In this document: piece after piece, positions 1-43,269 of the stretch
How positions within the stretch are numbered: position 1 is the stretch's first letter
How the letters are laid out: each line of letters starts with the position of its first letter
Source of the DNA: Collinsella tanakaei YIT 12063
Lineage (GTDB): Bacteria; Actinomycetota; Coriobacteriia; Coriobacteriales; Coriobacteriaceae
Assembly (NCBI RefSeq): GCF_000225705.1
Contig: NZ_JH126471.1
Span: 53,610-96,878 of the forward strand
Length of the DNA: 43,269 nucleotides
Direction of reading: 5' to 3'
Notes under the pieces: generated by a model
Told to the model about the DNA's origin: nothing
Databases searched by the model: none
The model's input: only the letters and a program-made list of their open reading frames with translations
Made by a program: the position numbers and the translations under genes

Positions 1-1
1 T

Positions 2-223
2 CCCGCCGGCGCTCACGTGCAGGGTGCTCCCATGCCCGGCACCATCTTGGATATCCATCTCAACGTCGGCGACCCGGTCAAGGCCAACCAGCCCGTCATG
101 GTTCTCGAGGCGATGAAGATGGAGTCCGAGATCGTCGCCGAGGTCGACGGCGTCATCGCTTCCATCGGCGTATCCAAGGGCGATATGGTCAACCCTGGCG
201 ACGAGCTGTTCAGCATCGCCTAG
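2..223 (+). CDS. Biotin carboxyl carrier domain protein, C-terminal part (partial at left edge)
   Basis: This is the end of a biotinyl/lipoyl-domain protein. The reading frame is already open at base 2 and stops with TAG at 221-223, so the N-terminus lies outside the window. It shows the typical order of a biotin carrier: an APMPGTI strand, then VLEAMKMES, in which the AMKM lysine (codon 116-118) is the biotin attachment site, then the closing GDELF segment. In membrane decarboxylases the carrier shuttles CO2 from the carboxyltransferase to the beta subunit. Its position 41 bp before the beta subunit, together with the missing biotin domain in the alpha subunit downstream, indicates it is the separate carrier of that complex. 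It could also serve another biotin enzyme encoded further left. Confidence 0.9.
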   Translation, partial: PAGAHVQGAPMPGTILDIHLNVGDPVKANQPVMVLEAMKMESEIVAEVDGVIASIGVSKGDMVNPGDELFSIA

Positions 224-264
224 CGCCGTTCCGTCCATCTTCTACTTGAAAAGAGGCGTGACCA

Positions 265-1380
265 TTGGAAACGTTGATTGAAGGAGTTATCGGCCTCGGC
301 GCCGAGCCGGGCCGCATCGTCATGATGCTTATCGGCGCCATCCTTATGTATCTGGGCATCAAGAAGGAGTACGAGCCCACGCTGCTCGTCCCCATGGGCC
401 TGGGCACCATCCTTGTGAACATTCCCAACACGGGCGTTCTCATGACCGGCGGCGAGGCCGGTCCGTTTCAGGTCCTGTTCGAGGCCGGTATCGAGACCGA
501 GCTGTTTCCGCTTCTGCTCTTCATCGGTATCGGTGCCATGATCGACTTCGGTCCGCTGTTGTCTAACCCGTTCCTGCTGCTCTTTGGCGCAGCCGCCCAG
601 TTCGGCATCTTCTTTGTCATCATCGTGGCGGTGCTCGCCGGCTTCGATATCGCCGACGCCGCCTCGATCGGCATCATCGCCGCGGCGGACGGACCTACAT
701 CTATCTTTGTAGCGAATTCGCTGGGATCAAAATATATGGGCGCCATCATGGTCGCGGCCTACTCCTACATGGCGCTGGTCCCCATCATCCAGCCTATCGC
801 CATCAAGGCCGTTACCACTAAAAAAGAGCGCCGGATCCGCATGAAGTACAAGCCGGGCGAGGTATCGCAGACGGCGAAGATCCTCTTCCCGATCATCATC
901 TGCGTGGTCGCCGGCCTCATCGCCCCGGTATCCTTGCCGCTGGTCGGTTTCCTTATGTTCGGTAACCTGCTGCGCGAGTGCGGCGTGCTCGACCGCCTGT
1001 CCGTCTCCGCTCAAAACGAGCTGGTCAACCTGGTTTCCATCCTGCTGGGCCTGTGCGTCTCGGTGAAGATGGTCTATACCGACTTCCTCCAGTTCGACAC
1101 CCTGCTGGTAATGGGCCTGGGTCTTCTGGGCTTTGTCATGGACTCCGTGGGCGGCGTCATGTTCGCCAAGCTGCTCAACCTGTTCCGCAAGGAGAAGATC
1201 AACCCCATGATCGGCGCCTCGGGCATCTCCGCCTTCCCCATGAGCTCCCGCGTCATCCAGAAGCTCGCTACTGAGGAAGATCCCCAGAACTTCATCCTCA
1301 TGCAGGCTGCCGGCGCCAACGTTGCCGGCCAGATCGCATCGGTTGTTGCCGGCGGCCTGGTCCTTGGCCTTTTGCTTTAA
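265..1380 (+). CDS. oadB: Oxaloacetate/methylmalonyl-CoA decarboxylase beta subunit (membrane sodium-pump subunit)
   Basis: This 371-residue, very hydrophobic protein is the membrane channel subunit of a biotin-dependent decarboxylase (OadB/GcdB/MmdB family). In the family it releases CO2 from carboxybiotin and couples this to sodium export. Family hallmarks are GIGAMIDFGPLL near residue 90, AADGPTSIFVANSLG near 138 (holding the conserved Asp of the sodium site), GISAFPMSSRVIQ near 318 and the C-terminal GANVAGQIASVVAGG. The start is TTG at 265 with AGAGG about 8 bases upstream; no better start is visible. It is slightly shorter than enterobacterial OadB. It lies between the carrier and the small gamma-like subunit in what looks like one operon. 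Sequence alone does not separate oxaloacetate from other acyl-CoA decarboxylases, but the PycB/OadA-type alpha subunit downstream favours oxaloacetate. Confidence 0.9.
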   Translation: METLIEGVIGLGAEPGRIVMMLIGAILMYLGIKKEYEPTLLVPMGLGTILVNIPNTGVLMTGGEAGPFQVLFEAGIETELFPLLLFIGIGAMIDFGPLLSNPFLLLFGAAAQFGIFFVIIVAVLAGFDIADAASIGIIAAADGPTSIFVANSLGSKYMGAIMVAAYSYMALVPIIQPIAIKAVTTKKERRIRMKYKPGEVSQTAKILFPIIICVVAGLIAPVSLPLVGFLMFGNLLRECGVLDRLSVSAQNELVNLVSILLGLCVSVKMVYTDFLQFDTLLVMGLGLLGFVMDSVGGVMFAKLLNLFRKEKINPMIGASGISAFPMSSRVIQKLATEEDPQNFILMQAAGANVAGQIASVVAGGLVLGLLL

Positions 1381-1392
1381 GGGAGGTTTGAG

Positions 1393-1536
1393 ATGGCTGA
1401 ACTGTTTTCCGGCGACCTCGCAACAGCTTTCCAGATTCTGGTTCTTGGCTGGGGCGGCATCTTTGTTGTCATGCTCATCATCTACCTGGTGTCCATGGCT
1501 CTTTCCAAGATGTTCCCGCCCAAAAAGGACGCTTAA
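1393..1536 (+). CDS. OadG-related small membrane subunit of the decarboxylase (47 aa)
   Basis: This 47-codon gene lies in the gap between the beta and alpha subunits. The start is ATG with GGGAGG (1381-1386) immediately after the beta-subunit stop. The peptide has a short N-terminus, one membrane helix (roughly residues 13-38, containing GWGGIFVVMLIIYLVSMAL) and a basic tail KMFPPKKDA. This is the architecture of the gamma/small subunit that anchors oxaloacetate decarboxylase complexes, where one transmembrane helix joins the membrane and peripheral subunits. The family's longer hydrophilic C-terminus with metal-binding histidines is absent. The position 12 bases after the beta-subunit stop and the strong ribosome site support real translation. 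The assignment rests on context and architecture more than on identity. Confidence 0.8.
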   Translation: MAELFSGDLATAFQILVLGWGGIFVVMLIIYLVSMALSKMFPPKKDA

Positions 1537-1594
1537 GGCTATTCCGTTCGTTTACGTTCGATACTCTATATAGATAGGAGGTGCGACTCATCCC

Positions 1595-2986
1595 ATGGCA
1601 CATAAGATTCGCTTTATGGAGACCATCCTGCGCGACGGCCAGCAGAGCCAGATCGCGACGCGCATGCCCATCGAGGATATGGTTCCCATTTTGGAAACCC
1701 TCGATAGCTGCGGCTACGAGTCGCTTGAGGTTTGGGGCGGCGCGACGTTCGATTCGTGCCTGCGCTTTTTGGACGAGGATCCCTGGGAGCGCCTGCGCAC
1801 CATTCGCTCCCATGTGAAGAACACCAAGTTGCAGATGCTGCTGCGCGGCCAGAACCTTCTGGGCTATCACAATTATGCGGACGATATCGTCGAGTCCTTT
1901 GTGAAGAAGTCTGTTGAGAACGGCATCGATGTCCTGCGCATCTTCGACGCGCTCAACGACACGCGAAACCTTACCACCTCGATTCGCGCTGCCAAGGAGG
2001 CCGGCGGCGAGGTGCAGGCTGCGATTTGCTACACCACCAGCGAGGTCCACACCATCCGCTATTTCGTATCCCTGGTGAACGAGATGGAGCGCTCCGGTGC
2101 GGACTCCATCTGCATCAAGGACATGGCGGGCGTCCTCACGCCGGACGTCGCCTACGAGCTTGTTTCAGAGATCAAGAACGCTACCAGCCTGCCGCTCGAG
2201 CTGCATACGCACGGTACGGCCGGCATCGCCCAGATGACGCTCCTCAAGGCCGTCGAAGCGGGCGCCGACATCATCGACACCTGTATGTCCCCGCTTGCCG
2301 AAGGCACCAGCCAGCCGTGCTCCGAGTCCATGGCCATCGCGCTTGAGGGCCTGGGCTATAACACGGGCCTTGACTTGGGCCCCATGGAGGAGGTCGCCAA
2401 GGCGCTGCTGCCCGTGCGCGACGGCTTCCTGGCATCCGGCGTCCTTAATCCCAAGGTGCTGGGCGTCGACCCCAAGGCCCTGCTCTACAAGGTTCCCGGC
2501 GGCATGCTCTCCAACCTGCTCAACCAGCTGAAGGAGATGCATATCGAGGACCGTTACGGCGAGGTTTTGGCGGAGGTCCCCCGCGTGCGCGCCGATATGG
2601 GATATCCGCCGCTGGTCACCCCGCTGTCGCAGATGGTGGGTACCCAGGCGATGATGAACGTCATTTCCGGCGAGCGCTATAAGATCGTGCCGTCAGAGAT
2701 TCGCGACTACGTCCACGGTATGTACGGACGCCCGCCGGTGAGCATCTCCAAGGAGATCCGCGAGAAGATCATCGGCGACGACGAGGTTATCACCTGCCGT
2801 CCCGCCGACTTGATCGAGCCTCAGATGCCCAAGCTGCGCGAGGAGATCTCGCAGTACGCCCGCAGCGAGGAGGACGTGCTTTCCTACGCCCTGTTCCCCG
2901 AGCAGGCGCGCGACTTCCTCGGCCGCCGCGAGGACCCGTTCTACGACGTCCCCGTCCAGGAGGTCAGCGTCTCCATCGACTGCTAG
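1595..2986 (+). CDS. oadA: Oxaloacetate decarboxylase alpha / pyruvate carboxylase subunit B carboxyltransferase, without biotin domain
   Basis: This 463-residue protein is a carboxyltransferase of the PycB/OadA type, which moves the carboxyl group between oxaloacetate and biotin, releasing or consuming pyruvate. The N-terminal TIM barrel begins with FMETILRDGQQS (the metal-binding Asp of the family), then EVWGGATFDSCLRFL, MLLRGQNLLGY, CIKDMAGVLTP and the HTHGTAG metal-ligand motif. A conserved carboxylase domain follows to the end. Usual OadA proteins are about 590 residues because they carry a biotin domain; here the chain ends before it and the carrier is the separate upstream gene. AGGAGG at 1576-1581 precedes ATG 1595 at a rather long spacing. 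The same subunit type also serves in two-part pyruvate carboxylases, but the adjacent beta and small membrane subunits favour decarboxylation. Confidence 0.9.
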   Translation: MAHKIRFMETILRDGQQSQIATRMPIEDMVPILETLDSCGYESLEVWGGATFDSCLRFLDEDPWERLRTIRSHVKNTKLQMLLRGQNLLGYHNYADDIVESFVKKSVENGIDVLRIFDALNDTRNLTTSIRAAKEAGGEVQAAICYTTSEVHTIRYFVSLVNEMERSGADSICIKDMAGVLTPDVAYELVSEIKNATSLPLELHTHGTAGIAQMTLLKAVEAGADIIDTCMSPLAEGTSQPCSESMAIALEGLGYNTGLDLGPMEEVAKALLPVRDGFLASGVLNPKVLGVDPKALLYKVPGGMLSNLLNQLKEMHIEDRYGEVLAEVPRVRADMGYPPLVTPLSQMVGTQAMMNVISGERYKIVPSEIRDYVHGMYGRPPVSISKEIREKIIGDDEVITCRPADLIEPQMPKLREEISQYARSEEDVLSYALFPEQARDFLGRREDPFYDVPVQEVSVSIDC

Positions 2987-3024
2987 GATCTTGGCAGCCG
3001 GCAGTTATATTGGTTTTCTTGTAA

Positions 3025-3066
3025 ACGCCCGTCCATCGCATGCCCGTGCGGTGGGCGGGCGTCTTT
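3025..3066 (+). terminator. Rho-independent terminator of the decarboxylase operon
   Basis: A 17-bp stem with a few G-U pairs (left arm from 3025, right arm ending 3061) has a short loop and is followed by TCTTT. It lies 38 bases after the alpha-subunit stop. Confidence 0.75.
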
Positions 3067-3093
3067 GTGCCGCTGGAGCTAACGCCGGGCCAT

Positions 3094-3128
3094 GAAAAGA
3101 GCCCGCCTGCACGGACGGCAAGCGGGCT
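3094..3128 (-). terminator. Rho-independent terminator of pckA
   Basis: Read on the minus strand, AGCCCGC (3128-3122) pairs with GCGGGCT (3106-3100) and is followed by CTTTTC. It lies 33 bases after the pckA stop and is arranged tail to tail with the decarboxylase terminator. Confidence 0.75.
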
Positions 3129-3160
3129 GAAGGGGGGCTTGTGGGGCGTGCTTGATTGCG

Positions 3161-4744
3161 CTAGCGCTTCAGCGTGGTAAGGTCCTCGAGCGAGGTGCCG
3201 GGGTAGCGCTTCTCGAAGTTCTCCTTGAAGAGCTTAGCGAGCTTGGCGGCAGCCTCGTCGTAGGCCTCGGGATCCTCCCAGGTCTTGCGGGGCTCCAGCA
3301 GGTCGGACGGTACGCCCAGGCACTCGCGCGGAACGTCGACATCGAAGACGTCGTCATGGCGATAGCCGGCGTAATCAAGCGAGCCGTCCATGGCAGCGCG
3401 CACCAGGGCGCGGGTGTGGGAGAGGGCGATGCGGTGGCCCACACCGTAGGGGCCGCCGGTCCAGCCGGTGTTGACCAGGTAGACGCGGGTGTTGTGCTTG
3501 GCGATCTTCTCGCCCAGCAGATAGGCGTAAACCATGTGGTCCAGCGGCATGAAAGGCTCGCCGAACAGCGCGGAGAACGTGGGTTGGGGCTCGACGATGC
3601 CGACCTCGGTGCCGGCGACCTTGGAGGTGTAGCCGGTCAGGAAGTGGAACATGGCCTCGGTGCGGTCCAGGCGCGAGATGGGGGGCAGCACGCCGTAGGC
3701 GTCTGCGGTGAGGAACAAGATGACGCTGGGGGTCTCGCCCACGCTGGGCTCGACGGCGCTGGGGATATGGGTCAGCGGGTAGCCGGCGCGGGTGTTCTCG
3801 GTGATGGAGCCGTCGGAGTAATCGGGCTCGCTGGTCTCCGGATCGAGAACCAGGTTCTCGGTAACGCACCCAAACTTGATGGCATCGAAGATCTCGGGCT
3901 CGCGCTCACGGGTGAGGTCGATGCACTTGGCGTAGCAGCCGCCCTCGATGTTGAAGATGCCGCGGGGGCTCCATCCGTGCTCGTCGTCACCGATCAGGCG
4001 ACGGTTGGGGTCGGCGGACAGGGTGGTTTTGCCGGTGCCGGACAGGCCGAAGAGCACGGCGGTCTTGCCGGTGGCGGGGTCGACGTTGGCCGAGCAGTGC
4101 ATGGAGAGAACGCCGTCCTCGACGGGGAGCAGATAGCTCATGGTCGTGAAGACGCCTTTCTTGATCTCGCCGGAATACCCGGTGCCGGCGACGATGATGC
4201 CCTTGGTGTCGAAGTTGAGCATGACCGCAGCGTCGCCGTCCACGCCGTCGACTTCCTTGCTGGTGGAGTAGCCGGGGGCCGCGAAGACCGTGATGTCCGG
4301 ACGGCCGAAGTTGCTCAGCTCGTCCTTGGTGGGACGAACTAGCAGCTGGCTAATAAAAAGCGCCTGGCTGGCGCGCTCGCAAACAACAAGGACTTTTCGG
4401 GCGTAGGCGCGGTCGGCGCCGGCAAAGGCGCGGACAACAAAGACCTCGCGATCAGAGAGGTAGGCGGCGACGTTGTTATAGAGGCGCTCGTAGGTCTCGA
4501 CGTCGATGGGGCGGTTCTGGGGGCTGTTCCAGTTCACGTTCTCGTGCGCCTTGGGGGCGTCGACGATGTAGCGGTTCTGGGGGCTGCGGCCGGTGTACTT
4601 GCCGGTCTCGCACATCAAAGAGCCGGTGTTGGTGAGAACGCCCTCGCCTGCCTTGACTGCGTACTCGGTAAGCTTTGCCGGGGACCAATCGACGTTGACC
4701 TTCTCAGAGTTGATTCCAAGATCTTTAAGTATCGTCCTGATCAT
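3161..4744 (-). CDS. pckA: Phosphoenolpyruvate carboxykinase (ATP)
   Basis: This enzyme interconverts oxaloacetate plus ATP with phosphoenolpyruvate, CO2 and ADP. The chain is 527 residues from ATG 4744, the usual length of the ATP-dependent family. Visible motifs are GRSPQNRYIVD near 52, GLSGTGKT at 233-240 (P-loop), LIGDDEHGW near 250 (metal/kinase-2) and TENTRAGYPL with the adenine-binding region beyond. The frame stays open further upstream, but ATG 4744 has AAGGAG eight bases before it and starts exactly where the family starts, so the longer version is rejected. It converges on the oxaloacetate decarboxylase operon, and both act on oxaloacetate. In fermenting anaerobes the enzyme often runs toward oxaloacetate, making ATP; that direction is inference here. 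Confidence 0.97.
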   Translation of the reverse strand: MIRTILKDLGINSEKVNVDWSPAKLTEYAVKAGEGVLTNTGSLMCETGKYTGRSPQNRYIVDAPKAHENVNWNSPQNRPIDVETYERLYNNVAAYLSDREVFVVRAFAGADRAYARKVLVVCERASQALFISQLLVRPTKDELSNFGRPDITVFAAPGYSTSKEVDGVDGDAAVMLNFDTKGIIVAGTGYSGEIKKGVFTTMSYLLPVEDGVLSMHCSANVDPATGKTAVLFGLSGTGKTTLSADPNRRLIGDDEHGWSPRGIFNIEGGCYAKCIDLTREREPEIFDAIKFGCVTENLVLDPETSEPDYSDGSITENTRAGYPLTHIPSAVEPSVGETPSVILFLTADAYGVLPPISRLDRTEAMFHFLTGYTSKVAGTEVGIVEPQPTFSALFGEPFMPLDHMVYAYLLGEKIAKHNTRVYLVNTGWTGGPYGVGHRIALSHTRALVRAAMDGSLDYAGYRHDDVFDVDVPRECLGVPSDLLEPRKTWEDPEAYDEAAAKLAKLFKENFEKRYPGTSLEDLTTLKR

Positions 4745-4811
4745 TTCACTCACTCCTTGGTTGTCTTGTCCAGTGATACTCAAACGCATGGCTACCACTA
4801 TGCCCTCTTCG

Positions 4812-4840
4812 CAGATACGCGGGACGAAAAAATCGGTCAA
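4812..4840 (-). promoter_or_regulatory. Candidate promoter of pckA
   Basis: On the minus strand TTGACC (4840-4835) and TATCTG (4817-4812) are separated by 17 bases. They lie about 70 bases upstream of the pckA start and downstream of the birA terminator. Confidence 0.5.
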
Positions 4841-4886
4841 AGTGATGGGTTGAAACGGGCAACGGTTTACGAGACATCTGTAAAAA

Positions 4887-4922
4887 AATCGACTGGCCTG
4901 CAAACGTGCAGACCAGTCGATT
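4887..4922. terminator. Strong hairpin terminator between birA and pckA (T-runs on both sides)
   Basis: The stem is a 10-bp perfect arm (4887-4896 with 4913-4922), one mismatch, a further 5 bp (CTGCA/TGCAG) and the loop AACG. A run of seven A precedes it, which is a T-run for minus-strand transcripts leaving birA. GCTGATTTTTTTT follows it, so it would also stop plus-strand transcription. Confidence 0.85.
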
Positions 4923-4996
4923 GCTGATTTTTTTTGGCTCGCTTCGCAGCCCGATCTTTTGGCGCGATCCTGGGTCGTGCGGGGCAAATGATGTGC

Positions 4997-5806
4997 TTAA
5001 TCGCAGGCCAGGGGCCTAAGCGACACATGGGCGGAGTCAAGCGCGAGCGTCTTGCCGTCTTGGTCCACCACTATCGCGCGGCCCCAGGGGTCGATGCCGT
5101 TAAGCGTTCCCGTGCCAAGAAGTTCGTGCTGGGGGGAAAGGACCTTGACCTTCTCGTTGCTGTATGCGACTAGACGGTTGTAATCCTCGACAATGCCAAA
5201 AAGGGGAGGGGCTCCCTCGCCTTCGCGTGCAACGACGCGTGCCCAAGACTCATAGGTTTCAAGCACGTGCGAGCGGATGGTCTTGGCGGCGTGGTCGATG
5301 TCCGGCATGGTGCAGCAGGGTGACAGCGCGTCTGCCAGGCACGTGATGGGCAGGGCTCCCTTGGTCCGGGCGCCGGCGTCTGGTAGGGAGAAGTTGATGC
5401 CGCAACCGCATACGGCGGCCATACCCTGGGTCGTCTGCACGGCCTCGACCAGGATGCCGCCCAGCTTGCCCGCGGGCGTGATGACGTCGTTGGGCCATTT
5501 AAGGGCGAGGTCGGCACAGCCCAAAGATTCAAGCGCGCGGACCACGCCCAGGCCGCAAGCTACGGGAATGCCGGGAAGCTGCGTCGGCGCAAGGGCGGGC
5601 CTCAAGAGGATGGAGAGGTATAGCCCGCCGTCTGGGGACGCCCAGTTGTGCGCTCGCCGCCCGCGACCCGCGGTTTGCGTGCGCGCCCTGATAGCCATGC
5701 CGTGCGGGGCCCCTGCGCGCGCCCGGGACATGAGCTCCTCATTGGTCGAGCCAACGCTTTCTAGGACAACAAGATCCTTGTCCGCTTGCTCGCGGGTTCG
5801 ATCCAT
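4997..5806 (-). CDS. birA: Biotin--[acetyl-CoA-carboxylase] ligase
   Basis: This ligase activates biotin as biotinyl-AMP and attaches it to the AMKM lysine of carrier proteins such as the one at the left edge. It has 269 residues from ATG 5806, chosen because AGGAG lies about five bases upstream. The upstream open frame is low-complexity and not family-like. Motifs are ESVGSTNEEL, TAGRGRRAHNW (the biotinyl-AMP loop), GGLYLSILLRP, LKWPNDV and GKLGGILVE, followed by the small C-terminal SH3-like domain. It lacks the N-terminal helix-turn-helix of E. coli BirA, so it is a monofunctional class I ligase and probably not a repressor. Its place beside a biotin-dependent decarboxylase operon and pckA suggests functional grouping. 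Confidence 0.93.
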   Translation of the reverse strand: MDRTREQADKDLVVLESVGSTNEELMSRARAGAPHGMAIRARTQTAGRGRRAHNWASPDGGLYLSILLRPALAPTQLPGIPVACGLGVVRALESLGCADLALKWPNDVITPAGKLGGILVEAVQTTQGMAAVCGCGINFSLPDAGARTKGALPITCLADALSPCCTMPDIDHAAKTIRSHVLETYESWARVVAREGEGAPPLFGIVEDYNRLVAYSNEKVKVLSPQHELLGTGTLNGIDPWGRAIVVDQDGKTLALDSAHVSLRPLACD

Positions 5807-5849
5807 ATGCGCTCCTAACGTGTTGGGGTGGCGAGTGCCTCTTTTTGGC

Positions 5850-5855
5850 ATTGTA
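5850..5855 (-). promoter_or_regulatory. Possible -10 element of birA
   Basis: TACAAT on the minus strand lies 44 bases upstream of the birA ATG. No good -35 hexamer is visible at the usual distance, so this is tentative. Confidence 0.3.
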
Positions 5856-5994
5856 CGCCCGGGACGCGCATGCATGCATCTGGTTAAAACGTTGGCATCT
5901 CGCACGGCGTTCACGGGTACCATGGACTGCAGTGGCGGATATGCGCGTTTACGGCGTAGGTCCGCGCGAGTAAAGGCATGAAGGAGGCTATCCC

Positions 5995-6921
5995 ATGGCA
6001 TTTGGTAACAATCGTTCTGATACGAGCCGCTCGCGCGCGGGCCGTTCCGGTGAGCGCGACAATCGCAAGGCGGAGCGCGCCCGCAAGAACGAGCTGCACA
6101 CCAAGGATATGGAGGGCGCGTACGCCAAGGATATCGAGCGGTCATTCGCCGGGCTGCGCACGGTAGACGGCTCGCCCAAGGTGGAGGTGGAGGGCTGCGT
6201 GCCGTCCGTCGCCGTTATAGACCAAGACGCCGTGACCGCGATTTTGGAGAACGGCCGCGGCCGCGCCCAGTTCTGCGATATGGCGGTGCTGGACTTTGCA
6301 TCCTTTACGTCGCCGGGCGGCGGCTATATCCGCGGTTCCGTGGCGCAGGAGGAGTCGCTGTGCATGGAGTCTTATCTCTACAACGTGCTTAAGCGCAAAG
6401 AGGATTGGTACGTTGAGAACCGCCGCCGCAACATCAACTGCAACCTGTACAAGAACCGTGCCCTGGTGGTGCCCGCCGTGCGCTTTGGCCGCGACCGCGT
6501 GCACGCATATGCCGACGTGCTGGTGGTGGCGGCTCCCAACGCCCGCCGCGCCCGCGAGGAGTATAACGTGGACAAGGAGGCCTTGGAGCGCGCCATGCGC
6601 GAGCGCATCCGCTTCGCCCTTTCCCTTGCCGACGAGCTGGGCCATGAGAAGCTGGTTTTGGGCGCCTTTGGTTGCGGCGTGTTTGGCTGGGATGCAAGCG
6701 TGGTGGCGGAGATGTTCCGCGAAGAGCTCGGCCTTGGCGCGCACGTGGCCAAGCAGGTGGTCTTTGCCGTGCCCAAGGGCCGTTTTGACGAGAACCTGCC
6801 CAAGTTCGCCCATGCGTTCGCAATGTTCCCGAACAAGAACCCCCAGGCGTACGCAACGCCCGTGGTGGAGGTAAAGCCCGTGGTGGAAGAGGACGAGGAC
6901 GACTGGCGCAAGTATCTGTAA
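5995..6921 (+). CDS. TIGR02452 family protein; bacterial-type poly(ADP-ribose) glycohydrolase (PARG, macrodomain-like)
   Basis: This 308-residue protein belongs to the microbial PARG family (DUF2263/TIGR02452), whose characterised members remove ADP-ribose from modified proteins. The diagnostic PARG signature GGG-x7-QEE is present as GGGYIRGSVAQEE at residues 108-120; the two glutamates are the catalytic pair. Conserved VLDFASFTSPGGG before it and LGAFGCGVFGWD near 221 (a macrodomain phosphate-binding loop) complete the fold. A basic N-terminal extension (residues 1-40, rich in Arg/Lys/Glu) precedes the domain. ATG 5995 has AAGGAGG upstream. It stands alone between divergent birA and convergent yaaA; no ADP-ribosyltransferase is visible in the window, so its substrate is unknown. 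Family assignment is firm, the biological role is inference. Confidence 0.88.
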   Translation: MAFGNNRSDTSRSRAGRSGERDNRKAERARKNELHTKDMEGAYAKDIERSFAGLRTVDGSPKVEVEGCVPSVAVIDQDAVTAILENGRGRAQFCDMAVLDFASFTSPGGGYIRGSVAQEESLCMESYLYNVLKRKEDWYVENRRRNINCNLYKNRALVVPAVRFGRDRVHAYADVLVVAAPNARRAREEYNVDKEALERAMRERIRFALSLADELGHEKLVLGAFGCGVFGWDASVVAEMFREELGLGAHVAKQVVFAVPKGRFDENLPKFAHAFAMFPNKNPQAYATPVVEVKPVVEEDEDDWRKYL

Positions 6922-6950
6922 GGCGCCCTAGAGACAAAGATGCCAAGCAT

Positions 6951-6995
6951 AGGGCCCCGCCTTCCCAGAGATGTAGATGGGGAAGGCGGGGCCCT
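6951..6995. terminator. Shared hairpin terminator between the PARG gene and yaaA
   Basis: A perfect 16-bp GC-rich stem (6951-6966 with 6980-6995) encloses a 13-base loop and is followed by TTTAT on the plus strand. It sits between two convergent genes and probably serves both. Confidence 0.75.
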
Positions 6996-7034
6996 TTATA
7001 TTCATGGCGGGCGCGGACTCATGGATCCGTTGGC

Positions 7035-7904
7035 TTAGCTCTTCATGAATACCAGCGTTTGGCTGCCGCCCGCGTTTGCTGTGGGCGAGTAGTTGGACGA
7101 GAGCTGGGGCGAGAAGGCATAGCCCACGTTGAAACGGGTTAGATCCGCCGGGTCCTCTATGCGGTTCTCCGCCATCCAGCGGACCATGGAGCCGCGGGCG
7201 GTCTTGCTGGCGGTGGAGCGCTGCACGGGCTTGCCCGCCCGCAGGTCCTCGCCAAAGATGCAGGTGATGCAGCGCGAGCTCTGGTCCAGATGGGGAAGCA
7301 CCGCCTTTGCGTACTCCACGCTGGCAAGGTTGACCACGCATGTGCCCGCGTGCGCCGCCGCGCCGGTTTGCGGCGGGGTTTCATCGTCCATATAACCGCA
7401 GACGGCCCGGGCAAGCGCATCTCCCCAGAAGGCGTAGAGGTTCTTGGCGCCGTCTGCGGCCAGCTTGGCGCCCATTTCAAGGCGATAGGGCTGCACGGCG
7501 TCAAAGGGTCGCACGCACCCGTACAGGCCGGAGAGAATCCACAGGTGGCTTTGCAGCCATGCGAGCGACTCTTGGTCCAGGACCTCTGGCGCCATGCTTT
7601 GGTATTGAATGCCCACGTAGGAGAACGCGGCGGGCGAGACCAGGCGGGCGAGTTCGGGATTGTTGAGGTCGCCGGCGTCCATAAGGGGTTCGAATGCGTG
7701 CAGGCGGTCGAGGTTTTGCTGCAGCAGCCTGTCGCTGACCGACCAAAGCGCCTGGAGCGCGTCCTTGCCGTCTTGATGCTCGATTTGCAAAAGGTGCTGG
7801 TGCAGCGTGGCAGTGCGCTGGGGGTAGGGCGGGATGCCCTGCGCGGCGAAGGCGCTTGCGCAGACGCGCATCTGCTTGGCAGGGGAGATGATGACTTGCA
7901 GCAT
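7035..7904 (-). CDS. yaaA: Peroxide stress protein YaaA (DUF328 family)
   Basis: This 289-residue protein starts with MLQVIISPAKQM, matching the family opening I-I-S-P-A-K-x-M exactly, which fixes the start at ATG 7904 although a much longer frame is open upstream. Other family features are YVGIQYQSM, ILSGLYGCVRPFDAVQPYRLEMG near residue 125, YAFWGD, VVNLASVEY and the C-terminal GYAFS region. In E. coli YaaA lowers intracellular free iron and protects DNA during peroxide stress; a DNA-binding activity has been reported for the fold. It is slightly longer than the E. coli protein because of a short insert (TPPQTGAAAHAGT). The ribosome site is weak. It is convergent with the PARG gene and divergent from a PfkB kinase, so no operon partner is evident. 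Confidence 0.93.
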   Translation of the reverse strand: MLQVIISPAKQMRVCASAFAAQGIPPYPQRTATLHQHLLQIEHQDGKDALQALWSVSDRLLQQNLDRLHAFEPLMDAGDLNNPELARLVSPAAFSYVGIQYQSMAPEVLDQESLAWLQSHLWILSGLYGCVRPFDAVQPYRLEMGAKLAADGAKNLYAFWGDALARAVCGYMDDETPPQTGAAAHAGTCVVNLASVEYAKAVLPHLDQSSRCITCIFGEDLRAGKPVQRSTASKTARGSMVRWMAENRIEDPADLTRFNVGYAFSPQLSSNYSPTANAGGSQTLVFMKS

Positions 7905-8021
7905 GGGCTTGTATCCGTTTCGCACGAGATTTGCGTAATGGCTGGGCAGTGCCTTTGGATGGTACCATGCAGACCGTGATTGGATTTCGCCGTCGGCGGG
8001 CGGCGCGTGCGAGGAGGCACC

Positions 8022-9005
8022 GTGGGAAAGATGCTGTTTGTAGGGGTCACCTGCGCGGACGTGGTGATCAACGTGGACCGTCTGCCGCGGACCGCGCAAG
8101 ACGTTATTGTCTACGGGCAGAAGACCATGCTGGGCGGATGCGCATTCAACGCGTTTTCTGTGGCGCACGCCCTGGGCGAGCCCGCGCTGCTGTTTAGCCC
8201 CGTTGGCACGGGCGCGTTTGGCGACTTTGTACGCAAGGGCCTTGCCGCGGAGGGCGTGCCCGTGCTGGTAGAGAACCCGCAGATGGAAAACGGCTGCTGC
8301 TATTGCTTTGTGGAGCCCGGCGGCGAGCGCACGTTCATCGCGTACCACGGGGCGGATTATCACTATGAGTCCGCGTGGTTCGATGCGCTTGATATGGACG
8401 AGGTCGACGCGGTGTATTCGTGTGGCCTTGAGATCGAGGACCCCACCGGTTCGTTGGTGGTCGAGTTCTTGGAGCGAGCATGCGCGGGCAAGCAGCTGTA
8501 CTTTACTCCGGGGCCTCGTCCCGAATCGCTGCCCATGGACCTGGTGGAGCGCATCTACGATTTGCACCCCCAGTTGCATATGAATGCGGATGAGGCATGC
8601 GTAGCTGCCGCGCGCCTTACGGGTGAGGCGGATGCGTTCGCGCGTGGCGGCGCAATGGATGGGGACGCGGCGGACGGGGACGCGTCCGGCGTCGACCAGG
8701 CGGTGGTGCGGGCGGTCGCCGTGCTGCAGAAGCGCGTGGGCAACACCGTTTTCGCTACCATGGGGCCGGATGGCTGCTATTTCGATACCGGCGAGCGCCG
8801 CGGCGTGGTGCCGGGCGTGGCGGCGACGGTGGTGGACACCATCGGCGCGGGCGATTCTCATATTGGCGCGCTGATGAGCGCGCGGCACCGCGGCGAGTCG
8901 ATCGAGGGCGCCCTGATGCGCGCGAACCGCGTGGCATCTGCGGTGGTGGGCGCGTCCGGCGCGCATCTGCCGCGCGAGCGCGTGGCGGAGGCTGCCGGGT
9001 ATTAA
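8022..9005 (+). CDS. PfkB-family carbohydrate/nucleoside kinase
   Basis: This is a ribokinase-like (PfkB) sugar kinase of about 327 residues. The N-terminal substrate lid strand VGVTCADVVINVDRLP, the LGGCAFNAFSVAHALG segment (first PfkB signature region, with the GG that closes on the sugar) and the C-terminal DTIGAGDSHIGAL (second signature, with the catalytic Asp and anion hole) are all present. GTG 8022 was chosen because AGGAGG (8012-8017) lies just before it; ATG 8031 is the alternative, and the longer open frame lacks a ribosome site. An unusual Gly/Asp-rich stretch (about residues 207-225, GGAMDGDAADGDASG) lies between the two lobes. The family covers ribose, fructose, adenosine and other substrates, and the sequence does not tell which. 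It is divergent from yaaA. Confidence 0.88.
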   Translation: MGKMLFVGVTCADVVINVDRLPRTAQDVIVYGQKTMLGGCAFNAFSVAHALGEPALLFSPVGTGAFGDFVRKGLAAEGVPVLVENPQMENGCCYCFVEPGGERTFIAYHGADYHYESAWFDALDMDEVDAVYSCGLEIEDPTGSLVVEFLERACAGKQLYFTPGPRPESLPMDLVERIYDLHPQLHMNADEACVAAARLTGEADAFARGGAMDGDAADGDASGVDQAVVRAVAVLQKRVGNTVFATMGPDGCYFDTGERRGVVPGVAATVVDTIGAGDSHIGALMSARHRGESIEGALMRANRVASAVVGASGAHLPRERVAEAAGY

Positions 9006-9052
9006 GCGCGCCGCGCTTGGCGGCTATTTTTCCAGAAGAACTCGTTCAAAGA

Positions 9053-9106
9053 TAAAACGGCCCGACCCGCAGACCGGATGCGTTGCCGGTGCAGGGGTCG
9101 GGCCGT
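9053..9106 (-). terminator. Rho-independent terminator of the M18 aminopeptidase gene
   Basis: A perfect 12-bp stem (ACGGCCCGACCC at 9057-9068 with its complement at 9095-9106) is followed on the minus strand by TTTT. It lies 56 bases after the aminopeptidase stop and may also stop transcripts from the PfkB gene. Confidence 0.7.
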
Positions 9107-9161
9107 ATTCGTTGCGTCGGACGACTCCTTGCGGGGCCGTCCCCGTGGCGCTTGCGCGGCG

Positions 9162-10553
9162 CTAGGCGCGGGCGATAAAGGCCTTATAGCCCTTGTAGGC
9201 CTCGAAGACGTCCGCCTTGTTGGTGGCCTCCCAAAGCGCGTGCATGGAGATGACCGCCACGCCGGAGTCGATGACGTCCATGCCGTACTCGGCCAGGATA
9301 TAGGCGATGGTGCCGCCGCCGCCCGCACCGATGCGACCGAGCTCGCAGGTCTGGTAGTCGACGCCCGCCTCGTCCATGATGTCGCGGATCAGCGCGAAGT
9401 ACTCGGCGTCGGCATCGTTGGAGCCGCTCTTGCCGCGTGCGCCGGTGTACTTGTTGAAGCACAGGCCGTGACCCATGATGGCGGCGTTCTTCTTCTCGAA
9501 GCGGTCGGCGTAGAGGTGGTCGAAGCCGGCGGAGACGTCGGAGCTGAGCATGCGGGAGTTGGCGAGCGCGCGGCGAAGCGCCAGCGGGGAGTCCTCGCCG
9601 GCCAGCGCCATGATCTCGGCGACGGTGTTCTCGAAGAAGCGGCTGGTCATGCCGGAGGCGCCCACGGAGCCGATCTCCTCCTTGTCGACCAGCAGGGTGA
9701 CACTGGTGGTCTCGACCTGGGGCACGTCGAGCTGGGCGAGCAGGGAGGTGTAGGCGCAGACGCGGTCGTCCTGGCCGTGGCCCAGAATCATGGAGCGGTC
9801 CAGGCCCATGTCGCGGGCGGGGCCGGCGGGCACGACCTCTATCTCGGCGGAGAGGAAGTCCTCCTCCTCGACGTCGTACTTCTCCTTGATGAGGTTGAGG
9901 AACATCTGCTTGACGGGCTCCTTGGCCTCTTCGTCCCCATCGATCACCACGGGGCGGCCGGCGACGATGACATCGAGGTTCTCATGCTCGACCGCCTTGC
10001 CGGCGGGCTTCTCCATCTGGTCGCTCGCCAGGTGGATCAGGAGGTCGGAGATGCAGAAGACGGGATCGGTCGCATCCTCGCCCACCACGACGTCGACGGT
10101 GGTGCCGTCCTTCTTGCAGATGACGCCGTGAAGCGCCAGCGGGGTGGCGACCCAGTGGTAGGCCTTGACGCCGCCGTAGTAATGGGTGTCCAGGTAGGCC
10201 ATGTCGCCGGCCTCGTAGAGCGGGTTCTGCTTGAGGTCCAGGCGCGGGGAGTCGATGTGGGCGCCCAGGATGTTCATGCCCTGCTCCATGGGGCGGCTGC
10301 CCAGGTTGACAAGCATAAGGGTCTTGTTGTGGCTGACGGCGTAGACCTTGTCGCCCGCCTTGAGCTCGCGGCCCTGCTCGACGGCATCGGCCAGGTTGGT
10401 GTAGCCGGCGGCCTCGGCCAGCTTGATGGATGAGGTCACGCACTCGCGCTCGGTCTTGTTGTCGCTGATGAAGGCGCGGTAGCGCTCGCAGAGATCGTCG
10501 AGCTCGGCAAGCGCCGCCTCGTCATATTTCTTCCATGCGTTGGGTCGTTCCAT
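9162..10553 (-). CDS. M18 family aminopeptidase (aspartyl aminopeptidase type)
   Basis: This 463-residue cytosolic metallopeptidase of clan MH, family M18, removes N-terminal residues from peptides and prefers acidic residues in characterised members. GAHIDSPRLDLKQNPLYE holds the first zinc ligand (His99) and a catalytic Asp two residues on. DKEEIGSVGASGM holds the general base/metal Glu pair, and GHGLCFNKYTG and the C-terminal SMHALWEATNKAD complete the metal centre. The start is ATG 10553, preceded by AAGGAA, and the length is normal for the family. It stands alone, divergent from polA. Together with the PepV-like dipeptidase further right it points to use of peptides as a nutrient source. 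Confidence 0.95.
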   Translation of the reverse strand: MERPNAWKKYDEAALAELDDLCERYRAFISDNKTERECVTSSIKLAEAAGYTNLADAVEQGRELKAGDKVYAVSHNKTLMLVNLGSRPMEQGMNILGAHIDSPRLDLKQNPLYEAGDMAYLDTHYYGGVKAYHWVATPLALHGVICKKDGTTVDVVVGEDATDPVFCISDLLIHLASDQMEKPAGKAVEHENLDVIVAGRPVVIDGDEEAKEPVKQMFLNLIKEKYDVEEEDFLSAEIEVVPAGPARDMGLDRSMILGHGQDDRVCAYTSLLAQLDVPQVETTSVTLLVDKEEIGSVGASGMTSRFFENTVAEIMALAGEDSPLALRRALANSRMLSSDVSAGFDHLYADRFEKKNAAIMGHGLCFNKYTGARGKSGSNDADAEYFALIRDIMDEAGVDYQTCELGRIGAGGGGTIAYILAEYGMDVIDSGVAVISMHALWEATNKADVFEAYKGYKAFIARA

Positions 10554-10750
10554 GACGTTCCTTTCGTTCTACGCAGGTTGTGTTACCGCATGCCATGGTA
10601 TCACGTGGACGCGGAGCCTTTGTGCTTTCTACCGCGGCGGGCGTATTCGCTTCGCTTGCGGAAGAGTAGGGGAGGGCGCTGTGGGATATGGCGCCAAGGG
10701 TGCCGCTCGCGTAGACTGGTGCTCAGCAAAAAGATACTAAGGAGGGTCTT

Positions 10751-13567
<2,817 letters not shown>

Positions 13568-13589
13568 CACCCGGTAAGTAATACGTGGG

Positions 13590-13655
13590 GCGGGAGGTCC
13601 CCTTCCCCTGGAGTATGCGCTTCGCGAAATACTCCAGGGGAAGGGGACCTCCCGC
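13590..13655. terminator. Very long perfect hairpin downstream of polA
   Basis: The left arm 13590-13616 and right arm 13629-13655 are perfectly complementary over 27 bp, with a 12-base loop that contains the palindrome TTCGCGAA. TTCTTGCATCTCTTT follows the right arm. The position 22 bases after the polA stop fits a terminator, but the stem is about twice the usual length. Confidence 0.6.
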
Positions 13656-13769
13656 TTCTTGCATCTCTTTGGGTGTTGTGTGGCTGCGCACGGGCTTGTG
13701 CGGGAGCGTGGCAGCGCGCGGCAGTGTGCGCGACGGCATCCCGCAGTTTTCGACGAAGTGGGCCGATTT

Positions 13770-13976
13770 CAAAGTGGCCAAAGTAGTTCGTTTTAATACA
13801 TGTATTGAAACGGGCCGTTATAGGCGTCCGAAATGGTTCTTTCTAATACCGGAATCGAAATCGGTATTATCCTGTGCCACTTTTTTCAGAAAAAGTGGCA
13901 CGATCCAATACCGATGTGAAACGGGGTATTAAATCGTGCCATTTTAGACGTTCAAAACGGCATTCTGTAATACACG
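13770..13976 (+). repeat. Four degenerate tandem units built on AATAC palindromes, some with GTGCCA hairpins
   Basis: AATAC occurs at 13795, 13845, 13907 and 13969, spaced 50, 62 and 62 bases. In three of four units it opens an inverted repeat: AATACATGTATT; TAATACCG...CGGTATTA; AATACC...GGTATT. Two units are preceded by a second hairpin: GTGCCACTTTTT (13874-13885), loop TCAG, perfect complement 13890-13901; and an imperfect copy GTGCCATTTT...AAAACGGCA from 13936. No ORF with a ribosome site is present. The rest of the 13656-14083 gap shows nothing recognisable. Confidence 0.6.
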
Positions 13977-14083
13977 CGGACGCAGGGTGGGGCCAGCGAC
14001 GCTTTCGGCTCCGTCCAGCCTGGTTGCCATGGTTGCCGCGGCCGGCGGGCGCAGGACGGGCTCGGCGGCCCGCGGCCCGGCGC

Positions 14084-14920
14084 CTACTTGACCGGGACCG
14101 CCTCGATGATGCGGTCGAGAACGGTCAGCACGCCCTCTTCCATGTTGCTGGGCGCCAGGAACATGCCGTGATCATGCATGTGCTCGGCAGCGTTGCCCAT
14201 AACGTAGCTGTGGCCAACAATGTCCAGCATGGGGATGTCGTTATAGGTATCGCCAAAGGCGGCGATGTCTGCCAGGTCCACTCCTGCGTGCTCGGCGAGG
14301 CGACGCATACCCGAGCCCTTGTCGATACCGATGTTCATGAAGTCGATCCACTCGGCTCCCGCGCAGGTCACATAGAGCTTGTCACCAAATTCTGGCTGGT
14401 AGATGGTATCGAACTGCTCTTTGCTGTTCCACGTGGGATAGTAGACCGAGACCTTGTTGGCATCAACGTCCAAGCCCTCGAAGCTCTCCAGGTAGTTGAT
14501 CGCCTTGTAGTAGATGCTGACTTCGCTGTGGTGCTCGTAGTCGCGGGCAAGGGCGTATGCCTCGTCGTACGCGCAGAGAACGGGCACGCCTTCGCCTGAT
14601 TCCACAACGCGTGTAAGGACCGACCGGTACAATTCCACATCCATTTTGTCTTTATAGATGGGATTGTCGTTCACATAGACGTTGGCTCCGTTGTCGCAGA
14701 CCATCGCCATGCGTGCGTGGTTGCTGGGGAACGAGAGGCGAAGCGCCGGCGCGGGGCGTCCGCTTGCCGCGCAAAACAGGATGCCGCGCTCGTAGAGGGC
14801 GTCGATGCGCTCGGCGATTCCCACGGGCATGGATTTGTCATCATGGAGTAAGGTGAGGTCCATATCCGTGGCGACGATCTTGATGCTCGCGAGGTTCTGA
14901 TCTTCCAAATAGCTTTTCAT
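14084..14920 (-). CDS. HAD-superfamily hydrolase, Cof-like subfamily IIB
   Basis: This 278-residue cytosolic phosphatase has a C2-type cap. Motif I is ATDMDLTLL, with the nucleophile and acid/base aspartates present, but the usual glycine of DxDGT is replaced by leucine. AASGRPAPAL gives motif II, and GDTYNDIPMLDIVGHSYVMGNA is motif IV with the metal-binding Asp residues. DKGSGMRRLAEHAGV matches the Cof/YidA K-G-x-x-L helix. ATG 14920 was chosen because GGGGGAA lies just upstream and the additional N-terminal residues of the longer frame (FLFLFLF) are not family-like. Characterised relatives dephosphorylate sugar phosphates or flavin precursors; the substrate here cannot be read. It is divergent from the arginine genes across a 564-bp gap. 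Confidence 0.88.
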   Translation of the reverse strand: MKSYLEDQNLASIKIVATDMDLTLLHDDKSMPVGIAERIDALYERGILFCAASGRPAPALRLSFPSNHARMAMVCDNGANVYVNDNPIYKDKMDVELYRSVLTRVVESGEGVPVLCAYDEAYALARDYEHHSEVSIYYKAINYLESFEGLDVDANKVSVYYPTWNSKEQFDTIYQPEFGDKLYVTCAGAEWIDFMNIGIDKGSGMRRLAEHAGVDLADIAAFGDTYNDIPMLDIVGHSYVMGNAAEHMHDHGMFLAPSNMEEGVLTVLDRIIEAVPVK

Positions 14921-14966
14921 AGTTCCCCCATACGTGAAAAGAAATAGAAACAAAAAAGAATGCATC

Positions 14967-14994
14967 TTGCATCTCGTCTGCTTTAGCGTAATAT
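14967..14994 (+). promoter_or_regulatory. Candidate promoter in the gap upstream of argG
   Basis: TTGCAT and TAATAT are separated by 16 bases. It points toward argG, whose start is about 490 bases away, and toward the tiny ORF at 15095. The rest of the gap 14921-15484 holds no clear gene; near argG, GCAGGC...GCCTGC forms a small hairpin just before the ribosome site. Confidence 0.3.
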
Positions 14995-15094
14995 AGCGAC
15001 AACGCGAATTGGTTGACGAATTGACCGTTTATCGAAAAGTACCAACCATTTGCGATTTGGTAATTGCGACGTCTTTTAGGCAAGGAGCGGACGA

Positions 15095-15208
15095 GTGAAC
15101 ACGGCACTGGCTACATATGAGGGCATGGCGATGTGCGCCATCCTGCCCAGCCAGAATGCTGCCGACAGCGCCGCACGACGCCAGCGTGCAATTTCCCGAC
15201 GACGATAA
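15095..15208 (+). CDS. Possible 37-residue ORF (leader peptide or gene remnant)
   Basis: A GTG codon with AAGGAG seven bases upstream opens a 37-codon frame ending at TAA 15206-15208 (MNTALATYEGMAMCAILPSQ... ending ISRRR). Just past the Gln-Arg region a second frame continues as VQFPDDDNVVSVCMEVAAS, so the stretch may be a frameshifted remnant of a longer small protein. No family is recognised. Supported only by the ribosome site and the promoter-like sequence about 100 bases upstream. Confidence 0.2.
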   Translation: MNTALATYEGMAMCAILPSQNAADSAARRQRAISRRR

Positions 15209-15484
15209 CGTTGTCTCTGTTTGCATGGAGGTTGCGGCCAGCACGCCAAGATGACCTCCGCAGAGTCTAACTGAGTTCGCCGGGGGTTCTTCTCTCGTAA
15301 GCTTACATGCCGGCTGCTGCCGTAGTGCGCGCGCATGCTTGCGGGAAATGTTGCAACATCCATATCCCTATAGGGCTCCAGTAGGCTCGTCCCACAACGC
15401 CGCATCCTCAATAAGCAGGGTGAGGGCAAGACGTGTACGTAACACAGCAGGCGGGGGGCCTGCGAAGTCGAAAGGACGATTCCC

Positions 15485-16771
15485 ATGAGCAAGGAGAAAG
15501 TTGTACTCGCGTATTCCGGCGGTCTGGACACCTCTGTCTGCGTCAAGTGGCTGCAGGAGGAAATGAACCTCGACGTCATCGCCGTTCTGGGCAACGTTGG
15601 CCAGGAGCATGACGGCCTTGAGAAGATCAAGGAAAAGGCCCTGTCCCTGGGCGTTGTCGCCTGCGAGGTTGTCGACATGCGCCAGGAGTTTGTGGATCAG
15701 TACGTCTCTTGCGCCATCGCCGCCAACGCCATGTATGAGAACAAGTACCCGCTGCTCTCCGCCCTGTCTCGTCCGCTGATCTCCGCCCATCTGGTCCAGG
15801 CCGCCCACAAGTACGGTGCCACCTGCATTGCCCACGGCTGCACCGGCAAGGGTAACGACCAGGTCCGCTTCGAGACCTCCATTATGACGCTCGATCCCTT
15901 CCTCAAGGTTATCGCCCCTGTTCGCGAGTGGGATTTGGGCATGCGTCCGGACGAGATCGCCTACGCCAAGAAGCGCGGCGTGCCGGTGCCCGTGACCACC
16001 GAGGCTCCCTATTCCATCGATGACAACCTGTGGGGCCGCGCCATCGAGGCGGGCGTTCTCGAGGATCCCTGGAACGAGCCGCCGGCGGACATCTGGACCA
16101 TGACCGTCGACCCCGCTGAGGCCCCGGACACCCCCACCTACGTCGAGGTTGGTTTTGAGAAGGGTATTCCCTGCAGCCTGGATGGCGAGAAGATGGGCAT
16201 GGTCGAGCTTATCGAGAAGATGAACAGGATCGCCGGCGAGAACGGCTACGGCCGCATCGACATGATCGAGAACCGCTACGTGGGCTTGAAGTCCCGCGAG
16301 TGCTACGAGGTTCCCGCCGGTCTCGCCCTTATCGCCGCCCATAAGGCGCTTGAGGACCTGTGCCTGGAGCGCGACGTGCTGCACGCCAAGCTGAGCCTTG
16401 AGCAGGCATGGGCGGACCAGGTCTACAACGGCCGCTGGTTCTCTCCCTACAAGCAGGCTATCGACGCCTTCATGGCCAGCGCCCAGGATATGGTGAGCGG
16501 CACCATCAAGCTCAAGTTCTATAAGGGTTCCTGCGTGGTCGCCGGCCGCAAGAGCGCCTGCGCTCTGTATGACCAGAACCTGGCCACCTATGACAACGAC
16601 GACGCCTTTGACCAGAAGGCCGCCAAGGGCTTCATCGACATCCAGGCCCTGTCCCTCAAGACCTGGGCGATCAAGAAGTCCCAGGTTGCCCAGCAGCAGG
16701 AGGCCTCGTCCGTAAAGCTCGACGTTGTCTCCGGCACCTGCCCCGCGTGCGACCAGGCCGTCAACTACTAA
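15485..16771 (+). CDS. argG: Argininosuccinate synthase
   Basis: This enzyme condenses citrulline and aspartate with ATP to argininosuccinate, the penultimate step of arginine synthesis (or part of citrulline recycling). The 428-residue chain starts KVVLAYSGGLDTSVCVKWL, where SGGLDTS is the PP-loop ATP site. AHGCTGKGNDQVRFE near residue 118 binds citrulline and aspartate, and IDDNLWGRAIEAG and RYVGLKSRECYEVPAG complete the synthetase and multifunctional domains. AAAGGAC precedes ATG 15485. It is followed after 9 bases by a 70-codon ORF and then by argH, so the three probably form one transcript. No other arginine genes (argCJBD, argF, argR) are in the window, so citrulline must come from elsewhere. 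Confidence 0.98.
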   Translation: MSKEKVVLAYSGGLDTSVCVKWLQEEMNLDVIAVLGNVGQEHDGLEKIKEKALSLGVVACEVVDMRQEFVDQYVSCAIAANAMYENKYPLLSALSRPLISAHLVQAAHKYGATCIAHGCTGKGNDQVRFETSIMTLDPFLKVIAPVREWDLGMRPDEIAYAKKRGVPVPVTTEAPYSIDDNLWGRAIEAGVLEDPWNEPPADIWTMTVDPAEAPDTPTYVEVGFEKGIPCSLDGEKMGMVELIEKMNRIAGENGYGRIDMIENRYVGLKSRECYEVPAGLALIAAHKALEDLCLERDVLHAKLSLEQAWADQVYNGRWFSPYKQAIDAFMASAQDMVSGTIKLKFYKGSCVVAGRKSACALYDQNLATYDNDDAFDQKAAKGFIDIQALSLKTWAIKKSQVAQQQEASSVKLDVVSGTCPACDQAVNY

Positions 16772-16780
16772 GGGGGAGCC

Positions 16781-16993
16781 ATGTTCGCATTCAACGTTAA
16801 CCAGGAGAAGGTCTCCCATATTCCCTACACGCTTAAAGAGTGGGCGCGCGAGCAGGGTCCCAAGACTCTGGTCCGCGAGATGGAGCTGGACCGTGCCCAG
16901 AGCGCGGAAAGGGCCTGGGGCGACTACACGCTGAAGGGCTGGGCGAACCACCATGGCGCTCACACGCAGCTGGTTGCACTTGGGTATTGCTAG
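16781..16993 (+). CDS. Hypothetical 70-residue protein between argG and argH
   Basis: A 70-codon gene starts at ATG 16781, nine bases after argG and preceded by GGGGGAG, so translation looks real. The protein is soluble, with no membrane helix or signal. It begins MFAFNVNQEKVSHIPYTLKE, has a charged helical middle (REMELDRAQSAERAWGDYT) and ends WANHHGAHTQLVALGYC with three histidines and a terminal cysteine. I do not recognise a family. The conserved-looking place inside an arginine operon suggests a regulatory or accessory role, but nothing in the sequence proves it. Confidence 0.6.
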   Translation: MFAFNVNQEKVSHIPYTLKEWAREQGPKTLVREMELDRAQSAERAWGDYTLKGWANHHGAHTQLVALGYC

Positions 16994-17000
16994 TTTTTAG

Positions 17001-17025
17001 CGGGGCCGCCTTCGCGACGGCCCCG
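17001..17025. other. Hairpin between the 70-residue ORF and argH
   Basis: CGGGGCCG (17001-17008) pairs perfectly with CGGCCCCG (17018-17025) around a 9-base loop. No T-run follows, so it is more likely a processing, stability or partial-attenuation element than a full terminator. Confidence 0.5.
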
Positions 17026-17071
17026 TTGCCGTACATCCGGCAAGGCCGGAGAATGAGAAAGGGTTGAGGTC

Positions 17072-18499
17072 ATGGCATTGTGGGGCGGAAGGTTCGAAGG
17101 CGGCGTAGCTACTTCCACGCAGGAGTTTGGCGCGTCGCTGCCGGTCGACAAGCACCTCTACAAACAGGATATCGCCGGATCTAAGGCGCACGCCGGTATG
17201 CTGGCCAAGCAGGGCATCATTAGCGACTCGGATGCCCAGGCTATAGCGGAGGGCCTTGACCAGATCGAGGCCCAGATAGACGCCGGCGACTTTGTCTTCG
17301 ACATCAACGACGAGGACATTCACATGGCGATCGAAAGCGAGCTTACGCGGCGCATCGGCGAGGCTGGCAAGCGCCTGCATACCGGTCGCTCTCGCAACGA
17401 TCAGGTAGCGACCGATACCCGCCTTGCCGTGAAGGCCTTGACCAAGGACCTTATGGAGGCGAACCTCAACCTTCGCCACGTTCTGGTGGAGGCAGCAGAG
17501 GCGAATAAGAAGGCGATACTTCCCGGCATGACGCACCTGCAGCATGCTCAGCCCGTGCTGTTCTCGCATCATCTTCTGGCGTATTACTGGATGTTCACGC
17601 GCGACTACAAGCGCATAGTCGCCGCGTTCGAAGCCGCAGACGCCTCGCCGCTGGGCGCCGCCGCGCTTGCCGGCACCACTTATCCGCTCGACCGCGTGGC
17701 GTCCGCCCACGCCATGGGCTTCAAGCAGATCATCCCCAACTCGCTCGACGCCGTGTCCGACCGTGACTTCCTGCTCGATTTGCACTTCGCCTGCTCGACC
17801 ATGGCCATGCACCTTTCGCGCCTGGCCGAGGAGATCGTGCTGTGGAGCAGCTCCGAGTTCGGCTTCATCACGCTGTCAGATTCCTTCTCCACCGGCTCTT
17901 CTATCATGCCGCAGAAGAAGAACCCCGATTTCGCCGAGCTTATCCGCGGCAAGACCGGCCGTGTCTACGGCAACCTGGTCCAGCTGCTGGTTACCTGCAA
18001 GGGCCTGCCGCTGGCCTACAACAAGGACCTGCAGGAGGACAAGGAGGGCGCCCTGGACTCCGCCCACACGCTTGCCCAGTGCCTTTCCGTCATGTCCGGC
18101 ATGATCTCGACCATGACCGTCAACGCGGACGCTATGCGCGCCGCCTGCAAGGTGGGCCACCTTGCCGCGACCGACGTGGCCGACTACCTGGCCAAGCGCG
18201 GTATGCCGTTTCGCGAGGCGCACGCCGTGGTGGGCCATCTGGTGTTGGAGTGCGACAAGCGCGGTTGCCAGCTGGACGATCTGCCGCTTGAGGTCTTCAA
18301 GGAGGCGAGCCCGCTGTTTGGCGCGGATATCACCTCTGCTTTGGACATCGACGCCATCGTCGCGGCGCGCACCACGCAGGGCGGCACCGCGCCCACGGCG
18401 GTTGCCGAGCAGATGCGCCTGGTCCGTGCGTCCTACACCGCGGACGAGGCCTACCTGGAAGGATTGCCCTACATTGTCCCCATGGGGCAGGGCGCGTAG
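17072..18499 (+). CDS. argH: Argininosuccinate lyase
   Basis: This enzyme splits argininosuccinate into arginine and fumarate. The 475-residue chain belongs to the fumarase/aspartase superfamily: LWGGRFEGG at the N-terminus, HTGRSRNDQVATD near residue 107, MTHLQHAQPVLFSHHLLAY near 152 (with the catalytic His of the family) and the signature GSSIMPQKKNPDFAELIRGK near 275. ATG 17072 follows a modest GAGG. It is last in the argG-ORF-argH unit and is followed by a clear terminator. The fumarate it releases could enter anaerobic fumarate/oxaloacetate metabolism in such an organism; that link is inference. Confidence 0.97.
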   Translation: MALWGGRFEGGVATSTQEFGASLPVDKHLYKQDIAGSKAHAGMLAKQGIISDSDAQAIAEGLDQIEAQIDAGDFVFDINDEDIHMAIESELTRRIGEAGKRLHTGRSRNDQVATDTRLAVKALTKDLMEANLNLRHVLVEAAEANKKAILPGMTHLQHAQPVLFSHHLLAYYWMFTRDYKRIVAAFEAADASPLGAAALAGTTYPLDRVASAHAMGFKQIIPNSLDAVSDRDFLLDLHFACSTMAMHLSRLAEEIVLWSSSEFGFITLSDSFSTGSSIMPQKKNPDFAELIRGKTGRVYGNLVQLLVTCKGLPLAYNKDLQEDKEGALDSAHTLAQCLSVMSGMISTMTVNADAMRAACKVGHLAATDVADYLAKRGMPFREAHAVVGHLVLECDKRGCQLDDLPLEVFKEASPLFGADITSALDIDAIVAARTTQGGTAPTAVAEQMRLVRASYTADEAYLEGLPYIVPMGQGA

Positions 18500-18518
18500 C
18501 GTTTGTTTTACTTCTTAT

Positions 18519-18551
18519 GGGTGCGCCCTTGTGTGCGGGCGCGCCCTTTTT
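18519..18551 (+). terminator. Terminator of the argG-argH unit
   Basis: GGGTGCGCCC (18519-18528) pairs with GGGCGCGCCC (18537-18546, one G-U pair) and is followed by TTTTT. It lies 20 bases after the argH stop. Confidence 0.85.
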
Positions 18552-18648
18552 CATTCACGCAGAAGGGTGAGCGCGCTATTACGACTGAGGGAGGATGCGA
18601 CGCTGTCATTCCCCTTGTCTCTAAGGCGCGCCTTGCGGCCTGCCGGGG

Positions 18649-19143
18649 CTATCTGTAGAGCACTGCTTCTTTTCCCTCGAAACGGATGTAGACGGCTCCT
18701 TCATGCCCGTCGAATCCCATGTGGTTATAGAGCACGTAGAACTCACCAGAGGGTTCAGTCTCTTCTGGCGAGCCTCCCGACGGATATGAGTAATCTAGCG
18801 GGTACAGGTAATACAGGTTGGGGACGCTTCCCGCAACTGCCGTGCCAGAACTGGCGTAGTCTTCATGGCCCTCGCTGTCTATTTCCATAAGGGAATAGCT
18901 AAACCCCTGCCCGCCCTCTTCTTCGGGGTCGCCGTAGCATTTGAAATGAGACGGACCGGCATAGTCTTCGAAGCCGCCTTTGGCCAATCTAATAGTGAAC
19001 TGGCCATTTGGATCGAAGCCGTTGGCTAGGCCATCGCGAGCGAGATTGTATTGATGGATGCAGACAATGGAGAAGAGCGTGAGGCCTGCGATGCCGATTA
19101 CGCAGGCTATCGCTATGATCCGTTTGGTTGCTTTTCGCTTCAT
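18649..19143 (-). CDS. Hypothetical membrane-anchored extracytoplasmic protein
   Basis: This 164-residue protein has a basic start (MKRKATKR), then one hydrophobic helix (IIAIACVIGIAGLTLFSIVCI, about residues 9-29) that acts as a membrane anchor or uncleaved signal. A hydrophilic, aromatic and acidic outer domain follows (SYSLMEIDSEGHEDY, YYLYPLDYSYPSGG, FYVLYNHMGFDGHEGAVYIRFEG). The C-terminal part looks like strands of a small beta domain. GGAG lies seven bases before ATG 19143. I recognise no family. The following upstream gene on the same strand (broken, to 20097) also encodes an anchored outer protein, so the two may form a small accessory pair. Confidence 0.65.
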   Translation of the reverse strand: MKRKATKRIIAIACVIGIAGLTLFSIVCIHQYNLARDGLANGFDPNGQFTIRLAKGGFEDYAGPSHFKCYGDPEEEGGQGFSYSLMEIDSEGHEDYASSGTAVAGSVPNLYYLYPLDYSYPSGGSPEETEPSGEFYVLYNHMGFDGHEGAVYIRFEGKEAVLYR

Positions 19144-19213
19144 TGTGCTGCTCCAAAAGTCGTGGCTATGCTCTGACCATTTATGACTCTTTATATCACG
19201 TTTACGTGCGCTT

Positions 19214-20097
19214 CTACGAAGTCGCCGGTATCTCGATGCCGCTTGCTCCCAGCATCTCTTCTTCTGCCGCTAGGGCTTCGTCGCCTGTGAGCACGGTTGC
19301 GAAGGACGAAGCTTCTTTCTGTGCGATCTCCAGGTAATCGCGGTACGCCTCATCGCTTAGGCTTCCGTTTTGATAATCCTGTTCAATCTGCTCAATGGCC
19401 GCCTGCGCTCCGCTGTTTGAATCCTCGTCCCCGTTAGGGGGCAGTTTCTTGACCGCGGTGGTGACGTCATCTGTCGTGACGTTGCGATTGTCCTCAAGCT
19501 CGCTTGGGTTAACGTACGCGTCGCCCTCCCCAGCTTGCTTCCACGCGCCCGAGGAGCAGCCCAGAATGTAATAGTGGTCTCCTTCGGTGTTGTATGAGGA
19601 TCCATCTGGAATGGAATAGAGGAAGAGCAGGTAGCTGTCGCCCTGGTTTAGCTCTGGGGCGGAGTTGTTGAGCATCTCAACGTATGTTCCTCGTCCGCCT
19701 GGGGTGCGAAGCGTTATGTCTCCTTGCCTTTTGTATATGCAGGCGAGCCCTTAAGGACGCTATCGACCTTGAACGTGCGGTCGGTGAAAAAGCGCGGGTC
19801 TGCATCTTCATGCACGGGCTTAACCAGCAGCGAGGCTCCTTCGCTGACGATTGTTCCGGTGACAATGAGACCTGCTCGCGCTGCGGCATCGTCCAAACTG
19901 TAACTTGGGTCCGCCTCCGTTAGTTCTTGGACAAGAAGGGGTTCGGGCAAATTAGCATCGGTGCCTCGTGTCTGCTGGGCGGAATCGGTGCCGGAGGGCG
20001 TGGGGGAGGGCGTTTTGAGCAAGAGCGAGCCTCCTGCCAAGACGGCGATGCAAGCCACCGCGGCGATGCAGAGATTGCGAGCGCGTGATTGAGCCAT
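19214..20097 (-). pseudogene. Frameshifted gene for an anchored extracytoplasmic protein
   Basis: Two minus-strand frames read as one protein. The first (20097 to 19714) has a good ribosome site (AGGAGG before ATG), a signal or anchor helix (LCIAAVACIAVLAGGSLLL), a Thr/Pro/Ser linker and a beta-rich segment ending FKVDSVLKGSPAYTKGKET before a TAA. The second (to 19214) continues without its own ribosome site: ITLRTPGGRGTYVEMLNNS, then SYLLFLYSIPDGSSYN and an acidic helical tail (EQIEQDYQNGSLSDEAYRDY). Removing one GA from GAGA around 19719-19722, or adding one base, joins them as KGKDITLRTPGG. Intact, the product would be about 293 residues. The family is not recognised. It could be a real mutation, phase variation or an assembly error. 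Confidence 0.6.
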
Positions 20098-20373
20098 GAC
20101 GTCCTCCTTTGCGAGATGGGTTGAAGCTGCGGCGACAGATTGCCGATCTGCGACGCTTGTTAAGCAGTATTCCCACGGAGAAAAAATATCATCTCAGTAC
20201 GAGCAATTTCTATATCAACCCTCTCCCGCACTTGCGGTCGCGTGGTTGTGTGCGAAGGCGGGGGGTGAGGGACGAGATGTCTGCACTTCTCAATGAACGC
20301 CTACCGAAAAGGTGGGTATAAGGGGACGAGGATTTCTGTCCACGCTTCTAATCCCAATACACAGGAGAGACCC

Positions 20374-20778
20374 ATGGCAGTTGAAAAGACGTTTTGCATG
20401 CTTAAGCCGGACGCCGTGCGCGATCGCAAGATGGGCCGCATCATCGATAGGATCGAGGCCTCCGGTCTGGTAATCGAGCGCATGGAGATGTGCGAGCTCA
20501 CGCGTTCCCTTGCAGAGGAGCACTATGCGCACCTGGCTGCAGAGCCGTTCTTTGGCAGGATCGTAGACTTTATGACCGGCGGTCCCGTGGTCAAGATGGT
20601 CCTGAGCGGCCCTAACGCGGTGGCAAAGCTTCGTGCGCTCATGGGGGCGACCGACCCGCTCAAAGCGGCGCCGGGCACTATCCGCGCGGACTTTGCCCTT
20701 GAGACGAGCTCCAACGTTATCCACGGTTCCGATAGCGTTGAGAACGCGGAGATAGAGATCAAGCGATTCTTTGGCTAG
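20374..20778 (+). CDS. ndk: Nucleoside diphosphate kinase
   Basis: This enzyme transfers the gamma phosphate between nucleoside tri- and diphosphates through a phosphohistidine. The 134-residue chain starts EKTFCMLKPDAVRDRKMG, the family opening, and ends with the active-site motif NVIHGSDSVENAE (His117). ATG 20374 was chosen over the longer upstream frame because GGAG lies eight bases before it and family members begin there. It has its own terminator directly after the stop and probably forms a single-gene unit. The 276-bp gap on its left (20098-20373) contains no gene. Confidence 0.97.
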   Translation: MAVEKTFCMLKPDAVRDRKMGRIIDRIEASGLVIERMEMCELTRSLAEEHYAHLAAEPFFGRIVDFMTGGPVVKMVLSGPNAVAKLRALMGATDPLKAAPGTIRADFALETSSNVIHGSDSVENAEIEIKRFFG

Positions 20779-20781
20779 GAT

Positions 20782-20820
20782 AATCGCCCCGCTGCCCGAT
20801 TCGGTAGCGGGGCGATTTTA
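20782..20820 (+). terminator. Terminator of ndk
   Basis: AATCGCCCCGCT (20782-20793) pairs perfectly with AGCGGGGCGATT (20806-20817) and is followed by TTA. It starts three bases after the ndk stop. Confidence 0.85.
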
Positions 20821-20840
20821 TACATTCTGGATGAAACTCG

Positions 20841-20846
20841 TACAAT
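20841..20846 (+). promoter_or_regulatory. Possible -10 element of the cysteine desulfidase-like gene
   Basis: TACAAT lies just after the ndk terminator. If used, transcription would begin near 20853, beyond the GTG at 20848, which supports the later GTG at 20881. No good -35 is visible. Confidence 0.35.
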
Positions 20847-20880
20847 AGTGACCGAACTGCTTACAAGCGAGGAGGTCGTC

Positions 20881-22290
20881 GTGGCAGACAACACCGTAGA
20901 GAACGATATCAACCAGATGGACGAGCGCCAGCGCGATGAGGCCCTGTGCGATCTGCTGAACAGCGAGCTCATCTGTGCGCTGGGCTGCACCGAACCCATC
21001 GCCGTGGCATATGCGGCGGCGCTTGCCCGCTTGGTGCTGGGGTGCGAGCCGGAGACGCTCGAGATTGAGTGCTCGGGCAACATCATCAAAAACGTCAAGA
21101 GCGTGACCGTGCCCAACTCCGACGGCATGCGCGGTGTTGAGGCGGCGGCGGTGCTGGGTGCCGTGGGCGGAAACGCCGCGGCGGCGCTCGAGGTGCTGGA
21201 GACCGTGACGGATGCCGATCGCGCCCATGCTCGCGAGCTGCTTGCCAAACCGGATTATTGCGATGTTGAGCTGGTCGAGGGCGTGCCCAACTTATATATA
21301 GAGGTTCATGCTAGGGCTTTGGGCCATGTTGCCGAGGTTGCTATTTCCGAACACCACACCAATGTGGTCCGCTGCATGCGCGACGGCGTGCCGGCGACGC
21401 AGCTGTGCCCGGCGGCGCGTGGCGGCGACGTGGTGGATGCGTGCTCTGGTACCTGCGCGCTCATGGCCGCCGCAACTCCGCAAGATGGGGAGCAGAAGCG
21501 GGAGGCTGAGCTTTCTCGCCCCTTGGGCGGGCTCTCGATGGACGTCATTTTGGACTTTGCCGAGTCCGGTGACATTTCGTTCGCGAGAGAGGCTTTGGAG
21601 CGCCAGCTTACCCTTAACAAGGACATCTCGGACGAGGGTCTGGCCAACGCTTGGGGCGCCGAGGTTGGCCGCACGCTGCTCGCCACGCGCGGCGACGATG
21701 TTGCCTGCCGTGCCCGCGCTCGCGCCGCCGCTGGGTCGGATGCCCGCATGAGCGGCTGCGCTTTGCCGGTCACCATTGTCTGCGGGTCCGGCAACCAGGG
21801 CATCACCTGCGCCATGCCGGTGTTCACCTATGCAGAGGATCTGGGTATCGACCGCGAGCGCACCCTGCGGGCCCTGGCGCTGGCGGACCTGGTCGCCATC
21901 CACACCAAGAGCTATATCGGAGCGCTCTCGGCGTTTTGCGGCGTGGTGTGCGCGGCGTGCGGCGCGGGCGCGGCCATAGCCTGGATGCGCGGAGGTAGCC
22001 GCGAGCAGATTGGCGCGACCGTGGTGAACACGCTGGGTAATGTGGGCGGCATCGTGTGCGATGGCGCCAAGGCGAGCTGCGCCGCCAAGATCTCCGCCGC
22101 CGTCGACGCTGCCATCCTGGGGTGCGATATGGCGCTGGCGGATCGCGGTTTCCGCGCGGGCGAGGGCGTGGTGCAGGACACCGTTGAGGAGACCATCGCC
22201 GCTATGGGCTACGTGGGCCGTGTTGGTATGAAGGATACCGACGTTGAGATCTTGAACATCATGATTGGCAAGACCGAGGTCGATGCATAG
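20881..22290 (+). CDS. L-cysteine desulfidase / L-serine dehydratase-like Fe-S protein (UPF0597, CyuA/YhaM type)
   Basis: This 469-residue protein of the UPF0597 family is related to the alpha chain of Fe-S L-serine dehydratase. Members break L-cysteine into pyruvate, ammonia and sulfide with a [4Fe-4S] cluster. Conserved pieces are ALGCTEPIAVAYA (Cys36, proposed catalytic residue in the family), IECSGNIIKNVKSVTVPN, MSGCALPVTIVCGSGNQGI, FCGVVCAACGAG and GGIVCDGAKASCAAKI, whose cysteines fit the cluster ligands. GTG 20881 was chosen because AGGAGG (20870-20875) lies five bases upstream; GTG 20848 has no ribosome site. It is a single-gene unit between terminators. Pyruvate and sulfide production would fit an amino-acid fermenter, but a serine or other substrate cannot be excluded. 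Confidence 0.88.
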   Translation: MADNTVENDINQMDERQRDEALCDLLNSELICALGCTEPIAVAYAAALARLVLGCEPETLEIECSGNIIKNVKSVTVPNSDGMRGVEAAAVLGAVGGNAAAALEVLETVTDADRAHARELLAKPDYCDVELVEGVPNLYIEVHARALGHVAEVAISEHHTNVVRCMRDGVPATQLCPAARGGDVVDACSGTCALMAAATPQDGEQKREAELSRPLGGLSMDVILDFAESGDISFAREALERQLTLNKDISDEGLANAWGAEVGRTLLATRGDDVACRARARAAAGSDARMSGCALPVTIVCGSGNQGITCAMPVFTYAEDLGIDRERTLRALALADLVAIHTKSYIGALSAFCGVVCAACGAGAAIAWMRGGSREQIGATVVNTLGNVGGIVCDGAKASCAAKISAAVDAAILGCDMALADRGFRAGEGVVQDTVEETIAAMGYVGRVGMKDTDVEILNIMIGKTEVDA

Positions 22291-22339
22291 GCGCGCGCCG
22301 TCTTCATGCAACACCCTCGTCCAAGGACTCGGTGGGTGA

Positions 22340-22392
22340 ACGGGCCCGGCACCAAAGGGGATAAGCCTTGAGGTGCCGGGCCCGTGCTTTTA
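22340..22392 (+). terminator. Terminator after the desulfidase-like gene
   Basis: A perfect 14-bp stem (22340-22353 with 22372-22385, ACGGGCCCGGCACC and its complement) is followed by GCTTTTA. It sits between convergent genes. Confidence 0.8.
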
Positions 22393-22455
22393 GCGGGGGA
22401 GCAGTGGGGGAGAGCGCGATCGCGATCGAAAGGCCGCTTCTTGAGCGCTGCCTGA

Positions 22456-23229
22456 CTAGACGTTGGATGCGTGGGCGTTGGCTGCGGCCGCCTGCTCCCG
22501 GCGCTCGTAGAAGCGCTCCTCGATCTCGTTGAAGCTGTCGGCGAACTTGGCCATGGAGCCGGCCCAGGTGGCGCGCACGGGCGTGCCGTTGCCAACATAA
22601 GCGGTTTGTATGCCGCAGTCGGGCGAGGGGAAGTCGCGGCGGGGGTCGTTGCCGACCATAAGGACCTCTTGGGGCTCAAGGCCCATCTTGGCGATGCTGG
22701 CAAGGTAATAGTCTGCCGTGGGCTTGCAGCGCGTGCTGTTTTCCATGGTGGTGACCAGCTCAAAGGGCATATCGAGCATGTCGCCCCAGCCCATGCGGCA
22801 CTCGATGCACGCGCGGCTGAAGCTGGGGTTGGTGAGCAGCGCGCAGCGAAGTCCGCGCGAGGCGACGGCGTCGATAGCCTCGCGCGCGCCCTCGCGGGGG
22901 CGGGCGTTTATGATGCCGTCGTTTTTGCCGGGCAGAATCTCGCGCTCGTAATAGGTAAGCACATCTGCTATGACGGGGTCGCACAGCGGAACGCCGCACC
23001 TGCGCTCGATCTGCTTTTGGAAGAATGCCAGGTTGGTGTCATCATCGTTGCGCTCTCCGTTGTTGAGGGCGTAGAGCGCGGCGCCAAACGTCGCGAACAT
23101 GGAAAGCGGGCTCTTGCGGGCGATGTCCGCCAGCAGCGCCGCCTCGTCGCGTGCGAAGACGGCAATGAAAGCGCTCAGGTTGATGCTGAGCAGCGTATCA
23201 TCCATATCGAAAACCACGGCTTTGAGCAC
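22456..23229 (-). CDS. HAD-superfamily hydrolase (FMDDT-type phosphatase)
   Basis: This 257-residue HAD hydrolase starts MLKAVVFDMDDTLLSINLS: motif I with both aspartates and the DT. LLTNPSF is motif II, KPTADYYLASIAKMG holds the motif III lysine, and LMVGNDPRRDFPSPDCGIQTAYV is motif IV. A helical cap lies between residues 20 and 110 (type C1). GTG 23229 was chosen because AGGGAGG lies five bases upstream and the protein then begins directly at motif I. The sequence does not identify the substrate. It converges on the desulfidase-like gene and diverges from rpsA. Confidence 0.87.
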   Translation of the reverse strand: MLKAVVFDMDDTLLSINLSAFIAVFARDEAALLADIARKSPLSMFATFGAALYALNNGERNDDDTNLAFFQKQIERRCGVPLCDPVIADVLTYYEREILPGKNDGIINARPREGAREAIDAVASRGLRCALLTNPSFSRACIECRMGWGDMLDMPFELVTTMENSTRCKPTADYYLASIAKMGLEPQEVLMVGNDPRRDFPSPDCGIQTAYVGNGTPVRATWAGSMAKFADSFNEIEERFYERREQAAAANAHASNV

Positions 23230-23467
23230 GGGTACCTCCCTTTGGCGCCGACAGGGGCGACTGCGGCTGGTCAATACGTCATGTGTACCCAGTATGGTAG
23301 GGGCTAACGCGAGCGATGTCCCCTTACGGTTTTATAAGGTTTTGACGGCGGGGCCCAGGCGCCCCCGATCGAGGGGAGGCGGGGCGGTGCGCGTTAACAA
23401 GGTGGAAATAGCTAACAAAAGTCATAGATGTTTTTTGAACCGCCCGCGTAAAACTCGTGCATTACGC

Positions 23468-23496
23468 TTGAAAATGTGGTCGAATCCTCGTATCCT
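23468..23496 (+). promoter_or_regulatory. Candidate promoter of rpsA
   Basis: TTGAAA and TATCCT are separated by exactly 17 bases. Transcription would start near 23503, leaving a leader of about 147 bases before the TTG start. The remainder of the gap 23230-23649 contains no gene. Confidence 0.55.
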
Positions 23497-23649
23497 AGAT
23501 GAACGTGAATGCAAACGCTTCACATACGTATCTGTCGGCCCCCGAGTATGTTCCAAACAGTGAGCAAATGCGCCAGGGCGCTCGTCCCCGCAGGCGTTCA
23601 TCTGCAGGTCCTAGCAATCGGGGCCCCGTAGTTCGAAAGGGGTCCACCT

Positions 23650-24831
23650 TTGAGTGAGATTCAGAACTCGTCCATCTTCTCCCTCGACGATGTCAACGAG
23701 GAGGAGATGAACAGCCTTATCGACGGTACCATCACCGATTTCGATGAGGGCGATCTCGTTAACGGCACTGTCGTCAAGATCGAGCATGACGAGGTGCTCG
23801 TTGACATCGGATTCAAGTCCGAGGGCGTCATTCCCGTCCGCGAGCTCTCCATCCGCAAGGACGCTAACCCTGCAGACATCGTCTCCCTGGGCGATCCCAT
23901 CGAGGCCCTGGTTCTCCAGAAGGAGGACAAGGACGGCCGTCTGGTTCTCTCCAAGAAGCGTGCCGAGTACGAGCGTGCTTGGAACCGCATCGAGGAGAAG
24001 TTCAACGCCGGCGAGAACGTCGAGGGCGAGGTTATCGAGGTCGTCAAGGGTGGTCTTATCCTCGACATCGGCCTGCGCGGCTTCCTGCCCGCTTCCCTGG
24101 TCGACCTTCGCCGCGTGAAGGACCTCACCTCCTACATGGGCACCTCCATCGAGGCCCGCGTCATCGAGATGGATCGCAACCGCAACAACGTCGTTCTTTC
24201 CCGCCGCGTGGTTCTCGAGGAGTCCCGCAAGGCCGAGCGCTCCGAGATCCTCTCCAAGCTCAAGAGCGGCATGCGCCTCAAGGGCACCGTTTCCTCCATC
24301 GTGGACTTCGGCGCCTTCGTGGACCTGGGCGGCATCGACGGCCTGATCCACATCTCCGAGCTCTCCTGGAACCACGTCAACCACCCCTCCGAGGTCGTCA
24401 AGGTCGGCCAGGAGGTCGAGGTCGAGGTTCTGGATGTCGACCTCAACCGCGAGCGCATCTCCCTTGGTCTCAAGCAGACCACCGAGGATCCGTGGCGCGC
24501 ACTCGTCAAGAAGTACCCCGTGGGCGCTATCGTCGAGGGTACCGTCACCAAGCTCGTGCCCTTCGGCGCGTTCGTTGACCTTGGTGAGGGCATCGAGGGC
24601 CTGGTCCACATCTCCGAGATGGCTAACAAGCACGTTGACCAGCCCAGCCAGGTTACCCACGTGGGCGACACCGTCCAGGTGAAGGTCATGGAGATCGACC
24701 TCGACCGTCGTCGCATCTCCCTGTCCATGAAGTCCGCTGCCGAGACCCTCGGCGTGGAGATCGAGGTCACCCCGCTTCCTTCCGAGAAGAAGGACGACGA
24801 GGCTGAGGCCGAGGCTGCCGACGCCGAGTAG
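23650..24831 (+). CDS. rpsA: 30S ribosomal protein S1 (four S1 domains)
   Basis: S1 helps bind and unfold mRNA on the small ribosomal subunit. The 393-residue chain has four OB-fold S1 domains, at about residues 34-104, 119-186, 205-274 and 290-360. Each has the VDIGF/LDIGL/VDLGG/VDLGE strand, and domains 3 and 4 carry the full GAFVDLG...GLIHISEL pattern. Domain 1 is degenerate, as in other Gram-positive S1 proteins. An acidic tail (KKDDEAEAEAADAE) ends the chain; the E. coli protein has six domains. The start is TTG 23650 with AAGGGG about nine bases upstream; no ATG or GTG is available nearby in frame. In E. coli S1 represses its own translation, and the long leader leaves room for such control. 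Confidence 0.95.
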   Translation: MSEIQNSSIFSLDDVNEEEMNSLIDGTITDFDEGDLVNGTVVKIEHDEVLVDIGFKSEGVIPVRELSIRKDANPADIVSLGDPIEALVLQKEDKDGRLVLSKKRAEYERAWNRIEEKFNAGENVEGEVIEVVKGGLILDIGLRGFLPASLVDLRRVKDLTSYMGTSIEARVIEMDRNRNNVVLSRRVVLEESRKAERSEILSKLKSGMRLKGTVSSIVDFGAFVDLGGIDGLIHISELSWNHVNHPSEVVKVGQEVEVEVLDVDLNRERISLGLKQTTEDPWRALVKKYPVGAIVEGTVTKLVPFGAFVDLGEGIEGLVHISEMANKHVDQPSQVTHVGDTVQVKVMEIDLDRRRISLSMKSAAETLGVEIEVTPLPSEKKDDEAEAEAADAE

Positions 24832-24868
24832 CCTGCATCCTAGCTATCGCTAGCAATCATGCGCAAGA

Positions 24869-24901
24869 AGACCCTCGGGATAGGCTCCCGGGGGTCTTTT
24901 T
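24869..24901 (+). terminator. Terminator of rpsA
   Basis: AGACCC and GGGA pair with TCCC and GGGTCT around a small internal bulge (24869-24896), followed by TTTTT. It lies 37 bases after the rpsA stop. Confidence 0.85.
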
Positions 24902-25043
24902 ATGCGCGCGTAAAATCATGGCAAGAAATGGCCAGCAGGTGCTTTGCTGCGTTTTGTGCGGGTAGAATCGCTTGACTGCTACGAGTTTTCTATTGCGCGC
25001 CGCCATGTCCCATCAGGGTTGGCGCGCGCCTGAAAGGGGAGTA

Positions 25044-25727
25044 ATGTCCGATTCAAATCGCGTGGCGAGGGCTCCTCGCCCGCTGAGCGAGTACCCGGTG
25101 GTGCTCTTTGATTTCGATGGCACCGTTGCCGATACGCAGCCAGCCATCTTCCGCGTCGCCATCCAGACCATGCGCGAGCACGGCTATGATCCCGATCCTT
25201 CCAAGATGCTCAGCATGATAGGCCCTCCCCTTGAAGATGGCTTTGCCCTGGTATGTGGTATGGATAAAGACGAGGCCCGTGAATGCGCCGATGCGTATCG
25301 CGAGCTATTCTCCCGCACCGTTACTCCGGACGAGTTCCCGTTGATGCCCGGCATGCGCGAGCTGCTGGATGGCCTTGTGGCCTCTGGTCGCAGGGTGGCG
25401 GTCGCAACCTCGCGCATGGAGGCGTCCGCTCAAGAGATGGTCGCTTCTCTCGGCCTCACGCAGTTCGAGGCCGTTATCGGCCGCGTCCACGGGGTTCGCT
25501 ACTCAAAGGCGGAGTCCATCGAAGGCGCCCTGCAGGCCCTGCGCGTACCCGCTCGCGATGCCGTCATGGTGGGCGACCGCATGCATGACGTTATCGGCGC
25601 GCGCGAATGGGAGATCCCGTGCATCGGCCTGTATTCCGGCGCGGCGTACCCCGGCGAGCTCGAGGAGGCGGGCGCCGTCGCAACCTGCCATTCCGTTAAG
25701 GAGCTCGCGCAGCTTCTTGGCTTGTAG
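25044..25727 (+). CDS. HAD-superfamily hydrolase, phosphoglycolate phosphatase-like
   Basis: This 227-residue HAD phosphatase has VVLFDFDGTVADTQPAI (motif I plus the Gph-type ADT), VAVATSRMEASA (motif II), KAESIEGAL (motif III lysine) and VMVGDRMHDVIGAREWEIPCIG (motif IV). The C1 helical cap spans about residues 40-105. ATG 25044 was chosen because AAAGGGGA lies just upstream; the open frame before it spans a GC-rich hairpin (GCGCGCC 24995-25001 with GGCGCGC 25021-25027) that fits a 5' leader better than coding sequence. Relatives act on phosphoglycolate, pyrophosphate or nucleoside monophosphates, and the substrate is not readable. It is followed after 100 bases by the dipeptidase gene and may be co-transcribed with it. 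Confidence 0.88.
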   Translation: MSDSNRVARAPRPLSEYPVVLFDFDGTVADTQPAIFRVAIQTMREHGYDPDPSKMLSMIGPPLEDGFALVCGMDKDEARECADAYRELFSRTVTPDEFPLMPGMRELLDGLVASGRRVAVATSRMEASAQEMVASLGLTQFEAVIGRVHGVRYSKAESIEGALQALRVPARDAVMVGDRMHDVIGAREWEIPCIGLYSGAAYPGELEEAGAVATCHSVKELAQLLGL

Positions 25728-25827
25728 GGTGCGTTTTGGCGCTTGCGCGGCCGGCTGCGCAGCTTGGTACGGGTAAGATAGTGGGCAGCATGTACTGAAA
25801 CCAGTTTGATTGTGAGGATCAACCTCT

Positions 25828-27243
25828 ATGGATACAGAGCTTATGGGGCGTATCGAGGCATATGTGGACGAGGTCTGGGAGGACGTTGTCGCCGATATCT
25901 CCAACTTGGTGAGCCATCCTTCCATTGCCGATTCCTCGGCGGCTACGGCTGGCGCGCCGTTTGGCGAGCATGTCCGCGGCGCGCTCGACTGCGCGCTTTC
26001 CATCGCTGAGCGCTTGGGCTATACGGTTGGCGAGGACGAGGGCTACGTTGGCTTTGCCGATGTGCCGGGTGAGAGCGAGCAGCAGATCGCCACCATCGCC
26101 CATGTGGACGTGGTCCCTGCCGGCCCCGGTTGGGCGACCGATCCGTTCAAGATGGAGCGTCGCGAGGGCTGGCTGCTGGGCCGCGGCGTTATCGACGATA
26201 AGGGTCCCGCGGTACTCTCACTCTATGCCGGAGCTTTCTTGCTGCGCGAGAACATCAAACCCCGTTACACCTTCCGCGCGCTGCTTGGTTGCGACGAGGA
26301 AGTGGGCATGACCGACGTGCACCATTACCTGGAGCACCATGACCACCCGCTGTTCCTCTTCACGCCGGACGCCGAGTTCCCCGTCTGCAATGCCGAGAAG
26401 GGCTGTTTCGGCGCTACCTTTACCACCGCGCCCGTCTCCGGCGGTCTTATCCGCTCTTGGAGCGGCGCCGAGGCGACCAACGCTATTCCCGGCGAGTCCG
26501 TTATCGAGCTCGCTATCGACGCGGCGAATCTGCCTGCTCCCGCCGCCAACGCCGACCGTTTGCAGGTCGTCTCGGTCGAGCCCGGCGTCAGCCGTATCGT
26601 GGCGCACGGCATCGGAGGCCATGCGTCCTTGCCTGAGGGTACCGTCAACGCGATCGCCCTCATCGTCGGCTACCTGCGCGAGTCCGGCGTTCTCGGCGAC
26701 GCCGCCGCGTCCGCGCTCGACCTTCTCGCTCAGATACATCTCGACGCGGCGGGCACGGGTCTTGGCATCGCTACGCAGAGCCCTGCCTTTGGTCCCTTGA
26801 CCTGCAGCGCGGGCACCGTGCGTGTTTTGGACGACGGCCGCATCGAGCAGACTATCGATGTGAGGTTCCCGGACAGCATCGATGCGGACGAGCTGGCTCG
26901 GCGTTGCCGCGAGCTCGCCCTGCGCTACGGCGGCGCGGTCGAGACTTCTCGCGCCAAGCCGCCCTTCTCCGTCGACGCGTCCTCGCCTCAGGTGCAGACC
27001 CTGATCGACATCTACAACGGCGTCACGGGCCGCAACGCCAAGCCGTTTGCCATAGGCGGCGGCACCTATGCGCGCAACTTCAAGAGCGCCGTCTCCTTTG
27101 GTCCGGAGGACAACCAGCTGGTCTTGCCCGATTGGGCGGGTACCATGCACGGTCCCAACGAGGCCGCCAAGGAGAGCCTGCTGCGCGAGGCCCTCAAGAT
27201 GTATATCATGGCCATCCTGCAGCTTATGGAGCTTGATTACTAG
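25828..27243 (+). CDS. pepV: M20 family dipeptidase, PepV-like
   Basis: This 471-residue cytosolic zinc dipeptidase has the PepV/Sapep arrangement: a catalytic domain interrupted by a large lid domain. AHVDVVPAGPGW holds the first metal ligand (His92) and Asp94. GRGVIDDKGPAVLSLYA holds the bridging Asp, and LGCDEEVGMTD the general base and metal Glu (157-158). LFTPDAEFPVCNAEKG gives another metal Asp, and the C-terminal GGGTYARNF and TMHGPNEAAKE hold the last ligands. The lid is about residues 180-380. PepV-type enzymes cleave dipeptides with an unblocked N-terminus, including beta-Ala-His. The start is ATG 25828, with GAGG rather far upstream. A clear terminator follows. It would complete peptide degradation begun by enzymes such as the M18 peptidase. 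Confidence 0.93.
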   Translation: MDTELMGRIEAYVDEVWEDVVADISNLVSHPSIADSSAATAGAPFGEHVRGALDCALSIAERLGYTVGEDEGYVGFADVPGESEQQIATIAHVDVVPAGPGWATDPFKMERREGWLLGRGVIDDKGPAVLSLYAGAFLLRENIKPRYTFRALLGCDEEVGMTDVHHYLEHHDHPLFLFTPDAEFPVCNAEKGCFGATFTTAPVSGGLIRSWSGAEATNAIPGESVIELAIDAANLPAPAANADRLQVVSVEPGVSRIVAHGIGGHASLPEGTVNAIALIVGYLRESGVLGDAAASALDLLAQIHLDAAGTGLGIATQSPAFGPLTCSAGTVRVLDDGRIEQTIDVRFPDSIDADELARRCRELALRYGGAVETSRAKPPFSVDASSPQVQTLIDIYNGVTGRNAKPFAIGGGTYARNFKSAVSFGPEDNQLVLPDWAGTMHGPNEAAKESLLREALKMYIMAILQLMELDY

Positions 27244-27374
27244 TCGGGTGTTTGCCTGGGCGGGTTGGTCGCTTGGACCGGTGCGGGGGAGTGCCAAGGA
27301 GCGCTCGTCCATAAACTAATATATGGTCAACTTATGATTGCGCTATGCCCGCTGCGCGCGGGGAAGAGCGCGGT

Positions 27375-27406
27375 AGGGGCGTCGGCGTTATCGGCGCCCC
27401 TCTTTT
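27375..27406 (+). terminator. Terminator of the dipeptidase gene
   Basis: AGGGGCG (27375-27381) pairs with CGCCCCT (27395-27401) and is followed by CTTTTG. It separates pepV from the pst operon. Confidence 0.7.
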
Positions 27407-27601
27407 GTAAGCTGGCTGTAAATCGATGGTTTGAACAGGGTAATGCTTGGTCAAAAGCAAGTAATGACCTGCAAACGCGCTCATTTCTTCCGTGAACGAA
27501 CGATATCTTACTTAATCGAAGAGCGGACGGGCGGCATGGGGTCGCACCGCACCGCACCGCGCGCCCCATCCTCGGCGCCGTTCATTCTCGGAAGGAGAAC
27601 C
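27407..27601 (+). promoter_or_regulatory. Control region of pstSCAB
   Basis: This stretch has no gene. GTAATG occurs twice exactly 21 bases apart (27440 and 27461), two helical turns, and GTGAACGAACG follows near 27494. TATCTT near 27509 could be a -10, but no -35 is seen, as expected for an activator-dependent phosphate-starvation promoter. A short run of GCACC repeats precedes the ribosome site GGAAGGAG. Confidence 0.35.
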
Positions 27602-28537
27602 ATGTTCGCATATAACTGCTCTCGTCGTCAGTTCCTCGGTCTCGCCGGTGGCGTCGCCGCTTTCGCCGGTCTCGGTCTTGCCGGTTGCGGCAACTCCTCT
27701 ACTCCCGCCGCTGGTTCCGCTGAGGACACCGCCGCTTCCACCCTTACCGGTGAGGTGACCTACGACGGAGCATCCTCGTTCCAGGCGCTCGTCGAGGCTG
27801 CCGCTGAGAAGTTCATGGACGAGAACCCCGACGTTTCCGTTTCCGGTTCCGGCAACGGTTCCGGTACCGGCCTGACCGCCGTTGCCGCCGGCACCGTCAC
27901 CATCGGTAACTCCGACGTCTTCGCCGAGGAGAAGCTCGAGGCCGCCGACGCCGAGAAGCTCGTCGACCATGAGGTCGCCGTCGTGGGCATGGGCCCTGTG
28001 GTCTCCAAGAACGTCACCGTCGACGACCTTACCCTCGAGCAGCTCAAGGGTATCTTCTCCGGCACTATCACCAACTGGTCCGAAGTTGGCGGCGACGACG
28101 CTCAGATCGTCGTCCTCAACCGTAAGGCCGGCTCCGGTACCCGCGCCACCTTTGAGTCCGCTGTCTTTGGCGACGAGGAGAACACCTTCAAAGGCGACGC
28201 CGAGCTCGACAAGTCCGGCGACGTCCAGACCCAGATCGCCGCTACCGACAACGCGATTTCTTACCTTGACTTCTCCCACTTCGATGACTCCAAGTTCAAC
28301 GCCATCAAGGTTGGCGGCGTGGAGCCCAAGAGCGAGAACGTCTACGACAACTCCTTTGTCATCTGGGCTACCGAGCACATGTACTGCGCCAAGGACGCCG
28401 ATGAGGCTACCACCGCTTTCCTGGAGTACATGCTTTCCGACGAGGTCCAGGGCTCCCTGGTCGAGGAGCAGGGCTTCATCCCCGTCTCCGAGATGAAGGT
28501 CACCAAGGACGCTTCCGGCAAGGTTTCCACCAAGTAA
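27602..28537 (+). CDS. pstS: Phosphate-binding lipoprotein PstS
   Basis: This is the extracellular phosphate receptor of the high-affinity Pst importer, 311 residues from ATG 27602. The strong GGAAGGAG before it decides the start over the longer open frame. The N-terminus carries a twin-arginine motif SRRQFLGL (residues 7-14), followed by a hydrophobic core and a lipobox LAGC with Cys29, so it is probably exported folded by the Tat system and lipid-anchored. Phosphate-site features are YDGASSFQALVEAAA, SGSGNGSGTGL near 80 and NRKAGSGTRATFE near 178. GDVQTQIAATDNAISYLDF is the conserved segment before the hinge. It is the first gene of pstSCAB and ends 31 bases before pstC. Confidence 0.96.
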   Translation: MFAYNCSRRQFLGLAGGVAAFAGLGLAGCGNSSTPAAGSAEDTAASTLTGEVTYDGASSFQALVEAAAEKFMDENPDVSVSGSGNGSGTGLTAVAAGTVTIGNSDVFAEEKLEAADAEKLVDHEVAVVGMGPVVSKNVTVDDLTLEQLKGIFSGTITNWSEVGGDDAQIVVLNRKAGSGTRATFESAVFGDEENTFKGDAELDKSGDVQTQIAATDNAISYLDFSHFDDSKFNAIKVGGVEPKSENVYDNSFVIWATEHMYCAKDADEATTAFLEYMLSDEVQGSLVEEQGFIPVSEMKVTKDASGKVSTK

Positions 28538-28568
28538 TAGAAGCCCGTTAGAAGAGGAAGGATGCGTG

Positions 28569-29477
28569 ATGGCACGTCAAATGCCAAAGCGCAACCTGGA
28601 AAAAGTGGGCCTGGGTGTCACGGGTGCGTGCGTCGCGCTCGTGACACTCGTTGTGTGTGCGCTGATTTTCATGGTTGCTCAAAAGGGTCTGTCGGCCTTT
28701 TTCAAAGACGGCGTCAACGTTGTCGAGTTCTTTACCGGTACCACGTGGGACCTGCATAACGCGCAGGAGAACGGTATGCCCTTCACCGGTGCCCTTCCCC
28801 TGATCGTGACGTCGTTCTCGGTCATGGTGCTCTCCACCGCCATCGCCCTGCCCGTCGCCATTGGGTCGGCCATCTTCGCGGTCGAGATTCAGCCCAAGTT
28901 TGGCCAGAAGGTGTTCCAACCCCTGATCGAGCTGCTGGTCGGTATCCCGTCGGTTGTCTTCGGCCTTATTGGCTTCCATGTCATCGTCGGTGCCATGAAG
29001 GCGATCTTCAACGTTCCCACGGGCCTGGGCATCCTGCCGGGCTCCCTGGTGCTGGCGATCATGATTCTGCCCACCATCACCACGCTTGCGATCGATGCCC
29101 TGCGTGCTGTGCCCGACAGTTATCGCCAAGGATCGCTTGCACTGGGCTATACCCGCTGGCAGACCATCTGGCACGTGGTCCTTCGAAGCGCGTTGCCCTC
29201 GCTCATGACCGCCGTCATCCTGGGCATGACCCGCGCCTTTGGCGAGACCCTGGCCGTGCGCATGGTTATCGGCGGTATCGAGACCATGCCGAACGGCCTG
29301 CTCGATGCCGCGTCTACCATCACCACCACGCTGACCACCAGCATGGCCGTCTACGCCGACGGCTCAGTCCAAAACGATGTGCTGTGGTCGCTGGCCCTGA
29401 TGCTGATGGGCATGTCGCTCATCTTCATCCTCATCATCCATCTCATTGGTAAGAAGGGGGCGACCGAACGTGCCTAA
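28569..29477 (+). CDS. pstC: Phosphate ABC transporter permease PstC
   Basis: This 302-residue inner-membrane permease has about six helices: an N-terminal helix (VTGACVALVTLVVCALIFMVA), then after an extracellular loop the MetI-like core. The core contains the coupling motif EALRAVP-type segment (IDALRAVPDSYRQGSLALGYTR) and the conserved GMTRAFGETLAVRMVIGG of PstC. ATG 28569 lies six bases after AGGAAGGA; the GTG at 28566 is too close to the ribosome site. With PstA it forms the channel through which PstS delivers phosphate. Its last eight bases overlap the pstA start, indicating translational coupling. Confidence 0.95.
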   Translation: MARQMPKRNLEKVGLGVTGACVALVTLVVCALIFMVAQKGLSAFFKDGVNVVEFFTGTTWDLHNAQENGMPFTGALPLIVTSFSVMVLSTAIALPVAIGSAIFAVEIQPKFGQKVFQPLIELLVGIPSVVFGLIGFHVIVGAMKAIFNVPTGLGILPGSLVLAIMILPTITTLAIDALRAVPDSYRQGSLALGYTRWQTIWHVVLRSALPSLMTAVILGMTRAFGETLAVRMVIGGIETMPNGLLDAASTITTTLTTSMAVYADGSVQNDVLWSLALMLMGMSLIFILIIHLIGKKGATERA

Positions 29478-30417
29478 TACCCAAGCGGCTCCCGTCGCGT
29501 CTGCGGAATCCGCGCAGGACGCCCACATCAAGCGCGCCGGCATGCAGGACAAGCTTGCAACGGGCGTGCTCACCGCCATCGTCGCCCTGGTCATGCTGCT
29601 CGTCGTGTCAATGATCGCCTACATCTTGTTCCAGGGTATAGGCATGCTGTTCAAGCCCGGCTTCCTTACCGAGGCCGCACGTTCCAACGGTACCGAGGGC
29701 GGCGTCGCCTATCAGCTGTTCGACTCGTTCTACATGCTGTTCCTCACCCTGATCATCTCGGTGCCCATCAGCTTGGGCGGTGCGGTGTTTTTGGTCGAGT
29801 ACGCGCCGGACGGTCCCGTCACCACCATCGCCTCCACGGCGATCGAGACCCTCTCCAGCCTTCCCTCCATCGTCGTGGGCATGTTCGGCTTCCTGGTGTT
29901 TTCGGTTAATTTGGGGTGGAAGTATTCCATTATCTCCGGCGCCGTGGCCCTTACCATGTTCAACATCCCCATCCTGGTGCGCGTGATCCAGCAGGCTCTG
30001 GAGGATGTTCCCCAGTCGCAGCGCGATGCGTGCCTGGCCATGGGCCTCACTCGCTGGGAGGCCACTATCCACGTGCTGATCCCGGCCGCTATGCCCGCCA
30101 TCGTCACCGGCGTGGTGCTCTCCGCTGGCCGCGTTTTCGGTGAGGCCGCCGCGCTGCTGTTCACCTCCGGTATGTCCAGCCCCGTGCGCCTCAACTTCAC
30201 GACCCTTAATTTCTCCAGCCCCACCTGCGCATGGAACGTGTTCCGTCCCGGCGAGTCGCTTGCCGTGCACATCTATAAGATCTACGGCGAGGGCAGCCCG
30301 CAGGCCCAGGAGATTGTCTGGGGTACCGCTGCGCTGCTGATGATCTGCGTCTTGCTGTTCAACATTCTCGCCCGCATCGTGGGCAAGGCCCTTGCAAGGA
30401 GGATGACCGCAGAATGA
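29470..30417 (+). CDS. pstA: Phosphate ABC transporter permease PstA
   Basis: This second channel subunit of the Pst importer has 315 residues from GTG 29470 (MPNTQAAPV). The start overlaps the end of pstC by eight bases and has AAGGGGG about ten bases upstream. A hydrophilic N-terminal stretch of about 30 residues precedes six membrane helices. The family core is visible: [37 protein letters not shown], the coupling helix [20 protein letters not shown] and [17 protein letters not shown]. The ATGA overlap with pstB continues the tightly coupled operon. Confidence 0.95.
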
Positions 30418-31253
30418 CAAACGAGACCGACCAGTTCCTCGATAGCGTCGCCACCAGCGAAGCGGGCGGTCGCCGCCGCCGCGGCCGCGCCACTTCCAGC
30501 GAGGTTGTCCTCGCCGCGCGTGACGTCAACGTCTACTACGGCGACCATCATGCGCTGCACGGCACCACGCTCGATTTCCACAAGGGCGAGATCACCGCTC
30601 TCATCGGCCCGTCCGGTTGCGGCAAGTCGACCTTCCTGCGCAGCCTCAACCTTATGAACCGCGAGATCCGCGGATGCCGCGTCGAGGGCGAGATCATCTA
30701 CCGCGACCACAACATCAATACGCCCAAGGAGAACCTCTACGAGCTCCGTCGCTCCATCGGCATGGTGTTCCAGCAGCCCAACCCGTTCCGTAAATCCATT
30801 TACGAGAACATCGTCTTCGCGCCCAAGCGCCACGGTCTTACCAACAAGGCCGAGCTCGACCAGCTGGTTGAGGAGAGCTTGCGCGGCGCCGCGTTGTGGG
30901 ACGAGGTGAAGGACAAGCTCGATAAGAGCGCCTTCGCGCTGTCCGGCGGTCAGCAGCAGCGTCTCTGCATCGCCCGCACCCTCGCCCTCAAGCCGGATGT
31001 CATCCTGTTCGACGAGCCCTGCTCCGCGCTCGACCCCATCTCGACGCTCGCCATCGAGGACCTTATGAACTCTTTGGCCGAGGAGCGCGCCATCATCATC
31101 GTCACCCATAACATGGAGCAGGCGTCGCGCGTGTCTAACCGAACCGCCTTCTTTTACATGGGCGATATGGTGGAGTATGGCGAGACCGACCAGATCTTCC
31201 AGCGCCCCCAGGACAAGCGCTTGAACGATTACCTCACCGGCATGTTCTCCTAG
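30414..31253 (+). CDS. pstB: Phosphate ABC transporter ATP-binding protein PstB
   Basis: This cytoplasmic ATPase powers phosphate uptake; 279 residues. Walker A is GPSGCGKST near residue 65, the Q-loop region VFQQPNPF is the PstB hallmark, the signature is [15 protein letters not shown], Walker B is [13 protein letters not shown], and the switch His lies in [13 protein letters not shown]. An Arg-rich N-terminal extension ([12 protein letters not shown]) precedes the domain. ATG 30414 overlaps the pstA stop as ATGA. No phoU follows in the window, although it often ends this operon; the next gene is an ABC-F protein 272 bases away. No convincing terminator is visible after pstB; GGCGTG/CACGCC near 31310 forms only a weak stem. 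Confidence 0.97.
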
Positions 31254-31525
31254 CCGCCGGTCCTTGTCCTTTCGCTTGCATTACATACGCGCGCCCTTCT
31301 AGTCCGGGGCGTGCACACCCGTCGCGCCACGCCATGGCTGCGCGATGCGGACCTTCCCTTTGCGGCGGCTCGGCCTTAGGCTCCGGGTCGCCGCATCGCT
31401 ATGTCTCGATTCGGCACGGATCTTTCGCGCCGTCGCCAACAGCCCTGCGTACCTGCTAGGATAAAAGGTTGGAAATGATCGTGCGCGCCGCCCGTCTGCG
31501 TCCGCGCGCTTGGAAGGTGGTAGAC

Positions 31526-33382
31526 ATGGCGATTTTGCTGGGGTGCGACTCGGTTCATTTGGAGTTTCCCACCAAGCTTATCTTGGGTAGCGTCACGCTG
31601 GGCGTGGACGAGGGCGACCGCATCGGCATCGTGGGCACCAACGGCGACGGCAAGTCCACGCTGCTTTCCGTTCTCGCCGGAACGCTCGAACCCGATGAGG
31701 GCCGTGTGACGCACCGTCGCGACGTCCACGTTGGCCTGCTCGGCCAGCGCGATTCGCTGGATTCTGACGACACCGTGCACCATGCGGTGGTGGGCGATAT
31801 GCCCGAGTACGAATGGGCGGCGTCGCCTCGCATCCGCCAGATTTTGGACGGCCTTATCGCCGACGTTCCCTGGGAGGGCAAGGTGGGCGAGCTCTCCGGT
31901 GGCCAGCGCCGCCGCGTCGACCTGGCTCGCTTGCTTATTGGCACCTATGACGTGCTTATGTTGGACGAGCCTACCAACCACCTTGATATGCGCACCATCA
32001 ACTGGCTCGCCGAGCACTTGAAGCAGCGCTGGCATGCGGGGGCGGGCGCCTTGCTGGTGGTCACCCATGACCGTTGGTTTTTGGACGAGGTCTGCACTTC
32101 TATGTGGGAGGTCCATGACGGCAAGGTCGACCCCTTTGAGGGCGGTTACTCCGCATATATCCTGCAGCGCGTGGAGCGCGACCGCATGGCGCAGGTGGCA
32201 GAAGAGCGCCGCCGCAACATGGCGCGCAAGGAGCTGGCATGGCTTTCACGCGGCGCCCAGGCCCGCAGCACCAAGCCCAAGTTCCGTGTCGACGCCGCCC
32301 GAGAGCTCATCGCCGACGTTCCCCCCGTGCGAAACGAGCTGGAGCTCAAACGTCTGGCTGTAAGCCGCCTGGGCAAGCAGGTGATCGACGTCCTCGACGT
32401 GACCGCTGGGTATACCGATAGCTCCGCCGGCGATCCCGCCGCCCCCGTGCTGGAGGACGTCACCTGGCTTATCGGCGCGGGCGACCGCTACGGCCTGCTT
32501 GGTGCCAACGGCGCGGGAAAGACCACGCTGCTCGACGTTATCCAGGGCAAGATCCGTCCGCGAACCGGCCGCGTCAAGATTGGCCAGACGGTCAAGTTTG
32601 GCGTGCTCTCCCAGCAACTGCATGAGCTCGACCCGTACGAGACGGATACCATTCGCGAGGTTCTCTCTCGCTACAAGCGCGTCTACGTGGTTGATGGCAA
32701 GGAAACCAGTCCCGAGAAGCTGCTGGAGCGCCTGGGCTTCACCACCAAGCAGCAGTGGAGCCGCATCTGCGACCTCTCCGGCGGCCAGAAGCGCCGCTTG
32801 TCGCTGTTGCTCACCATTTTGGAAGAGCCCAACGTGCTGATTTTGGACGAGCCCGGCAACGACCTGGATACCGATATGCTCGCCATCGTGGAGGACCTGC
32901 TCGACGGCTGGCCCGGCACGCTGATCTTGGTGACGCACGACCGCTTCTTGATGGAGCGCGTGACGGATTCGCAATTCGCCTTGATCGACGGCCGCCTTCG
33001 CCATATGCCCGGCGGCGTTGACCAGTATCTCAAGGCGGCCGACGAGCTCGATGCTGCGGCAAGCGCCAGGCGCGCGGCGGGGTCTTCTTCTGGCGGTGCG
33101 TCGCCGGCTACTTCGCCCTCGTCCAAAAAGGCGCAGTCAAGTGCTGCCGCAGGCATGTCGAATGCTGAGCGCCAGCGCCTGAAGAAGGAGGTCGCATCGC
33201 TCGAGCGCAAGATGGATACGCGCCGTGCGCGTATCGAGGAGCTCGAGGCGGGCATGTTCGATATCGATCCCACGGACTTCGCGGCCCTGACCGCCCAGCA
33301 GGAGTCGATTGCGTCAGCGAAGGATGAGCTGGACGAGTTGGAGATGGCGTGGCTCGAAGCCAGCGAGCAGCTGGGGGAGTAG
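31526..33382 (+). CDS. ABC-F family ATPase (Uup-like)
   Basis: This soluble protein has two ABC ATPase domains in one chain and no membrane segment, as in ABC-F translation factors. It has 618 residues from ATG 31526, where AGGTGG lies just upstream. Domain 1: GTNGDGKST, LSGGQRRRVDLARLL, LMLDEPTNHLD, VVTHDRWFLDEV. The linker spans about residues 215-290. Domain 2: GANGAGKTT, LSGGQKRRLSLLL, LILDEPGNDLD (variant of TNxLD), LVTHDRFLMERV. After a Ser/Ala-rich spacer the C-terminus is a charged coiled coil (about 545-618, LKKEVASLERKMDTRRARIEE), as in Uup. Relatives bind the ribosome near the E site, and some bind branched DNA or protect against antibiotics. Housekeeping is more likely than resistance here, but sequence does not prove it. 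Confidence 0.9.
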   Translation: MAILLGCDSVHLEFPTKLILGSVTLGVDEGDRIGIVGTNGDGKSTLLSVLAGTLEPDEGRVTHRRDVHVGLLGQRDSLDSDDTVHHAVVGDMPEYEWAASPRIRQILDGLIADVPWEGKVGELSGGQRRRVDLARLLIGTYDVLMLDEPTNHLDMRTINWLAEHLKQRWHAGAGALLVVTHDRWFLDEVCTSMWEVHDGKVDPFEGGYSAYILQRVERDRMAQVAEERRRNMARKELAWLSRGAQARSTKPKFRVDAARELIADVPPVRNELELKRLAVSRLGKQVIDVLDVTAGYTDSSAGDPAAPVLEDVTWLIGAGDRYGLLGANGAGKTTLLDVIQGKIRPRTGRVKIGQTVKFGVLSQQLHELDPYETDTIREVLSRYKRVYVVDGKETSPEKLLERLGFTTKQQWSRICDLSGGQKRRLSLLLTILEEPNVLILDEPGNDLDTDMLAIVEDLLDGWPGTLILVTHDRFLMERVTDSQFALIDGRLRHMPGGVDQYLKAADELDAAASARRAAGSSSGGASPATSPSSKKAQSSAAAGMSNAERQRLKKEVASLERKMDTRRARIEELEAGMFDIDPTDFAALTAQQESIASAKDELDELEMAWLEASEQLGE

Positions 33383-33485
33383 CCTGCCGACTGTGATAGC
33401 GTCGCTGTGGCGGCATCGCTGAGGTTGCATTGCCTATCGATGCCTTCGCGCGGAAGGCTGCCTGAGCCCAGGATGGGTGCCGGAC

Positions 33486-33600
33486 CAAAAAGCGAGTTGG
33501 TGCGGAAATAGGGGTGTGCCAAATAATCGCTTAGTGCGGAGGTTGGGACAAATAGTCGCTTAGTGCGGTTCAAATCGCGTCAAATAATGCGTTAGTGCGG
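33486..33600 (+). repeat. Four direct copies of a 20-bp repeat (consensus CAAATAATCGCTTAGTGCGG)
   Basis: Copies start at 33486 (most diverged), 33520, 33549 and 33581, spaced 34, 29 and 32 bases, about three helical turns. The 3' half CTTAGTGCGG/GTTAGTGCGG is the best conserved part. The 9-14 base spacers differ from one another. No gene is present in 33383-33485. Confidence 0.8.
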
Positions 33601-33715
33601 TCCGGGCGAGAGATGGTAAGGGTACCTTATGAATAGGGCGTCCGCATCGCCCGAGCTAGAAGGACCGGACGATGCTGCTCGATGCATAAGGGAGGTCCGT
33701 CAAACCGCCTTCAAT

Positions 33716-33764
33716 CCGCACTAACGCACTATTTGACCAAACCTCCGCACTAAGCCGCTTTTTG
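33716..33764 (-). repeat. Two inverted copies of the same 20-bp repeat
   Basis: CCGCACTAACGCACTATTTG (33716-33735) and CCGCACTAAGCCGCTTTTTG (33745-33764) are the repeat on the other strand, 29 bases apart. They face the four direct copies across about 115 bases. The stretch 33765-34000 beyond shows no gene with a ribosome site. Confidence 0.8.
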
Positions 33765-34004
33765 ACACGCCGTCCTCTCCACGCTGACGCTCCATTTGGC
33801 CTCCGTCCTCTCTGGCTGCTCCCGCCCGCCGCGCCGTGCGCTCTCCGCGCGCGGCGGTCGATTGCTTTGCACCCGGCTTGAGAACGGGTCCGGCGCAAGA
33901 GGGGCGCGCAAAATGATGTCGGTCTCATGCAAAGACCGCCCAAGCGCCACTTGCTTGAGAATTGAGCTTCTCGCCATGGTTAATATGGGTATCAGGAAAA
34001 ATGG

Positions 34005-34022
34005 TAATGGTACCTAATGGTA
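34005..34022 (+). promoter_or_regulatory. Operator-like direct repeat TAATGGTA x2 upstream of the ABC fusion gene
   Basis: TAATGGTA at 34005-34012 and 34015-34022 are in phase, 10 bases apart. TTAATATGGGTATC lies just upstream and could contain a -10 (TAATAT). The pair sits directly before the hairpin at 34025. Confidence 0.4.
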
Positions 34023-34024
34023 TT

Positions 34025-34063
34025 GCCGATGTGTGGCGTCGCCATCACATCGGCGTTTCTTTT
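34025..34063 (+). terminator. Terminator or attenuator hairpin in the leader of the ABC fusion gene
   Basis: GCCGATGTG (34025-34033) pairs perfectly with CACATCGGC (34046-34054), with an inner TGGC/GCCA stem, followed by GTTTCTTTTC. It ends only about 30 bases before the ATG of the transporter gene and on the same strand, a placement that suits attenuation. Confidence 0.6.
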
Positions 34064-34092
34064 CGGGCGGGAACATACGGACGGGAACATAC

Positions 34093-37000
34093 ATGATCGA
34101 GATTCGCGACATCACTAAAACGTACACAACGGGCGACTTGGTTCAGCGCGCGCTGGACGGCGTGTCCGTGACGTTTCGCGAGAACGAGTTTGTGGCCGTG
34201 CTGGGTCCGTCTGGCTCCGGCAAGACCACGTTTCTCAACATCCTGGGCGGGTTCGACCACGCGGATTCGGGCGATATCGTAGTAAACGGTGTCTCTACCA
34301 GCGATTATGGAGACGCTGAGTGGGATACCTACCGCAATCACCGCGTGGGCTTCATCTTCCAAAGCTATAACCTCATCCCTCACCAGACCATTCTGGCCAA
34401 CGTCGAGCTCGCCCTCACGTTGGCGGGCGTGGACCGCGCGGAGCGAACCCGGCGCGCCCGTGCCGCGCTTGAGCGCGTGGGACTTGGCGCCCATGTGAAC
34501 AAGAAGCCCTCGCAGCTCTCCGGCGGCCAGATGCAGCGCGTGGCCATTGCTCGCGCCCTGGTGAACGATCCAGAGATCGTCCTGGCGGACGAGCCCACCG
34601 GCGCGCTCGACACGGAGACGGGCATCCAGGTGATGGACCTGCTCGCTGAGGTCGCACGCGAGCGCCTGGTCATCATGGTCACGCATAATCCGCAACTGGC
34701 CGAGGACTACGCTACGCGCATCGTCCGCATTCAAGACGGTCGCGTGGTGGACGATACCAATCCGGTGAGCGCGGACGAGCGTGCCGCCGCGGCGTATCGG
34801 GCTTCTTTGGACGAGCCTGCCGAGAAGGGTCCCAAACGCCGCTCGTCCATGAGCCTGCTCACGGCGCTGTCGCTCTCGTTCAACAACCTTATGACCAAAA
34901 AGGGCCGCACCATCATGACGGCTTTCGCCGGATCGATCGGCATCATCGGAATCGCGGCTATCCTGGCGCTTTCCAATGGCGTGAACGGCTATATCGCCAA
35001 GGTCGAGCAGGACACGCTGTCGAGCTATCCGCTGACCATAGCGCGGCAGAGCTACGACCTCTCCAGCATGCTGACGGGAGACGCGGGTTCGGGCGATGCC
35101 GCGGACCAGGGCGGATCAGGCGATGACGCGGACCCCGACGGCTCATCGTCCGCAGGGGACGCCGGAGTGGACAAGAGCGGCTCTATTCCGGTATTCACCA
35201 TGCTTTCCGATATGTTCGCCAGTGTTAAGTCGAATGACATGGCGAGCTTTAAGGCCTTTCTGGATCAGGATGCCGATGAGCTGGACGGCGAGGTTTCCGC
35301 GATTCAGTACGACTACGGCATCACACCGCTGGTGTACCGGGCGGACGTCTCCAACGGCCCCGCGCGGCTTTCGCCCAACGCTATGTCCACTGCCATGACG
35401 GGCGGGGCGAGTTCCGCGGCGATGGCGGGCACCATGATGACGGGCGCCACTTCCTTCAACGAGATGATCGATAACCCCGATCTTTTGGATGAGCAATACG
35501 ACGTGGTCGCCGGCAGGTGGGCAAAGGCGGCGGACGAGTGCGTGCTGGTGCTCTCCAGCAGCGGTAAGGTCTCGGACTTCACCCTGTACAGCATCGGCGT
35601 GCTCGATCCCGCCGAGCTGGACCGCATGGTCGATAGCACTATGAGCGGCGCGGGGGAGGTGGACGTGCCCAAGGTGGATGTGGACCTCACCTATGAGGAC
35701 GCGCTGGGTACAAGCTTCAAGGTGCTGGCCGCAAGCGACTTCTATCGCAAGAATGAGGAGACCGGCGGCTGGACCGACATGTCAGATGATGAGGCGTTCA
35801 TGACGCAGCAGGTCGCAGGCGGTCTGGACCTCAAGATCGTGGGCGTGGTGCAGCCCAGCCCCACGGCAAAATCCGCCGCGCTCTCGCAGGGTATCGCCTA
35901 CACGCACGGCCTCACCGAGGAGCTCATGGCGCGCGCGGCGAACTCGCAGATCGTCCAGCAGCAGCTCGGCAATCCGGACGTGGACGTGTTCACCGGCAAG
36001 TCGTTCGCGACCCTGCAAGAGGAGGTTAAGGGCGGCGTGGACCTTTCAAGCCTGTTTAGCGTGGACGAGTCCGGGTTGCGCGCGGCGTTTTCCGTCGATG
36101 CGTCCAAGCTGGGTGCGGGCCTTGACCTTTCCGGTTTCGATTTTTCCGGCATCGATATGGGCAACGTCGACATAGACCTATCTGGCATCGCGGGCTCTCT
36201 TGATATCGAGGGTATCGTCGTGGGCGCGCCGGCGCCGGATATCTCCGGCATTCTGGGTGATCTGGCCGAGGACCCCGTGCTCGACCGCGACCAGATGGAG
36301 CAGACCGCAACGCTTGCCAACCAGTTTGTGCAGGGCTTTGTCACGCGCTGGCTGCCCGCCCACGGTGAGGGGCTCGATCCGTCTGCAGATGATTTTGCGG
36401 CAAGGCTCCTTGTCCAATTCGCGGCATATGCAAGCAGCACCGAAGCCGATGGCGGCAAGGTGCTCTTGGACCAGATTGTCCAGGTGGCGGGTCAGCCCGT
36501 AGCGGACCGCTTGGATAAGATTGCGCGCGACTACATCGAGAACCAGCTTGCTCCCTACATGCAGGGCGCCTTTGAGAAGATGCTGGGGCAGGTGTCCAGT
36601 GAGATCTCAAATGCCGTCTCATCCCAGCTGCAGGCGGGTCTAACCGGCGCTATGGCGCAGATGGCCTCCAACATGGGCACCCAGCTGTCGCAGCGCTTGG
36701 CTGCCAATATGGCGGGAGCATTCAACGTTGATGCCTCGGCGTTCGCCAACGCGATCCACTTGAACATGGATGCCGAGGACTTGACGTCTCTTATGACTAG
36801 CTACGCCAACGCCGGCAAGCTGACCTACGACAACAACCTGGCAACGCTTGGCTATGCGGACCAGGCCAACCCGCAGTCTGTGAGCATCTATCCGGTGGAT
36901 TTCGAGGCGAAAGAGGCGGTGCTCTCCGCCATCGATGGCTACAACCAGGACGTCCGCGCGGCGGGGGAGGAAGACAAGGCGATTGTCTACACCGACTACA

Positions 37001-37443
37001 TGGGCGTGATCATGGGCAGCGTGACGGACATCGTGAACATGATCTCGCTGGTGCTCATCGCGTTCGTTAGCATCTCGCTGGTGGTGAGCTCGATCATGAT
37101 CGGCATCATCACCTACATCAGCGTGCTGGAGCGCAAAAAGGAGATCGGCATCCTGCGCGCCATGGGTGCGTCCAAGCGCAACATCGCCAACGTGTTCAAC
37201 GCGGAGACCTTTATCGAGGGCTTAATCGCCGGCGTGCTGGCGATCGCCGTGGTGGTGCTGGCGTCCTTCCCGGTCAACGCGTGGGCGCTGGCCGAGCACC
37301 AGGTTGAAAACGTCATGCAGCTGCCCGTCTCATCGGCGCTGGGGCTCATCCTCATCAGCGTTGTCCTTACCGTTGTGGCGGGCCTCATCCCCAGCCGCTC
37401 CGCCGCCCGCCGCGATCCCGTTGAAGCCCTGCGCAGCGAGTAA
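34093..37443 (+). CDS. ABC transporter ATPase-permease fusion, MacB/FtsX type with giant outer domain
   Basis: This 1116-residue fusion has an N-terminal LolD/MacB-type ATPase: GPSGSGKTT at 38-46, [44 protein letters not shown] linker leads to TM1 (about 272-295, [20 protein letters not shown]), then an outer domain of about 680 residues, then three helices. The FtsX core [19 protein letters not shown] lies between the first two of these, and [15 protein letters not shown] ends the chain. The outer domain includes an Asp/Ser/Gly-rich repeat-like stretch ([20 protein letters not shown], about 677-720) and amphipathic helices (820-900). Such proteins work as dimers moving peptides or lipids, or transmitting force, rather than classical import. 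ATG 34093 has GGGA upstream. The leader carries an attenuator-like hairpin. The substrate is unknown. Confidence 0.9.
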
Positions 37444-37512
37444 GCCGGCAGCCGGAGTGCAACTGGAGTGCGGATGGGACCGAGCGCTCTAAAAGGCGCG
37501 CGATCGCTTTTG

Positions 37513-37549
37513 ACGGCCGTGTGCGGGCTTTGTGCCCGTGCGCGGCCGT
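37513..37549 (+). terminator. Hairpin downstream of the ABC fusion gene
   Basis: A 16-bp stem with some G-U pairs (37513-37528 with 37534-37549) and a 5-base loop lies 70 bases after the stop. No long T-run follows, so termination is likely but not certain. Confidence 0.45.
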
Positions 37550-37692
37550 TGCCATGCGCCGCCTCATTAACCGGCGGTTAGGTTTTGCGCTCCAAACATG
37601 ATGACACCTCAATTGCGTTCGACCCTGCAAGCTGCTGAAATAGACGGTGAGCAGCTGCGAGGTAACCATCATATGCTGAAGGGACGGACGCA

Positions 37693-38739
37693 ATGCCTAT
37701 AGCCAACATCATTCGCGAACGACGTCGTGAGCTAGGCCTGACGCAAGAGCAGGTAGCTCAGAGTCTGGGGGTTTCCGCGCCGGCGGTCAACAAGTGGGAG
37801 CGCGGTGCGAGCTACCCGGATATCACGATCATTCCGCCGCTTGCCCGGCTGTTGCAGACGGATGCAAACACGTTGCTTTCCTTTGAGGCTGATTTGGACG
37901 AGGAGACAAACCTTGCCATTCAGCGCGAGGTTGATCGCCTGGTGCGCGAGGAGGGTTACGTGGAGGGCTTTGCCTACGCGCAGGAACAGCTGCGCCTATA
38001 TCCGGCCAGCGATGAGCTCGCTATTGTGCTTACGCAATACCTTGACGGCGCGCTCACGCTTTTTCAGGTTGAGGACCCCGATCGGTATCGTTCTGCGCTA
38101 GACAAAGCCTGCGAGCGGCTGAGCCAAAGCGCTCTGCCCGAAGCTCGCGAGCAAGTGTGCGGCATGCTGATCGCGCGCGCCATGCAAGATGGGCGCTACG
38201 AGGACGCGCAGCACCTGCTTGACACAATTCATCAGCCGCAGATCGACAGGGAAGAGCGCCAGGCGATTCTCCTAATGCGCCAGGGTCGCGATGAGGAGGC
38301 AGCGCGTCGGTGGGAGGCGCGCCTTATCAGGATTTCTGCCGATCTCATGGGCGCCATCAACAGCATTATCGAGATTGCCTTGCGCGCGGGCCGAGTGGAC
38401 GATGCGTGCGCGTGCGCCCTCCGCGCGCAAGCGACGTTCGAGGCGCTCGACCAGCCCGGGTGGATGAGGCTTGCGCCCAGCTTGACCGTTGCGGTGGCAA
38501 GACAGGATGCGGACGAGACGCTTGATTTGCTCGAGCAGATGATGGCGTCCCTGCATGGGGGCGACACCGGCGTTCTCAAGAGTCCCCTGTACCGTTATAG
38601 CGACTTTAACGATCTGGCGCAGCTGACCTCCCAAATGGGCGCGGTGATGCTGGCCGGTGTACAGGCTGACGAGGATTATGCGTTTTTACGCGAGGCTCCC
38701 GGCTATGGCGCCTTTCTTAAGAAGTGGGGCGTTCGGTAG
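37693..38739 (+). CDS. XRE-family transcriptional regulator with helical-repeat C-terminal domain
   Basis: This 348-residue protein has an N-terminal HTH of the XRE/Cro type (residues 5-60: IIRERRRELGLTQEQVAQSL, then VSAPAVNKWERGASYPDI, the typical recognition helix), followed by an all-helical region of about 280 residues with TPR-like pairs (EGFAYAQEQLRLYP, ARAMQDGRYEDAQHLLDTI, ALRAGRVDDACACALRAQA). This layout resembles regulators that bind a peptide or partner protein through the helical domain. ATG 37693 has AAGGGA upstream. It follows the large ABC transporter on the same strand and could control it or the adjacent small membrane protein; this is inference from position. The 249-bp gap on its left has no gene. 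Confidence 0.88.
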   Translation: MPIANIIRERRRELGLTQEQVAQSLGVSAPAVNKWERGASYPDITIIPPLARLLQTDANTLLSFEADLDEETNLAIQREVDRLVREEGYVEGFAYAQEQLRLYPASDELAIVLTQYLDGALTLFQVEDPDRYRSALDKACERLSQSALPEAREQVCGMLIARAMQDGRYEDAQHLLDTIHQPQIDREERQAILLMRQGRDEEAARRWEARLIRISADLMGAINSIIEIALRAGRVDDACACALRAQATFEALDQPGWMRLAPSLTVAVARQDADETLDLLEQMMASLHGGDTGVLKSPLYRYSDFNDLAQLTSQMGAVMLAGVQADEDYAFLREAPGYGAFLKKWGVR

Positions 38740-38881
38740 GCCGGCCCGCCCTGTAAGAGCGAGATGCGTTCCCATCATTTTCACCACGCTTGCCGAGAGA
38801 TGCGGTTTGCGCGCCCCGCGGTGGGTAGTACGTAGATAGCACCGTTATTTCGGCGTCAGAACGCGGCGGAAAGGAGCCATC

Positions 38882-39124
38882 ATGCCCGGGTATGAGATCT
38901 TGATTATGTTGGCGGTCGTTGTCCTTCTGGTGATCGCGGCGCTCTTCGCGGTGCCGCGCGTCATGCGCACGTGGACCGCGGCGACGTCGCCTACGGACGA
39001 GCGCATCGAATACGCGACCCACATGGGAAAGGCGGTGGACCAGGGCCCAGCCCCCAGTGACACGGCCGAGCGCGAGCGCATGGGTCATCGCGAGACCGAG
39101 GGCGCGCCCATTCGCCAGCTCTAA
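38882..39124 (+). CDS. Small single-pass membrane protein of unknown function (80 aa)
   Basis: ATG 38882 with AAAGGAG upstream opens an 80-codon gene. The protein has one N-terminal membrane helix (ILIMLAVVVLLVIAALFAV, residues 6-24) and then a charged, probably disordered cytosolic tail (RVMRTWTAATSPTDERIEY ... DTAERERMGHRETEGAP). It superficially resembles the TatA layout but lacks the TatA hinge motif, and it is too long for KdpF. It sits between the XRE regulator and the convergent kdpE gene. Confidence 0.6.
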   Translation: MPGYEILIMLAVVVLLVIAALFAVPRVMRTWTAATSPTDERIEYATHMGKAVDQGPAPSDTAERERMGHRETEGAPIRQL

Positions 39125-39145
39125 GCCAAATGATGAATCTGCTTG

Positions 39146-39176
39146 AGAAGACGGGTCCGTGTTGGGCCCGTCTTCT
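39146..39176. terminator. Hairpin between the small membrane protein gene and kdpE
   Basis: AGAAGACGGGTCC (39146-39158) pairs over 13 bp (one G-U) with 39164-39176 and is followed by TGCTTAGGGTT. It lies between convergent genes and may serve both. Confidence 0.65.
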
Positions 39177-39196
39177 TGCTTAGGGTTCCGTTGTCG

Positions 39197-39901
39197 TCAG
39201 AGGCGCTGCATGCGGTAGCCCACGCCCACATGCGTCTGGATCATGGTGGGGTGCGACGGGTCCGCCTCGATCTTCTTGCGCAAGGTTCGCATGAAAACAC
39301 GCAGGCTCGCGATATCGCTATCCCAGCTCGTGCCCCAAATCTCGCGAGTAATATAGGTGTGGGTGAGCACCTTGTCGACGTTTTTCGCTAGGAGAACGAG
39401 CAACTTGTATTCGGTTGGAGTGAGCGAGAGCTCGTGTCCTTCGATTGTCGCGTATCCCGCGGCGTAGTCGATGTGTAGAGGCCCGTTATCGAAGGTGCTC
39501 GTTTCGGCTGGCTCGCTCGCCGCCATAGAGGAGCGCCTTAGGCTGGCGCGTACACGCGCTAGCAGTTCTTCTACTGAAAAGGGCTTGGTAAGGTAATCGT
39601 CGGCGCCCGCGTCGAGTGCTGTGATTTTGTCGGAGTCTTCGGTGCGAGCCGAGATGACGGTTATGGGCACCGCGGACCAGCTTCGAATCTTGGTGATGAC
39701 TTCGACTCCGTCGATGTCTGGTAGGCCCAGGTCGAGCATAATGAGGTCGGGGCCATGCGATGCCGCTTCCATGATGGCTGCCTGGCCGTTGCAGGCCTTT
39801 TCAACGCTGTATCCATGCAGGACAAGGGCGGTTGATACGAGGTTTTGAACAGCGGGGTCATCTTCAACCAGTAGAATGCGTGGCTTTACGGCGTCATTCA
39901 T
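39197..39901 (-). CDS. kdpE: Response regulator KdpE (OmpR family)
   Basis: This 234-residue regulator has a receiver domain with the acidic pocket E13-D14-D15, phosphoacceptor Asp57 (in LIMLDLGLPDIDG), Ser84 and Lys106 (LTKPFS), and a C-terminal winged helix typical of OmpR proteins (ELSLTPTEYKLLVLLAKN ... VFMRTLRKKIE ... VGVGYRM). It is the partner of the KdpD kinase, whose gene ends eight bases inside this one, so the two are translationally coupled. In characterised systems phospho-KdpE activates the kdpFABC potassium pump. No kdpFABC lies in the window, so its target here is open. Confidence 0.93.
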   Translation of the reverse strand: MNDAVKPRILLVEDDPAVQNLVSTALVLHGYSVEKACNGQAAIMEAASHGPDLIMLDLGLPDIDGVEVITKIRSWSAVPITVISARTEDSDKITALDAGADDYLTKPFSVEELLARVRASLRRSSMAASEPAETSTFDNGPLHIDYAAGYATIEGHELSLTPTEYKLLVLLAKNVDKVLTHTYITREIWGTSWDSDIASLRVFMRTLRKKIEADPSHPTMIQTHVGVGYRMQRL

Positions 39902-42632
39902 GGATTTCTATCTCCTCGGCGGGCAGGGTGAAGCAGAAGACGGCTCCACGGGGATGGTTGTCGCGTACCTCGATGATACCGCCGTGTGCCTCTACAATAG
40001 AGCGGCACAGCGATAGGCCGAGGCCGAAGCTGCGGTGCGAATCCACGGGTTGGGCTTTACTTGAGATGAAGAATTGGTCGAAGACGTGGGGTTTATCGCA
40101 GTCTGCTACGCCTGGGCCGTTGTCGGCAACTTCTACCACGATGAACTTGCCCTCGCGATGAGCGCCGATGGTGATAGTCGAGTTCTCGGGTGTGTACTTG
40201 AAGGCATTCATAATGAGATTTGTGAGCACCTGCATGATGAGGTGGACGTCGATGCGCACCAGCAGGATATCATCATCGTTGCGCTTAACGGTGATGGTGT
40301 GGCCGCGCGATGCGCGTGCGACATGGCTGAGGGCTCCCGCGATAACCTCGTCGATGAGTTCGGTTGTGAGGTTGAGGTGTATACTGCCGTCCTCGACCCG
40401 GGTGATGGCGAGCAAGTTTTCAACGGTATCGATCAGCCAAAGGGAGTCGTCGTAGATGGCGTCGGCGAGGTTTCGTCGCTGTTCGGGGGTGAGCTTCTCG
40501 TCGCCTTCCCGAAGAACCGCCGCGGATCCGGAGATCGCCGTGAGGGGCGTTCTCAGGTCATGGCCTATGGAGCGAAGGAGGTTGGCGCGCAGCTGCTCGT
40601 TTCTGGCTAGGACGGCGGCCTCTTCACGTTCCTTTGCTGCCTTGTCGCTCTCGAGCGCCAAAGCGCATTCGCCGACGATGGATAAAACAATTGAATGCTC
40701 AAAGTCTTCCAGCTCTCGCCCGTTCAGGGCGATGCCCATGACTCCGAACACTTCGTCACCGGTGCGTACCGCAAGGTAAAGACAAGAAGCTTCGGGTAGG
40801 GTGCGCGTGCTCGCCCCTGCGTGCTTGTTATTGGCGTACGTCCACGTTGCGACAGCCCGTTCGTAGTCAGTGAGCAGCGATGCGGAGTGGTCCTCGGAGC
40901 CCGCGGGCTCGTAGATGGCTTTCCCGAGAAGGCTGCGATCGGCGGTGTAGAAGACCACATCGAGCTTTAATAGTTTGACGAGCTGGTTCATGGCTACACG
41001 GGCGCGTGCTTCTGCGCCATGGGCCTGCTGCAGGAGCTGGTTTGTTTCGAGGAGCACTCGTGTCCTGAACGCGTTTTCAGCAGAGGTCCGGGCGCTATTG
41101 GTGATACGTGCCGTGAGCTCGCCGGCAACCATGGCGGTTGCGAACATGATGGCGAACGTGACAAGGTAGCTTCGATCGTAGCTGTTGAGTGAGAACAGGG
41201 GCGTAACGAAGCAGAAGTTGTAGAGAACGACGGAAAGGACGCTGGACATGATTGTGCATAAGCGTCCGGTTGTGGTGACGGCGGTGAGCAGCGCAGTGAG
41301 GATATAAAGAGAGATGATGCTGGAGTCGGCGAATCCCAGGTGGCGGAAGGAGACTCCAATCGCCGTGGCAACAAGGGAGAGGCCTAGCGTTCGAAGGACA
41401 TCGCGGCCGCTGGGCGGTTGCAGCGCGGTCTGATGCTTGCGCTCCATCGGCCGGGAGGGCGGTGTTTCTTGGTCCGGGATGATGTAGATGTCGAGGTTTG
41501 GAGCAAATGCTATGAGTTGCTCGACGAGCGATTTGCGACCAAAGAGGACCTGACGGACGCCGCTGTGCTCCCCCGTGCGCCCCATGACGATCTTGGAGAT
41601 GCCGGAGAGGCGGGCGAACTCGGCGATCTGGAAGGCGACATCGTCGCCGTAGACCGTCTCCATGTGGGCCCCGAGCTGCTCGGCAAGCGCGATGTTGGCA
41701 GAAAGCTTGGCGCGCTCGCCCTCGTCCATCGCCTGGGTGCGTGGGCTCTCCACGAATAGCGCCACCAACTCGCTGCGAAACGCCTTGGCCATGCGCGCCG
41801 CGGCACGGACGATGCGGGGATTGGTCGGAGCTGGAGAGATGCAGACCAAGATGCGCTCGCTGGTGTAATAATCACGGTTTCCCAACACGCGCGCGGCGTC
41901 CGTGAGGCGGCTGGTGCGGTCGGCGCAACGGCGCAGCGCGATCTCGCGAAGCGCGGTGAGGTTTTCAATGGTGAAAAAATACTGTTGTGCACGATCTGCC
42001 TGGTCGGGATGGTAGACGAGTCCGGCTCGAAGGCGCTCGAGCAAGTCTTCAGGTTCGATATCGACGAGTTCGACCTGGTCGGCGTCGTCGAAGATGCGGT
42101 CAGGGATTCGCTCGCTCACGACGATTCCGGTGATGGACGCGACTATGTCGTTCAAGCTCTCGATATGTTGGACGTTCACCGTCGTGTAGACATCTATGCC
42201 TGCACGCAGGAGCTCTTCTACATCCTGATAGCGTTTTTCATGACGGTTCCCGGGCGCGTTTGTATGGGCTAGCTCATCGACGAGGATGAGCTGGGGGGCG
42301 CGCATGATGGCCGCATCGAGGTCGAATTCGGAAAGCGTGATGCCATTGTGTTCGACGAGTTCGTGTGGCAGGCATTCGATTCCTCTTGCAAGACGGGCGG
42401 TCGCCGGGCGCTCATGCGGTTCGATGTACCCGGCGACGACGTCGACGCCGCGTCGCTTGGCGGCGTGGGCAGCTTGCAGCATCGCGTAGGTTTTGCCCAC
42501 GCCCGCGGCATAGCCGAAGAAGATTTTGAGATGCCCCCGGCCATTTCGAATCTCGTCGGGCGATCCGTCTTGTTCGATTGCCTTGAGAAGAAGGTCTGGA
42601 TTGGCGCGGGTGTCTGATGCGTCACGCGGCAT
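39894..42632 (-). CDS. kdpD: Sensor histidine kinase KdpD
   Basis: This 912-residue potassium/turgor sensor has the full KdpD architecture. The N-terminal KdpD domain (residues 30-240) has Walker A GYAAGVGKT at 40-48 and LILVDELAHTN as Walker B. A universal stress protein-like domain (about 250-380, RILVCISPAPTNPRIVRAA, KIVMGRTGEHSG) follows, then four close membrane helices (about 405-520), a GAF-like region (540-660), a HisKA domain with phosphoacceptor His691 in SIGHDLRTPLTAI, and HATPase motifs NAFKYTPENS (N box), VADNGPGV (G1) and FGLGLSLCRSIV (G2). ATG 42632 has AAAGG upstream. In other species the pump genes kdpFABC lie upstream; here that side holds an IS110 element within 330 bases. 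Confidence 0.95.
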   Translation of the reverse strand: MPRDASDTRANPDLLLKAIEQDGSPDEIRNGRGHLKIFFGYAAGVGKTYAMLQAAHAAKRRGVDVVAGYIEPHERPATARLARGIECLPHELVEHNGITLSEFDLDAAIMRAPQLILVDELAHTNAPGNRHEKRYQDVEELLRAGIDVYTTVNVQHIESLNDIVASITGIVVSERIPDRIFDDADQVELVDIEPEDLLERLRAGLVYHPDQADRAQQYFFTIENLTALREIALRRCADRTSRLTDAARVLGNRDYYTSERILVCISPAPTNPRIVRAAARMAKAFRSELVALFVESPRTQAMDEGERAKLSANIALAEQLGAHMETVYGDDVAFQIAEFARLSGISKIVMGRTGEHSGVRQVLFGRKSLVEQLIAFAPNLDIYIIPDQETPPSRPMERKHQTALQPPSGRDVLRTLGLSLVATAIGVSFRHLGFADSSIISLYILTALLTAVTTTGRLCTIMSSVLSVVLYNFCFVTPLFSLNSYDRSYLVTFAIMFATAMVAGELTARITNSARTSAENAFRTRVLLETNQLLQQAHGAEARARVAMNQLVKLLKLDVVFYTADRSLLGKAIYEPAGSEDHSASLLTDYERAVATWTYANNKHAGASTRTLPEASCLYLAVRTGDEVFGVMGIALNGRELEDFEHSIVLSIVGECALALESDKAAKEREEAAVLARNEQLRANLLRSIGHDLRTPLTAISGSAAVLREGDEKLTPEQRRNLADAIYDDSLWLIDTVENLLAITRVEDGSIHLNLTTELIDEVIAGALSHVARASRGHTITVKRNDDDILLVRIDVHLIMQVLTNLIMNAFKYTPENSTITIGAHREGKFIVVEVADNGPGVADCDKPHVFDQFFISSKAQPVDSHRSFGLGLSLCRSIVEAHGGIIEVRDNHPRGAVFCFTLPAEEIEIHE

Positions 42633-42704
42633 GGTGTGGCCTTTCTAGATCGTGAAGTATGCGTGCACTTGCGGCGACGGCGCCGTTTGGTGCCCACGTG
42701 GTCG

Positions 42705-42710
42705 AGTATA
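42705..42710 (-). promoter_or_regulatory. Possible -10 element of kdpDE
   Basis: TATACT on the minus strand would start transcription near 42698, about 66 bases before the kdpD ATG. No matching -35 is visible; activator dependence would explain this. Confidence 0.35.
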
Positions 42711-42817
42711 GACACACTGAGAATTCAATGGGGCTTTCTACCTGCATCTTTACGCCATCTTAAGGTCGTCCGAGCCAACCCTAATGCTGCTTTAATTCCC
42801 GAAAGCGTTTACTATCG

Positions 42818-42845
42818 TCAAGCGCTTGCGGAGTCGGGCGCTTGA
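42818..42845. repeat. Inverted repeat TCAAGCGC/GCGCTTGA between kdpD and the insertion sequence
   Basis: TCAAGCGC (42818-42825) and GCGCTTGA (42838-42845) are perfect complements around 12 bases. It could be an operator for kdpDE or mark sequence near the left end of the insertion element. The rest of 42633-42817 shows nothing else. Confidence 0.45.
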
Positions 42846-42869
42846 GACGATATGAGTTGAACATTGGGA

Positions 42870-42957
42870 GCCCCTCCCCTTGCAGCTCTATCGTGGGTCG
42901 GGCGACAATGGTCGTAGCGCCAACCGTGGCCGCGCGCCACATGCGACGGAGAGGGGC
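42870..42957 (+). ncRNA. Candidate bridge RNA region of the IS110-family element
   Basis: The sequence before the transposase folds as nested hairpins. GCCCCTC (42870-42876) pairs with GAGGGGC (42951-42957) as a closing stem; inside are GCGAC/GTCGT (42902-42915) and GTGGC/GCCAC (42926-42940). IS110-type elements are known to encode a bridge RNA in this left-end noncoding segment that guides target and donor choice. The assignment rests on position and visible pairing only; the guide loops were not identified. Confidence 0.4.
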
Positions 42958-42962
42958 CCGCC

Positions 42963-43269
42963 ATGTCCAATTATGTCACAGCCATCGGTCTCGACGTCCA
43001 CGCGAGGAGCATCTCCGCATGCGCCTTCGACCCCATGACCGGCGAGGTGTCCCGCGCAAGGTTCGGATACGACCCCGCGTCGGTCGCCGAGTGGGCACTG
43101 GGGTTCGAGTCGCCCAAGGCGGTGTACGAGAGCGGCCCGACCGGCTTCCACCTCTGCCGCGCCCTGAGGGCGCTCGGCGTCGACTGCGCCGTAGGCGCCG
43201 TCTCCAAGATGCACCGGCCGGCCGCCGACCGCGGGCGCAAGAACGACCGGCGCGACGCCGAGTGGCTCG
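42963..43269 (+). mobile_element. IS110-family transposase, N-terminal part (cut by right edge)
   Basis: The open frame from ATG 42963 (GGAGAGG upstream) runs off the window after 102 residues. It is the DEDD RuvC-like catalytic domain of IS110 recombinases: AIGLDVHARSISACAFD with Asp11, AVYESGPTGFHLCRAL with Glu56, and GRKNDRRDAEWL with Asp95 and Asp98. The spacing of the last two matches the family. The C-terminal Tnp20 domain with the catalytic Ser lies beyond the edge, so intactness cannot be judged. These elements move through a circular intermediate without classical terminal inverted repeats. It lies 330 bases upstream of kdpD and points away from it. Confidence 0.92.

Follow-up and report, generated by a model that had tools for sequence, protein, structure and literature searches.

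A dispersed two-sided array of conserved 20-bp sites in intergenic DNA of Collinsella tanakaei YIT 12063

The window, i.e. the whole stretch of 43,269 nucleotides from Collinsella tanakaei YIT 12063 that was analysed, carries an intergenic array of 20-bp sites. Its left neighbour is an ABC-F-type ATPase gene (31469–33382, labelled from two ABC domains) and its right neighbour an ABC transporter/FtsX permease gene with a start near 34093. The following features were placed at window positions:

33486..33505, plus strand: site A, outer left, CAAAAAGCGAGTTGGTGCGG; core mismatches 1/15; outer sites are optional in the family
33520..33539, plus strand: site B, CAAATAATCGCTTAGTGCGG
33549..33568, plus strand: site C, CAAATAGTCGCTTAGTGCGG; 29 bp after B
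33581..33600, plus strand: site D, CAAATAATGCGTTAGTGCGG; 32 bp after C
33601..33715, no strand: centre, 115 bp here; diverged except for two short motifs; coding signature absent
33621..33636, plus strand: central motif 1, GGTACCTTATGAATAG; highly conserved across the 24 copies
33681..33688, plus strand: central motif 2, GATGCATA; family form GATGNATA
33716..33735, minus strand: site E, first inverted site, CAAATAGTGCGTTAGTGCGG
33745..33764, minus strand: site F, CAAAAAGCGGCTTAGTGCGG; 29 bp from E; position 5 is A in 20/24 copies
33779..33798, minus strand: degraded site G, CAAATGGAGCGTCAGCGTGG; 34 bp from F; core mismatches 4/15

The original prediction had described six 20-mers, starting at 33486, 33520, 33549 and 33581 on the plus strand and at 33716 and 33745 on the minus strand; all were found where it had placed them, in two sets that face each other across the claimed distance of about 115 bases, the centre being 115 bp long. 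Its count of six was correct for these copies, but the seventh, degraded site at 33779–33798 on the minus strand had been overlooked. Start spacings are 34, 29 and 32 bp for sites A–D and 29 bp for E–F, and the proposal that neighbouring copies share one helix face applied to A and C and to E and G, each pair being 63 bp apart (6.0 turns), and not in the form of strict phasing; 29, 32 and 34 bp correspond to 2.76, 3.05 and 3.24 turns at 10.5 bp per turn. Searching the window with the exact 20-mer and up to three mismatches yielded three matches (33520, 33549 and 33581) vs. a mean of 0.00 in 100 shuffles; the other three 20-mers diverge more, chiefly in the middle five bases. In the region 33300–34150, no promoter-like site was detected by a simple consensus scan, and one terminator-like site was found outside the array, vs. 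0.9 expected. Directly before the ABC transporter gene, CGGGCGGGAACATA is present as two adjoining 14-bp copies (34064–34091). For one protein encoded in the window, the top three named hits come from Collinsella, at 64–67% identity, and the hit after them is at 38%.

The genome of the strain, a 2.49 Mb draft of 20 contigs with eight wholly masked, was searched with the 20-mer at up to three mismatches, which gave 68 places vs. 0 for the reversed control. The degenerate site CAAAWANNNNNTTAGTGCGG gave 113 exact matches, and these lie without exception within 24 complete copies of the array (L009–L029 and L031–L033; the window copy is L026), one half copy (L030) or one short derivative (L255), which together make up the family. 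Clustered and intergenic occurrence, which the original prediction had proposed to check, was confirmed, as all 68 matches belong to the 24 arrays or to the half copy; a random scatter through coding DNA, named beforehand as evidence against the array, was not seen in this genome.

The element is about 300 bp long and non-coding. Its 20-bp motif is bipartite, composed of CAAAWA, five free bases and TTAGTGCGG, and is non-palindromic by inspection. The layout is A-34-B-29-C-32-D, followed by the centre and the inverted sites E-29-F-34-G, with occasional shifts of one or two bases; the left side typically holds three inner sites and one optional outer site, and the right, inverted side two inner sites and one optional outer site. 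Across the 24 complete copies the centre measures 114–118 bp and the D-to-E start spacing 134–138 bp, and one site unit has been lost in each of L022, L023 and L031. Along the contigs, 12 copies are oriented each way. Ten copies lie between convergent genes, eight between tandem and four between divergent genes, with two unclear, these counts being based on a simple ORF caller and our own reading. Flanking genes include ppk/rumA, rpoD, guaA, a phosphofructokinase gene and an EF-G-like gene; they have no relation to each other, so that a shared regulon is not apparent.

The array had been interpreted as an iteron or multi-operator array. The multi-site array as such was substantiated, and a single iteron or operator locus was not, with 24 places beside unrelated genes. 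A local array that controls one neighbouring gene or replicon would agree with the regularly spaced direct repeats, the intergenic position and the location upstream of the ABC transporter gene, but it is largely refuted and considered very improbable, as the same layout is found at 24 loci with unrelated neighbouring genes and no replication initiator was present among the flanking proteins scanned, which covered part of the flanks. A CRISPR reading was set aside, the spacers being homologous between copies.

Several further structures were recorded at or near members of the family. The half element (L030:2028–2076) consists of sites E and F only, with two exact matches, and lies about 70 bp past the stop codon of an FmdE-domain gene. 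The short palindromic derivative (L255:2074–2158) holds two exact facing 20-mers with the middle GGGCG, 45 bp apart, which enclose a further small palindrome built of site-like halves. At L021, two inverted stretches with 83% identity (1631–1714 and 2118–2199) flank the array, each behind a converging gene. A frame of 514 aa at L025 (2136–3680, minus strand) stops 22 bp short of the approximate edge of the array; it matches HipA_C below cut-off, and its N-terminal stretch looks HTH-like by eye.

For the analysis of conservation, the 21 copies with standard spacing were aligned, with L022, L023 and L031 (unit lost) and L030 and L255 (partial) excluded. A two-base insertion in site F of L013 was kept at this stage, where it counts against conservation, and was skipped in the mismatch scoring of sites. 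Among the 21 copies, the mean pairwise difference was 0.031 at the 75 core positions of sites B–F, 0.344 at the middle five bases of the sites, 0.097 in the central motifs GGTACCTTATGAATAG and GATGNATA, and 0.406 at the other positions, with a minimum of 0.134. On a tree built from the other positions, terminal-branch changes per site amounted to 0.31 in the cores and 3.43 in the other positions (ratio 0.09, 11-fold fewer in the cores), a contrast that is inflated, though hardly eleven-fold, by the choice of core positions after the alignment had been seen. Mismatches in the inner cores number 0–3 of 75 in each of the 21 copies, with a mean of 0.17 of 15 per site. The low divergence of the cores beside the high divergence of the free positions indicates that the cores were held while their surroundings drifted, and, as no pair of copies is less than 13% apart in the free positions, the copies are old relative to one another. 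Mosaicism between copies was not supported (most uneven pair p = 0.0069 before correction for 210 pairs).

The outer sites follow a different course. Site A is intact (up to 3 of 15 mismatches) in 12/21 copies and site G in 10/21, and most of the other outer sites are near background, for which random positions gave a median of 10 mismatches with 1% at 6. Remnants were recognised for A in L013 and L019 (by eye) and for G in L010 and L026, at 4 mismatches. Where one or both outer sites have 5 or more mismatches (16 copies), the inner sites carry a mean of 0.94 mismatches of 75, vs. 0.75 of 75 in the copies with both outer sites intact, a small comparison as the latter group comprises 4 copies only; the window copy, with 0 inner mismatches, falls outside both groups. 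Were movement to depend on A and G as ends, copies devoid of them would be stranded and their inner sites should decay, whereas these sites were observed to be intact. The intact state of the inner sites despite outer-site loss favours use in place; it was read from one genome of the species, in which constraint acting in place is not directly separable from constraint on distinct source lineages.

Folding of the window element gave −148.5 kcal/mol (z −8.1 vs. 100 shuffles). Transcription of the element into a foldback RNA, in which a read-through hairpin stabilises or ends the neighbouring messages, would be in line with this strong fold and with convergent neighbours at 10/24 copies by our own ORF reading. 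The D and E arms pair at the level of shuffled columns (92.7% vs. 92.7%), the consensus fold contains no pair kept by changes on both sides, and by the same reading 4/24 copies lie between diverging genes; Rfam gave no match at window positions 33300–34150 and tRNAs only in ten element loci. The central hairpin with a short outer helix exceeded most shuffles, with 77.1% paired vs. 75.1% shuffled (9/500 as high), 21 cells changed on both sides vs. 12.9 (5/500) and a covariation score of 0.212 vs. 0.181 (10/500), a weak excess of a kind that related sequences can show without structure. The foldback RNA is judged improbable, and RNA structure was not supported as the main constraint, with the arms at shuffle level and a weak excess in the central hairpin. 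Given this shuffle-level pairing of the arms, the foldback seen for the window copy probably just results from copies that face each other.

A small peptide encoded in the centre was rejected. The frame in question, of about 31 codons, begins with ATG or GTG behind an AAGGG-like stretch and ends in site E; its codon-position entropies are flat (0.87, 0.88 and 0.91), its synonymous fraction of 0.272 is unremarkable vs. 0.256–0.325 in the other five frames, and in-frame stops are present in 14/24 copies.

The distribution of the family outside this genome was examined at several levels. The exact degenerate pattern was found in 0/42 other genomes of the genus, and profile R1, derived from the B–D arm, gave 54 matches in the C. 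tanakaei genome and none in the 42 congeners under stricter filters. Conservation of the array in related strains, on which the original prediction had counted, was not borne out, the array occurring in none of 42 other species of the genus, with the strain's own species represented by one genome. A core chromosomal role is made less likely by this absence. A class search of 396 genomes, including that of the strain, returned one other genome with a single site; a phylum search with a two-site pattern, also of 396 genomes including that of the strain, returned 72 matches in the latter and one in each of five others, and the reversed control gave one match in each of 8 genomes. Both outcomes apply to the sampled genomes. 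By BLAST, the window copy had no plasmid or phage match at E 1e-5, and a second copy had one 34-base plasmid match at E 0.08. The single site matched 116 stretches of viral contigs, and for the two-site pattern there were at least 120 such stretches; with one match per stretch among the matches listed, these were taken as chance. A text search of the open-access literature, limited in reach, found no report of this array family, and one of four 12-base motif strings turned up in open-access text on an unrelated subject.

Loci devoid of the array were located in relatives at two syntenic positions. Between the protein alignments of ppk and rumA, 761 bp are present in C. tanakaei vs. 105–199 bp in 11 congener loci, namely those, among 29 fetched, in which the ppk alignment reached at least residue 489 of 510; the remaining 18 comprise ten with shorter ppk alignments and eight without any. 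For L021, both flanks could be aligned to congener G045, where they are 141 bp apart vs. 642 bp in C. tanakaei. The proposed check for empty sites in relatives thereby gave array-free loci, and not base-exact empty sites.

At the L021-syntenic locus of G045 (L465, approximately 1359–1501), a different facing repeat, CTCAGAAAAGTGCCTGTCC, surrounds what appears by eye to be a terminator-like hairpin. With up to one mismatch, it was counted 26 times in G045, 30 times in G020, 3 times in G055 and once in C. tanakaei, and in none of the other 39 congeners. Related species of the genus thus seem to carry different dispersed repeat families, and the genus may offer a natural series for the gain and loss of such families.

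That the two sets are the ends of a small non-coding mobile element had also been proposed. The non-coding nature of the element and its many copies were corroborated, and conserved folding was not, covariation of the D/E arms being not above shuffles; the copies were most likely spread by a transposition-like process. As in a MITE, the element is short, non-coding and multi-copy and has terminal inverted repeats. The main rival explanation regards the arrays as paired ends of a non-autonomous transposon, moved by a multi-site transposase of the Tn7/Mu type, with cores conserved since only copies with good sites move and not for host need. Two facing, unequal arrays of about 20-bp sites resemble Tn7 ends, and dispersal in many copies, intergenic position and absence from congeners fit a mobile family.

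Transposase genes were sought in the families rve, Y1 and IS110. For rve (PF00665), a single hit below cut-off was obtained in a draft whose masked contigs could hide a TnsB-type gene; by our own reading it belongs to an IS21 IstA gene, next to an IstB-like one, which lies on contig C12 and is devoid of the motif. Y1 (RAYT, PF01797) gave no match in the genome at E ≤ 0.001. IS110-type domains were present at 15 places (L308–L322), 13 of them above cut-off, and the motif half TTAGTGCG and its reverse complement were absent from these 15 loci, 13 of which contain masked stretches. The 11 smallest contigs showed no motif half, eight of them being wholly masked and thus uninformative. No separated arrays around cargo were seen, each complete copy having the same short centre, and neither the search for such arrays nor those for rve and Y1 genes identified an autonomous element. 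Words shared at fixed offsets reached at most 3/24 for 4-mers and 2/24 for 5-mers, so that no target duplication was found, although old insertions could have lost it. The ends of the element are undefined because the outer sites vary, and terminal TG/CA was viewed by eye only.

Beyond these points, the transposon-end explanation is countered by the frequent loss of the outermost sites, the expected termini, while inner sites are intact, and by the 21 copies being all at least 13% apart in free positions, with no sign of recent jumps. It becomes strained in that, with near-perfect cores and free positions at least 13% different, each copy would need to derive recently from its own long-separated source. 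The observed pattern could still arise if many variants had arrived horizontally or if movement were of the cut-and-paste type, and in a draft of 20 contigs, eight wholly masked, an autonomous copy could be missing or hidden. Paired transposon ends are therefore kept as a possible, though rather unlikely, account of the arrays.

The inspection of candidate mobile genes and small contigs gave additional observations. A partly masked gene at L010:769–1803, 87 bp from the approximate array edge, is IS110-like by eye and matched no Pfam family. Contig C11 looks like ribosomal RNA by our own reading. Contig C10 (L453) carries long genes with a common N-terminal sequence in both orientations, beside an Abi_2 gene; two of these surface-protein genes were scanned and were SLH-positive, and L453 is possibly an invertible surface locus.

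Taken with the observed copy number, near-fixed geometry, absence from the searched congeners, core conservation and outer-site loss, the preferred reading, given about an even chance, is that a transposition-like process once spread the element, which is now kept as a set of docking arrays for a putative DNA-binding protein. Two conserved blocks separated by five free bases suggest a protein with two DNA contacts, for which the motif would be the site, and the recurring spacings suggest contact between proteins on neighbouring sites. The putative protein may form a single complex across the five inner sites. Copies would have spread in this lineage by the past transposition-like process, and the arrays would now be retained if the bound complex is useful at many chromosomal places; chromosome architecture, insulation between genes and regulation are candidate roles, all of which fit. 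More specifically, and only tentatively, the protein could be host-encoded or domesticated, forming a five-site complex at about 24 arrays and so constituting a lineage-specific chromosome-organising or insulating system that arose from a former mobile element.

Dispersed repeats in bacteria are commonly put down to mobile debris. In each aligned copy of this family the motif is preserved, whereas the rest drifts freely and the outer sites decay, as would be expected if the sites are in use. If one protein binds all arrays, the repeat family becomes a testable chromosome-wide system; should the arrays be mobile, they would amount to miniature elements whose multi-site ends are unusually complex and whose transposase is unseen.

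Among known systems, iterons and multi-operator arrays likewise consist of direct copies of a site, here of 20 bp, at regular spacing, whereas the element occupies 24 chromosomal loci in one two-sided layout. The CAAAWA core of the element may resemble TnsB sites. Tn7-like ends share with it several sites of about 20 bp, putative transposase sites here, in two facing, unequal, inverted arrays; they differ in that no tnsB-type gene, cargo or target duplication was found here and the outermost sites are often lost. In Tn7 itself, the left end holds three TnsB sites and the right end four, according to an excerpt of PMC8649781. REPINs and BIMEs with RAYT are similar in their inverted units in intergenic DNA and in forming a population within one genome, but no Y1/RAYT gene was found here, and the element has non-palindromic 20-bp sites in arrays of 5–7 with a conserved centre. 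Palindromic REP units with a GTAG-type tag, which REP units carry according to the title of PMC3733652, are not what was found, the site being non-palindromic and bipartite by inspection.

Dispersed short repeats such as REPINs, BOX, RUP and Correia elements are a known kind, as set out in excerpts of PMC8049555 and PMC3049150. MITEs, Correia, RUP and BOX elements are, like the present element, short, non-coding, intergenic, multi-copy and able to form a foldback; the present element differs from them in its 5–7 protein-like sites at fixed spacing, and in that its cores are conserved and the rest diverged, with no near-identical pairs among 21 copies. To our knowledge, it is an unusual variant for 5–7 protein-like sites to form a two-sided array in which the geometry is fixed and conservation is confined to the cores.
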